A stretch of DNA of 63,979 bases. Origin: an uncultured Pelagibacteraceae bacterium (GTDB lineage: Bacteria > Pseudomonadota > Alphaproteobacteria > Pelagibacterales > Pelagibacteraceae). Below, piece after piece: positions 1 through 63,979 of the stretch (positions within the stretch are counted from its first letter, which is position 1; the number at the start of each line of letters is the position of its first letter). The stretch spans positions 68,085-132,063 of the forward strand of contig CACNWU010000001.1 of the NCBI GenBank assembly GCA_902624185.1. The letters run 5' to 3'. Below the pieces are notes generated by a model. It saw nothing but the letters and a program-made list of their open reading frames with translations, was not told the DNA's origin and did not search any database. Position numbers and translations under genes: made by a program.

Positions 1-2092
1 AATCATCAACAGAACTTGAATAATCTATACCCCATAAATTTGCTGCATCAATAAAATATCTAACATCGACATTTTGTAATGTTGGAAATAGCATTGGTAG
101 AGTTGTATCAAAATTAACAGCAGCAGCATAATTTCCACCAACATAATCTGTTCCATCTTTTGGACCAATATTTCTTGTTTTGAAACCTTTTAATTTATTA
201 TTTGGAACATAAAATCTGTTAGTAATTCTTACATCCTCATTATTTAAGGATGTTACCATTCTTCCATAAATGTTAAAACTTGTAACCATCTCATTGGGTA
301 GTTTCTTCCATGTTTTGAAATCATATGAATTACCAAATGCAAATTCGTCAGAATAAAGCGGGATTACTTGACTAAAATAACTTCTAAAACCATCAGTAGT
401 TTGAAATCTTTGATTCCTCATATCGTAATCTAAACCGTATGACAATTTACTCTCTAAATAATCCCCTGATTGTTTTTTTAAATTTTCACTTGCTTTTGAA
501 CTTGTAGTAAGATCTTCATAATAATTTGAAATTTTAGGTGTAAAATAAACATTTTCGAATTGCTCAAATCCCGTACCAAAACTGAAACCAGTCTTATTAG
601 TTTTATAACCATTATCTGTAAGTTTATCTATATTAGTACTCTCTATTGCAGTTGATAAAGATTTATTAGAATAATTCCAATTAGGATTAGTCACACTAAA
701 ACTTCCAGTCACAGAGTCTTCAGTAAGTCTTAATGATGAACCAAGTTTAATACCTTTTCCTAGAAAATTACTTTCTGCAACAGAAAATCCTATAGTACCC
801 CCTTCTGAACCAGCACCTGCACCTAAAGTAATTTCACCTGTTGGTTTTTCCTCAACATTAATATTAATTATCTTTGTAGAAATACTGTCGCCTGTTTCTA
901 CTTCTTTAGTTACTGTCTTAAATAACCTGGTTGCTTTTAAATTATTAATAGATTTTGCACTTAGTAACTCATTATATGGATCTCCTTCATCAATTTCGAG
1001 TTGATTTCTAATTACATTTTCATGTGTAATATTATTTCCAAAAATATTAATTCTTTGTATATAAAACTTTTCACTCTCACTAATATTAAAAACTAAGTCT
1101 AATTTATTCTTATCTGTTTTTGAAATGGTAAAGTCAGCATTTATAAAATCATACTCTCGTGATAAAGAAACCTTATCTATTTCATCGATAACTTTTGTAA
1201 TTCTATTTAAAGAATATCTTTTTCCGTTGAGTTTATTCATTTGTTTTTTTACAGAAATAAAATTTTCTTCACTATAGTCAATTGGCAAATCTAATTTTGT
1301 ATTATTAATATAGTAAAGTTCACCTGCATCAATCTTATAAGTAAGTTTAAAAGAGTCATCATTCATAAATTTAACGGTAGCTGACTCAATCACTACATCA
1401 TAATAACCTTTATCTAAATAATAATTCAATAAAAGTCTCTTATCTCTTTCAACAGTATTTGCATTGATATATTTATTAGTAGAAATAAATTTCCAAAATT
1501 TAGCCTCTTCGGAAACAATGATACCCCTTAGAGTTCTATCTTTAATTTTTTTATCTCCTACAAATTCTAATTTAGTAATTTTAGATTTTTTACCCAGATC
1601 AATATCAAATATTAAATTAACTGTTTCATTATCATTTTCAATTATTTTTGAATTAACCTTAGACATATAATAGCCTAAAAAATCTAGTGATGAACTTATT
1701 CTATTTTGATCAATTTTAACTTTTTCAATTAAAAAAGGAGCTTTATCTTTTGAAAAAAGATTCTTAAGAATAGCCTTTTTTATTTTTTGAGATTTTACAC
1801 CTTCGATTATTACACTCTGAATAATCTTATTTTCAACTACTTTTACAACTAAAGTACTGTCCTGGATATTTAAAGATATATCTTTAAAAAAATTAGTATC
1901 ATATAAATTTTTTATAATTTGATTAAGTTGTTCTTGACTATAATCTTTATTTAATTCAATTTTTCCGTATGTAATTATTGTGGATTTAGAAATCCTATTA
2001 TTATTTTCGACTTCAATTTCATCAATAATTACAGCATTCGTTTTACTAATGAACAAGCAGAATAAAAGAAATGTAAAAAAAAATTTTTTCAT
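1..2092 (-). CDS. bamA: Outer membrane protein assembly factor BamA (C-terminus beyond window)
   Basis: The reading frame is open from an ATG at 2092 to the left edge of the window, giving about 697 residues, so the C-terminal end of the barrel is missing. It starts with a signal peptide (MKKFFFTFLLFCLFISKTNA), followed by repeated POTRA-like segments over roughly residues 20-330 and then a beta-rich surface-antigen barrel with GAGAGSEGG and SVAESNFLGKG elements typical of the Omp85 family. The family inserts beta-barrel proteins into the outer membrane. The start lies 4 bp after the dxr stop, so it is the distal gene of the rpsB-dxr run. The protease gene rseP that often separates dxr and bamA is absent here. 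Recognition rests on my own translation. Confidence 0.93.
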   Translation of the reverse strand, partial: MKKFFFTFLLFCLFISKTNAVIIDEIEVENNNRISKSTIITYGKIELNKDYSQEQLNQIIKNLYDTNFFKDISLNIQDSTLVVKVVENKIIQSVIIEGVKSQKIKKAILKNLFSKDKAPFLIEKVKIDQNRISSSLDFLGYYMSKVNSKIIENDNETVNLIFDIDLGKKSKITKLEFVGDKKIKDRTLRGIIVSEEAKFWKFISTNKYINANTVERDKRLLLNYYLDKGYYDVVIESATVKFMNDDSFKLTYKIDAGELYYINNTKLDLPIDYSEENFISVKKQMNKLNGKRYSLNRITKVIDEIDKVSLSREYDFINADFTISKTDKNKLDLVFNISESEKFYIQRINIFGNNITHENVIRNQLEIDEGDPYNELLSAKSINNLKATRLFKTVTKEVETGDSISTKIININVEEKPTGEITLGAGAGSEGGTIGFSVAESNFLGKGIKLGSSLRLTEDSVTGSFSVTNPNWNYSNKSLSTAIESTNIDKLTDNGYKTNKTGFSFGTGFEQFENVYFTPKISNYYEDLTTSSKASENLKKQSGDYLESKLSYGLDYDMRNQRFQTTDGFRSYFSQVIPLYSDEFAFGNSYDFKTWKKLPNEMVTSFNIYGRMVTSLNNEDVRITNRFYVPNNKLKGFKTRNIGPKDGTDYVGGNYAAAVNFDTTLPMLFPTLQNVDVRYFIDAANLWGIDYSSSVDD

Positions 2093-2096
2093 AAAA

Positions 2097-3281
2097 TTAA
2101 CGAACGGATTTTACACTTAAAGATATCGTTTTCAATCTTACATATTCATTTAATCTCAATATTTCATTAATATTTTTAGGTACTTTGTACTTATATTTTT
2201 GAAATTCTTTTAATGTTAAAATTTTATTCAAAAAAAAGTGAATATTATTATAAGAAATTTTGTTTACCAAAAAAAGATCAACCAAAGTATCATTTGCACT
2301 TACTAAAACTGTTTCAAACAAACTGTCCGATTTGGGTAATAATTTTAAGATTCTATGGATAGGAAATTTCTTAGATGGAATTTTTTGAAAATTTAAATCA
2401 TTAAATAAACTTAAGTTTAATTTGTTTTTTATATAAGCATCAGATTTATTTGTTTTTGACTCATAAAGAGAATTAAAGATTGGTATTTTCATTGAAGTAT
2501 CATGGATTAAAACTTTTATAATACCACCATAAAATTTAATTACAGAATGAACATAGGAAGAAGGCTGTATCAAAATATCAATTTTATTATATTCTAAATC
2601 AAATATTTTTTTTGCCTCAATTAATTCGTAAACCTTATTGATTAAAGTAGCAGAATCTATAGAAATTTTTTTTCCCATACTCCAATTTGGATGCTTGATT
2701 GCATTTTTGACATTAATATTTTTAAAATTAGATAGTTTTCTATTTAAAAATGGACCTCCAGAAGCAGTGATATAAATTTTTTCTATGTTTTTATGATTTG
2801 TATTTTTAATTAACTCATTAATAGAAAAATGTTCAGAATCTATAGGTATAAAGTTTGTATTATAATATTTTAATTGTTTATTTATAAGGTTCCATCCACA
2901 AATTATGGATTCTTTATTAGCAATAGCAATTTTTTTTGTATGTTTAATTATTTTGTATGTTGGTAATAATCCACCAATTCCAGAAATAGCACTCATTGCG
3001 TAATCAACTTTTTTTGGTAAGATTTTTTTTAAGTTTTCAAAATTCTGAAATACATTAATTTGTTTATTTTTACATAGGATTGATGCTTTTTCAAAACACT
3101 TAGGATTAGTAATAATTAAATTCTTAGCATTGAATTTTTTTGCTTGATTAATTAAATCTTTATAATTTGTATTAGCTGTTAATAACTCAATCTTAAATTT
3201 ATTTTTATCTTTTCTAATAATATCGAGTAATGATTTTCCAATAGAACTTGTTGAACCTAAAATAACTATTTTTTTTCTCAT
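2097..3281 (-). CDS. dxr: 1-deoxy-D-xylulose 5-phosphate reductoisomerase
   Basis: 394 residues, close to the usual family length of about 400. The N-terminal NADPH-binding motif GSTSSIGKS is at residues 9-17. The metal and substrate motifs NKES, DSEHFSI, ASGGPFL and HPNWSMGKKISIDSATL follow in the normal order. The enzyme converts DXP to MEP, the first committed step of the non-mevalonate isoprenoid pathway, and works upstream of UppS, encoded three genes earlier. It follows cdsA after 3 bp and is followed by bamA after 4 bp, which indicates cotranscription. No key residue appears lost. Confidence 0.97.
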   Translation of the reverse strand: MRKKIVILGSTSSIGKSLLDIIRKDKNKFKIELLTANTNYKDLINQAKKFNAKNLIITNPKCFEKASILCKNKQINVFQNFENLKKILPKKVDYAMSAISGIGGLLPTYKIIKHTKKIAIANKESIICGWNLINKQLKYYNTNFIPIDSEHFSINELIKNTNHKNIEKIYITASGGPFLNRKLSNFKNINVKNAIKHPNWSMGKKISIDSATLINKVYELIEAKKIFDLEYNKIDILIQPSSYVHSVIKFYGGIIKVLIHDTSMKIPIFNSLYESKTNKSDAYIKNKLNLSLFNDLNFQKIPSKKFPIHRILKLLPKSDSLFETVLVSANDTLVDLFLVNKISYNNIHFFLNKILTLKEFQKYKYKVPKNINEILRLNEYVRLKTISLSVKSVR

Positions 3282-3284
3282 TTA

Positions 3285-3944
3285 TTAAAGTTTTATTATT
3301 ATTGAAAATGCGGTAACTAAATACACAAAAGGAAAAACAAAAATCATTCCGTCAATTCTGTCTAACAATCCACCATGTCCTGGTATAATGTTTCCTGTAT
3401 TTTTTATTTTAGAGGATCTTTTAAAATATGATATAATTAAATCTCCAACCTGGCTTACGCTTGATATTAAAAGAATTAATATTACAAATTTCAAATCATT
3501 TTCTATTAAATTTTGATCAATATAAATGTCATTAGAGTATTGGAGCACAAATATTGATGAAATAATTAAAGAAAGTACAAAACCGCCAATCATGCCTGAT
3601 TGGGTTTTTTTAGGACTTATCTTAGTTAATTTAGGTCCTTTAAATAAATTCCCAAAAATATAACCTCCAATATCTGTTGATACACAAATTAGAATTATTA
3701 ACAAAAAGCCTTCTAAATTCTGATCTCTAAAATAAAATGCACTGTAAAATGAAAAGAATAAAAATAAGATACCAAAAATTTTAATGTCAAATCGTTTAAT
3801 CATTTTAAACCATTCGTAAGAGGAGATTATGAAAGCTATAAATAAAAAAATATAAAAAAAAGTTTTACCTTCTAATACAACTAAAAGGGTTATCAAAATA
3901 AGAATAATTGAACTTATCAATCTTTTTTCAAATTCTTTAAACAT
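3285..3944 (-). CDS. cdsA: Phosphatidate cytidylyltransferase
   Basis: 219 residues, mostly hydrophobic with several predicted membrane helices, shorter than the roughly 270-285 residues of many bacterial CdsA proteins. The C-terminal signature is recognisable as SYFKRSSKIKN-TGNIIPGHGG-LLDRIDG. It makes CDP-diacylglycerol from phosphatidate and CTP for phospholipid synthesis in the inner membrane. The usual KD of the signature reads KN here, while the HGG and DRxD parts are intact. The gene overlaps uppS by one base and precedes dxr by 3 bp, the standard alphaproteobacterial order. Confidence 0.93.
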   Translation of the reverse strand: MFKEFEKRLISSIILILITLLVVLEGKTFFYIFLFIAFIISSYEWFKMIKRFDIKIFGILFLFFSFYSAFYFRDQNLEGFLLIILICVSTDIGGYIFGNLFKGPKLTKISPKKTQSGMIGGFVLSLIISSIFVLQYSNDIYIDQNLIENDLKFVILILLISSVSQVGDLIISYFKRSSKIKNTGNIIPGHGGLLDRIDGMIFVFPFVYLVTAFSIIIKL

Positions 3945-4618
3945 TAGATATTCCCAAAATTTCTTTTGATACTCTTATATTTTTTAATTATCTTATTATA
4001 GTCTTTTTCATTAAAATCAGGCCATAATTTCTTCTCAAAGAAAATCTCAGAATATGCTAGTTGCCACAGTAAAAAATTACTTAATCTCTTAGTATTTCCA
4101 GTTCTGATTAAAAAGTCTGGATCTGGTATATTTCTTGTTTCCAAATATTTTTTCAAATTTTTTTCATTAATTTTTTCTTTATTTTTTTTTAGTTCTTTAA
4201 ATGCACCAATTAATTCTGTTTTTGAACCGTAATTAAGAGCAAGATTTATTTGTAGTCTTTTATTTTTAAATGTTTTTTTTTCAGATTTTATTAAAAGACT
4301 ATTTAATTTTGATGAAAAATTTTTTTTACCAATTATTTTCAACTTGATTTTTTGTTTATTTAAATCCTCAATTTTATCTTTGAGAAAATTTTCTAATAAA
4401 TTAAATAAAAACCTTATTTCTTTTTTTGGTCTTTTCCAATTTTCCGTAGAAAAGGCATATAACGTAAGAAATTTTATATTATTCTTTATTGTTTCTTTAA
4501 TTATTTTTTCAACAGTATTTAAACCAGCTTTGTGACCAGCATTTCTTGAATTCTTATTTTTTAATCCCCACCTACCATTACCATCCATGATAATGGCTAC
4601 ATGATTCAATGGGTTCAT
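3944..4618 (-). CDS. uppS: Isoprenyl transferase (undecaprenyl diphosphate synthase family)
   Basis: 224 residues. The family motif IMDGNGRWG near the N-terminus carries the catalytic Asp. STENWKRP, the GSKTELIGA-like segment and PDPDFLIRTGNTKRLSNFLLWQ with YSEIFF complete the cis-prenyltransferase signature. It condenses isopentenyl diphosphate units on farnesyl diphosphate to make the lipid carrier for cell-wall synthesis. The start overlaps the frr stop by 4 bp and its stop touches cdsA, so translation is probably coupled. Slightly shorter than the E. coli enzyme (253 residues). Confidence 0.96.
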   Translation of the reverse strand: MNPLNHVAIIMDGNGRWGLKNKNSRNAGHKAGLNTVEKIIKETIKNNIKFLTLYAFSTENWKRPKKEIRFLFNLLENFLKDKIEDLNKQKIKLKIIGKKNFSSKLNSLLIKSEKKTFKNKRLQINLALNYGSKTELIGAFKELKKNKEKINEKNLKKYLETRNIPDPDFLIRTGNTKRLSNFLLWQLAYSEIFFEKKLWPDFNEKDYNKIIKKYKSIKRNFGNI

Positions 4619-5166
4619 ATGGTCATTATTTCTTTTTCTTTTGTAGAAACTTTATCATCTACAATTTTAATATGATTATCAGTGATAGTTTGAATATTTT
4701 TTTCGAAAGATTTTTCCTCATCCTCACCTATTTCTTTAGATTTAAGAAGTTTCTTTAGTTCCTCATTTGCATCTCTTCTAATATTTCTTATAGAGATTTT
4801 ACATTTTTCTCCCATTGATTTAATGAGTTTTTTTAATTCTATTCTTCTTTCTTCATTCAATTCAGGAATAGGCAATCTAACTAACTGACCATCAATTTGT
4901 GGATTTAAGCCAAGCTCTGATTTTTTAATAGCTGCATCAACTAGAGGAACATTATTTTGGTCCCAAACTTGTATGTTAATCATTCTTGGTTCTGGTGTTG
5001 TAATACTTGCAACTTGATTAATCGGCATTTGTTGACCGTAAACATCTACTTTTATCAAATCCAACATTGCTGCGTTCGCTCTTCCTGTTCTTAGTGATGA
5101 TAGCTCTTTTGAAAATGCTTCAATAGATTTGTCCATTTTAAGGTTATGTGATTTTTCATCGAACAT
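4615..5166 (-). CDS. frr: Ribosome recycling factor
   Basis: 183 residues, normal for RRF (about 185). The segments SLRTGRANAAMLD, VYGQQMPINQVASI and PEPRMINIQVWD near the N-terminus, and the charged helical C-terminal half with IRNIRRDANEELKKL, are family hallmarks. RRF splits post-termination ribosomes together with EF-G. The start codon is immediately next to the tsf stop codon (0 bp gap). In most proteobacteria pyrH lies between tsf and frr, but there is no space for it here. Confidence 0.97.
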   Translation of the reverse strand: MFDEKSHNLKMDKSIEAFSKELSSLRTGRANAAMLDLIKVDVYGQQMPINQVASITTPEPRMINIQVWDQNNVPLVDAAIKKSELGLNPQIDGQLVRLPIPELNEERRIELKKLIKSMGEKCKISIRNIRRDANEELKKLLKSKEIGEDEEKSFEKNIQTITDNHIKIVDDKVSTKEKEIMTI

Positions 5167-6018
5167 CTATTCACCTATTTTAATCCTGCTGAACTCCTTA
5201 ATCTTAAGATCATTTATAGCAAGTTCTCTTAAAACATCTTGAACTTTCTTTTTTGGTTCCATAACCCAAGCTTGAGTTAAAAGAGAATTTTCTTCTTTAA
5301 ATTTATTCATCTTACCTAAACTAATTTTTTTGGCAATATCTTCTGGTTTGCCAGAGTTTTTGAGTTCTTCCGTCACTAGTTCTTGTTCTTTATCAATAAT
5401 AGATTTATCTATTAAGCTAGATTCTAGTGCTAATGGATTTGAAGCAGCTATATGCATAGAAAGTTGTTTGCCAAAATTTTTTACAGTATCTGAATTATCT
5501 TTTGTTTCTAAAGAAACTACAACTGCTAGCTTTGCTAAATTGTCTTTTACAACGGTGTGTAAATATTTGTAATTTGTTGTTGTGGAATTTGAAATTGTTT
5601 TAGCTTTTCCAATCGTTATTTTTTCTCCAATTTTAGCAATTAATGCTACCAATGTTTCTTCAACGGTAGTTCCATTCTTCATTTTACTTTTGTTCAATTC
5701 ATCTATATTTGAATTTTTTTCATTATTTAACTCACTTAATTCTTTTACAAAATTTATAAAATCATCATTTTTTGCAACAAAATCAGTTTCACAGTTTACT
5801 TCAATTATAGATGTCTTTTTCTCATCTCCACTCACTGCAACCACACCTTCTTTAGCATCTCTAGACATTTTTTTTGAAGCTTTAGAAATACCTTTAACTC
5901 TTAAAATTTCTACAGCCTTATCTAAATCTCCATTAGACTCTTTGATTGCTAAATTACAATCTTTAAATCCTGCACCAGTTGCTTCTCTTAATTTTTTTAC
6001 TTTTTCTATATCACTCAT
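5167..6018 (-). CDS. tsf: Translation elongation factor Ts
   Basis: 283 residues. The N-terminal UBA-like domain contains [18 protein letters not shown], and the dimerisation/core domain has the signature [13 protein letters not shown]-Ts exchanges GDP for GTP on EF-Tu. The gene starts 1 bp after the rpsB stop, the nearly universal rpsB-tsf pairing, and is presumably controlled from the rpsB leader. The TDFVAKN motif and the later helical domains are complete. Confidence 0.97.
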
Positions 6019-6019
6019 A

Positions 6020-6838
6020 TTAGTTAAGTTTTTCTTCGCTTTTTTTTGAAAACTTTTTTTCTAATTTATCTCTATCTATTTCAGCAACTGTTTTATTTTT
6101 TTTAGCGTTATCACTTTTTTTATCTTGAGACTTTTTTAAATCTGTCTTTGGTACAGTTTTCTGAGCTGATATAATAGTATCTTTAATTAAATTACAATAT
6201 AAGTCTATTGATCTTCTAGCATCATCATTTCCAGGTATAGGAAAATCTATTCCATCTGGATTCGAATTACTGTCTAATATAGCAATAATTGGTATGCCTA
6301 GTTTTACTGACTCTTGTATAGCTAATGATTCATAGTTTGTATCAATTATGAAAACCAGATCTGGAATTTTTTTCATTTCCGCAATTCCACCAAGAGATCT
6401 TTGTAATTTATCCTTTTTTACACTCATTTTAAGAAGTTCTTTTTTTGTAAAACCTCTATTTTCAGCAACTAAATCAATCTCTATTTTTTTAAGTTTTTTA
6501 ATTGAGTTAGATATTGTTCCCCAATTAGTTAGCATACCCCCTAGCCATCTATAGTTCACAAAATATTGATCTGTCTCTTTTGCAAGTTCTGCTATTGCCT
6601 CTGAGGCTTGTTTTTTTGTAGAAACAAACAAAATTTTTCCATTATTTTGAATAGTTTCATAGATTTTTTCTAAAGCAACTTTCGTCAGCTCCAAGGTTTG
6701 GGTGAGATCAATTATATGTATTGCGTCTCTCTTCCCAAAGATGTACTTCTTCATTTTTGGATTCCATCTTAGTGTTTTATGACCTAGATGAACTCCAGCT
6801 TCTAGTAATTGTTGGATTGTAACGTTTGGTATTTTCAT
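6020..6838 (-). CDS. rpsB: 30S ribosomal protein S2
   Basis: 272 residues. The core of about 225 residues shows the S2 signatures [37 protein letters not shown] and the [25 protein letters not shown] segment. The last 45 or so residues form a Lys/Ser/Asp-rich, low-complexity tail absent from E. coli S2 (241 residues). The ATG at 6838 fits the conserved [15 protein letters not shown] start and lies about 8 nt downstream of a GGGAA ribosome-binding sequence inside a possible regulatory helix. First gene of the rpsB-tsf-frr-uppS-cdsA-dxr-bamA run. Confidence 0.97.
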
Positions 6839-6922
6839 ATTTATTCCCGGTTAAGCCACCACAGTAATTTCCATTTAAGGACCGGAGGTATAAAACCAAT
6901 AACTGTGTGCGTATTTATTTAA
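6839..6922 (-). ncRNA. Putative structured rpsB leader with pseudoknot
   Basis: The roughly 84-nt leader between the predicted start of transcription and rpsB can form two crossing helices. CACAGU (6907-6902) pairs with ACUGUG (6865-6860), and UCCGGU (6886-6881) pairs with ACCGGG (6851-6846), giving an H-type pseudoknot. The second helix buries the GGGAA ribosome-binding region. S2 is known to repress rpsB-tsf through the leader in E. coli, and structured rpsB leaders have been proposed in alphaproteobacteria, so autoregulation by S2 is the natural reading. Pairing was found by eye; no covariance was tested. Confidence 0.5.
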
Positions 6923-6929
6923 TTAGAGC

Positions 6930-6957
6930 TATCTACTATATTTGAAAAAATTGACAA
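6930..6957 (-). promoter_or_regulatory. Sigma-70-type promoter for rpsB
   Basis: Reading the minus strand, a -35-like TTGTCA (6957-6952) is followed after 16 nt by a -10-like TAGATA (6935-6930). This puts transcription start near 6922 and leaves an 84-nt leader. It lies in the only gap of this region, just after the dnaE stop, so the rpsB operon need not depend on read-through from upstream genes. Confidence 0.5.
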
Positions 6958-6964
6958 GTGTTAA

Positions 6965-9900
6965 TTACCTAATAACTGATGGAATCTGGTTATTTTTAAG
7001 TAAATTCACTGATTTTCGATCAACTTTTCTTGGATTTTTAAGCTCGAAAAGAAGAATTTTTTTATCTTTTTCTAGCTCGATAGAAACTTTAGTATTGCCT
7101 TTTTCTTTTAAAATTTCTGAAATTTCATTTAATTGATTGTTAGATTTGATTTTAAAAACAATTGATGAAATTGGACTATTAAATAAATCTTTTAAGGATG
7201 CTATTTTTTGAACATTAATTCTTTTAAATCTATTATCGTCATTTGTAATAGATTTAACTAATGTTAAAATTAAAGAACTACCTTCCTTTAAAATTTCTCT
7301 ATTTAATTCTAAAGTATCTGAAAAAATAAATAATTCAAAAACACTTGACAAATCTGTCATTTTTAAGACTGCATAAGAATTTCCTTTTGCTGTTTTTCTT
7401 TCTTGTATTTTCAATAAAGTAGACGCAATATTTGCCTCTTTTAAGTTTTGATCATTATTAAATGATTGATAATCAATTATATTATAATCGTTAAATATTT
7501 CTTTAAACTGATTTAAAGGGTGATCAGATATAAAAAAACCGACAGCTTCAAATTCTTTTGACAATCTTTCCTCGAATTTCCAATCATTGATATCTAATAC
7601 AATTTCATCCTCTTGATTTTCATTAACACCAAATAAGTCTATTTGATTAGCAGATTTATTTTCAAAAATATTTTTAGACTTAACAATAAAGTTTGGAATA
7701 GAATTAAATAAAGATTGTCTATTTGGATTAAGAGAGTCAAAAGCTCCAGCCTTTACTAAACCTTCTAACTGAAGTTTGTTTATATCTTTTGGATTTACAC
7801 GGTCCAGGAAATCACTGATTGAATTAAACTTACCATTTTTTGATCTTTCTTTAACAATATTAGAAATAGCCTCAAAACCTACAGCTTTAATACCACCTAG
7901 GGCATAATAAAACATTTTATCATCAGTTTTAAAATCAGCAAAACACTCATTTATATCTGGTCTAACAATTTGAACATTTAATCTTTTGAGCTCTTCATAA
8001 AATTCACTTAGCTTATTTTGATTTGAAATATCCATTGTCATTGAAGCTGCAATAAATTCTTTGGGGTAATATGTTTTTAAAAAAGCAGTTTGATAGGAAA
8101 TAATAGCATAGGCAGCAGCATGACTTTTGTTAAATCCATATTCAGCAAAAGGTTCTATCTTTAAAAAAATTCCAGCGGCAACATCTTTACTAATGCCGTT
8201 ATTTACTGCTCCTGCAATAAAACTTTGTTTTTGTTTTTCTAATTCAGCTCTTTTCTTTTTACCCATCGCTCTCCTTAAAATATCTGCTTGACCAGCGGTA
8301 AATCCAGATAATTTTTGAGCAATTTGCATTACTTGTTCTTGATAAATAATTACACCATAAGTTGGTTTCAGAATTTCTTCTAAAAGTGGGTGAAGATAAT
8401 CAGGTGTTTGATTTCCATTTTTACAATCATTATATGTGGGAATATTACTCATAGGACCTGGTCGATAGAGTGCTACAAGTGCAATAATATCTTCTATATG
8501 GTTTGGTTTCATTTGCATTAGCGCTTCCCTCATACCAGCACTTTCAATTTGAAATAATCCCATTGTTTTTCCCGAGGATAACAATTCAAAAACTTTCTGA
8601 TCCTCAAAATTAATATTTTCAATATTGAAGTCTTTTATTTTTTTTCTTATTAACTTTTGAGTATTATTTATAACTGTAAGAGTTTTTAATCCCAAAAAAT
8701 CGAACTTTATTAGACCTGCATTTTCTGCAGAGTACATATCAAATTGTGTTGATGGTAATAATAAGTTTGCTGTTACATCTTTGTATAACGGGACAACTTC
8801 ACTAAGTTTTTTATCTGCTATAACTACTCCAGCTGCATGGGTTGCAACATTTCTATTTAATCCTTCCAGTTTTAGAGAGAGGTCAGTTAGTTTTTTTACT
8901 CTAGGATCTTCATTAATAAGTTTTTGAAGTCTGGGTTCTCCAGCAATGCATTCACTCAAATTTTGTGGCCTGGATGGATCAAATGGTATCATTTTTGAAA
9001 TATTATCAACAAAACCGTATGCTAAACCTAAAACTCTACCAACATCTCGTATAACCATTCTAGCTTTGAGTTTTCCAAAAGTAATGATGTGAGCAACACT
9101 TTCTTTATATTTTTTTGTTAAATATTCAAAAACTAGATCTCTTTTTTCTTCACAAAAATCTATATCAAAATCTGGCATTGATATTCGATCAGGATTCAAA
9201 AATCTTTCAAAAATTAAATTAAATTTAATCGGATCTACATCTGTTATTGAAAGACACCAAGCCACTAAAGATCCTGCACCAGAGCCTCTACCAGGTCCAA
9301 CTGGAATATCATTTTCCTTAGCCCACTTGATATAATCAGACACAATTAAAAAATAACTAGCATATTTCATTTCTATGATGATATTTAACTCATGATCTAA
9401 TCTATCCTTATATCGTAAATAATTTTTATCATTTTTAAGTTGTTCATTTTTAATTTTAAAAATATTAATAAACTTTTCTTTTAGACCGCTTAAAGAGTTA
9501 TTTTTTAAAGTTTCTTCTGCATCTCCACCTTTTTCAGAACTAATGTTTGGTAAAATAGGTTTTGAAAAAGAAGGCTTAAAACTACAACGATATGGAAAAT
9601 TAAAGTTGTTTTCCAAAGCCTCGGGTATATCAGCAAATAATTCTGACATTTCGATATCTTTTTTAAAATAATGTTGATTACTTAATCTAAATCTATTCTT
9701 TTCATTTATATAAGTTTTGTTTTTTATACAAATAAGAGCATCATGAGCTTCATGCATATCTTTATTCATATAAAAGACTTCATGGGTCGCAATTAATGGA
9801 ATTTCTAAATCTGAAGATTTTGATAAATTAAATTTTTCAAAACTAATCTCATTTTCATCACCATGTCGTTGAATTTCAATATAAAATCTGTTTCCATAAT

Positions 9901-10381
9901 TTGATTTTAATTTAGAATATAGTTCTCCAATTTCATTGAATTTACCTTTATTAAACAATTTTCCAAAGAAACCATTTATTGTACCCGAAAATAAAGAAAC
10001 CCCATCATTTTTATCTAACAATTCCTCAAAATTTAAATGTGGGTCCGAAAGTTGGTCATTATTTAGATATGACAATGACGACATTTCTATTATTTTTTTA
10101 TAACCTTTTTCATTCATTGCATATAATGGTAGTAGACCTGTTGTATCTTCATACTTAAAATTAATTTGAGTTCCTATAATTGGTTGAGTGCCTATTTTCG
10201 AAATTTTTTCTGCAAATTCTAAAGCTCCGCATAAATTTGAGGTATCACATAACGCTAATGCTTTTATTTTATTTTCTTTAGAAAAATCTTTTAAATCATC
10301 AATTTTGATAGCGCCTTCACAGATTGAATATTGCGTATGAATTTTAAGATGATTGAAATTTTGAATTTTAGACTCAGCCAT
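6965..10381 (-). CDS. dnaE: DNA polymerase III subunit alpha
   Basis: 1138 residues, slightly shorter than E. coli DnaE (1160). The N-terminal PHP domain starts at NHLKIHTQYSICEGA. The polymerase core has VGPGRGSGAGSLVAW, the catalytic motif PDFDIDFCEEKR, the second FDFLGLKTL Asp motif and YQEQVMQIAQKLSGF. A helix-hairpin-helix region, then an OB-fold stretch (EANIASTLLKIQERKTAKGN) and a short C-terminal tail follow. It is the replicative polymerase catalytic subunit, DnaE type with no intrinsic proofreading exonuclease. It overlaps lolD by 8 bp at the end of the long nuo run. The last gene before the rpsB promoter. Confidence 0.97.
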   Translation of the reverse strand: MAESKIQNFNHLKIHTQYSICEGAIKIDDLKDFSKENKIKALALCDTSNLCGALEFAEKISKIGTQPIIGTQINFKYEDTTGLLPLYAMNEKGYKKIIEMSSLSYLNNDQLSDPHLNFEELLDKNDGVSLFSGTINGFFGKLFNKGKFNEIGELYSKLKSNYGNRFYIEIQRHGDENEISFEKFNLSKSSDLEIPLIATHEVFYMNKDMHEAHDALICIKNKTYINEKNRFRLSNQHYFKKDIEMSELFADIPEALENNFNFPYRCSFKPSFSKPILPNISSEKGGDAEETLKNNSLSGLKEKFINIFKIKNEQLKNDKNYLRYKDRLDHELNIIIEMKYASYFLIVSDYIKWAKENDIPVGPGRGSGAGSLVAWCLSITDVDPIKFNLIFERFLNPDRISMPDFDIDFCEEKRDLVFEYLTKKYKESVAHIITFGKLKARMVIRDVGRVLGLAYGFVDNISKMIPFDPSRPQNLSECIAGEPRLQKLINEDPRVKKLTDLSLKLEGLNRNVATHAAGVVIADKKLSEVVPLYKDVTANLLLPSTQFDMYSAENAGLIKFDFLGLKTLTVINNTQKLIRKKIKDFNIENINFEDQKVFELLSSGKTMGLFQIESAGMREALMQMKPNHIEDIIALVALYRPGPMSNIPTYNDCKNGNQTPDYLHPLLEEILKPTYGVIIYQEQVMQIAQKLSGFTAGQADILRRAMGKKKRAELEKQKQSFIAGAVNNGISKDVAAGIFLKIEPFAEYGFNKSHAAAYAIISYQTAFLKTYYPKEFIAASMTMDISNQNKLSEFYEELKRLNVQIVRPDINECFADFKTDDKMFYYALGGIKAVGFEAISNIVKERSKNGKFNSISDFLDRVNPKDINKLQLEGLVKAGAFDSLNPNRQSLFNSIPNFIVKSKNIFENKSANQIDLFGVNENQEDEIVLDINDWKFEERLSKEFEAVGFFISDHPLNQFKEIFNDYNIIDYQSFNNDQNLKEANIASTLLKIQERKTAKGNSYAVLKMTDLSSVFELFIFSDTLELNREILKEGSSLILTLVKSITNDDNRFKRINVQKIASLKDLFNSPISSIVFKIKSNNQLNEISEILKEKGNTKVSIELEKDKKILLFELKNPRKVDRKSVNLLKNNQIPSVIR

Positions 10382-11051
10382 TAATGGTTCTTATATTACC
10401 ATTAACTATTTCCAATAAGCAATCTGACTTATCTGCAAAAAATCTATTGTGAGTTGCAAATATAATCAATCTATTTGGATTTATTTGCTGTTTTAAAAGT
10501 TCAAAAATATCTTTAGCAGTCTCTAAATCTAAACTCCCAGTTGGTTCATCAGCCAAAATTACCTGGGGATTATTTATTAACGCTCTGGCGATTGCAACTC
10601 TTTGTCTTTCACCTCCTGATAATTGTGATGGATAATGGTTTAATCTGTTTGTAAGTCCAACCTTACGTAATAATATTTTTGATTGAGAAATAGAGAACTC
10701 TTTATTATTTCCTGCAGCAAGACTTGCTAAATAAACATTTTCTAATGCTGTAAAATCTGAAAGTAAATTATCTTGTTGATAAATAATTCCAATTTTTTTA
10801 GCTCTTAAAAGATCATTTTTTTGAGAATCTTTAAAATCTATATTTTTATTTTCAATTGTGATTGACCCTGAGCTTGGGCGATCAATTAATGATAATAAAT
10901 TTAACAAAGTTGATTTTCCTGATCCTGAAGGTCCCATGAGAGAGTAAATTTTACCTTTTTTAAATTTATAATTGATCTTTTTTAAAACATTTACTTTTTT
11001 TTCAGTAACAAAAGTTTTTTTAAGATTTGAAAGTTGAATTAAATTATTCAT
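10374..11051 (-). CDS. lolD: Lipoprotein-releasing system ATP-binding protein LolD
   Basis: 225 residues, a single ABC domain: Walker A GPSGSGKST at residues 40-48, Q-loop YQQDNLL near 91, signature LSGGERQRVAIARAL from 144, Walker B VILADEPTGSLD from 164, and H-loop ATHN. It belongs to the MacB/LolD/FtsE clade. It overlaps both the lolC/E permease gene and dnaE by 8 bp. The paired permease makes lipoprotein extraction from the inner membrane (Lol pathway) the best assignment. Confidence 0.94.
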   Translation of the reverse strand: MNNLIQLSNLKKTFVTEKKVNVLKKINYKFKKGKIYSLMGPSGSGKSTLLNLLSLIDRPSSGSITIENKNIDFKDSQKNDLLRAKKIGIIYQQDNLLSDFTALENVYLASLAAGNNKEFSISQSKILLRKVGLTNRLNHYPSQLSGGERQRVAIARALINNPQVILADEPTGSLDLETAKDIFELLKQQINPNRLIIFATHNRFFADKSDCLLEIVNGNIRTING

Positions 11052-12279
11052 ATTTAAGTGATTGGACAGGATCTAATTTTGCAGCTTTTAAAGCTGGGAA
11101 TATAGAAACAATTATAGTTATTAATATTGAACACAAAGAAATTAAAAATATTGATGATGGATTTATTTCTGAAGGCATAGTACTTAAAAAATAAATTTCT
11201 TCTGGAAATAAGCTAATATCAAATACATTGCTTAAAAATTGTCTTAAATTTTCAACATACATTGAAAAAATTACTCCTAAAAATATTCCAAAAATTGTAG
11301 CCGAGGTTCCAATAATAACACCGACCAAAAAGAATATCTTAACTATAGATTTATTTAGAACACCAATTGATTTTAAAATAGCAATATCACGTGTCTTATT
11401 TTTAACCAAAATTGTTAATCCTGAAATAATGTTAAAAGCAGCTACAATGATAATTAAAGACAATATAATAAACATTACATTTCTCTCCACTTTAAGAGCA
11501 GAAAATAATGAACTGTTAGTGTCAGCCCAGCTATTAACAAATTCATCTGGAAAAATTTTTTGAACAATAAATTTTTGATTTTCAATATTTTGAGGATTCT
11601 TTAAATAAATTTCTAAAATTCTATCATTATTAGTTAAATTAAAAAACTCATCCAATGTATCTAAATTTATAAATGCTACATTATTATCAAAATCACTCAG
11701 GCCACTTTCAAAAAATGAAATTACTGTAAAATTTTTTTTTTTGGGAAGATTACCTATAATTGTTTCGATACCTGAGGACGACATTATTGCTACATCATCT
11801 CCTATTTTTAGTCCAAGTGAAAAACTTAATTCTTTTCCTATTGATATATAGTTTTTTGTTAAATTATTTCTATCACCCACAAAAGTTTCATCTTTTATTA
11901 TTTTTAATTTTGAAAAATCATTTTGAGAATAACCTCTTAAAACTATTCCTTTTGAAGTATTTTTTCGTACAATTATAGCTTCACCAGAATTACTTGATAT
12001 TAGATTTTGACTTATTGAATCTAATTGAGGAATATTAAATCTAGCTGGATTTAAATATTTTTTTTCATAAGGTTGGACTGTAATATGAGCATTGAAACCA
12101 ACAATTTTATTAATTAACTCAGTTCTGAATCCATTCATTACTGACATAACAATTATTAAAACTGCAACCCCCAAACTAATGCCAATAAATGAAAAGATTG
12201 AAATGATATTTAAAAAACCATCTTTTTTTCTGGCTTTAAGAAATCTAAATGTAATTTCTTTTTCAAGTGTAGAAATCAA
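11044..12279 (-). CDS. lolC: Lipoprotein-releasing ABC transporter permease (LolC/LolE family)
   Basis: 411 residues. One N-terminal membrane helix (about residues 22-48, with the FLNIISIFSFIGISLGVAVLII motif) is followed by a periplasmic MacB-type domain and three C-terminal helices around residues 265-400 with ILVKNKTRDIAILKSIG. This is the LolC/LolE topology. Only one permease gene accompanies lolD, so the transporter is likely a homodimeric LolF-like or LolC-only form. It overlaps proS by 4 bp and lolD by 8 bp. It works in the inner membrane to hand mature lipoproteins to LolA. Confidence 0.92.
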   Translation of the reverse strand: MISTLEKEITFRFLKARKKDGFLNIISIFSFIGISLGVAVLIIVMSVMNGFRTELINKIVGFNAHITVQPYEKKYLNPARFNIPQLDSISQNLISSNSGEAIIVRKNTSKGIVLRGYSQNDFSKLKIIKDETFVGDRNNLTKNYISIGKELSFSLGLKIGDDVAIMSSSGIETIIGNLPKKKNFTVISFFESGLSDFDNNVAFINLDTLDEFFNLTNNDRILEIYLKNPQNIENQKFIVQKIFPDEFVNSWADTNSSLFSALKVERNVMFIILSLIIIVAAFNIISGLTILVKNKTRDIAILKSIGVLNKSIVKIFFLVGVIIGTSATIFGIFLGVIFSMYVENLRQFLSNVFDISLFPEEIYFLSTMPSEINPSSIFLISLCSILITIIVSIFPALKAAKLDPVQSLKYE

Positions 12280-13610
12280 TTTTTTACTTTTTGTTCAGTA
12301 ATTAGATTAATAATATCTTTTAATTTAAATTTTTGAGAATCTTTCCCAACTTCTTTAAATTCTAATAGATCACCTTCAGTTTGCTTGCCAATAATAATTT
12401 GATATGGAGCACCAATTAAATTCATTTTTTTTATTTTTGAAGAAAAATTTTCGTCAGTATCATCAATTATTGCATCTATATTATTTTTTATAAGTTCTAA
12501 ATTAATATTATTTGCTTTTTCAAGGGTTGATGTATCATTTTTATTTATCATAGGAATTATTGCTACATCATATGGTGCAACAGATATTGGCCATTTCATG
12601 ACTTCATTTTTCTCGTCATATTTTGCCTCAATTATTGCACCGACAAGTCTTGAAACACCTATTCCATAAGATCCCATTTTGACAAAATCTTTTTTACCTC
12701 CTGGTAAATCTACTGATGCTCCCATTGGTTTAGAATATTTATCACCAAAATAAAAAATATGCCCTACTTCAATTCCTTTAGTTATTAATCTGTTTTGTTC
12801 CAAAACTTTATTTTCAAATTCTTCTTTATTAAATTTTTCATCTGTAACGGAGTAATATTTTTCGTATTTCTCTCTCATATCTTCTAAGGATTTTTTTTCC
12901 AACTTTGTGTTTTCATTTGTTAAATCAAAAATTCTTTTGTCAGTAAAAATCTTACTCTCACCAGTTTCAGCTAATATAATAAATTCATGAGAAAGATTTC
13001 CACCAATTGGTCCAGTGTCTGCTGCCATCGGTATTGCAGTTAAATCTAATCTTTTAAAAGTTTTAAGATAAGATAAGAAAAATTTGTTATATGAAAACTG
13101 CGCTTCATCATCTGATATGTCAAATGAATATGCATCTTTCATATAAAACTCTCTACATCTCATTATTCCAAATCTAGGTCTTATCTCATCCCTGAATTTC
13201 CATTGAATATGATATAATAATTGTGGCAGAGATTTATAAGATTTTATAGAAGACCTAAATATATCTGTTATAAGTTCCTCATTTGTTGGCCCATAAAGCA
13301 TCTCACGATCTTGACGATCTTTAATTCTTAACATCTCTTCCCCATAATCTTCATATCTTCCGCTTTCTTTCCAAATTTCACTGGATTGAATTGTTGGCAT
13401 TAATATTTCTTGAACACCAATGTTATTTTGTTCTTCCCTAACTATCTTTTCAATTTTTTTCATTACTTTAAATCCAAGTGGTAACCATGAGTAAATACCA
13501 GCTGAAGATTGTTTTATCATCCCTACTCTTAGCATTAGCTGATGGGACTTAATTTTTGCCTCTGAAGGATTATTCTTTAAAATTGGAATAAAAGATTTTG
13601 AAATATACAT
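12276..13610 (-). CDS. proS: Prolyl-tRNA synthetase (short, alphaproteobacterial type)
   Basis: 444 residues. Class II aaRS motifs are visible: LMLRVGMIKQSSAGIYSWLPLGFKVMKKIE at the N-terminus, FRDEIRPRFGIMRCREFYMKDAYSF as motif 2, and GSYGIGVSRLVGAIIEA as motif 3, plus a C-terminal anticodon-binding domain. At this length it lacks the roughly 180-residue editing insertion of E. coli ProS, which is usual in alphaproteobacteria. Misacylated Ala-tRNA-Pro would therefore need a free-standing editing protein, not seen in the window. It overlaps the lolC start by 4 bp. Confidence 0.96.
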   Translation of the reverse strand: MYISKSFIPILKNNPSEAKIKSHQLMLRVGMIKQSSAGIYSWLPLGFKVMKKIEKIVREEQNNIGVQEILMPTIQSSEIWKESGRYEDYGEEMLRIKDRQDREMLYGPTNEELITDIFRSSIKSYKSLPQLLYHIQWKFRDEIRPRFGIMRCREFYMKDAYSFDISDDEAQFSYNKFFLSYLKTFKRLDLTAIPMAADTGPIGGNLSHEFIILAETGESKIFTDKRIFDLTNENTKLEKKSLEDMREKYEKYYSVTDEKFNKEEFENKVLEQNRLITKGIEVGHIFYFGDKYSKPMGASVDLPGGKKDFVKMGSYGIGVSRLVGAIIEAKYDEKNEVMKWPISVAPYDVAIIPMINKNDTSTLEKANNINLELIKNNIDAIIDDTDENFSSKIKKMNLIGAPYQIIIGKQTEGDLLEFKEVGKDSQKFKLKDIINLITEQKVKN

Positions 13611-13855
13611 TAACTGATTATATTTCTTAAGTTTAAATATTCAAACTTCATTAAAAAAAAGATTATAATGAATAAAAACGTTGTTATTCCAGTACAATAA
13701 ATGAATTTTTTTAACATTTTTGGATTTTCAGGTGAACCCGGATCCTCTCCCTCAATTTTGAATAGCTTATTTCTCTCAACATCAATCGGCAAAATAGCAA
13801 AAAAAATAATCCACCATAAAATGATATAAATTATAGCTAATCCAGTTATGCTCAT
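13610..13855 (-). CDS. DUF1467 family membrane protein
   Basis: 81 residues with two predicted helices, about residues 5-25 and 52-70. Between them is the conserved-looking segment EDPGSPENPKMLKK, which matches the DUF1467 family of alphaproteobacterial inner-membrane proteins as I remember it. Function is unknown. It shares single bases with proS and rnj at its ends, and rnj-DUF1467-proS is a recurrent order in alphaproteobacteria. Confidence 0.8.
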   Translation of the reverse strand: MSITGLAIIYIILWWIIFFAILPIDVERNKLFKIEGEDPGSPENPKMLKKFIYCTGITTFLFIIIFFLMKFEYLNLRNIIS

Positions 13856-15513
13856 TAGATTTTGATTAAATTTATATTTGTAAAAGGTTTTTTACCTGTC
13901 TTTTCCTTTGTAAATCTTCTGCAAGCTATTTTGAGTGCGTCAATCAAATTATGTTCTTGTTGTTTACTTCCAAGTTTAAATGATCTTGATACTTTTTCTA
14001 TTTCATCCTCTAGGCCATAAATATATTCTTCTTTTTCATAAATCGGTAAACCCCTGAATGTAATCACTGGATTATTATGAATATTTCCCTTGGGTGTAAT
14101 TAAAATTGTTACTTCCAAATACCCATTAGCTGATAAATTTTTTCTATCTTTTATAGATTGTGAGTCTTCTTCTACGCTTACGTTCCCGTCTAAATAAAGT
14201 CTACCAGAGGGTGCTTTATCGTAAACTTCTGGGCTGCTTCCCGGATATAATCTTACTATATCACCATTCTCAACCTGGACAGGATGAGGTACCTGCATTT
14301 CTTTTGCAAAATTTATGTGTTCTATCATATGTCTATGTTCACCATGGACGGGGATTACGCACTTCGGTTTCACCCACTGATACATATCTTTTAGATCTTC
14401 TCTGTTAGGGTGACCTGACACATGTATAAATTCAGTTTCCTCAGATATCACTTCTATTCCATCTTTAACTAATTGATTGTGTAATTTATAAAGTTTTTTT
14501 TCATTACCTGGAATAATTTTTGATGAAAAAATAACTGCATCCTCTTTTTCTATAAAAACATCTGGATGAGTATAACTTGAAATTCTCATCATTGCGCCCA
14601 TAGGTTCACCTTGGCTTCCTGTGCATAAATAAACAATTTTTCCTCTTGGAAAATCTTTAGCTTCTCTTGGATCTATTGGGTTTATAGTATTCTTTAAATA
14701 ACCACACTGTCTTGCAGCTTTATAAATTCTATGCATTGATCTTCCAACTAATGAAATTTGTCTTCCTGTTTTTTCCGCACAATAAAATGCTGTTTCCATT
14801 CTAGCTACATTTGAGGCAAATGAAGTTATTATAATTCTGTTGTTTAATCGACTCATGATATTGAGTAAATTTTTTCTTACATCTAGTTCTGAACCTGATC
14901 TACCTGCACTAAAAACATTTGTTGAATCACAAATCATTGCAAGAACTCCCTCTTCACCAATTTCTTTTAGTCTTTTAGAATTTATTTCATCGCCTATCAA
15001 AGGATTAGGGTCAACTTTCCAATCACCAGTATGAAGAATTACACCAGCAGGAGTTTTGATCCTCAAACCGTTTGGCTCTAAAATTGAATGTGTAAGTGTG
15101 ATATATTCTACATCAAAAGGATCTAAAGAAACATTACCATTCAATTCAACTATTTTTAAATCTTTGGTTATATCAATATGCTTTTCTTTGAATTTTTCTT
15201 TAATTAATACCGCTGTAAAAGGGGTTGCAAAAATTTTACATTTTAGTTGAGGCCATAAATGAGCTATAGCTCCTATGTGATCTTCATGAGCATGTGTTAA
15301 AATTATTCCCAATAAGTTTTCTTTTTTTTCAACAATAAAACCAGGATCAGGGTAAATAAGATCCACACCTGGAATAGTATCATCAGCAAAAGTAACACCA
15401 ATATCTACCATAATCCATTTGTGATCACCTGGTTGACCATATCCAAATAAGTTCATGTTCATTCCTATTTCTCCAGACCCACCGAGAGGACAAAATAATA
15501 ATTCTTCTTTCAT
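13855..15513 (-). CDS. rnj: Ribonuclease J
   Basis: 552 residues. The metallo-beta-lactamase motif HAHEDH sits at residues 74-79, with HTGDWKVDP, the beta-CASP elements CDSTNVFSAGRSGSE and CTGSQGEP, and HVSGHPNREDLKDMYQWVKPKCVIPVHGEHRH. RNase J has 5'-3' exonuclease and endonuclease activity and is a main RNA decay enzyme where present. It starts 1 bp after coaX stops. Fully conserved catalytic histidines and aspartates. Confidence 0.95.
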   Translation of the reverse strand: MKEELLFCPLGGSGEIGMNMNLFGYGQPGDHKWIMVDIGVTFADDTIPGVDLIYPDPGFIVEKKENLLGIILTHAHEDHIGAIAHLWPQLKCKIFATPFTAVLIKEKFKEKHIDITKDLKIVELNGNVSLDPFDVEYITLTHSILEPNGLRIKTPAGVILHTGDWKVDPNPLIGDEINSKRLKEIGEEGVLAMICDSTNVFSAGRSGSELDVRKNLLNIMSRLNNRIIITSFASNVARMETAFYCAEKTGRQISLVGRSMHRIYKAARQCGYLKNTINPIDPREAKDFPRGKIVYLCTGSQGEPMGAMMRISSYTHPDVFIEKEDAVIFSSKIIPGNEKKLYKLHNQLVKDGIEVISEETEFIHVSGHPNREDLKDMYQWVKPKCVIPVHGEHRHMIEHINFAKEMQVPHPVQVENGDIVRLYPGSSPEVYDKAPSGRLYLDGNVSVEEDSQSIKDRKNLSANGYLEVTILITPKGNIHNNPVITFRGLPIYEKEEYIYGLEDEIEKVSRSFKLGSKQQEHNLIDALKIACRRFTKEKTGKKPFTNINLIKI

Positions 15514-16260
15514 TTATTTAATTAATTTTAAGATTTTAATGAGACCTTTAATTGTGATGTTTTTATCTTGTTTAACTTTTGTCTTTAATGAATTTTTAAA
15601 TAAATCAGAAAATCCTCCTGTAATTACTAATTTAAAAGATTTTCCAGTTTCTTTCTTAATCAAATTTACAATATTGTCAATTAGACCAACATAACCCCAA
15701 AAAAAACCCGATCTAACAGCACTAATTGTGTTATTGCCTATAACCTTTTTAATCTTTTTAAACTGTAATTTAGGAATTAACGAGGCTTTATCTGACAAAG
15801 TATTTAATGAAATTTTTATTCCAGGTGCAATAACACCTCCTTTATAAGTATTTTTTATTATTACATCAAAAGTTGTTGCTGTTCCAAAATCTAAGATAAT
15901 AAAGTTATCAATTTTGTTTACTAAACTTATAGCATTAGCCAATCTATCAGAGCCCACTTGTTTATAATTAACTTTAATATTTATAAATGATTTTAAATTT
16001 AAATCTTTTATTTCTAAACATTTTATTTTTGTTTTTTTTGATAAAAATTTTTTAATCAAAGTAAAAGTTTTCGGCACAACACTACAAAACAGAATCTTTT
16101 CTACAGATTTAAAATTTTTAATTAAAAATCTAAATCTTGAATTTAAAATTTTATTATCTAGATTTTTTGAAGAAATATTAATATTTTTAACAATCTTATT
16201 TTTTGAATTGACTAAACAAATTTTTGTTTCCGAGTTTCCAATGTCTCCTAAAATATACAT
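15514..16260 (-). CDS. coaX: Type III pantothenate kinase
   Basis: 248 residues. The ASKHA-fold motifs are present: an N-terminal phosphate-binding GDIGNSETK, the central GSDRLANAI, and DFGTATTFDVI with a GGVIAPG element. It phosphorylates pantothenate in the first step of coenzyme A synthesis. It lies between birA and rnj with 3-bp and 0-bp gaps, the same birA-coaX-rnj order seen behind nuoN in many alphaproteobacteria. Rich in Lys/Asn/Ile like its neighbours, so no sign of foreign origin. Confidence 0.93.
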   Translation of the reverse strand: MYILGDIGNSETKICLVNSKNKIVKNINISSKNLDNKILNSRFRFLIKNFKSVEKILFCSVVPKTFTLIKKFLSKKTKIKCLEIKDLNLKSFINIKVNYKQVGSDRLANAISLVNKIDNFIILDFGTATTFDVIIKNTYKGGVIAPGIKISLNTLSDKASLIPKLQFKKIKKVIGNNTISAVRSGFFWGYVGLIDNIVNLIKKETGKSFKLVITGGFSDLFKNSLKTKVKQDKNITIKGLIKILKLIK

Positions 16261-16263
16261 AAT

Positions 16264-16806
16264 TTATCTATTTTTTAATTTATAGAATTTTGATAATTCT
16301 TGTTCAAAAATTTTTTTAAGATTATTTTCTAATATACTTTTTGAAATTTTTTTATTAGTTAAATCTAAAAGATTAGAAGTTGGATAATTTTTTATATTTG
16401 GATTTTTTATCAAATTTATTCCAATTCCTACAATTAAATATTTTTTATCAAATCTTTTAAAAGTTTCTTGTAATATCCCACATATTTTCTTTTTATCTAT
16501 CAATAAATCATTAGGTTTTTTAAAGATAATTTTCTTTTTATAATATTTTTTTAGTAATTTTCTTACTAATAGACAGTTAATTTTAGTTAATTGTTTTAAA
16601 GACAGTGATAAATTTTCTAATTTATAAAAAAAACTAACAAATAAATTTCCTCTATATGAAATCCATTTTTTTCCATATTGACCTCTTCCTCTACTTTGTG
16701 TTTTAGAAACAACCATACCATAATTAAAATTTGAATTTTTAATAAGCCTTAAAGCAGTGTTGTTGGTACTTTTGACTCTTTCAAATTTAAAGATTTTAAA
16801 TTTCAT
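16264..16806 (-). CDS. birA: Biotin--[acetyl-CoA-carboxylase] ligase, catalytic domain only
   Basis: 180 residues. The biotin-binding loop QSRGRGQYGKKWIS, the FKKPNDLLIDKKKICGIL segment (usual KWPNDI) and the VGIGINL motif define a biotin protein ligase. At this size it has no N-terminal helix-turn-helix and no C-terminal SH3-like domain of E. coli BirA, so it can biotinylate carboxylase subunits but should not act as a repressor. Start codon overlaps the nuoN stop by one base. Confidence 0.9.
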   Translation of the reverse strand: MKFKIFKFERVKSTNNTALRLIKNSNFNYGMVVSKTQSRGRGQYGKKWISYRGNLFVSFFYKLENLSLSLKQLTKINCLLVRKLLKKYYKKKIIFKKPNDLLIDKKKICGILQETFKRFDKKYLIVGIGINLIKNPNIKNYPTSNLLDLTNKKISKSILENNLKKIFEQELSKFYKLKNR

Positions 16807-18224
16807 TAAATAATATTGATTCTAGAAACAAACTCAATTAATTGACTAGGAAAAATAAAGTATGCTAAAATAAATAGTGTAGAGAAAGTAAGTGAAAATT
16901 TTAACCATAAACTATGGTCTGTATCATATTTTTCTTTTTCCTTATCAAAATAAATAATCTTTATTATTCTTAAGTAATAAAATGCAGCTATTACAGTTGA
17001 TAATAAACCTACAATTGCAAGAAAATACATTGATTGTTCTAAAACAGATTTAAAAATATAAAATTTTGCAAAAAACCCTGCAAGTGGAGGGATTCCCGCT
17101 AGTGAAAATAAAATTATTAAAAAAGATATAGAAATTAGTGGATGGTTTTTTGACAATCCTGATAAATCTTCAATCTCCTCATAATATTCATTATTTCTCT
17201 TCATCATTAACAAACATGAAAATAAACCTAAATTCATCAAAATATAGATTGTTATGTAAATTACTGAGCTTTGAATACCTTCGTTTGAACCTGTAGCCAA
17301 TCCTGCTAATGCATAACCTACATGTCCAATGGAACTGTAAGCTACAAGTCTTTTTAGATTAGTTTGGCCAATTGCTGCAATTGCTCCAAAAAGCATTGAT
17401 GCAATAGATAAAAAAACTAAAATCATTTGCCACTGGTCAATTAAATTTAAAAAAGGAACATATAAAAACCTTATAAAAACTGTTAATGCTGCTATTTTTG
17501 GAACTATTGTAAAAAATAAAGTTACAGATGTTGGAGATCCCTCGTAAACATCAGGCGCCCACATGTGAAATGGAACAGCAGAAATTTTAAATGCCAAACC
17601 TACCAACACAAAAACTATACCAAAAGTTAAAACATAATCTTCAGAACTTAGTTGATTTGAAATTATATTAAAATTTGTTGATCCTGTGAATCCATAAATC
17701 AATGAACATCCATAAAGAAGCAAACCAGAGGATAATGCGCTAAGAACAAAATATTTTAATCCTGCCTCAGAAGATTTTAGTTGATCTCTATTGAAAGTAG
17801 CTAAAACATAAAGTGCTAATGACTGAAGCTCTAAACCCATATAAAATACAATCAAATCATTAGATCCAATCATTATCATCATTCCTAAAACTGAACTCAA
17901 AATTAAAATAGGATATTCAATTTTAAAAATTTTAAATGTTCTTAAGTAGTTGGAAGAAATTACTAAAACTATAAAAGCTGCTAACAAAGTCATAATTTTC
18001 ATAAAAGATGATAAATAATCTATAACTACACTCTCTTTAAATAAGTATCTCTTTTCTATACCTATAGTTTCATTAAAAGTAATGACTGCTGTTACAAGTA
18101 AAACAATTAAGGATAAATTTTGAATTATTCTTGAGCTTTCTTTTTTGAAAACTCCAATTATCAGTAAAAACATTATGGATAATGAAAGGAAAATCTCTGG
18201 AAAAATTAATTCTAAATTTATCAT
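16806..18224 (-). CDS. nuoN: NADH-quinone oxidoreductase subunit N
   Basis: 472 residues with about 14 predicted membrane helices. The proton-channel family motifs are seen in GLELQSLALYVLATFNRD, SSEAGLKYFVLSALSSGLLLYG, SPTSVTLFFTIVPKIAAL and LKRLVAYSSIGHVGY. One of three antiporter-like subunits of complex I, forming the proton-pumping membrane arm. It follows nuoM after 3 bp and is the last nuo gene. Confidence 0.97.
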   Translation of the reverse strand: MINLELIFPEIFLSLSIMFLLIIGVFKKESSRIIQNLSLIVLLVTAVITFNETIGIEKRYLFKESVVIDYLSSFMKIMTLLAAFIVLVISSNYLRTFKIFKIEYPILILSSVLGMMIMIGSNDLIVFYMGLELQSLALYVLATFNRDQLKSSEAGLKYFVLSALSSGLLLYGCSLIYGFTGSTNFNIISNQLSSEDYVLTFGIVFVLVGLAFKISAVPFHMWAPDVYEGSPTSVTLFFTIVPKIAALTVFIRFLYVPFLNLIDQWQMILVFLSIASMLFGAIAAIGQTNLKRLVAYSSIGHVGYALAGLATGSNEGIQSSVIYITIYILMNLGLFSCLLMMKRNNEYYEEIEDLSGLSKNHPLISISFLIILFSLAGIPPLAGFFAKFYIFKSVLEQSMYFLAIVGLLSTVIAAFYYLRIIKIIYFDKEKEKYDTDHSLWLKFSLTFSTLFILAYFIFPSQLIEFVSRINII

Positions 18225-18227
18225 TTT

Positions 18228-19709
18228 TTAATTATTCATAATGTTAATATTATATACTTTAATTAAATCACTTATTGAAACCTCAATAGTATTTATTAGT
18301 GGCTCAGGGTAAAATCCAAAAAACAAAGTTGGTATAGCTAGAGAGGATAGAATAAATAACTCTGATCTATTTAAATCAACCATTTTTTTTAAATCTAGAT
18401 TTACTAATTTTCCAAAAATAACTCTTTTATACAACCAGAGCATATATGCAGCCCCTATAATAACTCCAAAGCTAGCAATGACTGCAACTAAAAAGTTGTC
18501 TTTAAATGCTCCCATCAGAATTAGAAACTCACCCACAAATCCACTGGTGCCTGGCAAACCTAACGCGGCTAAAGTGAAAACCATAAACAAAATTGAGTAT
18601 TTTGGAATTATAGTAACGATCCCTCCATATGTTTCAATTAATCTTGAGTGCATTCGATCGTAGACAACTCCAACACATAAAAAAAGTGCTGCCGAAACTA
18701 GTCCATGACTTATCATTTGAATTATACTTCCTTCGATACCTTGTTGTTGAATAGTAAAAATCCCCAATGTAACAAAACCCATATGAGCTACTGAAGAATA
18801 AGCAATTAATTTTTTCATATCCTCCTGCATTAAAGCTATTAAAGAAGTAAAAATGATAGCTACTACGCTGAGTGTATAAATTAAAGGCGTAAATATTTCT
18901 GAAGCAATTGGAAATAAGCCTAAAGAAAATCGTATAAATCCATAACCAGCCATTTTAAGTAAAATTGCTGCTAACAATACCGAGCCAGCAGTTGGTGCTT
19001 CTACGTGGGCGTCAGGTAACCAAGTATGGACAGGCCACATAGGAGTTTTCACAGCAAAAGAACTAAAAAAAGCAAGCCATAGCAAATTTTGATATTTAGC
19101 ATCAATTCCTAATTCATAAAGTTGAACAACATCTGTTGTTCCAGTAATCCAATATATGGAAATTATTGCCACTAGCATCAATACTGAGCCCAATAGTGTA
19201 AATAAGAAAAATTTAAATGCTGAATAAACTCTTCTTGATCCTCCCCAAATTCCAATAATTAAAAACATTGGAATTAAACCAGCCTCAAAAAACAAATAAA
19301 AAACAACGAGGTCCAAAGAGCAGAAAACACCAATCATGAAAGACTCCATTATCAAAATAGCAATTAAAAATTCACTTAATCTATTTTTAATTGAATTATT
19401 TACCGAAATTATACAGAGTGGAGTGATAAACGTTGTTAAAATTACAAATAAAATTGAAATCCCGTCTATACCAACTTTATAATTTACAAGACCATCAATC
19501 CAAATTCGATCCTCTACAAATTGAAAATCAGAAGTTGTGTTGTCAAAAAGTATCCATAAGTAAATCGATAAAAAAAAATTTACTAATGACGTAAATAAAG
19601 CTACATATTTTGTAGTTATATTATTTTCTTTTTTACTTCTTGTAAAAAATAAAAAAAGAGATCCAACAGTTGGTAGTAAAATCAAAAATGAAAGAATAGG
19701 AAAATTCAT
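18228..19709 (-). CDS. nuoM: NADH-quinone oxidoreductase subunit M
   Basis: 493 residues, about 14 membrane helices. GIDGISILFVILTTFITPL, the essential Glu in SFMIGVFCSLDLVVFYLFFEAGLIPMF, TPMWPVHTWLPDAHVEAPTAGSV and MKKLIAYSSVAHMGF are standard NuoM motifs. Antiporter-like proton channel of complex I. It shares one base with nuoL and is 3 bp from nuoN. Confidence 0.97.
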   Translation of the reverse strand: MNFPILSFLILLPTVGSLFLFFTRSKKENNITTKYVALFTSLVNFFLSIYLWILFDNTTSDFQFVEDRIWIDGLVNYKVGIDGISILFVILTTFITPLCIISVNNSIKNRLSEFLIAILIMESFMIGVFCSLDLVVFYLFFEAGLIPMFLIIGIWGGSRRVYSAFKFFLFTLLGSVLMLVAIISIYWITGTTDVVQLYELGIDAKYQNLLWLAFFSSFAVKTPMWPVHTWLPDAHVEAPTAGSVLLAAILLKMAGYGFIRFSLGLFPIASEIFTPLIYTLSVVAIIFTSLIALMQEDMKKLIAYSSVAHMGFVTLGIFTIQQQGIEGSIIQMISHGLVSAALFLCVGVVYDRMHSRLIETYGGIVTIIPKYSILFMVFTLAALGLPGTSGFVGEFLILMGAFKDNFLVAVIASFGVIIGAAYMLWLYKRVIFGKLVNLDLKKMVDLNRSELFILSSLAIPTLFFGFYPEPLINTIEVSISDLIKVYNINIMNN

Positions 19710-21622
19710 TATTTTACAATTAAAAAGGTTAATAAAGCTGAAAAGCCAAGAAGCATTATAAATGCATATTGATATATAAAACCACTTTGAAATTTATTTG
19801 CTTTAATTGAGCACTTTTTTATAATAGCTGAAATACCATCAGGACCAAATCCATCAATCAACTTAATATCAAAAAACTTCCATAAAAATAATCCCAAATT
19901 TTTTGAGGGCTTTACAATTAAAACATCATAAAGTTCATCAAAGTACCACTTATTCAACAGAAATTGATATAATGGTTTATTTACATTGGCTATCTGCTCA
20001 GTTAATTTTTTGTTTTTAACAAATAAATAATAAGCAATTGGAATTGACAATACGACTAAAATTGGAGTAAAGAGTAAAAACCACAGTGGTGGATGTTCGG
20101 TACTTAAAGGTTTTAGAAAGAAAATTGAATCTTGCCAAAAATTATTTACTCCTCCATATCCAACAAACAATTCTTTAAAAAAATATCCTGCAAATATCGC
20201 TCCTATAGAGAGTAAAAATAAAGGCAACAACATTACCATTGGAGACTCGTGTGTTTCTTCAATTTTAATATCTTTGTTTTTATATTCTCCATGGAAAGTT
20301 TTGAAGATTAATCTCCAAGAATAAATTGAGGTTAAAAAAGCAGTAAAGACTCCAATGCCAGCTGCATAAAAACCAGTTGTATTTCCTCTTAAATAAGCAA
20401 ATTCTATAATTGCATCCTTTGAATAAAATCCAGATAAAAATGGAAAGCCAGTTAAAGCAAGGGTTCCAATTATCATTAAAATATATGTATACGGTAATTT
20501 TTTATAAACACCTCCCATATTATTAATGTTTTGCTCATTTTTAAAAGCATGGATAACTGATCCTGATCCTAAAAATAACAAAGCTTTGAAAAATGCGTGA
20601 GTAAATAAGTGAAACATTGCTACATTGTAAGCACCTACACCTGTAGCAAAAAACATATATCCTAATTGACTACAAGTAGAGTATGCAATTATCTTTTTAA
20701 TATCCGTTTGTACTAATGCCACTGTTGCAGCAAAAAATGCCGTACTCATTCCAACAATAGTAATTATATTGAGTGCTAACTCAGAATATTCATAAATAGG
20801 TGAACATCTTACAACTAAAAAAACACCTGCTGTCACCATGGTTGCTGCATGAATTAAAGCAGAAACAGGAGTGGGGCCCTCCATAGCATCTGGTAGCCAA
20901 GTATGAAGTAATATTTGAGCTGATTTACCCATTGCTCCAACAAATAAAAGTAAACAAATTAGATCAATCGAATTAACCTCTATACCCAAAAAAAATAGTT
21001 TTTTATCTACAATATTTGGAATTTGATTAAAAACTTCATTGTAATTAACTGTACCAAATAGATAGAAAATTAAAAAAATTCCAAGAGCAAAACCAAAGTC
21101 ACCCACTCTATTTACTACAAAAGCTTTAATCGCTGCTGAATTAGCTGAATCTTTTTTAAACCAAAATCCTATTAAAAAATATGAACATAGACCAACACCC
21201 TCCCATCCGAAAAATAATTGAATGAAATTATCTGATGTTACCAACATTAACATTGCAAAGGTAAATAATGATAGGTAAGCCATAAACCTCGGCTTGTGAG
21301 GGTCATGAGACATATATCCAATTGAATAAATATGTACTAAGGATGAAACTGAAGTTACGACTACAAGCATAATTGCAGATAATGGATCGATTTTCATTGA
21401 CCAGTTAACATCTAATGTCCCAGAACTTATCCAAGTCGCAATTATAATATTGTCTTGATATTGATTGAAAATAACATTGTACAAAACAATAGCTGAAAAA
21501 ATAGCAGATATTGTTACCATTAAGCTAGTAACTATTTCTGAATTTCTATCTCCAATATATTTTCCAAAAAAACCAGATATAATTGAAGCTATTAAGGGTA
21601 ATGCTATAATTGAAATTTCCAT
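19709..21622 (-). CDS. nuoL: NADH-quinone oxidoreductase subunit L
   Basis: 637 residues with about 16 helices. Recognisable features are SIGYMSHD, FFGWEGVGLCSYFLIGFWF, LPDAMEGPTPVSALIHAATMVTAGVF, IKKIIAYSTCSQLGYMF, and a C-terminal extension with the long lateral helix typical of NuoL. Distal proton-pumping subunit of complex I. It starts 1 bp after nuoK ends. Confidence 0.97.
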   Translation of the reverse strand: MEISIIALPLIASIISGFFGKYIGDRNSEIVTSLMVTISAIFSAIVLYNVIFNQYQDNIIIATWISSGTLDVNWSMKIDPLSAIMLVVVTSVSSLVHIYSIGYMSHDPHKPRFMAYLSLFTFAMLMLVTSDNFIQLFFGWEGVGLCSYFLIGFWFKKDSANSAAIKAFVVNRVGDFGFALGIFLIFYLFGTVNYNEVFNQIPNIVDKKLFFLGIEVNSIDLICLLLFVGAMGKSAQILLHTWLPDAMEGPTPVSALIHAATMVTAGVFLVVRCSPIYEYSELALNIITIVGMSTAFFAATVALVQTDIKKIIAYSTCSQLGYMFFATGVGAYNVAMFHLFTHAFFKALLFLGSGSVIHAFKNEQNINNMGGVYKKLPYTYILMIIGTLALTGFPFLSGFYSKDAIIEFAYLRGNTTGFYAAGIGVFTAFLTSIYSWRLIFKTFHGEYKNKDIKIEETHESPMVMLLPLFLLSIGAIFAGYFFKELFVGYGGVNNFWQDSIFFLKPLSTEHPPLWFLLFTPILVVLSIPIAYYLFVKNKKLTEQIANVNKPLYQFLLNKWYFDELYDVLIVKPSKNLGLFLWKFFDIKLIDGFGPDGISAIIKKCSIKANKFQSGFIYQYAFIMLLGFSALLTFLIVK

Positions 21623-21623
21623 T

Positions 21624-21938
21624 TTATCCTTTTAATTTATTTATTTCTTCAACACGAATGGTTCCAGAGTTTCTATAGTAAACAACTATGATTGCCAAAC
21701 CTATTGCTGCTTCAGCTGCAGCAACTGTCAAAATAAATAAAGTAAAGACTTGTCCAGATAGATCACCTAAAAAAATTGAAAAAGATACTAAGTTTATATT
21801 AACCGCTAATAAAATTAATTCTATACTCATCAAAATAACAATAATGTTTTTCCTATTTAAAAAAATTCCTATTACTCCAATAGAAAAAATAATAGCACCG
21901 AGTGTTAAATAATGCCCCAAACCTATTTCAGTCATCAA
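21624..21938 (-). CDS. nuoK: NADH-quinone oxidoreductase subunit K
   Basis: 104 residues with three helices. [37 protein letters not shown] with the conserved membrane Glu, and [18 protein letters not shown] with the second key Glu are diagnostic. Part of the E-channel between the quinone site and antiporter subunits. Overlaps nuoJ by 11 bp. Confidence 0.97.
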
Positions 21939-22557
21939 TTTTAACTCCTTTATTCGAGGCTACCTCAATTACTTCGACTCCTTCTGATCTTTCTCTTGAA
22001 ATTTGTTTTATGTAACTCTGTTTTTTAACACCTTCTCGTTGCCTATATGTAAGAACAATTGCACCTATCATAGCTATTAGTAAAATCATTCCACTGATTT
22101 GGAAAATGTGAATATAGTCTGTATACAAAACTTGTCCAAGTAAATGGGTGTTACTCAATTCATTATTTAACTCCGGTAAATTATTAACGAGATTTGGTTT
22201 ATATTTCCATCCACCAACTACAATCATTAATTCAAAAAAAATTACTGCACTTATAATCAACCCCATTGGAATGTGACGTGAACTTGATTTTGATAGAAAC
22301 CATTGGTTTTTTTGTTGCGCAACATTTAACATCATTACTACAAATAAAAATAATACTGCCACTGCACCAACATATACAATTAGCATAATCATTCCTAAAA
22401 ATTCCGCTCCTATCATTATAAAAAGACAAGATATACTAATGAAATCCAAAATAAGAAAAAAAACTGAGTGTACTGTATTTTTTGAAGCCGTAACCATAAT
22501 TGCTGAAATAATAGCAATTATCGAAAATATATAAAAAAATATAGAATGAGCTATCAT
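21928..22557 (-). CDS. nuoJ: NADH-quinone oxidoreductase subunit J
   Basis: 209 residues, five predicted helices and a charged C-terminal tail. [54 protein letters not shown] is the usual NuoJ core with its pi-bulge helix. Near the end, [16 protein letters not shown] is also typical. Completes the quinone-proximal membrane part of complex I. Follows nuoI after 3 bp. Confidence 0.96.
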
Positions 22558-22560
22558 TAA

Positions 22561-23046
22561 TTATCTGTATGGATTATCACTTTTGATATTCGCAGCTAAA
22601 ATATTTTCCCATCTATCACCATTATCAAGCAGTTTATCTTTGGTATAATAAAGTTCTTCTCTAGTTTCTGTTGAAAATTCAAAGTTTGGTCCTTGAACTA
22701 TTGCATCCACAGGACAAGATTCTTCGCACAACCCACAATAAATACATTTCATCATATCAATGTCGTAACGTGTAGTTTTTCTACTTCCATCTGCTCTTTG
22801 AGATGACTCAATTGTTATTGCCTGAGCTGGACATACTGCTTCGCATAATTTGCAAGCAATGCACCTTTCTTCACCATTAGGATATCTTCTAAGTGCGTGT
22901 TCGCCTCTATATCTTGGGCTAATTTTTCCTTTTTCAAAAGGATAGTTAATTGTCTTTTTGGGCTTAAATAACTCCTTAACTGCCATAAGCAAACCTCCAA
23001 TAAAATCTATCATCAAAATAGTTTTTAAAAATCGAGTTATTTTCAT
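22561..23046 (-). CDS. nuoI: NADH-quinone oxidoreductase subunit I
   Basis: 161 residues. Two 4Fe-4S motifs of ferredoxin type: cysteines 62, 65, 68 and 72 ([12 protein letters not shown]) and 101, 104, 107 and 111 ([12 protein letters not shown]). These hold clusters N6a and N6b, which pass electrons toward NuoB. An amphipathic N-terminal stretch and the [17 protein letters not shown] segment are as in alphaproteobacterial/mitochondrial TYKY. Overlaps nuoH by 4 bp. Confidence 0.97.
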
Positions 23047-24044
23047 TTGGCGATCGGTAAAAGATTAAAATAAAAAAGATAACTAGCAGTCAATACAACA
23101 TATATCAAAGATAACGGTAGAAATATTTTCCAACCAAGTCTCATTAACTGATCGTATCTGTATCTTGGCACTATTGCTTTTACTAAAGCAAATAAAAAAA
23201 ATAATAATAAAATCTTAAAAATTAACCATATTGCGCCTGGTACTAAGTTGAATGGATATAAATCAATGGGAGAAAGCCATCCTCCTAGAAATAAAACAGA
23301 ACCTAAAGCACACATTAGTAAAATATTTGCATATTCTCCCAGCCAAAACATTGCATACATCATTCCAGAATATTCTGTTTGATATCCAGCTACTAGTTCA
23401 GCCTCAGCTTCTGGTAAATCAAAAGGAGGTCTGTTTGTTTCAGCTAAAGCAGAAATAAAAAAGATAACAAACATAGGGAAAAGTGGTATCACAAACCACA
23501 TATTTTTTTGAGCTATTACAATTTCGTTTAAATTTAGGGAGCCTACACAAAGTAATACATTAATAATAATTATACCTATTGAAACCTCATAAGATACCAT
23601 TTGTGCAGCAGATCTGATTGAACCTAAAAATGGGTATTTCGAATTTGATGCCCAACCCCCCATTATTATTCCGTAAACTCCTAATGAAGAAACTGCAAAA
23701 ATATACAATATACCAACATTTATATCTGCAAGTACTTGAGTTTCACTAAAAGGAATAACGGCCCAAGCAATTAAAGCTAATGTCATAGTTATAATTGGAG
23801 CTAATATAAAGATTATCTTATTAGAACTGGCAGGAATAATAATTTCTTTGAAAATATATTTTAATGCATCTGCTAATGATTGTAGTAATCCAAAAGGTCC
23901 AACAACATTTGGACCTTGTCTTTTTTGAACAAATGCCCAAACTCTTCTATCTAACCACACAATCATGGCTACAGAAACCAATACAGGAACCAATAAAAAT
24001 AATATTTTATAAATTTCTTGAAAAATGAGATTTATAAGCTCCAT
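23043..24044 (-). CDS. nuoH: NADH-quinone oxidoreductase subunit H
   Basis: 333 residues, eight helices. [54 protein letters not shown] and the quinone-cavity loop [28 protein letters not shown] are all intact, and [13 protein letters not shown] closes the protein. It forms the quinone-binding foot of the membrane arm. 3 bp after nuoG, 4-bp overlap with nuoI. Confidence 0.98.
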
Positions 24045-24047
24045 AAA

Positions 24048-26081
24048 TTATCCTTCGGTACCAGTTCGTTTAATATCAATTTTTGAATTATAACAATCTA
24101 ACATAGTTTTTGATGATCTTGCGATAACATTTGAGAAATAGTAATCTTTAGTTTCAATTTTCAACATTTCATTTTCAAAATTATTTTTATGAATTTCATT
24201 AGATAAATTTTGATTTGATTTTGTTTTTTTGAGATTTAAATAATTTAACATACTACTTTCAAGTTCATCCTTATCATTAAATAGTTTTCTATTATTCATT
24301 ATCTCAGCAAGATCATTAATTATTTGCCAATCCTCTTTAGCTTGTCCTGGAGGATATGAAGCTTTATAAGCTTTTTGAATTTTACCTTCTAAATTTGTGT
24401 AGTGACCAGATTGTTCTGTATATGCTGATCCCGGTAAAATGATATCAGCAATTTCGGCACCTCTATCACCGTGACTACCTTGATAAATTACAAATTCATT
24501 CTTTTTATTGAAATTTAAATTATCTTGTCCAACCAAATAAACTATATCAAATTTATTTTCTTTAAGATCTTTAATTAAATCTTGATTTTTGTTAATTACA
24601 TCTAAATCAAAATTTCCAACTGTTGCTGCATCAACAGACAAAATATTAAAAGGATTCCATGAAGCAGAAAATTTATCATTATTATACAAAAAATCTTTAA
24701 TCAAATAAAATAAGCCTTTTGATGATTTAGTGTTTAAAAAAGATTCTCCTAATATTATCATTGGTTTTTTTGAGTTAATAATTTCCTTAGATATTTCACT
24801 CTTATTTTCAAAAATTTCATTAATTGTCTGATTTTTTCCATTTAAACTTTTATATGGGTAAGTTAAGTCTCCAACATCATTCAATGAAACAATCTTTATA
24901 TTATTATTTAAATATGCTTTTCTAATTCTAGCATTCAGCATCGTTGCTTCATATCTAGGGTTAGTTCCAACTAACAAAATAAAATCTGCATCTTCAATTC
25001 CATTAATAGTTGAATTGAATAAATAATTTTCTCTCACTGTATTATCTACGAATCTTTGGTTAGATCTGGACTCATATTTGTTAGTACCAATCGTTCTATC
25101 AAAAAACTCTTTAAATATAAAACTCGTTTCCATATTTGTAAGATCACCGACAAATCCGCATATTTTATCCTTATGTGTATTTTGAATTTTTGATTTAATA
25201 ATCTTATAAACTTCATCCCAAGATGCATTTTCAAATTTGTTATTGTACTTTATGTAAGGTGTATCAAGCCTTTGATTTAACAAACCGTCACATGCATATC
25301 TTGTTTTGTCAGAAATCCACTCTTCATTAATATCCTCATTTATAATTGGTAAAATTCTTTTTACTTCCCAGTCATAGGTGTCTACCCTAATATTTGACCC
25401 AACAGCATCCATTACATCAATTGTCTCTGTTTTCTTTAATTCCCAAGGTCTAGCCTCAAAAACATAAGGTTTTGAGGTCAATGCTCCAACAGGACAAAGA
25501 TCGATAACATTACCGGATAATTCTGATTGAACTGATTTTTCCAAATAAGTTGTAATTTGCATATCTTCACCTCTTCCAATAGCTCCTAACTCTGGGACTC
25601 CAGCTATTTCAGTAGCAAATCTTATACACCTAGTACAATGAATACATCTTGTCATTTGTGTTTTTATTAATGGTCCCATGTTTTTATCTGGAACAGCTCG
25701 TTTATTTTCTTTAAAACGAGACTTATCAATTCCATAAAACATTGACTGATCTTGAAGATCACATTCACCACCTTGATCGCAAACTGGACAATCTAAGGGA
25801 TGATTAGCTAATAAAAATTCCATTACACCTTTTCTTGATTTTTCAATTTTTGGAGTGTTAGTTTTTATTACCATTCCATCAGCTGCTGGCATAGCACATG
25901 AAGCTATAGGTTTAGGAGATTTTTCCATCTCAACTAAACACATTCTACAATTACCAGCTATTGATAATTTTTCATGATAACAGAATCTTGGAATTTCAAC
26001 CCCAGCTTTTTCACAAGCTTGCAGTACTGTTAAACCTTCCTCAACCTCAACTTCAGTATCATTTACTTTTAATTTAAGCAT
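24048..26081 (-). CDS. nuoG: NADH-quinone oxidoreductase subunit G
   Basis: 677 residues. An N-terminal 2Fe-2S domain ([26 protein letters not shown]...CAMPA), a His-ligated cluster region ([17 protein letters not shown]) and a further [13 protein letters not shown] cluster ending at CPVGAL are followed by a molybdopterin-oxidoreductase-like domain with no active centre. Length matches mitochondrial-type 75-kDa subunits, shorter than E. coli NuoG (about 910). Part of the electron-input arm. Overlaps nuoF by 8 bp. Confidence 0.96.
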
Positions 26082-27402
26082 TTTTATCCAATAAGTGTTG
26101 ATCTACTAAATAAGGAATGTTTTTGTTTTCCTTTACTATTGGATCAAATTTATTTCTCTTTTTTATTTCATCTTTAAAATGTCTTAATAAACCTTGCACT
26201 GGCCAAGAGGACCCTTCACCAAAAGCACAGATAGTATGTCCTTCTATCTGTTTAGTGACATCACCAAGCATTTCTACCTCATCTTTAGAAGCTTCACCTC
26301 TAGCCATTCTTTCAAGCATTCTCCACATCCAACCTGACCCCTCTCTACAAGGTGTACATTGACCACAACTTTCGTGTTTATAAAATCTTGCGATCCTAGC
26401 CATACATTTAATTATGTCTTGATCATTATTGATCACAACTATTCCAGCTGTACCTAATCCACTTTTTTCAGCCATTAAAGAGTCAAAATCCATAGTTAAG
26501 GTTTCACATTTTTCTTTAGGAATTAAAGGCATTGATGAACCACCAGGAATTACAGCTTTTAAGTTATCCCAACCTCCTACAACACCTCCTGCGTGAACTT
26601 CAATTAATTCTTTTAAAGGTATATTCATTTCTTCCTCAACATTACATGGATTATTTACATTTCCAGATATACAGAATATCTTGGTACCTGTATTTTTTTC
26701 TCTACCTAAAGAGGCAAACCATTTTCCTCCCCTTCTGAGAATAGTTGGAACAACAGCTATAGTTTCAACATTATTGATAATTGTAGGACATCCATAAAGT
26801 CCTATTAATGCAGGAAAAGGTGGCTTTAATCTAGGTTGACCTTTTTTACCCTCTATACTTTCAAGTAATGCTGTTTCTTCCCCACATATGTAAGCTCCTG
26901 CACCGTAATGAATATAAATATCTAAATCCCATCCAGTTCCAGCTGCATTCTTACCAATTAAATTTTTTTCATAAGCTTCGTCGATTGCTGCTTGAAGTTT
27001 TTGTCCATCAATAAAATACTCACCTCTAATATAAATGTAACAAACATGAGCTTGTACAGCATATGAGGCTATTAAACATCCTTCAATTAATTTATGAGGT
27101 TCAAATCTTAATATATCTCTATCTTTGCAAGTGCCTGGTTCTGACTCATCTCCATTAATTACTAAATAATGAGGTCTTGATCCAATTTCTTTTGGTGCAA
27201 AAGACCATTTTAATCCAGTTGGAAAACCAGCACCTCCTCTACCTCTAAGTTGAGACTCTTTTATTTCGTTAATTATCCAATCTCTTCCTTTGTCTGTAAT
27301 TTCTTTAGTATTAACCCAATCGCCTCTTTTCTGAGATGAAGTTACGTCAGAACCCAAATCATTATATAAGTTTTGAAATATTCTATCTTGATCTTTAAGC
27401 AT
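26074..27402 (-). CDS. nuoF: NADH-quinone oxidoreductase subunit F (NADH/FMN-binding)
   Basis: 442 residues. The glycine-rich NADH/FMN motif [55 protein letters not shown] and the 4Fe-4S motif [12 protein letters not shown] are complete. This is the entry point of electrons from NADH via FMN and cluster N3. It overlaps nuoE by 8 bp and nuoG by 8 bp. Confidence 0.98.
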
Positions 27403-28003
27403 TTTTTAAATCCATAAGAGTTTTTCTATTATTCTCAGGCTCATTATTTATCCTACCTCTGTAAGAACCTGGTTTAGGTATTTCACCTTTCAAAATTTTA
27501 TCTAAAATCTTTAAAGTTTTTTCTTTATCAAGATCTTCAAAGTAATCATCATTAATTTGCATCATTGGAGCATTGACACAAGCACCTAAACATTCTACCT
27601 CCATCCAAGAACAACTTTTATCTTCTGAAAGTTCAGATTCCTTTTCTGAAATTTTTTCCTTACATGCTTCAACTAATTTGTTTGCACCTCTAATCATACA
27701 TGGTGTGGTTGTACAAACTTGAATAAAATATTTACCTACAGGCGATAGGTTGTACATTGAATAGAATGTTGCTACTTCATAAACTTTTATATAAGGCATA
27801 TCTAGAAATTTTGCTATGTATTTCATTGCAGCTAAAGGTATCCAATTATTATTTTGTTTTTGAGCGATATAAAGTAATGCCATCACTGCACTTTGTTGTC
27901 TACCTTCAGGATATTTAGCAACCATGGCCTTAGCCGCTTGAAGTGAAGAAGCATTGAACTCAAAGTTTTCTGGTTGATCTTTAGCAGGTCTTTTTAAACT
28001 CAT
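27395..28003 (-). CDS. nuoE: NADH-quinone oxidoreductase subunit E
   Basis: 202 residues. Thioredoxin-like 2Fe-2S domain with cysteines 97, 102, 138 and 142 (CTTTPC and [10 protein letters not shown]), holding cluster N1a. The N-terminal helical segment with [18 protein letters not shown] is typical. A short C-terminal extension after the core ends in LKNA. Overlaps nuoD by 4 bp and nuoF by 8 bp, in the common nuoD-E-F order. Confidence 0.97.
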
Positions 28004-29175
28004 CGATCTACCTCACCAAAAACAATATCTAAGGATCCTAATACAGCTGGTACATCAGCGAGCATATGTCCTTTAATTAGATAATCCATTGATTGTAAAT
28101 GAGAGAAACCAGGAGCTCTAATTTTACACTTGTATGGTTTACTTGAACCATCAGAAATTAAATATACTCCGAATTCACCCTTTGGTGCTTCAACAGCTGT
28201 ATAAATTTCATCTTTTGGTACACGATATCCCTCAGTAAATAATTTAAAATGATGGATTAGCGCCTCCATTGACTGTTTTATCTCTTTTTTAGATGGTGGA
28301 GATATTTTTCCATCAAAACTTTTTATCGGTCCTTTTTCCATCTTAGCTAAACATTGTTTTATTAATGAAATACTTTCTTTCATTTCCTCAATTCTACATA
28401 AATAACGATCATAGCAATCACCGTTTTTACCAACAGGAATTTTAAATTCTAGTTGATCATAACAGTCATATGGTTGAGATTTTCTAAGATCCCATGCTAC
28501 ACCTGAACCTCTAATCATCACTCCACTAAATGAATAATCTAAAGCATCTTCTTTTGTAACAATTCCAATATCTACATTTCTTTGTTTAAATATTCTATTG
28601 TCTGTAAGTAAATTTTCTAAATCATTAATAACTTTGGGAAAACTTTCACAAAATTTAGCTATATCATTCTCTAGACCAGCTGGTAAATCCTGATGAACAC
28701 CACCCGCTCTAAAATAATTTGCATGCAATCTTGAACCAGAGGCTCTTTCATAAAATGTCATTAAAGTTTCTCTTTCTTCGAAGCCCCATAAAGATGGCGT
28801 TAAAGCACCTACATCTAAAGCTTGAGTAGTCACATTAAGAATATGGCTTAAAATCCTTCCTATTTCACAAAACATCACCCTAATAAATTGTGCTCTATGT
28901 GGAACTTCAATTTTCATTATTTTTTCAATTGCCAATGCAAAAGCATGTTCTTGATTCATTGGAGCAACATAATCAAGCCTATCAAAATATGGGACTGCTT
29001 GCATATATGTTTTATTTTCAATTAATTTTTCAGTTCCTCTATGTAACAAACCTATGTGGGGATCAGCTTTCTCTACAACTTCACCATCTAATTCCAGTAT
29101 AAGTCTTAAAACACCATGAGCTGCTGGATGCTGAGGTCCAAAATTTAAATTTAAATTCTTAATTTTTTTTGTCAT
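28000..29175 (-). CDS. nuoD: NADH-quinone oxidoreductase subunit D
   Basis: 391 residues, the 49-kDa subunit homologue. [58 protein letters not shown] and the C-terminal [36 protein letters not shown] are all present. Together with NuoB it makes the quinone-reduction chamber. Separate from nuoC, not fused as in E. coli; the two reading frames overlap by 17 bp. Confidence 0.98.
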
Positions 29176-29764
29176 TATTTTCTGTTTGATCTTTTATATA
29201 TTTTGTTCCTTCCCAGGGACTTTCATAGTCAAAATTTCTATAGTTTTGTTCTAATTTAACTGGTTCACTTATTACTTTTTTTTGATTTTCACTATATCTA
29301 ACTTCGGAATGACCAGTTAAAGGAAAATCTTTTCTTAAAGGATGGCCTTCAAAACCATAATCTGTGAGAATTCTTCTTAAATCTGGATGATCTTTAAAAT
29401 TTACACCATACATGTCAAAAACTTCTCTTTCCATCCAGTTTGCAGCAGGAAAAATTGAAGTTATAGATGAAATTACTTCATTTTCATTAATAAAATAACT
29501 AAGAATCATTCTTTGATTAAATTCATGACTTAAAAATAAATAAACAATTTTAAATCTTTGGGTCTGTTCAGGATAGTCAACGACAGTGATATCTATTAAT
29601 TGTCTAAATTTAGTATCTTTATTTGTTTTAATAAACAATATTACATCTATTAAATCCTCTTTATCAATTTCTACGTAAATCTGATCATGCCTGATTTCTG
29701 TTTTATTAATTTTCGTTGTTAACTCTGAATTAATTTTTTTTTCTAAATCAATTAAATTTTTCAT
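29159..29764 (-). CDS. nuoC: NADH-quinone oxidoreductase subunit C
   Basis: 201 residues, the 30-kDa subunit. The C-terminal signature [50 protein letters not shown] is unmistakable. Peripheral-arm structural subunit. Starts 1 bp after the nuoB stop; its C-terminus overlaps the nuoD start by 17 bp. Confidence 0.97.
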
Positions 29765-29765
29765 T

Positions 29766-30281
29766 TTATCTTTCTAGTGATCCCTTATTACGAATTTTTT
29801 TTTGTAATTGCATAATGCCATATAATAATGCCTCTGCTGAAGGTGGGCATCCTGGTACATAAACGTCTACAGGAACAATTCGATCACAACCTCTTACAAC
29901 TGAATATGAATAATGATAATAGCCTCCTCCATTAGCGCAGCTTCCCATCGATATCACATATCTTGGTTCTGGCATTTGGTCGTAAACTTTTCTCAAAGCA
30001 GGTGCCATTTTATTTGTTAAAGTTCCAGCAACTATCATTACATCAGATTGACGAGGTGAACCTCTTGGTGCTGCACCAAATCTTTCAAGATCATATCTTG
30101 GCATAGCTGTTTGCATCATTTCTACCGCACAACAAGCCAGGCCAAACGTCATCCAGTGTAAAGATCCTGCTCTTGACCAATTAACTAAATTATCCAATGA
30201 CGTGGTAATAAATCCATTCTTACCAAAATCTTCGGCAAGTTTTTTAAATTCTTCAGGTACTTGATCTAACTTATTATTCAT
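29766..30281 (-). CDS. nuoB: NADH-quinone oxidoreductase subunit B
   Basis: 171 residues. The N2 cluster ligands are the tandem Cys50-Cys51 in [11 protein letters not shown], Cys115 in [21 protein letters not shown], and Cys145 in [14 protein letters not shown]. It passes electrons from the Fe-S chain to quinone. 12 bp after nuoA. Confidence 0.98.
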
Positions 30282-30293
30282 TTAAATTTATTA

Positions 30294-30662
30294 TTATTCC
30301 CAGTCTAAAGCGCCTTTTTTCCATTCATAAATAAAACCAATCGTAAGAATGAATAAAAAAATCATCATAGATGTAAATCCAAGTATCCCAATGCTTCCTA
30401 AGGAAATAGCCCAAGGAAATAAAAATGCAATCTCAAGGTCAAATATTATAAAAAGAATTGCAACTAAATAAAATCTTACATCAAATTCCATTCTAGAATC
30501 TTGAAAAGGTTCAAATCCACACTCGTACGCTGAAAGTTTTTCTGGATCTGGATTCTTTGGGGATAAGATAAAATTGATCGCAATAAAAGCACAGCTTAGT
30601 CCAAATGCAATTATTAGGAACAAAATTATAGGCAAATAATCTTTTAAAAATTCCGCAGTCAT
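30294..30662 (-). CDS. nuoA: NADH-quinone oxidoreductase subunit A
   Basis: 122 residues, three helices. The loop [43 protein letters not shown] contains the conserved Cys and the [18 protein letters not shown] motif. First of the 14 nuo genes. No strong Shine-Dalgarno sequence precedes the ATG. A 19-bp palindrome lies 73-91 bp upstream, and the tRNA-Asp gene ends about 126 bp upstream, so the operon may be driven by its own promoter, by read-through from the tRNA promoter, or both. Confidence 0.97.
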
Positions 30663-30734
30663 TGTGGAATATATATCATTTTTTATGGGCAGATGAAGTG
30701 GTGATAGGTCACATTATTCAAAATATACACTATA

Positions 30735-30753
30735 ATTGATAACAATTATCAAT
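30735..30753. promoter_or_regulatory. 19-bp palindrome upstream of nuoA, candidate operator
   Basis: ATTGATAA-3 nt-TTATCAAT: two perfect 8-bp arms around a 3-bp spacer, in the 126-bp gap between tRNA-Asp and nuoA. On the minus strand its first half supplies a -35-like TTGATA, followed after 17 nt by a weak -10-like TGTATA, so a bound protein would cover the likely promoter. The GATAAT/ATTATC halves resemble Fur-type boxes, but the regulator is unknown. There is no T-run, so a terminator is less likely. Confidence 0.45.
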
Positions 30754-30788
30754 GGTAAGTTAATTAATTATTGATAAATTTTTAAAAG

Positions 30789-30865
30789 TGGCGGGAGTGA
30801 AGGGACTCGAACCCTCGACCTATCGCGTGACAGGCGATCGCTCTAACCAACTGAGCTACACCCCC
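30789..30865 (-). tRNA. tRNA-Asp (GTC)
   Basis: Folds as a full cloverleaf on the minus strand: 7-bp acceptor stem GGGGGTG/CACTCCC (one G-U pair), D arm TAGCTCAGTTGGTTAGAGC, anticodon stem ATCGC/GCGAT with loop CTGTCAC (anticodon GTC), T arm with GGTTCGAA, discriminator G and encoded CCA. The G discriminator is the usual Asp identity base. Lies 15 bp downstream of tRNA-Val in the same orientation. Confidence 0.96.
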
Positions 30866-30880
30866 ACTATTGATTCATTT

Positions 30881-30956
30881 TGGTGGGCAGTAAAGGACTC
30901 GAACCTTTGACCCCCTCGGTGTAAACGAGATGCTCTACCAACTGAGCTAACCGCCC
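30881..30956 (-). tRNA. tRNA-Val (TAC)
   Basis: Minus-strand cloverleaf: acceptor GGGCGGT pairs with the 3' ACTGCCC, D arm TAGCTCAGTTGGTAGAGC, anticodon loop TTTACAC (anticodon TAC) on a CTCG/CGAG stem, T arm with GGTTCGAGTC, discriminator A and encoded CCA. The promoter at 30973-31000 is placed correctly to drive this gene and the tRNA-Asp behind it. Confidence 0.96.
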
Positions 30957-30972
30957 AAGACCAAAATAGTGA

Positions 30973-31000
30973 TTTATATCTTTTAGTCTAATAACGTCAA
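30973..31000 (-). promoter_or_regulatory. Sigma-70 promoter for tRNA-Val-tRNA-Asp
   Basis: TTGACG (31000-30995), 16-nt spacer, TATAAA (30978-30973) on the minus strand. Start of transcription would fall near 30966, about 10 nt before mature tRNA-Val. The best -35/-10 match in the window. It could also feed the nuo operon, since no clear terminator lies between tRNA-Asp and nuoA. Confidence 0.65.
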
Positions 31001-31033
31001 GAATAATTAGTTGTTATATATTGCAGAAAACAT

Positions 31034-31153
31034 TTAAAAACCACCTCTCCAATTATTTTTGGAGTTAAAATTCTCTTCTTCTGCTTTAGAGGTTGGTCTA
31101 AATAAGTAATAAATAACAAATACTGATATAAATAAAATTAATAATAATTCCAT
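31034..31153 (-). CDS. 39-residue single-helix membrane microprotein (LFRPxSKxE type, copy 1)
   Basis: ATG at 31153, TAA at 31034. A hydrophobic helix at about residues 2-18 (ELLLILFISVFVIYYLF) is followed by RPTSKAEEE and a polar tail with SKNNWRGGF. It starts 14 bp after the lon stop and is probably cotranscribed with lon. It aligns without gaps through residue 33 with a second 39-residue ORF at 52872-52991: LFRP at 17-20, SK at 22-23, E at 25, N at 30, KN at 32-33. The shared motif and identical length support a real gene. Predicted topology: N-out or N-in short anchor with a cytoplasmic basic/acidic tail. Function unknown. Confidence 0.65.
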   Translation of the reverse strand: MELLLILFISVFVIYYLFRPTSKAEEENFNSKNNWRGGF

Positions 31154-31167
31154 AAAATATTAAATTA

Positions 31168-33546
31168 CTACTGAATGCTTGCTTGAGACTTATCATCTTT
31201 TTTAGACATATCAACTTCAACCCATTCAGTCTTTTTTAATTCTTTAGTTAATGCAATTTTTAAAACTTCGTCTGCAAATTCGACTGGTGTTATTTTTATT
31301 TCTTCAGTAATTTTCTTTGGCATATCAACTAAATCTTTTTCATTTTCTTTTGGAATTAAAACTTCCTTAATACCTGCTCTATGAGCAGCTAATAATTTTT
31401 CTTTTAACCCTCCTATAGGCAAAACTTGACCAGTTAATGTTACTTCCCCTGTCATAGCAACATCCTTTCTTACTGGTATATTTGTAATAGAAGACACTAT
31501 AGAAGTAACCATACCTATACCAGCTGACGGACCATCTTTAGGAGTAGCACCCTCTGGAACATGTATATGAAAATCTTTTTTTTCAAATAATGGAGGGATA
31601 ATTCCATATTCTAAACATTTCGATCTGACAAAAGATTTTGCTGCTTTTACTGACTCTTGCATTACATCACCTAATTTACCGGTAATTTGCATTCGTCCTT
31701 TACCAGGCATAGTAACAGTTTCTATCTTTAAAATTTCTCCACCGTATTCAGTCCAGGCTAGCCCAGTTACTATACCTACTCTATTTTCACTTTCTAGTTC
31801 ACCAAATTTATATTTTGGAACTCCTAAAAAATCAGCTAAATTATTCTTATTAATATTGACCTCTTTTTCTTCCCCAGCAACAACTTTTTTAACTACTTTT
31901 CTTGCGACTTTTGATATTTCTCTTTCAAGATTTCTTACACCAGACTCCTTAGTGTAGCTTCTGATTATTTCTTTAATGATATCATCACCTAACTTCATTT
32001 CTTTTTCCTTAACGCCATTATCTTTGATTTGTTTTGGTAGTAAATATTTGTTTGCTATATTTATTTTTTCATCTTCAGTATAACCAGCTAATCTAATAAC
32101 TTCCATTCTATCTAATAATGGAGGAAGTATGTTTAACGTATTTGCTGTGGTTACAAACATTACGTCTGATAGATCATAATCAACTTCTAAATAATGATCG
32201 TTAAAAGATGTATTTTGTTCAGGGTCTAAGGCTTCAAGTAAAGCAGATGAAGGATCTCCTCTATAATCATTACCAATTTTATCTATTTCATCTAATAAGA
32301 TTAGTGGATTTTTAGTGCCAGCTTTTTTCATCATTTGAATTATTTTTCCAGGTAATGATCCTATGTAAGTTCTTCTGTGACCCCTTATTTCAGCCTCGTC
32401 TCTCATCCCACCAACTGACATTCTAACAAATTCTCTATTAGTTGCTTTTGCAATTGATTTCCCTAAAGAAGTTTTACCAACACCTGGTGGTCCAACTAAA
32501 CATAATATTGGTCCTTTAATTTTTGCCATTCTTTTTTGGACAGCTAAAAATTCAATAATTCTTTCCTTAACTTTTTCTAAACCAAAATGATCTTTATCAA
32601 GAATATTTAACGCTTTGGTTAAATCAATATCTACCTCACTTTTTTTATACCACGGAAGTTCCGTCATCCAGTCTAAATAATTTCTTACAACGGTTGCTTC
32701 TGCTGACATTGGACTCATATTTTTAAGCTTTTTGAGTTCTTGTAAACATTTTTTTTCAACCTCTTTTGGCATTTTAGATTTTAAAATAGCCTTGTTTAAG
32801 CTTGTATTCTCATCTTTGCCATCTTCGATTTCGCCTAACTCTTTTTGAATAGCTTTAAGTTGCTCGTTTAAATAATATTCTCTTTGAGTTTTTTCCATTT
32901 GAGTTTTAACTCTTCCTCTAATTCTTTTTTCTACACCAATGATACTTGTCTCGTTTTCCATTATCTTTATTATTGCATTAAGTCTTTTTTTAACGTCTGC
33001 AGTTTCAAAAATTTGTTGCTTTTCAGAAATAGTTGCTGATAGGTGAGAAGCTATATTATCTGCGATTTGAGATGGGTCATTAAGCTGTTTAACTGTATTT
33101 ATTGTTTCATTAGAAATCTTTTTATTTATGGAAGTCAGTTTCTCTAATCTTCTTAATGCAGTAACAGCTAAAGGATACAGATCCTCTGTTTTATCAAGAA
33201 CATCTTGATAATGACTGTAATCACAAGTAATGAATTTTTCGTTATCTTTAAAGTCTAAAATTTTAACCCTTTTTATACCCTCAACTAAAACTTTAACAGT
33301 TCCGTCGGGTAGTTTTAAAAGTTGCAAAATACTACCTTCACAGCCAAAACTAAAAATATCAGTTTTTTTTGGATCGTCTATTTCTGAATTTTTTTGTGTA
33401 ACAAGAATTATCTTTTTATCATTTTTCATTACTTCGTTAAGTGCAGAAATCGATTTATCTCTTCCTACAAAAAGAGGAATAACCATACTTGGAAATACAA
33501 CTATATCTCTGAGAGGTAATAATGGTAAAGACTGTTTTATATCCAT
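31168..33546 (-). CDS. lon: ATP-dependent protease Lon
   Basis: 792 residues (E. coli 784). An N-terminal LON substrate domain starts at [23 protein letters not shown]. The AAA+ domain has Walker [10 protein letters not shown] and Walker [10 protein letters not shown]. The C-terminal protease domain has the catalytic Ser in PKDGPSAGI and the Lys in the [17 protein letters not shown] region. Degrades damaged and regulatory proteins in the cytoplasm. Upstream of it is a heat-shock-type promoter (33554-33581). It lies directly after clpX, in the alphaproteobacterial order tig-clpP-clpX-lon. Confidence 0.98.
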
Positions 33547-33553
33547 GAGTCGA

Positions 33554-33581
33554 ATATGGAGATTAAATTAAATATTGCAAT
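33554..33581 (-). promoter_or_regulatory. Sigma-32-like (heat-shock) promoter of lon
   Basis: On the minus strand, ATTGCAA (33581-33575) and CTCCATAT (33561-33554) are separated by 13 nt. The known sigma-32 consensus is CTTGAAA, 13-14 nt, CCCCATnT, so 5 of 7 and 7 of 8 positions agree. lon is a classic heat-shock gene. The start would lie 5-8 nt downstream, at or within a few bases of the lon ATG at 33546, so the mRNA would be leaderless or nearly so. Confidence 0.5.
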
Positions 33582-33606
33582 AGATTTTTATGATTTATAC
33601 GCGAAA

Positions 33607-34875
33607 TTAAGCCGCTGTTGTTTTTTCTACCTTTGATTTAACCTCATCTTTTGAGTGTACAATAATAGGCTGTGATTGTCCTTTAGCTGCACCAGCATCT
33701 ACGATAACTTCTTTGATATTATCCTTACTAGGAAGTTCATACATAGTTTTCAATAAAATATTTTCTAAAATTGACCTTAATCCTCTTGCTCCTGTTTTCT
33801 TTTTAATTGCTTTTAAAGCTATTTCTTTTAGAGCAATATCTTTAAACGTGAGTTTTGCTCCATCAAGCTTAAAAAGTTCTTGGTATTGTTTTATCAAAGA
33901 GTTTTTTGGTTCCTCTAAAATTTTAATTAAAGATTTTTCATCTAAATCTTCTAGTGTTGCTATCATTGGAAGTCTTCCAATAAACTCTGGAATCAAACCA
34001 TATTTTAGTAAATCTTCTGGTTCTAGATTTTTCATCCATTCACCTGTTTTTTTATTTTGAGTATTTTTAACATCAGCTCCAAAACCAATTGATGTACCTT
34101 TATCTCTCTGAGAAATAATTTTATCTAAACCTGCAAAGGCACCTCCACAAATAAATAATATATTTGTTGTATCAACTTGAAGAAATTCTTGCTGCGGATG
34201 TTTTCTTCCTCCTTGTGGGGGAACGCTCGCTATAGTCCCTTCCATTATTTTTAATAACGCCTGTTGAACTCCCTCACCAGAAACATCTCTTGTTATAGAT
34301 GGATTTTCTGATTTTCGACTAATTTTATCTACTTCATCAATATAGACTATACCTCTTTGCGCTTTCTCAACGTTATAATCAGCCGCTTGTAAAAGTTTTA
34401 AAATTATGTTTTCGACATCTTCTCCAACATATCCTGCTTCAGTCAAAGTAGTTGCATCAGCCATTGTAAAAGGTACATCAAGTATTCGTGCTAAAGTTTG
34501 AGCTAATAAAGTTTTTCCACAACCAGTTGGTCCAACTAAAAGAATATTTGATTTTGACAGTTCAACATTTTTACTTGTTTTATTTTCATAATTTAATCTC
34601 TTGTAATGATTATGGACTGCAACTGATAAAACTTTTTTTGCATGAGATTGGCCTATTACATAATCGTCTAAAACAGTGCAAATTTCTTTTGGCGATGGAA
34701 GACCATCTTGGTGTTTAACAAAAGTATCCTTGCTTTCCTCTTTAATAATATCCATACACAGTTCTACACATTCGTCACAAATAAAAACTGTAGGACCAGC
34801 TATAAGCTTTCTAACTTCATGCTGGCTTTTACCGCAGAATGAACAATAAAGAATATTTTTATTATTTGTATTCAT
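33607..34875 (-). CDS. clpX: ATP-dependent Clp protease ATP-binding subunit ClpX
   Basis: 422 residues. The N-terminal zinc-binding domain has cysteines 11, 14, 33 and 36. The AAA+ core has Walker A GPTGCGKT at 115-122, Walker [11 protein letters not shown], the pore-loop GYVGEDVE, and the RGLRSILE sensor-2 region. Unfolds substrates and feeds ClpP. 88 bp downstream of clpP, with a possible extra promoter in the gap containing TATAAT. Confidence 0.98.
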
Positions 34876-34964
34876 AAATTTTTAAACGAATCAATTTCAT
34901 TACTTTATTATAAATGACTCATACTAATCAAGTTTCGAATATCTAAACTTCAATATATGGTGTC

Positions 34965-35576
34965 TTATGATCTTTTTTCTACTACTTCATCTATCAAACC
35001 AAAAGACTTAGCAGTATCAGCTGTCATGAAATTATCTCTTTCCAAAGCAGATTTTATTTCCTCGACTGACTTACCTGTGTGCTTGGAATATATTTCATTA
35101 AGTCTTTTTTTAAGAGACAAAACTTCCTTTGCATGTATCTCAATATCTGTTGCTTGACCTTGAAACCCAGCTGAGGGTTGATGAACCATTATTCTTGAAT
35201 TAGGTAAAGAAAACCTTTTTCCTTTAGTTCCTGCTGCTAGTAAAAAAGATCCCATCGATGCAGCTTGTCCAATACATAAAGTTGAAATATCTGGTTTGAT
35301 GTATTGCATAGTATCATAAATTCCCAAACCTGCAGTAACAAGACCTCCTGGACTATTAATATAAAAATAAATTTCTTTTTTGGGATCTTCAGCCTCTAAA
35401 AATAATAATTGTGCCGTAACTAAGGATGCTACGTTATCGTTGATCTGACCTGTTAAAAAAATAATTCTTTCTTTTAATAATCGTGAATAAATATCGTAAG
35501 CTCGCTCACCTTTGCTGGATTGTTCAACGACCATTGGAATAAGATTACTCATCTGTTCTGACATTTTATTTATCAT
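34965..35576 (-). CDS. clpP: ATP-dependent Clp protease proteolytic subunit ClpP
   Basis: 203 residues. Catalytic triad Ser107 (GQAASMGS), His132 ([10 protein letters not shown]) and Asp181. Family segments [25 protein letters not shown] and [23 protein letters not shown] are present. A shorter start, Met5 ([10 protein letters not shown]), is possible; either leaves a short propeptide before the mature N-terminus. Forms the double heptameric ring that works with ClpX. 32 bp after tig. Confidence 0.98.
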
Positions 35577-35608
35577 AAATCGATTCGTATTATTTATACA
35601 ACTTGAGA

Positions 35609-37039
35609 TTACTTTTTGCTAACTTTTTTTGTTTTTTTTGGAGAGTTTTTAATTTTAGCTTTTTTAGGAGGTGATTTTTTAGCCTCGGCCTTTTTTACTG
35701 GGATTTTCTTCTCTTTATTTGAATCTTTACTGATAGTTTTATTATTTTGTTCCTGAGATTCCTTTAAAATTTTTTCAGCTTCAGTTTTTGAAATTTCTTT
35801 CTTATTTGATTTAGCTTTTTCCTTTATTAGATTAATAATTTTATCTTCATAAACAGTTCCTCTTAAACTTGCAACAGCAGAAGGATTTTTTTGATAAAAA
35901 TCCATAACCATTTTTTCTTGACCAGGCATCATTCTTATCTGTTTTTGCACCTCCATCTGTAATTCCTGTTCTGTAACCTTAATCTTATTTTGATCTCCAA
36001 ACTCATTTAAAATTAAACCAACTTTAATTCTTTTTTTTGCAATTTCTTCAAAGTTTTTTTTACTATTCTTAGCATCTTCTTCATTCATACCCTGTGAGAG
36101 GATTTTTACTTCCTCTTCAATTAAATTTTCTGGAATTTCACTGACTTTAAATTTCTCAATTTCCCTCAATATCTGATTTTTAGAAAGTCGATCCAAAGAA
36201 TTTTTGTATTCATCATTAATTTGTTTTGATATTAATGACTTAAGGTCATTTAAATCTTTTGCTCCTAAATTTTTTGCAAATTCATCGTTAATTTTTACTT
36301 CTTCTGGATTTTTAATTGTTAAAATTTCACATACAAATTTTGCTTTTTTATTAACTAAATCTTTTTCAGGAAAATTTTCTGGAAGTACAGCTTCAACTGT
36401 TTTCTTGTCTCCCTTTTTAACTCCTACTAGTTGATTATCAAAACCTTTGAGAAATAAGTCTTTCCCCAGAGTAAGCTGGGTATTCTTACCTTCGTTTCCT
36501 TTAAATGTTTTTTCATCTACAGTTGCAGTATAATTAAAAATTACTAAGTCACCTAATTTTGCTTTTGTCTCATTTTTTGCTTCTTTAAAATTAGGTTGAT
36601 TTTTAGCAATATCACTTATTCTTTTATCAGCTTCCTTAGGATCTATTTTTACTGTGTACTCATCAAACTTAATATTTTCAATTGATTTGACTTCAACCTT
36701 TGGTAACTCGGTTACAGATATTATATATTCTAAATCTTTATCTTCTCCATAAGTTTTCAAATCAAGCTTTGGTTGTCCAGCTGGTTTAATTTTATTTTCT
36801 TCTAGAGCTTTTGTTGAGGTATCTTTTAGCACTTTATCCAAAACCTCACTAAAAACAGCTTTACCAAATTGTCTTCTTAAAATCTCTTTGGGTACTTTTC
36901 CTGGCCTAAACCCTTTAAGATTAACGGAACTTTTAATTTCCTCGTATTTTTCATCCATATAAGAATTCATTGTCTTTTTATCGACAAAAACTTTTACATC
37001 TTTATTTAGACCTTTTTTATTTTCTACAGTTACTTTCAT
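35609..37039 (-). CDS. tig: Trigger factor
   Basis: 476 residues from the ATG at 37039 ([15 protein letters not shown]). The longer open frame would begin inside tRNA-Leu and is rejected. The N-terminal ribosome-binding domain has the [16 protein letters not shown] signature (usual GFRxGKxP). The PPIase domain has [25 protein letters not shown] and [18 protein letters not shown] helical arm domain follows. The last 50 or so residues are a Lys/Ser/Pro-rich tail not found in E. coli (432 residues). Ribosome-bound chaperone for nascent chains. tRNA-Leu ends 12 bp upstream. Confidence 0.95.
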
Positions 37040-37051
37040 AAATATTTTGTG

Positions 37052-37136
37052 TGGTAGGGCGAAAAGGACTCGAACCTTCACAGATTGCTCTATTGGTTCC
37101 TAAGACCAACGCGTCTACCAATTCCGCCATCGCCCC
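37052..37136 (-). tRNA. tRNA-Leu (TAG)
   Basis: 85 nt on the minus strand with a long variable arm, as expected for Leu. Acceptor GGGGCGA/TCGCCCT, D loop GAATTGGTAGACGC, anticodon stem TTGGT/ACCAA with loop CTTAGGA (anticodon TAG), T arm GGTTCGAGTC, discriminator A, encoded CCA. It lies 12 bp upstream of tig and shares its orientation, so tRNA and tig are likely made from one transcript and separated by tRNA processing. Confidence 0.96.
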
Positions 37137-37150
37137 ACAAATTTAGGGAT

Positions 37151-37178
37151 TTTATATATTATTGAAACTATTTGTCCA
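37151..37178 (-). promoter_or_regulatory. Sigma-70 promoter for tRNA-Leu-tig
   Basis: TGGACA (37178-37173), 16-nt spacer, TATAAA (37156-37151) on the minus strand; transcription would start near 37144, about 8 nt before the tRNA. It sits in the divergent gap between tRNA-Leu and the DUF1289 gene. It would drive tig and perhaps clpP-clpX. Confidence 0.55.
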
Positions 37179-37231
37179 ACGACATTTGTTGAAAAATCAT
37201 TTATTTTTCCTTAAAAATCTAAAGGTTTAAA

Positions 37232-37483
37232 ATGATTATTTCGCCTTGTATTAGTATTTGTAAAACAGATCCTAAAACTGGATATTGTTACGGATGTGGC
37301 AGAACTATAGAAGAAAGAAAAACTTGGAAACTTATTGAGACAACTGATGAGTGGAAAAAAGAAAATATAATTGAAATTAAAAAAAGACTTACGGGTTGGC
37401 AATTAGATAGTTTTCAAGAATCGTATACATATAAATTAAAAAATGGTATTTCTCTTTATAAAAAAAAATTAAAAAATGAGTAA
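37232..37483 (+). CDS. DUF1289 domain protein
   Basis: 83 residues. The N-terminal cysteine motif CISICKTDPKTGYCYGCGRTIEE (Cys at about 6, 10, 19 and 22) followed by W(K)-rich helices matches the DUF1289 family of small proteobacterial proteins, probably metal-binding. Function not established. Divergent from tRNA-Leu-tig; a weak AAAGG precedes the ATG. Overlaps the next small ORF by 8 bp, which suggests translational coupling. Confidence 0.85.
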   Translation: MIISPCISICKTDPKTGYCYGCGRTIEERKTWKLIETTDEWKKENIIEIKKRLTGWQLDSFQESYTYKLKNGISLYKKKLKNE

Positions 37484-37649
37484 TAGTTCAAAAATAATAA
37501 TTGTTTATATTATTGGTCTAATTTTTGGAGCTTTAGGTCTAGATCTATGGGATGCGAAGACCAGTGTTTTAAAAGGACTTTTAGGTCTTGGTTGGACAGC
37601 TTTACTTTTGATTGGTTTGTTTTTTGCAGAAAAAAATGAAAAAGAATAA
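37476..37649 (+). CDS. Small membrane protein, 57 residues
   Basis: ATG at 37476, TAA at 37647-37649. Two predicted helices, about residues 6-22 (IIIVYIIGLIFGALGL) and 34-51 (GLLGLGWTALLLIGLFF), with DLWDAKTS between and a charged EKNEKE tail. It overlaps the preceding DUF1289 gene by 8 bp and the following gene by 14 bp, so the three reading frames form a chained unit. Not recognised as a named family. Confidence 0.6.
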   Translation: MSNSSKIIIVYIIGLIFGALGLDLWDAKTSVLKGLLGLGWTALLLIGLFFAEKNEKE

Positions 37650-38067
37650 TTTTTTCATATTTTTTATTTTCTTAACTCTATTTTTTATTCAATCTAAAAA
37701 TACGTATTCTGAGGTTATAATTATGAGTACTTGCGACGGCAAACAGGACGAATTTTTAAAAAATGAGTATATTTTAAACCTCAATGAATTAATAATGACA
37801 AGAAATTATGTCTACAAAGAAAAAGCTTATCAAAAGTATAAAATTACAGATTTGAGTGTTAAAAAATCCAATACATACGTAAGAAATATCTATGAAGAGG
37901 ATGGTAAAATTTTTACACATAAACATGGTTATCCACAATTTTATACTCAAATTGTATTTGAAAAAGGAAAACCAGAAATTTTTATGATGACTGTTTTAAA
38001 CGATGAAAAAGGTTTATCGAAAATTTCAACATGTAAAAAAATTGAAAAATTTGATAATGAAAGTTAA
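37636..38067 (+). CDS. Exported hypothetical protein, 143 residues
   Basis: A TTG start at 37612 is possible, but the ATG at 37636 (MKKNNFFIFFIFL) gives a normal signal peptide ending near residue 27 (NTYSE), so it is preferred. The mature part of about 115 residues holds two cysteines (TCDG and TCKK) that could form a disulfide, and a lysine-rich sequence with YVRNIYEEDG. Periplasmic or lipid-free exported protein. Not recognised as a family. Its stop overlaps the stop of the convergent 41-residue gene. Confidence 0.7.
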   Translation: MKKNNFFIFFIFLTLFFIQSKNTYSEVIIMSTCDGKQDEFLKNEYILNLNELIMTRNYVYKEKAYQKYKITDLSVKKSNTYVRNIYEEDGKIFTHKHGYPQFYTQIVFEKGKPEIFMMTVLNDEKGLSKISTCKKIEKFDNES

Positions 38068-38189
38068 TTTTTCTTTTTATTTTTAGAAGATCTATTTTTT
38101 TTTGAATTAAATTTATTATTAGTGATGTTGCTTCTGTGTTTTGCATAAGCTTGTTTTTGTGCCTGTTTCATAGCTCTCTTTGATGACAT
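38064..38189 (-). CDS. Very basic small protein, 41 residues
   Basis: ATG at 38189 (MSSKRAMKQAQKQAYAKHR...), TAA at 38064. About one third of the residues are Lys or Arg, with Asn/Ser filling the rest. No cysteine and no membrane segment. This composition suggests RNA or ribosome binding, though nothing in sequence proves that. It lies 8 bp downstream of the histidine phosphatase gene on the same strand, and overlaps the stop of the convergent exported protein by 4 bp. Confidence 0.5.
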   Translation of the reverse strand: MSSKRAMKQAQKQAYAKHRSNITNNKFNSKKNRSSKNKKKN

Positions 38190-38196
38190 AATACCT

Positions 38197-38754
38197 TTAA
38201 TAATCTATTTTTATACTTCCTATTTTACTAAAACTTTTATCAGCAATTACAATTTCTCCAGATGCTGGAGGATAATCCAAAACCTCAGAAATTACTACAT
38301 AATGAGTCACTAATATTAGGTTTTTTTTACTTTGAAAGTTTTTAATATATCTTTTTAGATCTTTTATTTGTTTATTTTTATTTTTTGAAAATTTTGAACT
38401 ATAAAAAGAATTTAAAAAAACCTTCGTTTTAAAATTTTTAAAAGATAAATAAGCTGTTTCTTTACATCTGCACCACTCACTTGAAAGGACTTCCTCAATT
38501 TTAATTTGATTTTTTTCAAAAAATTTACCAATTTTTTTCGCCTGAATTATTCCTTCTTTGTTTAAATTTCTTTGTGTTGAACAATCGTTTAAATTGAAAT
38601 TATCAGGATCTCCACTTCCAGGTGCATATGCATGTCTAATAAATATTATTTTTCCACCATCATTAAGTTTATTTATTAAATTTTGGTTTAAATCTGCTTT
38701 AATAGATGTTGTTAAAGATATAAATATTAGTAATAAAAATTTTAAAAATTTCAT
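38197..38754 (-). CDS. Histidine phosphatase family protein, exported
   Basis: 185 residues with a signal peptide (MKFLKFLLLIFISLTTSIKA). The RHA motif IIFIRHAYAPGSGDPDN, an Arg-containing SSEWCRCKETA and the second catalytic His in LILVTHYVVISEV define the phosphoglycerate-mutase-like phosphatase fold. Periplasmic, substrate unknown; the sequence GDPDNF after RHA is typical of small secreted members. It diverges from the UDG gene with only 2 bp between the two start codons. Confidence 0.88.
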   Translation of the reverse strand: MKFLKFLLLIFISLTTSIKADLNQNLINKLNDGGKIIFIRHAYAPGSGDPDNFNLNDCSTQRNLNKEGIIQAKKIGKFFEKNQIKIEEVLSSEWCRCKETAYLSFKNFKTKVFLNSFYSSKFSKNKNKQIKDLKRYIKNFQSKKNLILVTHYVVISEVLDYPPASGEIVIADKSFSKIGSIKIDY

Positions 38755-38756
38755 TA

Positions 38757-39437
38757 ATGGATATTAAATTAAATAGCCTGGATAAGACAATAGTAAGCTG
38801 TAAAAAATGCCCACGTCTAGTTAAATTTATACATAAAGTTAGTTCTAACAAAAGAAAACAAAGTATGGATGAAGTTTATTGGGCCAAACCTGTCCCAGGT
38901 TTTGGAAATCTAAAATCAAAATTAGCAATAATCGGTTTAGCTCCTGCAGCACATGGTGGTACAAGGACAGGTAGGGCTTTCACTGGTGACAAATCAGGAG
39001 ACTTTTTATTTAAATGTTTGTTTGAAGCTGGAATAGCAAACAAACCCTATTCCAAAAATATAAATGATAATCTTAAATTAAAATCAACCTATATCACAAA
39101 TATTCTCAAATGCGTCCCCCCTGAGGATAAACCACTAAGTAATGAATTGTTAAATTGTTCAAAATTTTTTGACAAAGAAATTTTATCTTTAAAAAGATTA
39201 AAAGTAATTTTAACACTTGGTAAGGTTGCATTTGATAATTATGTTAAACTCTACAAAAAAAAATATAATATTAATGGTAAATTTATATTTAGACATGGTA
39301 AAATGTATCTTTTACCAGATAATAAGATATTAATTGCCAGTTACCATCCCAGTCCAAGAAATGTTAATACAAAAATAATTTCTCATCAAATGATGATTAA
39401 TTTATTAAATAAGGTAAAAAAAATTGCTAAAATATAA
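38757..39437 (+). CDS. Uracil-DNA glycosylase, family 5 (UdgB-like), Fe-S type
   Basis: 226 residues. N-terminal CKKCPRL (Cys15, Cys18) and the later KCVPPEDKP...NC give four candidate 4Fe-4S ligands. The motif VPGFGNLKSKLAIIGLAPAAHGGTRTGRAFTGDKSG is that of family 5, and ASYHPSPRNVNT closes the active site. It removes deaminated bases from DNA. Start is 2 bp from the start of the divergent phosphatase gene, so its promoter must lie inside that gene. Confidence 0.85.
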   Translation: MDIKLNSLDKTIVSCKKCPRLVKFIHKVSSNKRKQSMDEVYWAKPVPGFGNLKSKLAIIGLAPAAHGGTRTGRAFTGDKSGDFLFKCLFEAGIANKPYSKNINDNLKLKSTYITNILKCVPPEDKPLSNELLNCSKFFDKEILSLKRLKVILTLGKVAFDNYVKLYKKKYNINGKFIFRHGKMYLLPDNKILIASYHPSPRNVNTKIISHQMMINLLNKVKKIAKI

Positions 39438-39458
39438 TTCTTGTAGTATCAAAAAAAC

Positions 39459-40160
39459 ATGAGAAATTTTTTTAGATTGTTTGTCCCGTTAATAATTAAT
39501 CCTTATTACTATATAAAAAAAATCAAAAAAAGATCTATTAAAAATTTTTTTGAATATGAAAATAAACCTTATAACCGAATAAGTCTTATATCCCTTGCTA
39601 TTTCAAAAATAATTTCAAAAAAAGGTTTTGAAAACTGTAATTATTTAGAAATTGGTTGTTTCGATAATAAAGCTTTTGACACAATACCACTACCCCTCTC
39701 GCAAAAAATTGGTATTGATCCTTTAAGAGGTGGCACCCACAGGATGACTAGTGACGAATTTTTTTCAAAAAATGAAAAATTTTTTGATGTAATTTTTATT
39801 GATGGTTTACATACTTATGACCAATGTAGCAAAGACTGTATTAACGCCATGAAATTTTTAGATACAAACGGTCTCATAATTCTACATGATATGTTGCCTA
39901 GATCAAAAACAGAAGAAACACAAAAATTTTCTGGTGATGCTTGGAAAGTTGCTGTCGATTTGAGTAAATCTGAAAATTTAGAGTTTATAATTGCTAATAT
40001 TGATCAAGGTGTAGGTTTAATTAAAACTAGAGCAAATTCAAAATATATAAAGCAAAATGATATAAAAGATAAAAAATTCAACGATTACAAAGAAACTTAT
40101 TACCATCAGTTGCCTATATCAAACATTGAAAATGCACTAAATTTTATTAAATTAGATTAA
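39459..40160 (+). CDS. Class I SAM-dependent methyltransferase
   Basis: 233 residues. SAM-binding motif I NYLEIGCFDNKAF, then IGIDPLRGGTHRMTSDEFF, and the DVIFIDGLHTYDQCSKDCINAMKFLDTNGLIILHDMLP segment typical of the Methyltransf_24 group. N-terminal 40 residues are basic and hydrophobic (FRLFVPLIINPYYYIKKIKKRS), possibly a membrane-surface anchor. Substrate unknown. Immediately followed, with no gap, by a 2OG-Fe(II) dioxygenase, so the two probably act on the same target. DGLHTY methyltransferases are frequent in surface-glycan loci. Confidence 0.82.
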   Translation: MRNFFRLFVPLIINPYYYIKKIKKRSIKNFFEYENKPYNRISLISLAISKIISKKGFENCNYLEIGCFDNKAFDTIPLPLSQKIGIDPLRGGTHRMTSDEFFSKNEKFFDVIFIDGLHTYDQCSKDCINAMKFLDTNGLIILHDMLPRSKTEETQKFSGDAWKVAVDLSKSENLEFIIANIDQGVGLIKTRANSKYIKQNDIKDKKFNDYKETYYHQLPISNIENALNFIKLD

Positions 40161-40961
40161 ATGAAAATCATAAATGAAAGATATAATGATTTAAGCAAAT
40201 TTAGCTCTAACTTTAAAAATCAAAAACCGTTTCCTCACGTTATTTTAGATGATTTTCTTGATAAAGATTTCTTTAAAGATCTTGATGTCGAAAAAATTGA
40301 AGTAAATAAAAATAAAGGAACAAATTTTCAAACTGATATTGAAAGAAATAAATGGGCAAGCAAAAATGTAGAATTGTCCGAAACAATCTCGTTAATAGTT
40401 AATGAACTTTATAAGGATAAATTTGTTAAAAACTTACAAACACTTACAAATATCAATGATTTATTTTCAACAGATGTTGGAAATGTTGAGCTTGCGAATT
40501 ATCATGAAATGTATGAGTCGGGTTTTTTAGGTACTCATGTAGATCATTCATCAGAACCAACTACTGGCTTACCACATGTTTTAAATATAATTTTATATTT
40601 ATCTAAAGATTGGAAAAAATCTTGGGGAGGTTCGACTGTTTTTGCTAACAAAGACGGAACAAAAATTGAGAAAACTATAGATTATATTCCTAACAGGGCA
40701 GTAATTTTTTTACACTCTCCCTTCACATTTCATGGAGTCACAAAAATTGAAAACAATCTTAGAAAAAGATCTACTATTTATGTTGATTACTATTCAAAAA
40801 GCAAGAGTCCTTATTCTCACCTTGATCTTAATTTTAAGAATGTTTGGTTTAAACATCCCACTACATTTATCTTACCCAATTTCAAAGATTATTTTCCAAA
40901 AAAAAATAGAAAATATTTAAATAAAATGCTCAAGCACAAAATAAAATCTTTATTAGCCTAA
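40161..40961 (+). CDS. 2OG-Fe(II) oxygenase (prolyl 4-hydroxylase-like)
   Basis: 266 residues. Iron ligands are His126-x-Asp128 (GTHVDH) and His191 (FTFHGVTK); Arg203 (RKRSTIYVDYYS) is the likely 2-oxoglutarate contact. NWGGSTV-like WGGSTVF and IPNRAVIF fit the jelly-roll core. Hydroxylation or oxidative demethylation of an unknown substrate. The ATG follows the stop of the methyltransferase gene directly. Overlaps the convergent thioesterase by 4 bp. Confidence 0.85.
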   Translation: MKIINERYNDLSKFSSNFKNQKPFPHVILDDFLDKDFFKDLDVEKIEVNKNKGTNFQTDIERNKWASKNVELSETISLIVNELYKDKFVKNLQTLTNINDLFSTDVGNVELANYHEMYESGFLGTHVDHSSEPTTGLPHVLNIILYLSKDWKKSWGGSTVFANKDGTKIEKTIDYIPNRAVIFLHSPFTFHGVTKIENNLRKRSTIYVDYYSKSKSPYSHLDLNFKNVWFKHPTTFILPNFKDYFPKKNRKYLNKMLKHKIKSLLA

Positions 40962-41380
40962 ATCTTGATACTATCACAAAAAAAAGGTTTAAATTTTATA
41001 TAAATTTCTTCTGGAATTTTAACAGGCTTTCCGTCTTTATTAACAAAAACTAAATGTACTTTTGCTTCTGCAATATCATTCTTATCTCTAGTTATAAATT
41101 GATTCATGAAAAAAGACGTCTTAGATATAGATTTTATAAATGTTCTTATCATTAGATTATCTTCAAGGTGAGCAGGTGCTTTATATTCTATATTACATGA
41201 CTTGACTATTATTAGAGAATTAAAATCATTTTGAATTTTTTTGTTACTAAAACCAATACTAAAAAGAGCTTCTGTTCTAGCTCTTTCTAAAAATTTTAAA
41301 TAATTTGCATAATAAACTACTCCACCAGAGTCGGTATCTTCATAATATACTTTTAATTTATGAAAAAAATTATCGTGCAT
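40958..41380 (-). CDS. YbgC/FadM family acyl-CoA thioesterase
   Basis: 140 residues, hotdog fold. The catalytic motif YYEDTDSGGVVYYANYLKFLERARTEAL is diagnostic (Asp of ED-TD-x-GGVVYHxNYL). Hydrolyses acyl-CoA or acyl-ACP. In many proteobacteria ybgC sits with tol-pal; here it stands alone between a dioxygenase and DUF3047, convergent with the former. Confidence 0.9.
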   Translation of the reverse strand: MHDNFFHKLKVYYEDTDSGGVVYYANYLKFLERARTEALFSIGFSNKKIQNDFNSLIIVKSCNIEYKAPAHLEDNLMIRTFIKSISKTSFFMNQFITRDKNDIAEAKVHLVFVNKDGKPVKIPEEIYIKFKPFFCDSIKI

Positions 41381-41406
41381 TAAAAGAAATTATAACAAAA
41401 AATCAT

Positions 41407-42057
41407 TTATTCTGAAGAGAAATAGACATTCTGGTAATATGCAATAGCCTCTTTTTTAGAATTATCTGTGTCTGACATAATTGCTAAACCATCTAATGTG
41501 TCCACATCTAAGTTATGAAACCTTTTAAAATCTTCTTTTACATTTGCTTTAACGGTTACCCATTTATTCAAATCCGTTTTAGTGCTAGCCAATACATAAT
41601 CTATTGATTTTTTTGTATATGGACTTGGTGAATTAAACCCAATTTTGTTATTACTAGAAAAAACGTAATTAATTGCTCTATTTGATAATGGTGTTGCTCC
41701 TGTTTTTTTGATTACAAATACCCTGGCTGCAAAATCATGACCTTTTTTTGTATTTTCTTTGATTCCCAACAAATCTTTTTCTATTTTCCAAGTGATATTG
41801 ATAAACGGAGTTTTATTAAGATTAATTTTTATCTCTTTTCCCAATCCCGAAGCTGAATTATCTGCTACAGCTTTAAAAAAATTACCATTCTCATTCGATC
41901 CGTGAGAATAAATTGTTTTATTATCAGCCCCTCTTACTTTTCTCACCTCTAAAGAAGAAAGTTCGGTTTTACTGAAGCTAAATACTCTTACTTCTCCAGT
42001 GAAACCTAAATTTACAGATGCTAACCAAATTATAAAAACTCTAATTATAAAATTCAT
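41407..42057 (-). CDS. DUF3047 family exported protein
   Basis: 216 residues with an N-terminal signal sequence (MNFIIRVFIIWLASVNLGFTG). The core contains ITWKIEKDLLGI, KGHDFAARVFVI, NYVFSS and a C-terminal LDGLAIMSDTDNSKKEAIAYYQNVYF, as I recall from the DUF3047 family. Probable periplasmic beta-sandwich protein, function unknown. 26 bp after the thioesterase gene in opposite order; upstream a TTGTCA -35-like element is present but no clear -10. Confidence 0.78.
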   Translation of the reverse strand: MNFIIRVFIIWLASVNLGFTGEVRVFSFSKTELSSLEVRKVRGADNKTIYSHGSNENGNFFKAVADNSASGLGKEIKINLNKTPFINITWKIEKDLLGIKENTKKGHDFAARVFVIKKTGATPLSNRAINYVFSSNNKIGFNSPSPYTKKSIDYVLASTKTDLNKWVTVKANVKEDFKRFHNLDVDTLDGLAIMSDTDNSKKEAIAYYQNVYFSSE

Positions 42058-42140
42058 AACTTTAATAAAAAAATGTTAATACATTATTTTGACAAGATTT
42101 AAACATCCAAAAATCAACTTTTAACTCTAAATATTAAGCT

Positions 42141-42278
42141 ATGAAGACAATTTCAATTTTTATACTCTTAATTTACTGGTCAATTATGATTTTTGCTCCA
42201 GTAATGTCTAAAGATATAAAGTTAAGCAGAGCCAAGATAAATAATACTAAAATATTAGACCAAAAACCTAAAAGTTAA
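42141..42278 (+). CDS. Small exported or membrane-anchored peptide, 45 residues
   Basis: ATG at 42141, TAA at 42276. Hydrophobic residues 3-20 (TISIFILLIYWSIMIFAPVM) are followed by SKDIKLSRAKINNTKI and a basic QKPKS end. This is either a signal peptide with a 25-residue basic secreted product or a membrane-anchored peptide. It lies between the divergent DUF3047 gene and the convergent SDR, and overlaps the SDR stop codon by 3 bp. No homologue recognised. Confidence 0.5.
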   Translation: MKTISIFILLIYWSIMIFAPVMSKDIKLSRAKINNTKILDQKPKS

Positions 42279-43027
42279 TAGGTCGATCTACCACCGCTTA
42301 TGTCAAAAACAGCTGCTGTAGAAAAGGTATTTTCTTCAGATGATAGCCAGCAAACTAATGATGTAAATTCTTCAACTTCAAGAAATCGGCCTCTAGGCAC
42401 TTTTGATAGCATTCTTTGAACATGTTCTTTGGTCATTTGATCCAAAATTCTAGTTTTAGCTCCAGCAGGTGTCACTGCATTGACAGCAATATTCTTATCA
42501 GCTAGCTCTTTCCCTAGAGATTTAGTTAAACCGATAGCTCCAGCTTTGCCAACACTATAAGCACTAGCGTTAGCATTTCCATCTTTTCCTGCTACTGACG
42601 CAACATTGACTATTCTTCCATAGTTATTTTTAATCATATTTGGCACTACTGTTTTACAGCAGTTAAAAGTCCCCATCAGATTTATATCAACAACTTTTTT
42701 CCACATTTCAACATCGTATTCCCACAGAGCAGCAGTAGGCCCTGTTATACCAGCATTATTAATCAAGATATCAATATTAGATTCTTTTGTAATATTCTTT
42801 ATACAACTTTCAACTTCTTTAAAATTTGACACATCAACAATGTTTGAACTTAAGTTTGGATTGTTTAAATCCTCAATGGCTTTTTTAAGCATTTTTGAGT
42901 CTATATCCCATATTATAACATTAGCACCTGACTCTAAAAATCTTTTTGCAATATCTAAACCAAAACCTTGTGCGCCTCCAGTAATTAAAGCAGTTCTGTT
43001 TTTAAAATCAAAAGTAATTTTATCCAT
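42275..43027 (-). CDS. Short-chain dehydrogenase/reductase (SDR)
   Basis: 250 residues, classical SDR. NAD(P)-binding TGGAQGFGLDIA, NNAGIT, catalytic Ser in VASVAGKDGNANASAYSVGKAG (YxxxK = YSVGK), C-terminal DISGGRSTY. The Asp in VIIWDID after the second strand suggests NAD preference. Substrate unknown. It is 4 bp after the NCS1 permease gene, which suggests it oxidises something imported by that carrier or by the TRAP system. Confidence 0.92.
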   Translation of the reverse strand: MDKITFDFKNRTALITGGAQGFGLDIAKRFLESGANVIIWDIDSKMLKKAIEDLNNPNLSSNIVDVSNFKEVESCIKNITKESNIDILINNAGITGPTAALWEYDVEMWKKVVDINLMGTFNCCKTVVPNMIKNNYGRIVNVASVAGKDGNANASAYSVGKAGAIGLTKSLGKELADKNIAVNAVTPAGAKTRILDQMTKEHVQRMLSKVPRGRFLEVEEFTSLVCWLSSEENTFSTAAVFDISGGRSTY

Positions 43028-43031
43028 TTAA

Positions 43032-44489
43032 TTATTTTTTTGTCATTAAGTAATATGTTAAGGCTGCGATAAAAGCACCTATAATCCATGAATAGGATTG
43101 AGCAAACATTAAATTTGAGTTCCAAATAGTAGATGCAGAAAAAATAAATCCTAAGATCAAAGAATAAACTCCTTTAATATGCCATCCACCAGAATAATAA
43201 TAGGAACCACTATTTTCAATTGAGTGAATGTCTTTATTATTTAATTTTCTTTTATTAATTAAATAAAAATCGACAATCATGATTCCGAATAATGGACCAA
43301 AAAATGAACCGAAAGTATCGACAAAAGAAAGAATTCCTATTTGACTCAAAAAAGTCAGCCAAAAAATAGAAATTACAAAACTGAAAATAGCTATTATAAA
43401 ACTTGAGCTTTTAAATGATAGAGAAGACGGCATCAAATTAATAAGTGTATACTGAGATGGAATAAAACTAGCTATTAGGTTTGTTGATAATGAAGCAATA
43501 ATAACAATGAATAGAACTAGAATTGTGATTAATAAATTATCTGATTTTCCAATTATATCCATTGGGTTAGTAAATATTCTAGTTAAATTATCAGGATCTT
43601 GTTTTAAAAAAACATCAGCACCAATAACTATAAACAATGAAAAAAATGAAAAAATTATTAAATTTAATAATAAGCTTATATTGCCTTTTTTAAGTTCTTT
43701 TTCATTTTTAACATATCTAGAAAAATCACCAAAACTTAAAATAGTTATTGAAAAGTAAGCGAATATAGTAATCGCCACAGTTAATAGTGGTCCAATATTG
43801 TTTACATTAATTAAGCTTTCAAAACTCAGTGAATTGATAAAAGTTTCACCTGTCAATTTTACATCATTTAAAAGAATTGTTAGAAAAAAGAAAGTCATTC
43901 CAAAATAAACTACCAAAGCTGAAAAATTTATTAATTTTTTATTAAATGCCATACCAATATTAAACAAAAGTGTTTGAAAAATTATCGCTATAATAATTGA
44001 AACCCAATCAATAAGATTTAAACCTATTAAAAATGTTAAAAAAATATCTTGGTCTAAAAGCGTTGGCTCTATAGAAAAAATTGTTATTCTTACAAGATAA
44101 CCCATTGCCTTTGCTAAAAAATAAGTCTGAATACCAAACATGAATATTCCAACTAAACCTCTCAAAAAACCAAAATACTTTGCTCCACTTATTCCTAAAG
44201 ATGATCTCAATAAAACAACAAAAGGAAGTCCAAACTTTTGTGAAGGTTGACCGATTAAATTAGAAAAAATATAAACAAATAAAGAACCTAAAATACTTCC
44301 AATTAAAACAACTAAAGTATTTAAATCATAAATAAGATAAAGAGATGTGATTAATGAAAATCCGACAACACTTTGAATATTCACTCCCCAAAAACAAAAT
44401 AAATCTTTCCAATCCCAATTTTTTTCACTAGGATTAACTGAAACTAGATCCCAGTTAATGAGTGTTTTTTTTGAATTTTGTTGACTCAC
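43032..44489 (-). CDS. NCS1-family nucleobase/allantoin-type permease
   Basis: 485 residues, about 12 membrane helices. WKDLFCFWGVNIQSVVGF, FGLPFVVLLRSSLGISGAKYFGFLRGLVGIFMFGIQTYFLAKAM and LSFGDFSRYVKN fit the NCS1 cation symporters (cytosine, uracil, hydantoin, allantoin). Substrate not fixed by what I can see. It is 25 bp after the dctM stop in the same direction, so it may be part of the TRAP operon. Confidence 0.85.
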   Translation of the reverse strand: MSQQNSKKTLINWDLVSVNPSEKNWDWKDLFCFWGVNIQSVVGFSLITSLYLIYDLNTLVVLIGSILGSLFVYIFSNLIGQPSQKFGLPFVVLLRSSLGISGAKYFGFLRGLVGIFMFGIQTYFLAKAMGYLVRITIFSIEPTLLDQDIFLTFLIGLNLIDWVSIIIAIIFQTLLFNIGMAFNKKLINFSALVVYFGMTFFFLTILLNDVKLTGETFINSLSFESLINVNNIGPLLTVAITIFAYFSITILSFGDFSRYVKNEKELKKGNISLLLNLIIFSFFSLFIVIGADVFLKQDPDNLTRIFTNPMDIIGKSDNLLITILVLFIVIIASLSTNLIASFIPSQYTLINLMPSSLSFKSSSFIIAIFSFVISIFWLTFLSQIGILSFVDTFGSFFGPLFGIMIVDFYLINKRKLNNKDIHSIENSGSYYYSGGWHIKGVYSLILGFIFSASTIWNSNLMFAQSYSWIIGAFIAALTYYLMTKK

Positions 44490-44514
44490 TTAAACAATAT
44501 AGAACTTAAATATT

Positions 44515-45849
44515 CTACTGTCCATACAAGAGAGTTGGAAGCCACAGGGCAATCTTAGGAAATATAATAATTAAAACTAATCCAATTACTTGAAGCACCA
44601 TAAATTGCATCATCCCGTAATAAATATCTTTAAGATCCCACTCTGGTACAACTCCTTTAAGGAAATATGCTGATAAAGCTACTGGTGGAGAAAGCCAGGC
44701 GGTTTGTAGATTAACGGCTACTAAAATCGCAAACCAAGTTAAGTTAAACCCTAATGCCTCTACTAGTGGTAAAATTATTGGAACTATAATCATTACAATT
44801 GGGACCCACTCTAAAGGCCATCCAAGCAAAAATATCATAACCATTATCATTGCTAGAATTAAATATTTGTTCATTTCTAGTCCCAATAAAAATTCTGTTA
44901 ATAAAGTTGGAGTTCCTAATCTGGCAAAAACTGCACCAAAAAAGTTTGAAGCTGCAACAAGAACCATTATTAAAGCAGTAATTTCCAAAGTTTTAACTAA
45001 TGCTTCTTGTAATTTTGGAAATGTTAATTTTTTATAAGCTAGTGAGAGAAGTAATGCGCCCATTGCACCACAACCTGCTGCTTCTGTTGGAGTAGCAAAG
45101 CCAAATAAAATACTTCCTAAAGCTGCAAATACTAAAGCAGCAGGTGGAACTAATCCTAAAAAAAATTCTATCCACACATCTTTCATGCTAGCAGCTCTCA
45201 TTTCGTCTGGTACTACTGGACCTAATTTAGGATTAATCATACATCTAATTGTAGTGTACCCAGCGTATAAACTTGCAAGCAAAATACCTGGTAATATTGC
45301 AGCTGCAAACAAGTCAATTACAGGAATTTCCATAATTGGTCCCATTACAACAAGCATAATACTTGGTGGAATTAATATTCCGAGTGTGCCACCAGCTGTA
45401 ATGGTACCTGCTGCTAGTCTCACATCGTAACCAGATCTATTCATTGATTTTGCAGCCATAATTCCAAGTATTGTTACAGATGCTCCTACAATTCCTGTTG
45501 CAGCTGCAAATATCACAGAAACAAATAAAACTGCGTAATATAAAGAGCCCTTAACTTTTGCTAGCATCATTTGAAATGCTGAAAATAATCTTTCCATTAA
45601 TCCAGCTTGTTCCATCATAATACCCATAAAGACAAAGAGTGGCACGGCCGCGAGTGTTTGCTCTGTCATAACCATAGAAAATTGGAGGGTCATTAAATAA
45701 AAAACTAATTTTCCAAATCCAAGATAACCAAATACAAATCCTAAAAATATTAAAGTAAATGAAATTGGAAATCCGACAAAAATTGCAAAAAGCATTACGC
45801 CAACAAGAATAAAACCTAAAATTGCTGGATCTATAAATTCAGCTATCAT
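44515..45849 (-). CDS. dctM: TRAP transporter large permease (DctM family)
   Basis: 444 residues, about 12 helices. FVGFPISFTLIFLGFVFGYLGFG, MGIMMEQAGLMERLF, TAGGTLGILIPPSIMLVVMGP, GFATPTEAAGCGAMGALLLS and NLQTAWLSPPVALSAYFLKGV are DctM features. Sodium-driven uptake of an organic acid. Overlaps dctQ by 4 bp. Confidence 0.95.
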   Translation of the reverse strand: MIAEFIDPAILGFILVGVMLFAIFVGFPISFTLIFLGFVFGYLGFGKLVFYLMTLQFSMVMTEQTLAAVPLFVFMGIMMEQAGLMERLFSAFQMMLAKVKGSLYYAVLFVSVIFAAATGIVGASVTILGIMAAKSMNRSGYDVRLAAGTITAGGTLGILIPPSIMLVVMGPIMEIPVIDLFAAAILPGILLASLYAGYTTIRCMINPKLGPVVPDEMRAASMKDVWIEFFLGLVPPAALVFAALGSILFGFATPTEAAGCGAMGALLLSLAYKKLTFPKLQEALVKTLEITALIMVLVAASNFFGAVFARLGTPTLLTEFLLGLEMNKYLILAMIMVMIFLLGWPLEWVPIVMIIVPIILPLVEALGFNLTWFAILVAVNLQTAWLSPPVALSAYFLKGVVPEWDLKDIYYGMMQFMVLQVIGLVLIIIFPKIALWLPTLLYGQ

Positions 45850-46460
45850 TTATCTTCTCCTGGCCATTCACCTTTTCTAGCTGCCCAATAACTTTTGAAT
45901 AATTCGGAAATACCTTGTATTAATAAAAAAATTATACCAATTAATAAACATGTTTTGATTGGCCACATATATGGCATCCAAGTAGTATCCATTCCTCTTT
46001 CACCTCTTTGAATAGACTCTCCTACATATCCAATTGTCATATAAAGAAAGACAATTAATCCAGGAAAATAAAATATGAGATATAACCAAAAATCTATCAA
46101 TCCTTGATTTTTAGTTTTAAAATTTCTGTACAAGAAGTCCGCTCTAATATGAACTCCTCTTGAAAGAGCATATCCGGCACCCAACATAAAAAGAGCACCG
46201 TATAAAAAACGACTTATATCGTAAGCCCAAATAGTTGGAGCTAAAAATAATTTTCTTGCTAAAACTTCGTAGGTCATTGCAAATATTAATGGCATCAATA
46301 TCCAGCAGACTATGTTTCCAATCCACTTACTAAACTTATCAATATTTACAATTGATTTTGCCATCCAAGTTGGCATGTCGTCTGGCATTTTTGACGAACC
46401 ACCTCGCCTTTCAGCGATCATTTCATCTGATATGTCTAGTTTACCCGGTTCTTCTGCCAT
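45846..46460 (-). CDS. dctQ: TRAP transporter small permease (DctQ family)
   Basis: 204 residues, four helices with a long cytoplasmic N-terminus (residues 1-35, acidic then PDDMPTWMAK). YEVLARKLFLAPTIWAYDISRFLYGALFMLGAGYALSRGVHIRADFLY is the DctQ core signature. Pairs with DctM in the membrane. A perfect hairpin with a T-run separates it from dctP, so its expression is probably lower than that of the binding protein. Confidence 0.93.
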   Translation of the reverse strand: MAEEPGKLDISDEMIAERRGGSSKMPDDMPTWMAKSIVNIDKFSKWIGNIVCWILMPLIFAMTYEVLARKLFLAPTIWAYDISRFLYGALFMLGAGYALSRGVHIRADFLYRNFKTKNQGLIDFWLYLIFYFPGLIVFLYMTIGYVGESIQRGERGMDTTWMPYMWPIKTCLLIGIIFLLIQGISELFKSYWAARKGEWPGEDK

Positions 46461-46471
46461 AAAATTTTGAT

Positions 46472-46510
46472 TAAAAAAAATTAGAGCGGACTTTAAAAGT
46501 CCGCTCTAAT
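46472..46510 (-). terminator. Rho-independent terminator between dctP and dctQ
   Basis: On the minus strand, a perfect 13-bp stem with arms ATTAGAGCGGACT/AGTCCGCTCTAAT (46510-46498 and 46492-46480) around a 5-nt loop is followed at once by eight Ts. It lies in the 69-bp gap after the dctP stop. Partial termination here would leave dctP mRNA in excess over dctQM, as expected for a binding-protein-dependent transporter. Confidence 0.8.
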
Positions 46511-46529
46511 AAATAATATTAATTACCGA

Positions 46530-47624
46530 TTACTTTAATGTTGCTGCGTGAGCCATTCCTAGCTTCGCATTTGACATTTGAGCACCACTCCAGAATGGAA
46601 CAGCTATATCAGCAAATTTTTTCATAGAATTATAAACTTCATTGAAAAATTTGTTCTCTGCAGCGTTCTTGTTTAAAGAAGCTTTTGCAGCTGCCATATA
46701 TTCAGTGAAATAATCAGAAGGTGTATCTTCTAAAATTACTCCATGCTTTGTAGTAAGCTCTTGTAAAGCTTTTCCGTTTTCATAGATTCTGTAACTTAAA
46801 GATTTAGCTAATGAAGCATTAGCAGCAACTTCAAGTGACTTCTTCTCATGAGCAGACATAGCATTGTAAGTTTTTCCAGTAATATAAAAGTCAGCATTTA
46901 CGACTACTTGGTGTAAACCTTGTAAGTAATAATGCTTTAACACTTTTTGGAAACCAAAAGTTAAATCTGGTTTTGGACAACACCATTCAGCAGCATCGAT
47001 AGTTCCTGCTTCTAAAGCTGGCAAAATATCTCCACCACCCATAGCAACAGATGCTATACCAATGTCTTTATAAGTTTGTCCAGGAATTCCTGGAGGAGTT
47101 CTGAATTTATATTTTCTAAAATCAGCCATATCTTTTATTGGTTTTGGAAACCAACCTAAAGCTTCTGGGCCAACTGGTTGAATCATAAATCCTTTGATAT
47201 CTCTTCCCATCTCTTTCCATAGTTGGTCGTATAATTCTTTACCACCACCATATTGAAACCAAGATAAAAATGCGATGTTATCAATACCTACTCCACCACC
47301 AGCTACTGGCGAACCAAATAACATAGCAGCAGGATGGTCACCTGACCAGTAGTGAGTCCATGCGAATCCACAGTCGATCAGACCTTTGTCAACAGCATCT
47401 AGAGTTTCCTTAACTCCAACAACAGCGCCCGCAGGTAAAATTTCGAATTTTAACGAACCAGCTGTCAATTCTGTAACAGTATCAGTAAAGTCCTTTAACA
47501 TCTTAACTTCATCAGCTTTAGTGTTAAGAACTGTCTGACATTTAAGTGTTTTTGCAGCGTTAGCACTTGAAGTGAAACCAAGTACCAAAATCGTTGCAAA
47601 TAACATTGAAATGATTTTTTTCAT
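46530..47624 (-). CDS. TRAP transporter solute-binding protein (TakP-like)
   Basis: 364 residues, signal peptide cleaved after about residue 23 (SSANA). KADEVKMLKDFTDTVTELTAGSLKFEILPAGAVVGVKETLDAVDKGLIDCGFAW, the substrate-Arg segment KYKFRTPPGIPGQ and GTIDAAEWCCPKPDLTFGFQKVLKHYY fit the TakP/2-oxoacid-type DctP family. Periplasmic binding protein for an organic acid; some relatives take sulfonates or C3-C5 oxoacids, but no substrate is evident. Starts the operon dctP-dctQ-dctM-NCS1-SDR and diverges from the GMC oxidoreductase gene. Confidence 0.93.
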   Translation of the reverse strand: MKKIISMLFATILVLGFTSSANAAKTLKCQTVLNTKADEVKMLKDFTDTVTELTAGSLKFEILPAGAVVGVKETLDAVDKGLIDCGFAWTHYWSGDHPAAMLFGSPVAGGGVGIDNIAFLSWFQYGGGKELYDQLWKEMGRDIKGFMIQPVGPEALGWFPKPIKDMADFRKYKFRTPPGIPGQTYKDIGIASVAMGGGDILPALEAGTIDAAEWCCPKPDLTFGFQKVLKHYYLQGLHQVVVNADFYITGKTYNAMSAHEKKSLEVAANASLAKSLSYRIYENGKALQELTTKHGVILEDTPSDYFTEYMAAAKASLNKNAAENKFFNEVYNSMKKFADIAVPFWSGAQMSNAKLGMAHAATLK

Positions 47625-47747
47625 TATATTTCCTCTTGTTAGTTAAATTTAACGTGTGCATACAATCAGAAAAATATAGCTGACACAAGTGACAATTGAG
47701 AGATATATGTATAAATATCAAATAAAAAAAAAAGTATTCAACTACAA

Positions 47748-49343
47748 ATGGAAAACTATGATTATATAATTATTGGAGCTGGGTCAGCTGGATGCGTATT
47801 AGCAAACAGACTTTCAGAAAATTTAAATAACAAAGTAGCTTTGATTGAGGCTGGTGGGAAAGATAATTATCCATGGATACACATTCCTGTTGGATATTTT
47901 AAAACTATGCACAATCCATCAGTTGATTGGTGTTATAAAACTGAGCCCGATGAAACAATGAATGGCAGATCAATCCGTTATCCCAGAGGAAAAACATTAG
48001 GAGGGAGTTCTTCTATTAACGGTCTACTTTATATAAGAGGTCAGAGTAAAGATTATGATGTTTGGAGACAAATGGGGAACTCGGGATGGGGCTGGGATGA
48101 TGTTCTTCCATACTTTATTAAAGCTGAAAACCAAGAGAGAGGTAAAGATAAGTATCATGGTGTTGGAGGACCTCTATCGGTTTCAGATCAAAGAATACAA
48201 TTGCCTTTATTAAACGCGTTTCAAAATGCAGCAGAAGAATTTGGTATTCCGAAAACAAAAGATTTTAACACTGGTGATAATCATGGATGTGGATATTTTC
48301 AAGTAACCGAAAAGGATGGATTTAGATGTAGTACAGCTGTGGGGTATTTAAATCCGATTAAAAAAAGACAAAATCTAAAGATTATTACTAATGCTCATGT
48401 TAAAAAAATAAACTTTCAAAACAAAGTTGCAAAAGAAATTGAATTCTGGCAAGACAATGAATTAAAAAAAATTTCAGCTCAAAAAGAAATAATTTTATCT
48501 TCAGGGTCCATTGGCTCACCTCAAATTCTTCAAACATCTGGGATTGGAAACTCACAAAAATTAAAAAAATTAGGTATTGAAATGGTTCATGAACTGAAGG
48601 GAGTAGGAGAAAACTTACAAGATCACTTAATGTTTAGACCAATTTATAAAGTGCATGGTTTAAAATCACTTAATAAAAAAATAAATAGTTTATTTGGAAA
48701 TTTTATGATTGGTTTAGAATACGTTTTCAATAGAAGTGGTCCAATGACTATGGGTGCAAGTCAAATGTGTATGTTTGCAAAAAGTGATCCATCTTTAGAT
48801 CTACCCGATCTCCAATGGCATGTTCAACCAATGAGTATGGATACGCTAGGTGCAACAAAAAATCATGATTTTCATGCATTCACACCTACAGTTTCTAACA
48901 TAAGACCATCAAGCAGAGGTCATGTGAATATTGTTGATAAAGATTCAAGAACTTATGCAAAAGTTAAATTAAATTATCTATCTACTGACCATGATAGAAT
49001 GGTTGCAGCAAAAGGATTAAAACTAACAAGAAAAATAGTAATGGAGTCAGAAACTTTTAAAAAATATAAACCTGAAGAGTATAGACCTGGAATTAATATA
49101 AATGATGATGAAGAATTAGTAAAAGCAGGTTCAGATTATACACAAACAATATTCCACCCTGTTGGTACTTGTAAAATGGGTCAAGATGATATGGCTGTAG
49201 TTGATGAAAAATTGAAAGTAAGAGGAATTAAAAATTTAAGGGTTATTGATGCATCAATAATGCCCAACATAACTTCTGGGAATACTAACGCACCAACAAT
49301 AATGATTGCAGAGAAAGGTGCAGATATGATACTTAAAAACTGA
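47748..49343 (+). CDS. GMC-family FAD oxidoreductase (choline dehydrogenase-like)
   Basis: 531 residues. Dinucleotide-binding GAGSAGCVLANRL near the N-terminus, then RGKTLGGSSSINGLLYIRGQ, GSIGSPQILQTSGIG, VGENLQDHLMF and C-terminal HPVGTCKMGQDD, VIDASIMPNITSGNTNAPTIMIAEKGAD. It oxidises an alcohol to an aldehyde. Relatives include choline, alcohol (AlkJ) and isethionate (IseJ) dehydrogenases; the exact substrate cannot be told. Divergent from the TRAP operon, whose cargo it might oxidise. First of a plus-strand run to 52991. 123-bp upstream gap holds only a weak promoter (GTGACA, 15 nt, TATAAA). Confidence 0.92.
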   Translation: MENYDYIIIGAGSAGCVLANRLSENLNNKVALIEAGGKDNYPWIHIPVGYFKTMHNPSVDWCYKTEPDETMNGRSIRYPRGKTLGGSSSINGLLYIRGQSKDYDVWRQMGNSGWGWDDVLPYFIKAENQERGKDKYHGVGGPLSVSDQRIQLPLLNAFQNAAEEFGIPKTKDFNTGDNHGCGYFQVTEKDGFRCSTAVGYLNPIKKRQNLKIITNAHVKKINFQNKVAKEIEFWQDNELKKISAQKEIILSSGSIGSPQILQTSGIGNSQKLKKLGIEMVHELKGVGENLQDHLMFRPIYKVHGLKSLNKKINSLFGNFMIGLEYVFNRSGPMTMGASQMCMFAKSDPSLDLPDLQWHVQPMSMDTLGATKNHDFHAFTPTVSNIRPSSRGHVNIVDKDSRTYAKVKLNYLSTDHDRMVAAKGLKLTRKIVMESETFKKYKPEEYRPGININDDEELVKAGSDYTQTIFHPVGTCKMGQDDMAVVDEKLKVRGIKNLRVIDASIMPNITSGNTNAPTIMIAEKGADMILKN

Positions 49344-49936
49344 TGTTTGCTGAACTATTTTCTCCTGAACAATTAACTATCTTAACCCAAATTATTTTAA
49401 TTGATCTTGTCCTTGCAGGCGATAATGCAATTATAATTGGAATGGTTGCATCAAAATTTCCACTAGAACAAAGAAGAAAGATTATATTTTGGGGTATTGG
49501 TGGTGCTGTAATTTTAAGAATAATCCTTACTTTATTAACCGCATATCTACTACAGATTAATGGTTTAAGGTTAATTGGTGGATTACTTTTACTCTATATA
49601 GTTTATAAACTTTATGTTGATGTTATTAAAGGTTCTGGACATGAAGATAATATTAAAGTCGATAATTCAAATTTTTTTAAGGCTATTTGGACGATTTTAT
49701 TAGCTGATTTTACAATGAGTTTAGATAATGTTTTAGGCGTTGCAGGTGCTGCTGGAGATCACTATGTGCTATTAGTTTTCGGTTTGATTCTATCTATAAT
49801 TTTAATGGCTACTGCAGCTACATTAATTTCTAGTTGGATAAAAAGATATAAATGGATAGCTTGGGCTGGATTATTAGCAATTCTTATTGTTGCTATTGAG
49901 TTGATTTACACAGATATTAAAATATTATTTTTATAA
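49343..49936 (+). CDS. TerC/YjbE family integral membrane protein
   Basis: 197 residues, about seven helices. The repeated acidic motifs DLVLAGDNAIIIGMV and DFTMSLDNVLGVAGAAG carry paired membrane Asp residues that bind cation in this family. Some members export manganese; the ion is unknown here. Overlaps the GMC stop and the following SDR by one base each, so it is part of the same transcript. Confidence 0.88.
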   Translation: MFAELFSPEQLTILTQIILIDLVLAGDNAIIIGMVASKFPLEQRRKIIFWGIGGAVILRIILTLLTAYLLQINGLRLIGGLLLLYIVYKLYVDVIKGSGHEDNIKVDNSNFFKAIWTILLADFTMSLDNVLGVAGAAGDHYVLLVFGLILSIILMATAATLISSWIKRYKWIAWAGLLAILIVAIELIYTDIKILFL

Positions 49937-50703
49937 TGTTCTTAAAAAATTATAATCTTAAAAATAAAACTGCAGTAGTTACTGGTGCAGGCAAAGGTCT
50001 AGGTAGAGCATGCGCTATAGCTCTAGCAGAAGCAGGAGCAAATTTAGTTATAATTAGTAGGACTAAAAAGGATTTAGATGAAGTTTCGAAAAAAGTAAAA
50101 AAATTTAGAGTTAAATGTAAATCTTATGTTTGTGATATTACTAGATATGACGAAATTAAAGAAGTTATTAACAAACAAACTAAAATAGATATTTTAATAA
50201 ATAATGCAGGTAATAATATTCCGGAGCATTTCACAAAAGTTAAAACAAAAAATATGGAATATCTTGTAAAGATAAATACTGTAGCTACTTTTAATCTTGC
50301 ACAATTATGTGCTCTTAAAATGATCAAATCTAGAAATAGAAAAAAAATTGGTGGTGCGATAATTAATATGTCCTCTCAAATGGGTCACGTAGGTGGTCCA
50401 ATCAGAAGTGTTTATAATATGAACAAATGGGGTCTAGAAGGTTTAACAAAAGGTATGTCTCTAGATTTAGCTAAATATAATATAAGAGTAAATACGGTTT
50501 GTCCTACGTTTGTTGTAACACCTATGACCAAAAAATTTTTGAAAAATAAAAAATTCAAAAAAGAAACTCTTAACAATATTCCTCTTGGAAGGTTTGCTGA
50601 ATTATCTGAAATAGCATCATCTGTTGTATTTTTGGCTTCTGATGCAGCATCAATGATTACAGGGACTTCATTATTGGTTGATGGTGGATGGACAGCAAAA
50701 TAA
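49936..50703 (+). CDS. Short-chain dehydrogenase/reductase (SDR)
   Basis: 255 residues. TGAGKGLGRACAIALAEAG, DILINNAGN, catalytic SVYNMNKWG (YxxxK) and VNTVCPTFVVTPM, C-terminal GTSLLVDGGW. Classical SDR, likely NADP-linked since a Ser-Arg (ISRT) follows the second strand. Substrate unknown. One base overlap upstream, 16-bp overlap with the M23 gene downstream. Confidence 0.92.
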   Translation: MFLKNYNLKNKTAVVTGAGKGLGRACAIALAEAGANLVIISRTKKDLDEVSKKVKKFRVKCKSYVCDITRYDEIKEVINKQTKIDILINNAGNNIPEHFTKVKTKNMEYLVKINTVATFNLAQLCALKMIKSRNRKKIGGAIINMSSQMGHVGGPIRSVYNMNKWGLEGLTKGMSLDLAKYNIRVNTVCPTFVVTPMTKKFLKNKKFKKETLNNIPLGRFAELSEIASSVVFLASDAASMITGTSLLVDGGWTAK

Positions 50704-51491
50704 TATTCAGATTAGTATTACTAATTTTTTTTCTAACTTCGGCTAATCTTAATGCCATTGAGTTTAAAGGAAAATTTCTCCAAGGACACTATATAATTGG
50801 CCAAACTGATCCATCAGCTCAAATTATTATAGGCAAAAAAGAGGTTAAAGTTTCAGATGATGGTTATTTTGTTTTTGGAATTGATAGGGACAGAAAATTT
50901 GATTTAATAATAACAAAAATTCAAGATGGGAAAAAAAATAAAATAATCAAAAAAGTTTTAAAGAGAAAATATAACATTCAAAGAATAGATGGTTTGGAGG
51001 AAAGTAAAGTTACACCTCCAGAGTCGGTATATAAGCGAATTAAGGAAGAAAATAACAAAATAGGAAAAGCTAGAGCTATTAACTCAAATTTACCTTTTTT
51101 CAAAAACCAATTCATTATGCCTGTAAAGGGAATCATTAGTGGTGTTTATGGAAGTCAAAGAATTTTAAATGGTAAACCAAGATGGCCTCATTATGGAATA
51201 GATATTGCAGCCAAACAAGGCACTTTGATTAAATCATCTGGTTCGGGTGTTGTTACAATGGCTGAAGCTGATTTATATTACACTGGTGGAACAATTATCA
51301 TGGATCATGGTCATGGTATTTCGACTATATACTCACATCTTGAAAGTGTAATGGTCTCAGTTGGTGATAAAATTAATCAGGGAGATATAATCGGTACAGT
51401 TGGTTCAACAGGTAGATCAACAGGACCCCATTTAGATTTTAGATTAAATTGGTTTCAAACTAGGCTCGATCCAATGTCAGTACTGAACTAG
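50688..51491 (+). CDS. M23 family metallopeptidase
   Basis: 267 residues with a signal peptide (ending near residue 23, NLNA). An N-terminal beta-rich domain is followed by the peptidase domain from about residue 140: GVYGSQRILNGKPRWPHYGIDIA (HxxxD), GGTIIMDHGHGISTIYSHL and GSTGRSTGPHLDFRLNWFQTRLDP. The usual HxH of M23 reads HLD here, with Asp in the last metal-ligand position. Predicted periplasmic peptidoglycan hydrolase or EnvC/NlpD-like activator. Overlaps the SDR by 16 bp. Confidence 0.88.
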   Translation: MDSKIIFRLVLLIFFLTSANLNAIEFKGKFLQGHYIIGQTDPSAQIIIGKKEVKVSDDGYFVFGIDRDRKFDLIITKIQDGKKNKIIKKVLKRKYNIQRIDGLEESKVTPPESVYKRIKEENNKIGKARAINSNLPFFKNQFIMPVKGIISGVYGSQRILNGKPRWPHYGIDIAAKQGTLIKSSGSGVVTMAEADLYYTGGTIIMDHGHGISTIYSHLESVMVSVGDKINQGDIIGTVGSTGRSTGPHLDFRLNWFQTRLDPMSVLN

Positions 51492-51499
51492 TTTTTTTT

Positions 51500-51652
51500 A
51501 TGCCAATTCTTTCAAAATCAAAAAGATTTTTATTAAAGAGTAAGTTTGGAAGATATTTTTTAATAGGAGGTTTTGCTTTTTTTTTAATTAAAGGGTTAGT
51601 TTGGCTAGTAATTTTTTTTATAGCTGGTTTTAGTTTGATAAATTTTAGATGA
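51500..51652 (+). CDS. Small membrane protein, 50 residues
   Basis: ATG at 51500, TGA at 51650-51652. Basic N-terminus (MPILSKSKRFLLKSKFGR) then one long helix (about residues 20-46, YFLIGGFAFFLIKGLVWLVIFFIAG) and a short tail. A single helix with a positive N-terminus suggests an N-in orientation. 8 bp after the M23 stop, 17 bp before the next gene. Family not recognised; resembles the many small helical proteins of streamlined marine genomes. Confidence 0.55.
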   Translation: MPILSKSKRFLLKSKFGRYFLIGGFAFFLIKGLVWLVIFFIAGFSLINFR

Positions 51653-51669
51653 TAAAATATAATTAACTT

Positions 51670-52098
51670 ATGGAAAATGAGAATCAAAGTAACCTAGAAT
51701 TTAAAGTAGCTGGTTTAACCATGGAAAAATTGTCTATTTACTATGCTTTATTTTTAATTTTATGGGGAGTAATTGTAAGCTTTATAAGTGGCAGTAGTTC
51801 AATGACGTCGTATATTCCGTCTATTTTAGGAGTACCAATTTTAATTTTTTCTTATCTTTCAATAAAATTTGAATCAAAGAAAAAAATGTTTATGCATATT
51901 GTAGTTCTATTTGGGTTAATTATTTTTTTGGGTGGACTTGATTTTATTAGATCATTAATAGCTGGTAATGCTTTTGGTAATTTATATGCTGACTTATCAA
52001 AAATAATGATGCTAATAACTGGTTCATTTTTTACTTATCAATGTGTAAGGTCATTTATTCATGCAAGAAAAATGCGAGAATTAGGTAATGCTGAATGA
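51670..52098 (+). CDS. Four-helix membrane protein, 142 residues
   Basis: Predicted helices at about 21-40, 46-64, 73-93 and 107-126. The N-terminal 20 residues are acidic (MENENQSNLE), the C-terminus is a basic HARKMREL. GVPILIF and GGLDFIRSL are distinctive but not diagnostic. Not assigned to a family. Its stop overlaps the start of the hydratase-like gene by 4 bp. Confidence 0.7.
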   Translation: MENENQSNLEFKVAGLTMEKLSIYYALFLILWGVIVSFISGSSSMTSYIPSILGVPILIFSYLSIKFESKKKMFMHIVVLFGLIIFLGGLDFIRSLIAGNAFGNLYADLSKIMMLITGSFFTYQCVRSFIHARKMRELGNAE

Positions 52099-52868
52099 GC
52101 ACTTTATTAGAGAAAACCTCTAATAAACTTGTAAAAGCATTTCTTAAAAATAAGATTATTGCTCCAATACCATCTAAATATACAAGAAAACTTCATGAGG
52201 CTCAAAAATTAAGAAAATTATGCGAAAGCAAAATAAAATTACCAGTCATAGGCTTTAAAGCTGCTGGAACAGGTATTTCTTTAATTAAAAAGTTTAAAGA
52301 AAAAGAACCTTTTTATGCCTCAGTTTATAAAAGAAATTTTTTAAAAAGTGGAAAAAGTGTGAAAATAAATAAAGCTACTTTAGGAATAGAATTAGAGGTT
52401 TGTTATAAAATTAAAAAATCTTTTTTTTCTACTAAAGGATCAGTGACAATGAAAAATATATCTAAATATATTTCACATATGGCCCCTTGTATTGAAGTAG
52501 TTGGTTATAGACAAAGAAAAAAAGGAATTACTTCATTTGGTGATTTATGCAGTGATTTTGGTGCAAATGTTAAGTTTTTGATTGGGCCATCAAAAAAATA
52601 TAAAAGGATAAATATTAATAATCTAAAAACTAATATTTCAAATAAAAAAGCAAATCAAAGTGTAAACGGTAATACGAACACTGTTTATATAAACCCATTA
52701 AATTCACTTAGATTTGTATTAAATAAACTTAAAAAAGATAAGATAAATTTGAGTAAAGATTTTTGGGTTTTTACTGGTTCATCAGTTGGTGTTGTTCCAA
52801 TAAAAAGTAAAGGTCTTTATATAGGCAGAATTGATGAATTAGGATCAGTTAAAGCAAGAATAAGATAG
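52095..52868 (+). CDS. 2-keto-4-pentenoate hydratase-like protein (FAH/MhpD family)
   Basis: 257 residues. FKAAGTG near residue 55, LGIELEVCYKI with the metal-binding ExE, IEVVGYR, and GDLCSDFGANVKFLIG follow the MhpD/HpcG order, with TGSSVGVVPIKSKG and RIDELGSVKARIR at the end. Such proteins hydrate 2-oxopentenoates or decarboxylate 4-oxalocrotonate. No other aromatic-degradation gene lies nearby, so the role is open. Overlaps the preceding gene by 4 bp and precedes a 39-codon microprotein by 3 bp. Confidence 0.8.
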   Translation: MSTLLEKTSNKLVKAFLKNKIIAPIPSKYTRKLHEAQKLRKLCESKIKLPVIGFKAAGTGISLIKKFKEKEPFYASVYKRNFLKSGKSVKINKATLGIELEVCYKIKKSFFSTKGSVTMKNISKYISHMAPCIEVVGYRQRKKGITSFGDLCSDFGANVKFLIGPSKKYKRININNLKTNISNKKANQSVNGNTNTVYINPLNSLRFVLNKLKKDKINLSKDFWVFTGSSVGVVPIKSKGLYIGRIDELGSVKARIR

Positions 52869-52871
52869 AAA

Positions 52872-52991
52872 ATGAAAACAGTAATATTATTAGCTTTAGT
52901 AATTGTAATTGTTTGGGTGTTATTCAGGCCTTTTTCAAAAGGGGAGCTTGATAGATATAATGACAAAAACTGGCCTGATATGAATTTATAA
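52872..52991 (+). CDS. 39-residue single-helix membrane microprotein (LFRPxSKxE type, copy 2)
   Basis: ATG at 52872, TAA at 52989-52991, 3 bp after the hydratase-like gene. Helix at about residues 3-18 (TVILLALVIVIVWVLF), then RPFSKGE and a charged tail with RYNDKNWPD. Length and position of LFRP (17-20), SK (22-23), E25, N30 and KN (32-33) are identical to the copy behind lon (31034-31153). The two diverge in the hydrophobic part but keep hydrophobicity, as expected of paralogues. Convergent with the FAD oxidoreductase gene 4 bp away. Confidence 0.65.
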   Translation: MKTVILLALVIVIVWVLFRPFSKGELDRYNDKNWPDMNL

Positions 52992-52995
52992 CATG

Positions 52996-54300
52996 CTAGA
53001 TTTCAGATCTAGCTCTTAATCTCTCAAACATAAGTCTGGCTTTTATACCTAAATCCAAAAAAGGTTGTGGTGGTAACCAAGTTGGTTTACTTCTTGCCTC
53101 AATAGTTTCAATTTCTTTTGTGTTTTCATTGATAGCCTTAAAAACAATTTGTTCGCCAAATAGTGTACCTACCCCAATGCCTGAACCATTATAACAACCT
53201 GCAGCAAATATATTTTCTTGGATTTTTTCAAAAATTTGAGAACTATTTCTGGTTCTAGAAACAATACCTGACCAAGTTGATTGAATAATGTTATCTGGTA
53301 ATTGTGGAAATCTTTTTTTAATACCAATTTTTTGTTTAATTGATCTTTTTTTTAAATCAGATTGATCCATCTTATTAGGATTATGAACTTCTGCAGTATT
53401 TCTTATTAAAATACGTCTATCTTTTGTCATTCTGATTGTTGCTCCCATTGGTCTTACGGGTAAAACACCCCACTCTTTTGGTTCTCCAATTGATTTAAAT
53501 TCTTTATCAGTTAGAGGCCTTGTCATACTTGCAGTTAGTGTAATAGGAAAATTATAATTTGTTTTTACACCTAGTGATTTTAGAAATCCATTTGTTGCAA
53601 AAATTATCTTTTTAGTTTTGATTGAATTATTTTTGAAAAGACAATCAATTGAACCATTATTTTTTTTCCATTTTAATAATAACGAATTTTCATAAAGAAT
53701 TACATTTTCAGGTAATGTATCAATCATTGCTCTTACCAATTTACCTGGATGCAATAAAATTCCTCCTTTTGTGTGAAGAGCAACATTATAGAAGTTAGTG
53801 CCTAATCTTTTTGAAAGTTCTTTTTGAAATAATAAATCATGTTCAAACCCTAATTTAGACAGGGTGTATGAGAAATTTTCTAAGATATTTTTATCTTCTG
53901 TGTTAGATGATGCAAAATACTTTCCACATTCATTCCAATCACAATCAACCTGATGTTCTTTAATGAATCTTTTTACTACATCTATGCCTAATTTATAAAT
54001 ATCGGATTTTTTTTTATAATTTTCTAATTCTTTATTAGAGGTAAAACCATCGTTAAGAGTTGTATCAACTAAATAACCTGAGTTTCTTGAGCTTGCACCC
54101 TCTCCTGCTAATTGAGCATCAACTAATAATATCTTTTGATTTGGATAAAGTTGTCCTAATTTTCTTGCAGCTGATAAGCCTGTGTAACCAGCGCCTATAA
54201 TCAACCATTCACAACTTAAATCTGATGAAAGAGTTTTAATATTATTTCTTAAGCTAAGGTCGTTGATCCAGCTACAGCTATTATCATTAACAACTTCCAT
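52996..54300 (-). CDS. DAO-type FAD-dependent oxidoreductase
   Basis: 434 residues. N-terminal ADP-binding CEWLIIGAGYTGLSAARKLGQ at about 29-49, then LLVDAQLAGEGASSRNSGY, and the C-terminal FAAGCYNGSGIGVGTLFGEQIV. It resembles PuuB/OrdL-type amine or amino-acid oxidases of the DadA family. It lies 48 bp downstream of xsc, in the same direction. Xsc acts on sulfoacetaldehyde, so an oxidase making that aldehyde from taurine (TauY-like) is a reasonable guess; a TauX partner is not seen. Substrate unproven. Confidence 0.82.
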   Translation of the reverse strand: MEVVNDNSCSWINDLSLRNNIKTLSSDLSCEWLIIGAGYTGLSAARKLGQLYPNQKILLVDAQLAGEGASSRNSGYLVDTTLNDGFTSNKELENYKKKSDIYKLGIDVVKRFIKEHQVDCDWNECGKYFASSNTEDKNILENFSYTLSKLGFEHDLLFQKELSKRLGTNFYNVALHTKGGILLHPGKLVRAMIDTLPENVILYENSLLLKWKKNNGSIDCLFKNNSIKTKKIIFATNGFLKSLGVKTNYNFPITLTASMTRPLTDKEFKSIGEPKEWGVLPVRPMGATIRMTKDRRILIRNTAEVHNPNKMDQSDLKKRSIKQKIGIKKRFPQLPDNIIQSTWSGIVSRTRNSSQIFEKIQENIFAAGCYNGSGIGVGTLFGEQIVFKAINENTKEIETIEARSKPTWLPPQPFLDLGIKARLMFERLRARSEI

Positions 54301-54325
54301 TGTAAAAGATTACGATAATTAATTA

Positions 54326-54357
54326 TTAATTTAAAGGTCTTAAGAAGACTAAATTAA
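54326..54357 (-). terminator. Stem-loop at the 3' end of xsc
   Basis: TTAATTTA/TAAATTAA and GTCTT/AAGAC arms pair around a 3-nt loop with a 3-nt bulge on one side, a 13-bp imperfect stem that includes the xsc stop codon. On the minus strand it is followed by an A/T-rich stretch but not by a clean T-run, so it may act as an mRNA end stabiliser or a weak terminator before the flavoprotein gene. Confidence 0.3.
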
Positions 54358-56130
54358 AGAAGGTTGCTTTTTCATGTCTGCTTTATTTATACCTGCTACT
54401 CTGACTGGTTTTTTCATAGCATCTCTTCTAAACGGTTCACCAAGCTCTTGGTTAAGAATTACTTCAATAAAAGTTGTTATACCTTTCTTTTGATCTTCAC
54501 AAGATTGTTTGATTGCAGCTGTTGTTTCTTCCATTGTTTTAACTGTTACTCCTTTTAAGCCACAAGCATCAGCAACTTTTGCATAACTTAATTCAGGGTC
54601 CAGCTCTGTTCCAACAAAATTATTATCAAACCAAAGAGTAGTATTTCTTTTCTCTGCACCCCATTGATAATTTCTAAAGATTACCATTGAAATTGCTGGC
54701 CACTCTTCACGTGCACATGAACTCATTTCATTCATACTAATGCCAAAAGCTCCATCACCAGCAAAACCTATAACTGGTGTATCAGGACAACCTATTTTTG
54801 CACCTAAGATAGATGGGAATCCATATCCGCATGGACCAAACAAACCTGGAGCTAAATATTTTCTTCCTTTTTCAAAAGTTGGATATGCATTTCCAATTGC
54901 ACAGTTATTTCCAATATCACTTGAAATTATCACATCATCAGGCATGCCTGCTTGAATAGCTCTCCATGCTTGTCTTGGAGACATTCTATCAGAATCTCTT
55001 TCTCTTGCCTCTTTATTCCAAACTGTTCCTTTATCATCTTCTTCATGATCCAAACTTGATAATTTTTGTAACCATGCTGACTTAGTTTGGTGAATTATAT
55101 CTTTTCTTTTTTGTCTATCAGCGTCTCCAGCTGTTGGTGAAAGTTGATCTAATAGTTGTTGAGCTACTAACTTTGCATCACCACAAATACCCACTGTTAC
55201 TTTTTTTGTAAGACCTATTCGATCTGAATTCATATCAACTTGAATTATGCTTGCATTTTTAGGCCAATAATCCATACCATAGCCTGGTAAAGTTGAAAAC
55301 GGATTCAATCTTGTACCTAATGCTAAAACCACATCAGCTTTTGAAATTAATTCCATTCCAGCTTTTGAACCATTGTACCCTAATGGTCCTGCCGCTAATG
55401 GATGACTTCCAGGAAAACTATCATTATGTTGATAGCCAGAACAAACTGGTGAGTCTAATTTTTCAGCAAGTTTTTTTGTTTCTTCAATTGCTCCACCTAT
55501 AACAACGCCTGCACCTGATAATATTACCGGAAACTTTGCTTTAGATAAAAGATCTGCAGCTTTTTTAATTGCATCTACTCCACCTGCTTGTCTTTCAAGT
55601 CTCACTATTGGAGGTAAATCTATATCAATAACTTGTGTCCAATAATCTCTTGGAACATTTATTTGAGCTGGTGCAGATCCTCTTATTGCTTTTTCAATAA
55701 CTCTATTTAAAACTTCTGCCATTCTAGATGGGTCTCTTACCTCTTCTTGATAACAAACCATGTCTTTAAATAAATTCATTTGTTCAACTTCTTGAAATCC
55801 ACCTTGTCCCATAGTTTTATTCGCAGCTTGTGGTGTTACTAATAACAAGGGTGTATGGTTCCAATATGCTGTTTTAATTGGTGTTACTAAACCAGTTATG
55901 CCTGGTCCATTCTGAGCAATAACCATAGACATTTTACCAGTGGCTCTAGTATATCCATCTGCAATCAAACCACCGTTTGTTTCATGAGCAACATCCCAAA
56001 AAGTAATTCCTGCATCTGGAAAAATATCTGAGATTGGCATAAATGCAGATCCAATAATTCCGAAAGCATGTTCAATGCCATGCATTTGTAAAACTTTTAC
56101 AAAAGCTTCTTCTGTTGTCATTTTTGTCAT
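54349..56130 (-). CDS. xsc: Sulfoacetaldehyde acetyltransferase
   Basis: 593 residues, usual length for Xsc (about 590-600). ThDP-enzyme N-terminal domain with the catalytic Glu-type segment AHETNGGLIADGYTRATGKMSMVIAQNGPGITGLVTPIKTAYWNHTPLLLVTPQ, and C-terminal ThDP motif FAGDGAFGISMNEMSSCAREEWPAISMVIFRNYQWGAEK. It cleaves sulfoacetaldehyde with phosphate to acetyl phosphate and sulfite. The first Met is supported by AAAGG 8 nt upstream. Divergent from suyAB; followed by the DAO-type gene. Confidence 0.95.
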   Translation of the reverse strand: MTKMTTEEAFVKVLQMHGIEHAFGIIGSAFMPISDIFPDAGITFWDVAHETNGGLIADGYTRATGKMSMVIAQNGPGITGLVTPIKTAYWNHTPLLLVTPQAANKTMGQGGFQEVEQMNLFKDMVCYQEEVRDPSRMAEVLNRVIEKAIRGSAPAQINVPRDYWTQVIDIDLPPIVRLERQAGGVDAIKKAADLLSKAKFPVILSGAGVVIGGAIEETKKLAEKLDSPVCSGYQHNDSFPGSHPLAAGPLGYNGSKAGMELISKADVVLALGTRLNPFSTLPGYGMDYWPKNASIIQVDMNSDRIGLTKKVTVGICGDAKLVAQQLLDQLSPTAGDADRQKRKDIIHQTKSAWLQKLSSLDHEEDDKGTVWNKEARERDSDRMSPRQAWRAIQAGMPDDVIISSDIGNNCAIGNAYPTFEKGRKYLAPGLFGPCGYGFPSILGAKIGCPDTPVIGFAGDGAFGISMNEMSSCAREEWPAISMVIFRNYQWGAEKRNTTLWFDNNFVGTELDPELSYAKVADACGLKGVTVKTMEETTAAIKQSCEDQKKGITTFIEVILNQELGEPFRRDAMKKPVRVAGINKADMKKQPSLI

Positions 56131-56245
56131 TAATAAAGCCTTTCTAAACTAATAAATGATATAATTTTTTTAAAAACTATTTGTTAATTTTTGGGATTAA
56201 TATATAAGTTTTTAAAAATTTCAAACAAACAAATCGACACGATTT

Positions 56246-56530
56246 ATGGCGACAGATATCATTATTCATGACGAAAAAGACAATGTTGGAGTGGTAGTTA
56301 TTGAGAAAATAACACCAAAACAAGACTGTAATTGCTGGATAATGGAAAATGATACCTCAACAAATATTCAATCAGTGGATGAAATCCCTTTGGGCCATAA
56401 AATTGCAATGGTTGACCTTAAAGAAGGTGATACAATACTAAAATATGGCCATGATATAGGTAAGGTAGTTAAATCAATTAAAAAAGGTGAACATGTTCAT
56501 GTTCATAATGTTAAAACGAAGAAGTGGTAA
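56246..56530 (+). CDS. suyA: (2R)-sulfolactate sulfo-lyase subunit alpha (UxaA/SAF-domain)
   Basis: 94 residues. SAF-type small subunit of the altronate-dehydratase family: IIHDEKDNVGVVVIEKI, EIPLGHKIAMVDLKEGDTILKYGHDIGKVVKSIKKGEHVHVHNVKT. Paired with a 388-residue large subunit 4 bp downstream, the separate-subunit arrangement of SuyAB, which converts sulfolactate to pyruvate and sulfite. An altronate-type dehydratase cannot be excluded from sequence alone, but the adjacent xsc favours sulfolactate. Confidence 0.85.
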   Translation: MATDIIIHDEKDNVGVVVIEKITPKQDCNCWIMENDTSTNIQSVDEIPLGHKIAMVDLKEGDTILKYGHDIGKVVKSIKKGEHVHVHNVKTKKW

Positions 56531-56534
56531 TTAA

Positions 56535-57701
56535 ATGGAAATACCAAAAAGTTTTTTAGGTTATAAAAGAGAAAATGGAAGAGCAGGAACAAGAAACCAT
56601 GTAATCATTCTTCCTGTTGACGATATTTCAAATGCATGCGCAGAAGCAGTTGCAAATAATATTAAAGGTACTATTGCACTTCCACATTCTTATGGAAGAC
56701 TTCAATTTGGAGCTGACCTCGAATTACATTTTAGAACAATGATTGGAACAGGTAGTAATCCGAATGTTGCTGCAGTTATCGTGATTGGAATTGAGCCTAA
56801 ATGGACAAAAAAAATTGTCGATGGAATTGCAAAAACTGGAAAACCTGTTGAAGGTTTTCATATTGAAAGAACAGGTGACATTGGAACTGTTATGAAAGCT
56901 TCTAAAAAAGCACAAGAATTTGTAATGTGGGCTTCAGAAAAACAAAGGGAAGAATGTCCAATAAGTGATTTATGGATTTCAGTTAAGTGTGGCGAGTCAG
57001 ATACAACGTCTGGTCTAGCTGCAAATCCAACTGTTGGAAATTTAATGGACAAACTTGAACCACTAGGAGTCCATTTATGTTTCGGAGAAACATCAGAATT
57101 AACAGGTGCAGAAAAAGTTTGTGCTACTAGAGGTGCTACCAAAGAGGCTTCAGATAAATTTATGAAAACTTGGAGTGCTTATAACGATTTTATCCTAAAA
57201 GAGGCAACTGATGACTTGTCTGAGAGTCAACCAACTGCTGGTAACATCGCGGGTGGTCTGACCACTATAGAGGAAAAAGCTTTTGGAAATTTCCAAAAAA
57301 TTGGAAATTGTAAATTTGTTGATGTTTTAGAACCAGCTGAAGAACCAAAAAAAGGTAAAGGTTTATATTTTATGGATACTTCATCTGCAGCAGCGGAATG
57401 TGTCACTCTTCAGGCTGCAGCAGGTTTCAATATTCACTTATTTCCAACTGGACAAGGAAATATTGTAGGCAATCCAATTGAACCAGTTGTAAAACTTACT
57501 GCTAACCCTTTAACAGTAAAAGGGATGGGTGAACATATTGATTGCGATGTTTCAAAAATTCTTTCAAGAGAGATGAATATGTCTGAGGCAGGAGATAAAC
57601 TCATCGAGACAACACTAAGAGTGGCTAACGGAAGATTAACCTGCGCTGAAGCTCTAGGTCATAAAGAGTTTGTTATGACTAAACTTTATAGAAGCGCTTA
57701 A
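56535..57701 (+). CDS. suyB: (2R)-sulfolactate sulfo-lyase subunit beta
   Basis: 388 residues of the UxaA C-terminal family. Conserved-looking parts: [68 protein letters not shown] and [21 protein letters not shown], with the late [29 protein letters not shown]. Cysteines in VKCGESD and HLCFGETSE are candidate metal or Fe-S ligands. Together with SuyA it releases sulfite from sulfolactate. Confidence 0.87.
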
Positions 57702-57716
57702 TAGATAATTCATAGA

Positions 57717-58784
57717 ATGTTTGTAAATAAATACTTGGTAGTCATACCGGGAATAATTCTTGCATTTGTTCTTTATACATTATCACAAGGCTTTAATAAT
57801 ATTATTGGTATTGAACTCTTGGGATATGACAAAAGTCCTATTTCAACAGCTATGATAGCAATTCTTTTAGGAATGTTTTTTGGAAATATCTTTCAAGTCA
57901 GAGACACTTTTCAAAAAGGGTTAAATTTTACAAGAGAAAATATTTTAAAGATTGGAATCATTTGTCTAGGTATACAATTAAAACCATTTGAATTTTTAGA
58001 TTTTGGTAAAATTGCAATACCACTAATAATAATATGCATTGTAAGCGTTTTAATTGTTATTAAGCTGTTAATTAAAAAACTAAAAATCCCTACAAGAATG
58101 GCCTATCTAATATCGATAGGAAGTACTGTTTGTGGAACGACAGCCATTATGGCAACAGCACCAGTAATTAAAGCTAGTAAAAATGAGGTCTCTTATGCGA
58201 TAGCCAATATCACATTATTTGGAATATTATCTATGTTGATATATCCGTACTTTGCAAATTATTATTTTGAGAATGAGCCTTTGCTGGTAGGACTTTTTTT
58301 AGGTACTTCGATTCACGAAACCTCACAAGTAGCAGCCGCAGGATTAATCTATGAACAACAATTTAATAGTCCAGAAACACTTAATATAGCTACTGTAACA
58401 AAATTAATTAGAAATACTTTTTTAATAATTATGATACCGCTTTTTGCCCTACTTTATAATAGAGGAAAAACAAATAAAAAAAATTATTCTATTATAAATA
58501 TTTTTCCATATTTTGTCTTAGGATTCGTGGGTATGATAATTTTAAGAAACATAGGAGATGAATTATTTGTTTATGATAATAATTGGTTAGAGACAATTAA
58601 TGGAATTAAATTTTCATCAAAAGTTTTTTTAACTATGGCAATGGCAGCAATAGGTTTATCAACAAATTTAAATGATATTAGAAGTATGGGTTACAAACCT
58701 TTTATTGTCGGATTTATAGCTATGTTAACTGTTGGAATTGTTTGTATAATTACTATTGAGAGTTATTTAAAATTTTTTACTTAG
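57717..58784 (+). CDS. YeiH/UPF0324 family putative sulfate (or sulfite) exporter
   Basis: 355 residues with about ten helices. AMIAILLGMFFGNIFQVRDTFQKGLNFTRENILKIGIICLGIQLK and SIGSTVCGTTAIMATAPVIKASKNEVSYAIANITLFG are the family core. The family is often annotated as a sulfate exporter on the basis of context in sulfonate operons. 15 bp after suyB in the same direction, so export of the oxidised sulfur product is a sensible role. Its end overlaps the convergent TauE gene by 8 bp. Confidence 0.85.
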   Translation: MFVNKYLVVIPGIILAFVLYTLSQGFNNIIGIELLGYDKSPISTAMIAILLGMFFGNIFQVRDTFQKGLNFTRENILKIGIICLGIQLKPFEFLDFGKIAIPLIIICIVSVLIVIKLLIKKLKIPTRMAYLISIGSTVCGTTAIMATAPVIKASKNEVSYAIANITLFGILSMLIYPYFANYYFENEPLLVGLFLGTSIHETSQVAAAGLIYEQQFNSPETLNIATVTKLIRNTFLIIMIPLFALLYNRGKTNKKNYSIINIFPYFVLGFVGMIILRNIGDELFVYDNNWLETINGIKFSSKVFLTMAMAAIGLSTNLNDIRSMGYKPFIVGFIAMLTVGIVCIITIESYLKFFT

Positions 58785-59865
58785 CTGGAACACTAAAATA
58801 TTTTTTTCTTAAATTTGATAAAAATCTTCTTATAAATGCAGCTCCAATTCCCAGAAGAATAGCAAACATAATTGAAAATAGTCCATAAAAAAATGGCATA
58901 TCTTTTGAAAATTCTTGAATAAATTTAGAGAAAAAATTTAGATCTTTACTAGCTACTTTGAAAATTTCGTTTGGAACTTCTTCTGCAAAAAAAGTATCGT
59001 AGGCTATAGCAATTCCTACAACTAATAATAAAATTGCTAATAAAGCTTTTAATCCAGAACTATCAATTCTTTCTCCTAATTTTTGTCCAACTTGGACTCC
59101 TATTATAGATCCAACTACTAACATAACAACAAGCATCAAATCAATTGAACCATAATTAAATGAATGTAAAAAAGTTACTATCACACTAACAAAAATAGTC
59201 ACAAACAAAGATGTACCTGGAACTAATCTTGTTGGCATTTTTATAATATAAATCATTGCAGGTACTAAAATAAAAGCACCACCAATACCCATTATTGCTG
59301 CAATAAAACCAACAGCTAACCCAATTATAATTGGAGTAAATACACTTTCATATAATTTTGACTTAGGAAATCTCATTCTAAATGGAAGACCATGTATCCA
59401 ATAATGAACATGTAATTTTTTTCTTTCTATTACATTTTTTTTTGCTTTATCAATTTCACCAAGGCTCTCAACCAACATTAATGTGCCAATAATTGCTAAA
59501 ATATACATGTAAGCTAAAGAAATAACGGTATCAATTTTTCCAATACCTTTGAAATAACTAAAAGTATAAATACCTAAAGCAGTACCTATTGATCCTCCAA
59601 TTACAATCATAAAGCCCATCTTGTAATCTAAAGTATTTTTTAACCAATGAGTGGTTGATCCTGATACAGAAGTAGCTAAAATATTATTTGCTTCATTTGC
59701 TACTGCATATGCTGGTGGAACTCCTAGAAAAATCAAAAATGGTGTCATTAAAAATCCACCTCCTACACCAAACAAACCTGATAAAACTCCAACTAACGCG
59801 CTTAAAAAAAGAATTTCTACAGGGTTAACAAAGACTTGAGCTATAGGTAAAAAAACTTCCATCAA
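58777..59865 (-). CDS. TauE/SafE family exporter (sulfite export candidate)
   Basis: 362 residues. Two repeats of the family's Gly-rich motif, VGVLSGLFGVGGGFLMTPFLIFLGVPPAYAVANEAN and VGFIAAIMGIGGAFILVPAMIYIIKMPTRLVPGTSLF, with about eight helices plus a cytoplasmic loop (around residues 130-175) and one more helix at the C-terminus. Longer than many TauE proteins (250-310 residues) by this loop and tail. In sulfonate operons the family exports sulfite. Convergent with YeiH-type gene. Confidence 0.88.
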   Translation of the reverse strand: MMEVFLPIAQVFVNPVEILFLSALVGVLSGLFGVGGGFLMTPFLIFLGVPPAYAVANEANNILATSVSGSTTHWLKNTLDYKMGFMIVIGGSIGTALGIYTFSYFKGIGKIDTVISLAYMYILAIIGTLMLVESLGEIDKAKKNVIERKKLHVHYWIHGLPFRMRFPKSKLYESVFTPIIIGLAVGFIAAIMGIGGAFILVPAMIYIIKMPTRLVPGTSLFVTIFVSVIVTFLHSFNYGSIDLMLVVMLVVGSIIGVQVGQKLGERIDSSGLKALLAILLLVVGIAIAYDTFFAEEVPNEIFKVASKDLNFFSKFIQEFSKDMPFFYGLFSIMFAILLGIGAAFIRRFLSNLRKKYFSVPAK

Positions 59866-59888
59866 ATAATAAAAACTTTAAGTAATAC

Positions 59889-60023
59889 TTATTTAAAAGT
59901 TAAAAAAGTTCCAAGCAAGATCACACCCCAACAAGCAACTATAGCTGAAAAAATCCCAGTTTTAAGAAAAGTTGTTTTTTTGTTAATAATTTTTTGAGGA
60001 ATTTTTATATTTGAAAGATGCAT
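59889..60023 (-). CDS. Small membrane protein, 44 residues
   Basis: ATG at 60023, TAA at 59889. A basic N-terminal half (MHLSNIKIPQKIINKKTTFLKT) is followed by one helix at about residues 23-42 (GIFSAIVACWGVILLGTFLTF). It lies 23 bp upstream of the TauE gene on the same strand and 45 bp after the 116-residue gene, and is preceded by TTGACA. A one-helix partner or leader of the TauE exporter is possible. No family recognised. Confidence 0.5.
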   Translation of the reverse strand: MHLSNIKIPQKIINKKTTFLKTGIFSAIVACWGVILLGTFLTFK

Positions 60024-60032
60024 CTATATTCT

Positions 60033-60060
60033 TCAATACACCCAGTGAAAAAATTGTCAA
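60033..60060 (-). promoter_or_regulatory. Possible promoter for the 44-residue gene and TauE
   Basis: Perfect -35 TTGACA (60060-60055), 16-nt spacer, weak -10 TATTGA (60038-60033) on the minus strand. Start of transcription would fall about 3 nt before the ATG at 60023. The -10 is poor, so only a tentative call. Confidence 0.35.
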
Positions 60061-60068
60061 ATTATAAT

Positions 60069-60419
60069 TTAATAAATAGTCGCTCCGAAAACCTTAATTT
60101 CTCCGTCCTCTACCCCAATAACCAACCTTCCTAAAAACTCTCCTGGGATCTTCTTATTTGTTTGTTTAATGAGGATAGTTATATGCTCTCCTCTTCTTAA
60201 TGTACCAAAAGGTTCATATGTTTCGTTAAGATTTGTTATAAGTTCATTGTTTGCCCACTGCTTACCAAGCTCGACTTCATTCGCTCCGAACAACATTTGC
60301 GTTGAAAAATCTCTAGTAAAACCACCGTAATCCTTAAGGTTGGATGATCTAACTAAATTTTCCCAGAATGGTTTACCTATTTCAAATATCTCTTCGTCAG
60401 ATTTAGCTAAAATATCCAT
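60069..60419 (-). CDS. Hypothetical protein of the apr cluster, 116 residues
   Basis: Soluble, mixed alpha/beta in composition, no cysteine, no signal peptide and no membrane segment. Segments that stand out: DEEIFEIGKPFWENLVRSSNLKDYGGFTRDFS, GANEVELGKQWANN, LRRGEHITILIKQT and GEFLGRLVIGVEDGEIKVFGATIY. I do not recognise a family. It follows aprA by 25 bp in the same direction, so it is probably part of the apr operon and may serve sulfite oxidation or its regulation. Confidence 0.7.
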   Translation of the reverse strand: MDILAKSDEEIFEIGKPFWENLVRSSNLKDYGGFTRDFSTQMLFGANEVELGKQWANNELITNLNETYEPFGTLRRGEHITILIKQTNKKIPGEFLGRLVIGVEDGEIKVFGATIY

Positions 60420-60444
60420 GGATGATTTACTCTTTAATATTTAT

Positions 60445-62304
60445 TTAAGAGGCTTTCTTCTTCTCATTCTCATCAACTATATGATACACGGGTACTTTTT
60501 CCATAGTGAATTTACCTGTTTTTGGATCTCTCCTTGAAACTGTTAAACAATGCCAATTTTCATCATCTAACTTCATATGATCCCCTCTGTAATAATATCC
60601 TGGCCACCGAGTTTCCTCCCTAAATAAAGTATGTTCTGTTACACATTGTGAGGTTAAAGCTCTGTGTTTTAATTCCCAAGCTCTCATCAATTGGTGATAG
60701 TCCTCTGCACCTACCTTTTCTAAATCTTCTTGCAGCCAATCTAGAAGTTCTAGACCTCTTTTTAGCATATTACCATTTGTCATATAATTTGATGTAATAC
60801 CACCAACATATTCATCCATAATTTTTTGAAGTCTTTGCAATCCTTGTATTGGAGAAATATAGCTAGGTGAAACGGTTCCACCGGTAATTTCGTTTTGTGC
60901 TACAGTGTATGTTTCTAATGGTTTATAAACTGCAGTTTTGAAATCCTCACATTGTTTATCAGAAACATTAATTCCCTCGGCTTTGCTGTCTTCTATATAT
61001 TTAACTGCTGCTTTTGCTGCTAATCTGCCCTCAGTAAAAGATCCAGACGAAAACTTATGCGCACTTCCACCGACTGTATCTCCTGCCCCAAATAGACCAT
61101 CAATAGTCAACATTCTATTATATCCCCAGAAATATTCTGGTGGAGATAAATCCTCTGGTCCACTAACCCATGCTCCTGAACAAGTTGCATGTGAGCCCAT
61201 AACATATGGTTCAGACGTTGTTAATTCTGGATTTGTATGTTTTGGATCAATATTTTGGGAAGCCCAAACAACAGCTTGTCCTACAGTCATTCCTAAAAAA
61301 TTTTCCCAACCAACAGTTTCTAGATGTGGATCTTGAAAAGCCTCTTTAGTTACCATGTGAATAGGCCCTCCACCAGCGGCAACTTCTTGAATAAATGCAT
61401 GATTTCTTAAACATGTAGGAGTTGGGTGGTGATCAATATATTCGCCAACTAGTTCTTTAGTTTGATCGTACCATTTCTTCTCATAATTCTCTCCATTAGC
61501 ATTTTGGGTATATGTTTTAAGGTGTAAAAAATATGCTCCAACTGGGCCATAACCATCTTTAAATCTACACAAAACAATTCTGTTTTCCATTTGTGTCATC
61601 TTCGCCCCTGCCGCTATAGGTAAAGCATACGCCGATCCATTACTCCAAGGTGCGTACCAAGTTCTTCCCATACCTTCACCTACTGCTCTAGGTTTAAAAA
61701 TATGCGATGCTCCACCTGCTGCAACTATTACAGTTTTTGCTCTGAACACATGAAAATCTCCAGTTCTCATATTAAATCCAACAGCTCCGCCAATTCTATT
61801 TTCCTTAGCTTCATCCATAAGTAAATGAGTAACCATTATTCTGTTATAAATTTTATCAGCAGATTTTTTTGCAGCCTCTGCAACAATTGGTTTATAACTT
61901 TCCCCATGGATCATGATTTGCCATTTTCCTTCTCTTAAATATCTTCCAGTCTTTTCATTTTTCATCATCGGTAATCCCCATTCATCAAACATATGAACAG
62001 TTGAATCTACATGACGAGCCATATCATATCCTAAATCCTCTCTTACCATTCCCATAAGATCATTTCTTGCATATCTCACATGGTCTTCAGGTTGGTTTTC
62101 ATCCCACTGCATTCCCATATAGCAGTTAATTGCATAAAGTCCTTGCGCAACAGCTCCACTTCTATCTATGTTAGCTTTCTCAACACATATGATTTTTAAA
62201 TTTCTTCCCCAATGTCTGGCTTCAAAAGTTGCACCTGTACCAGCCATTCCACCACCAACAACTAATACATCACATTCTTCAAAATGAGTTTTGTGTTTAG
62301 CCAT
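60445..62304 (-). CDS. aprA: Adenylylsulfate reductase subunit alpha
   Basis: 619 residues, flavoprotein of the fumarate-reductase fold. CDVLVVGGGMAGTGATFEARHWG binds FAD; RSGAVAQGLYAINCYMG, TVGGSAHKFSSGSFTEGRLAAKA and EHTLFREETRWPGYYYRGDH are AprA motifs with the active-site Arg and Trp region. In sulfur oxidisers AprBA runs in reverse: AMP and sulfite give APS and two electrons. SAR11-type aprA is known and used as an environmental marker. Overlaps aprB by one base. Confidence 0.95.
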   Translation of the reverse strand: MAKHKTHFEECDVLVVGGGMAGTGATFEARHWGRNLKIICVEKANIDRSGAVAQGLYAINCYMGMQWDENQPEDHVRYARNDLMGMVREDLGYDMARHVDSTVHMFDEWGLPMMKNEKTGRYLREGKWQIMIHGESYKPIVAEAAKKSADKIYNRIMVTHLLMDEAKENRIGGAVGFNMRTGDFHVFRAKTVIVAAGGASHIFKPRAVGEGMGRTWYAPWSNGSAYALPIAAGAKMTQMENRIVLCRFKDGYGPVGAYFLHLKTYTQNANGENYEKKWYDQTKELVGEYIDHHPTPTCLRNHAFIQEVAAGGGPIHMVTKEAFQDPHLETVGWENFLGMTVGQAVVWASQNIDPKHTNPELTTSEPYVMGSHATCSGAWVSGPEDLSPPEYFWGYNRMLTIDGLFGAGDTVGGSAHKFSSGSFTEGRLAAKAAVKYIEDSKAEGINVSDKQCEDFKTAVYKPLETYTVAQNEITGGTVSPSYISPIQGLQRLQKIMDEYVGGITSNYMTNGNMLKRGLELLDWLQEDLEKVGAEDYHQLMRAWELKHRALTSQCVTEHTLFREETRWPGYYYRGDHMKLDDENWHCLTVSRRDPKTGKFTMEKVPVYHIVDENEKKKAS

Positions 62305-62774
62305 TAATAATAAACTCCTTTTTTAAAGGAGTCTTTTGGAACTGAAGGTAGTTCTTGATTTGTATTTAATCCCTCCGGTTCGCTATATAGTCTTTGTGAA
62401 TTAATTTCTCCTTGATTAGGTGTATCACCATCAGCTAATTTAGGAATAAATTTTCCCCAAGGTTTTGTAGTTATTGGTGAAACAAAATTTTTTTCTGTTC
62501 CGTTTCTAAATTTTATTTTCCAAGAAATTGTTCCTTTTTCTTCTTCTCTTCTAACTCTAACACTATGACCCATTGGTGCAAAGTCAGCATAACCTCTAAC
62601 ATCAATTGCATGATTTGGGCAAGCTTTGACACATGAATAACATTCCCAGCAGAAATTTGGTTCAATATTTTTTGCACGTCTTATATTTTCATCAATATGC
62701 ATAATGTCTGATGGACATATATCTACGCAATGACCACAGCCATCACATCTAGTCATGTATACAAAAGTTGACAT
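62304..62774 (-). CDS. aprB: Adenylylsulfate reductase subunit beta
   Basis: 156 residues. Two 4Fe-4S motifs: cysteines 10, 13, 16 and 20 (CDGCGHCVDICP) and 42, 45, 48 and 52 (CWECYSCVKACP), followed by a beta-rich domain with ISWKIKFRNGTEKNF and a short tail wrapping AprA. Carries electrons between FAD in AprA and the membrane anchor. The start lies 32 bp after the anchor gene. Confidence 0.95.
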   Translation of the reverse strand: MSTFVYMTRCDGCGHCVDICPSDIMHIDENIRRAKNIEPNFCWECYSCVKACPNHAIDVRGYADFAPMGHSVRVRREEEKGTISWKIKFRNGTEKNFVSPITTKPWGKFIPKLADGDTPNQGEINSQRLYSEPEGLNTNQELPSVPKDSFKKGVYY

Positions 62775-62806
62775 AATTTTATTTTTCTCCTTATTTTATT
62801 AACATA

Positions 62807-63601
62807 TTAATAGTGCTTTGGCTCTTCTCTTTTTATACCTAGGCCAAATTGCTCAGGTGCATCAGCTGGTGGTGGTAAATTATCTCTAGAACCATCAGCT
62901 TCAGCTAAATTTTTTTGTATTGCTGCTCCAGGTTTATAAAACATATGTGCAAACTTAGACCAATATACACCACCAAATAGAATGAGATTGGAAGCAATAA
63001 ATAAAGTCAAAAATAAATAAGATAAACCCAATTGATTATAAAATTGAGTGTATGACCATGCTAATCCAAAAGTTGCACAAGCAAGTAAGGCCAATACAAA
63101 TAAGTCTGCTTTTATAATTCTGTACCAAGGGTGAGCTTCGGCAGATACATCGACTCTTAAGAAAAACCAGAACCAATACCCACCTAGACAAGTTAAAATT
63201 GCACCCAAGTGCCAAAGCATTGACCATGTCTCTGAATTTGATTTACCAACACCTGTATAACAAAAAACTAGAACTGCAGAAGATATCCAAAATAAAATTG
63301 TTCCATACATTCCAAGTACATGAGCTAATCTTCTTTTTCCAAAACCAAGTTCAGATGTTGTTCCAATATCAACAATTGTCGTTTTTGCAATAATTGATGT
63401 TTTTTCGCCTATTCCTAATTCTTTAGTTGCAGCTAGTTTTGCTTTTTTGGCATTATTAAAAAAATAAGTTAAATTTTTGTGATGGATCATTTGAATAATT
63501 GTCCCAACAGCGATCAAGAACACCATCGCAATAATAAAACCTTGCATAGCTAGAGGTGAAATTATCTCTGCCAATAAAGAAAAAGGATTATTATTTAACA
63601 T
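62807..63601 (-). CDS. Membrane anchor of adenylylsulfate reductase (AprM-like)
   Basis: 264 residues with five predicted helices at about 18-38, 97-117, 129-149, 164-184 and 191-213. His94 (RLAHVLGMYG), His131 (LWHLGAIL) and His219 (KFAHMFYKP) are candidate heme b ligands in a NarI/DsrM-like arrangement. Located immediately before aprB, it probably links AprBA to the quinone pool. The first ATG has a strong AAAGGCGGA ribosome-binding site. Terminal 35 residues are polar and cytoplasmic. Called AprM-like from context and topology. Confidence 0.78.
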   Translation of the reverse strand: MLNNNPFSLLAEIISPLAMQGFIIAMVFLIAVGTIIQMIHHKNLTYFFNNAKKAKLAATKELGIGEKTSIIAKTTIVDIGTTSELGFGKRRLAHVLGMYGTILFWISSAVLVFCYTGVGKSNSETWSMLWHLGAILTCLGGYWFWFFLRVDVSAEAHPWYRIIKADLFVLALLACATFGLAWSYTQFYNQLGLSYLFLTLFIASNLILFGGVYWSKFAHMFYKPGAAIQKNLAEADGSRDNLPPPADAPEQFGLGIKREEPKHY

Positions 63602-63638
63602 TTCCGCCTTTAGTTAAATTTTGGTTTATTTTTTTAGT

Positions 63639-63667
63639 TTTATATATAGTTCAAAAAAATAGATCAA
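63639..63667 (-). promoter_or_regulatory. Promoter for aprM-aprB-aprA
   Basis: TTGATC (63667-63662), 17-nt spacer, TATAAA (63644-63639) on the minus strand, starting transcription near 63632, about 31 nt before the AprM-like ATG at 63601. A second -35-like TTGACC lies farther upstream (63683-63678). It sits in the 100-bp gap after the HIT gene. Confidence 0.5.
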
Positions 63668-63701
63668 CCTCAAACTCTGGTCAATTTGTCTTTAAAACAG
63701 G

Positions 63702-63979
63702 CTATTTTTTTCTTTTATAGTGTTGCTTACTTGGAATAACAGATCTTACTCCACCCTGGGGATTCTCTACATCGCCCTCTCTACGTGGAATTAGATGGAA
63801 ATGACAATGAAGAATTGATTGTCCAGAAACTTTGCCAATATTTGTTCCTAAATTAAAACCAGTAACTGTTTTATCTTTATTTATGATTTCATTTTTAATA
63901 ATCTTTATTAAATTGTTGCATGCTAAGAGTTCTTCATTTGTTAAATCAAAATAATTTTTCATGTGTCTTTTAGGAATAA
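63702..63979 (-). CDS. HIT-family hydrolase (N-terminus beyond window)
   Basis: The C-terminal 92 residues or so. The frame stays open to the right edge, and upstream of the internal ATG at 63962 it reads IPKRH, a conserved HIT segment, so the real start lies outside. The catalytic motif is HCHFHLIP (HxHxH). TNIGKVSGQSILHCHFHLIPRREGDV is the family core. Nucleotide-binding hydrolase of the histidine triad group. Confidence 0.85.
   Translation of the reverse strand, partial: IPKRHMKNYFDLTNEELLACNNLIKIIKNEIINKDKTVTGFNLGTNIGKVSGQSILHCHFHLIPRREGDVENPQGGVRSVIPSKQHYKRKK

Follow-up and report, generated by a model that had tools for sequence, protein, structure and literature searches.

The rpsB leader of a Pelagibacteraceae bacterium carries the published rpsB motif, whose pseudoknot overlaps the Shine-Dalgarno-like stretch

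The leader of rpsB in an uncultured Pelagibacteraceae bacterium folds into a three-way junction (helices P1, P2 and P3) with a pseudoknot, and this pseudoknot, which had been predicted from the letters of a single stretch of DNA (63,979 nt, hereafter the window), was read correctly and belongs to a real element that had already been published. The rpsB motif was reported in 2009 in the dnaE-rpsB region of 'Cand. Pelagibacter ubique', where it is described as P1, a P2 of three pairs, a P3 of two pairs and a pseudoknot between the P2-P3 joiner and a 3' extension of P1; the authors tied it to the S2 feedback of E. coli (Meyer et al., PMC2704228). Because the leader element is the published motif with its pseudoknot, the finding is essentially known. 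Our analysis confirmed the pseudoknot as a real conserved structure on several hundred leaders and genomes, and contributed a comparative anatomy of the ribosome-binding site together with a matched double change within the genus.

The genome from which the window comes comprises 917,381 bases in 34 contigs and is 80% complete. Its dnaE ends at 6965, leaving an intergenic rpsB leader of 126 nt (6964-6839), and the features of the locus are collected in Table 1. We take the genes to be rpsB, dnaE and tsf from their sequences and order, and S2 was additionally searched for as a protein. The gene directly after tsf is frr (junction 5166-5167); pyrH, which usually lies between tsf and frr, is absent there. 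A model of the bacterial UMP kinase passed its cut-off in one of six genomes (G002, of the other family) and gave weak partial matches of 34.8-41.9 bits, in longer frames, in the window's genome and in four more of its family (G003, G005, G011 and G001); these longer frames presumably resemble other amino-acid kinases.

Table 1. Genes and leader parts at the rpsB locus (window positions).
Feature	Position	Strand	Remarks
tsf (elongation factor Ts), next after rpsB	5167..6018	-	ORF, 283 aa
rpsB (ribosomal protein S2)	6020..6838	-	ORF, 272 aa
GGGAA, the leader's only Shine-Dalgarno-like stretch	6844..6848	-	GGG inside the pseudoknot
Pseudoknot 3' strand, ACCGGG	6846..6851	-	core ACCGG 6851-6847; covariation in the same sets as for the 5' strand
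P1 3' strand	6857..6865	-	ACUGUG 6865-6860, outer pairs 6859-6857
P3 hairpin, CC/GG	6871..6880	-	shuffle test, weaker than P2
Pseudoknot 5' strand, UCCGGU	6881..6886	-	core CCGGU 6885-6881; covariation in the class and in one genus clade
P2 hairpin, GGU/ACC	6887..6897	-	3' arm supplies the ACC of ACCUCC
P1 5' strand	6902..6911	-	CACAGU pairs 6907-6902, outer pairs 6911-6909, bulged A6908

All four strands of the original prediction lie where it placed them and every letter is correct; the two helices (6907-6902/6865-6860 and 6886-6881/6851-6846) do cross, and the second covers the start of GGGAA, namely the GGG at 6848-6846 of 6848-6844. The crossing helices are conserved; the fold as a whole is not a bare H-type pseudoknot, as P2, P3 and a P1 lengthened by three pairs make a three-way junction. 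The outer pairs of P1 with the bulged A6908, P2 and P3 are all present in the nested minimum-energy fold.

A single leader sequence carries little of this argument. When the 126-nt leader was shuffled 400 times with its dinucleotides preserved, 399 of the shuffles contained crossing helices of at least 6 bp and 225 scored at least as well as the real leader; for the 84-nt stretch the corresponding counts were 759 and 180 of 1000, and the nested fold was no stabler than its shuffles (z 0.03). Since the single sequence does not rise above chance, its stability was dropped as evidence, and the evidence for the fold rests on comparison.

Relatives were gathered by searching for the S2 protein, since selection of leaders by the motif itself was to be avoided. 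S2 matches were obtained in 164 of 197 genomes of the order (Pelagibacterales) and in 138 of 142 genomes of the class (other Alphaproteobacteria). S2 is expected to be universal; of the 149 order genomes with a completeness of 90% or more and a contamination of 5% or less, 15 gave no match, for which missing stretches are the likely reason. The order set comprised 109 other leaders (29 loci and 80 stretches) and the class set 88 leaders (28 loci and 60 stretches), with L210 dropped as no start was found; the stretches were picked by the author's choice down the listed S2 matches. A MAFFT alignment was built of 93 distinct Pelagibacterales leaders, the window included, in which one row (L017) is mostly gaps owing to wrong coordinates. 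Named loci of the genus were the best 80 by S2, all labelled Pelagibacteraceae, Pelagibacterales or Pelagibacter; records very near the window may be absent among them. Of these loci, 79 were read for the leader and L265 was left out.

P1 was paired in 97.6% of cells in the 93 Pelagibacterales rows and showed two-sided changes at six of its nine pairs. Over the whole structure, 103 cells carried two-sided changes as against 24.9 in shuffles, a value that none of 500 shuffles reached; with the partners shifted by 1-3 columns, such cells numbered 20 at most. The covariation score of the order alignment was likewise significant (0 of 500 shuffles); neither the number of pairs with two-sided changes (6 versus 4.8 in shuffles, reached by 82 of 500) nor that of further pair types (reached by 66 of 500) was significant in this alignment. 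Across Pelagibacterales the P2 and P3 hairpins persist while their letters vary. When every distinct segment was compared with its own shuffles, 46 of 51 for P2 and 36 of 55 for P3 outdid 95% of them in folding.

In the same 93-row alignment the pseudoknot helix was paired in 95.3% of cells and showed no two-sided changes, which on its own would have left it untested; the wider samples decided the matter. Its outermost pair, U6886.G6846 (a U.G pair), is not conserved and is unpaired in 19 of 92 leaders. The five-pair core CCGGU/ACCGG was found in 69 of 69 leaders of the genus and in 20 of 20 of the other family, and 16 of 20 leaders from other genera of the window's family were scored as paired in the core. 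Three of the remainder (L079, L084 and L088) were misplaced by the score and have ACCGG when read, and L087 has ACCGA, an uncompensated change.

Inside the genus, 77 of the 79 named loci carry the consensus core and the other two carry CCUGU/ACAGG. Searches of 399 genus genomes for a changed middle base in the 5' strand and for a changed middle base in the 3' strand returned the same five genomes, all U-A; both searches demanded intact flanks, and the number of readable consensus leaders among the 399 is not given by them. In a tree built from 114 S2 proteins, a single branch (FastTree support 98) sets the seven CCUGU/ACAGG loci apart, and they thus represent one event. Two of them (L245 and L301) share an identical leader and agree in position, and may come from the same genome; the seven therefore stand for at least six genomes. 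Outside this one clade of the genus, the pseudoknot core showed no covariation in the order.

The class supplied more changes. Sixteen class leaders have a different 3' strand, of which 12 hold its exact complement and all 16 hold it when G-U pairs are allowed; in the controls for those 16 the complement was found in 5/80 (exact) and 23/80 (with G-U), and in shuffled regions in 8.5% and 35%. Ten leaders were omitted from this test, two without an anchor (L189 and L207) and eight with doubtful anchors (L045, L060, L094, L108, L158, L164, L202 and L215); in seven of the latter ACCGG is also listed, as the nearer anchor or, in L202, further off. No motif was seen in L189, and L207 reads CUGGU/ACCAG by eye. 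When both strands were placed by sequence alone, all five pairs were present in 82 of 86 class leaders (L189 omitted), and 14 of 18 off-consensus leaders were fully paired, as against at most 13 in 10,000 permutations; those not fully paired as placed were L180, L194, L207 and L213. The states seen in the class include CUGGU/ACCAG, CCAGU/ACUGG, UCGGU/ACCGA and GCGGU/ACCGU, and E. coli K-12 has GGGGU/ACCCC by eye (L219). The check proposed with the original prediction, a search for compensatory changes among relatives, was therefore passed by both helices, by P1 in the order and by the pseudoknot in the genus clade and the class. Taken together, the comparisons show conserved base pairing for P1, for P2 and for the pseudoknot, and less surely for P3.

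Compared with the rpsB motif of Meyer et al. (Rfam RF01815), the window's element has the same position before rpsB and the same fold, with no fold difference: a long P1, a three-way junction with P2 and a weaker P3, and a five-pair pseudoknot. Our assignment is based on this anatomy and not on the Rfam cut-off, since the window (6830-6911) scores 31.7 bits against a gathering threshold of 40 (E 0.002 for 6,001 bases), and RF01815 did not appear when the window was scanned at gathering level. In a phylum-level draw of 150 genomes, only 7 reached this threshold. The Rfam cut-off thus misses the element here, though nearly all S2-anchored class leaders that were read carry the motif. A further Rfam match, ceN47 at 6760-6691, had an E value of 1.4 and was taken as chance.

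The pseudoknot lies close to the start codon. The distance from the end of its core to the AUG is 8 nt in the window, 6-10 nt across the order and, as a median, 17 nt (range 7-25) in 83 class leaders. Pairing with the 16S tail of -4 kcal/mol or stronger between the pseudoknot and the AUG was found in 2 of 109 Pelagibacterales leaders versus 71 of 83 leaders of other Alphaproteobacteria (values are missing for L134, L202 and L207). When the pseudoknot strand was included, the Pelagibacterales counts became 65/69 in the genus, 5/20 in other genera of the family and 20/20 in the other family. These counts place the Shine-Dalgarno-like stretch inside the pseudoknot strand for both the genus and the other family; the remaining genera of the window's family have little Shine-Dalgarno sequence at all. 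In the window, GGGAA before rpsB pairs with the 16S tail at -4.3 kcal/mol, and at 0.4 without the pseudoknot strand; the pseudoknot duplex amounts to -8.1 kcal/mol against that -4.3, loop costs not being counted. Shine-Dalgarno pairing is weak throughout the window, with a median of 0.0 over 51 ATG-start genes (7 of 58 ORFs, all with GTG or TTG starts, were left out), and rpsB ranks 11th among them. Given this general weakness, and that in 15 of the 20 leaders from other genera of the family even with the pseudoknot strand, there may be little Shine-Dalgarno sequence to hide.

In eight of the 83 class leaders the pairing is -6.6 kcal/mol or stronger when the pseudoknot strand is counted and weaker than -4 when it is left out, so some other alphaproteobacterial leaders may have merged the two in the same way. 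Two further arrangements were also met. L201 and L215 have ACCGGAGGU before the AUG, where a strong Shine-Dalgarno sequence (-10.7 kcal/mol) overlaps the pseudoknot strand in a SAR11-like manner, and in L134 and L202 some 80 nt separate the pseudoknot strand from the AUG, as would be expected had an insert been gained between the motif and the start codon.

The original prediction also placed the 5' strand of the pseudoknot within ACCUCC (6889-6884) and likened this word to the 16S anti-Shine-Dalgarno sequence. The overlap is limited to UCC, the rest of the strand lying outside; ACCUCC consists of the 3' arm of P2 (ACC), a single U and the CC with which the pseudoknot core opens. The likeness is present, as the 16S tail of the window's genome reads GGATTACCTCCTTTCT, and it is not conserved: ACCUCC before GG occurs in 67/69 leaders of the genus, in 0/20 of other genera of the family, in 0/20 of the other family and in 0/86 of the class, five of the last 86 having CCUCCGG. 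Mimicry of the 16S rRNA was rejected, since P2 and the pseudoknot account for the letters of the word, which disappears beyond the genus (0/126 leaders). The 16S 3' tail reads GGATTACCTCC in the window's genome (L217) and also in L216 and L218; a search of 8 Pelagibacterales genomes for the usual form, GGATCACCTCC, found it in none.

The published motif, together with the S2 control demonstrated for the E. coli rpsB leader (Aseev et al. 2008, as cited in PMC2704228 and PMC10931766), points to S2 feedback as the most likely role of the SAR11 rpsB leader, in agreement with the original prediction. In-cell probing is reported to have revealed a likeness to the S2 site on 16S rRNA (Mustoe et al. 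2019, via PMC10931766). We consider it probable that the rpsB motif of Pelagibacterales is a cis-acting leader by which S2 limits its own translation, in which a knot closed by S2 would block the 30S subunit. P1, P2 and P3 form the three-way junction, with the strand joining P2 and P3 pairing to the nucleotides after P1; excess S2, probably with S1, would bind this fold and repress, a step taken over from E. coli. By holding the knot closed, S2 would then keep the 30S subunit off rpsB, and the output of tsf would fall along with that of rpsB. Exclusion of the 30S subunit is proposed because the 3' strand of the pseudoknot holds the only Shine-Dalgarno-like stretch and the core ends 8 nt from the AUG. 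That the pseudoknot hides the ribosome-binding site was anatomically right as to the overlap with GGGAA; masking itself, which we infer from this arrangement, is plausible for the SAR11 leader, although the E. coli ribosome-binding site, reported to lie outside the operator (PMC10931766), speaks against it.

The leader of E. coli rpsB-tsf resembles that of the window in a P1 starting with CAC and a bulged A, in GGAGG after P1 and in the pseudoknot (by eye, L219), and differs in that its pseudoknot ends 24 nt before the AUG, with a free GAGG between. The E. coli leaders of S4 (alpha operon) and S15 (rpsO), in each of which the gene's own protein binds a pseudoknot at the ribosome-binding site (PMC10931766), are alike by function alone, involving other proteins and other folds. 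The main text of the report on the motif contains neither the term Shine-Dalgarno nor a discussion of the pseudoknot's position with respect to the ribosome-binding site (PMC2704228), and a literature search, most subscription journals lying outside it, returned no title on the overlap of pseudoknot and Shine-Dalgarno sequence in SAR11.

Among the alternatives, the strongest, though unlikely, is a pseudoknot that is always formed and on which S2 (and S1) would dock. Repression would then come from S2, alone or with S1, crowding the 30S subunit or trapping it close to the start codon, and the overlap with GGGAA would be incidental to a shortening of the leader. In its favour, 71 of 83 class leaders have a free Shine-Dalgarno sequence beyond this pseudoknot, and in E. 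coli the ribosome-binding site is reported to lie outside the operator, S2 requires S1, and S1 is a good binder of pseudoknots (PMC10931766); against it, this alternative must count as an accident that the Shine-Dalgarno-like stretch coincides with the pseudoknot strand in both the genus and the other family. The E. coli mechanism is called unclear in the same 2024 review (PMC10931766). Transcription attenuation in place of translational control, by which some ribosomal-protein gene leaders such as that of bL20 act (PMC10931766), is very improbable here, as no terminator-like site was found in 6780-7100 and the structure extends as far as the start codon. Pairing by chance in a leader rich in A+T, which the shuffled leaders that do as well (225/400; nested fold z 0.03) would allow, is contradicted by the compensatory changes in both helices and can practically be dismissed. 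Separately, a promoter just before P1 (TTAACA/TATAGT) was considered and is not supported, one having been found versus 1.3 in shuffles; in the 50 nt before P1, -10-like words occurred in 24 of 68 distinct genus segments as against 49.2 expected by shuffling.

Within the favoured reading of the motif as a translational S2 leader, it is a tentative further proposal, on balance somewhat doubtful, that in Pelagibacterales the Shine-Dalgarno sequence has merged into the 3' strand of the pseudoknot and S2 directly masks the ribosome-binding site, unlike in E. coli and most other Alphaproteobacteria, which keep a separate, free Shine-Dalgarno sequence downstream. If true, the merged Shine-Dalgarno sequence would offer a clean comparison between direct masking in SAR11 and upstream action in E. 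coli.
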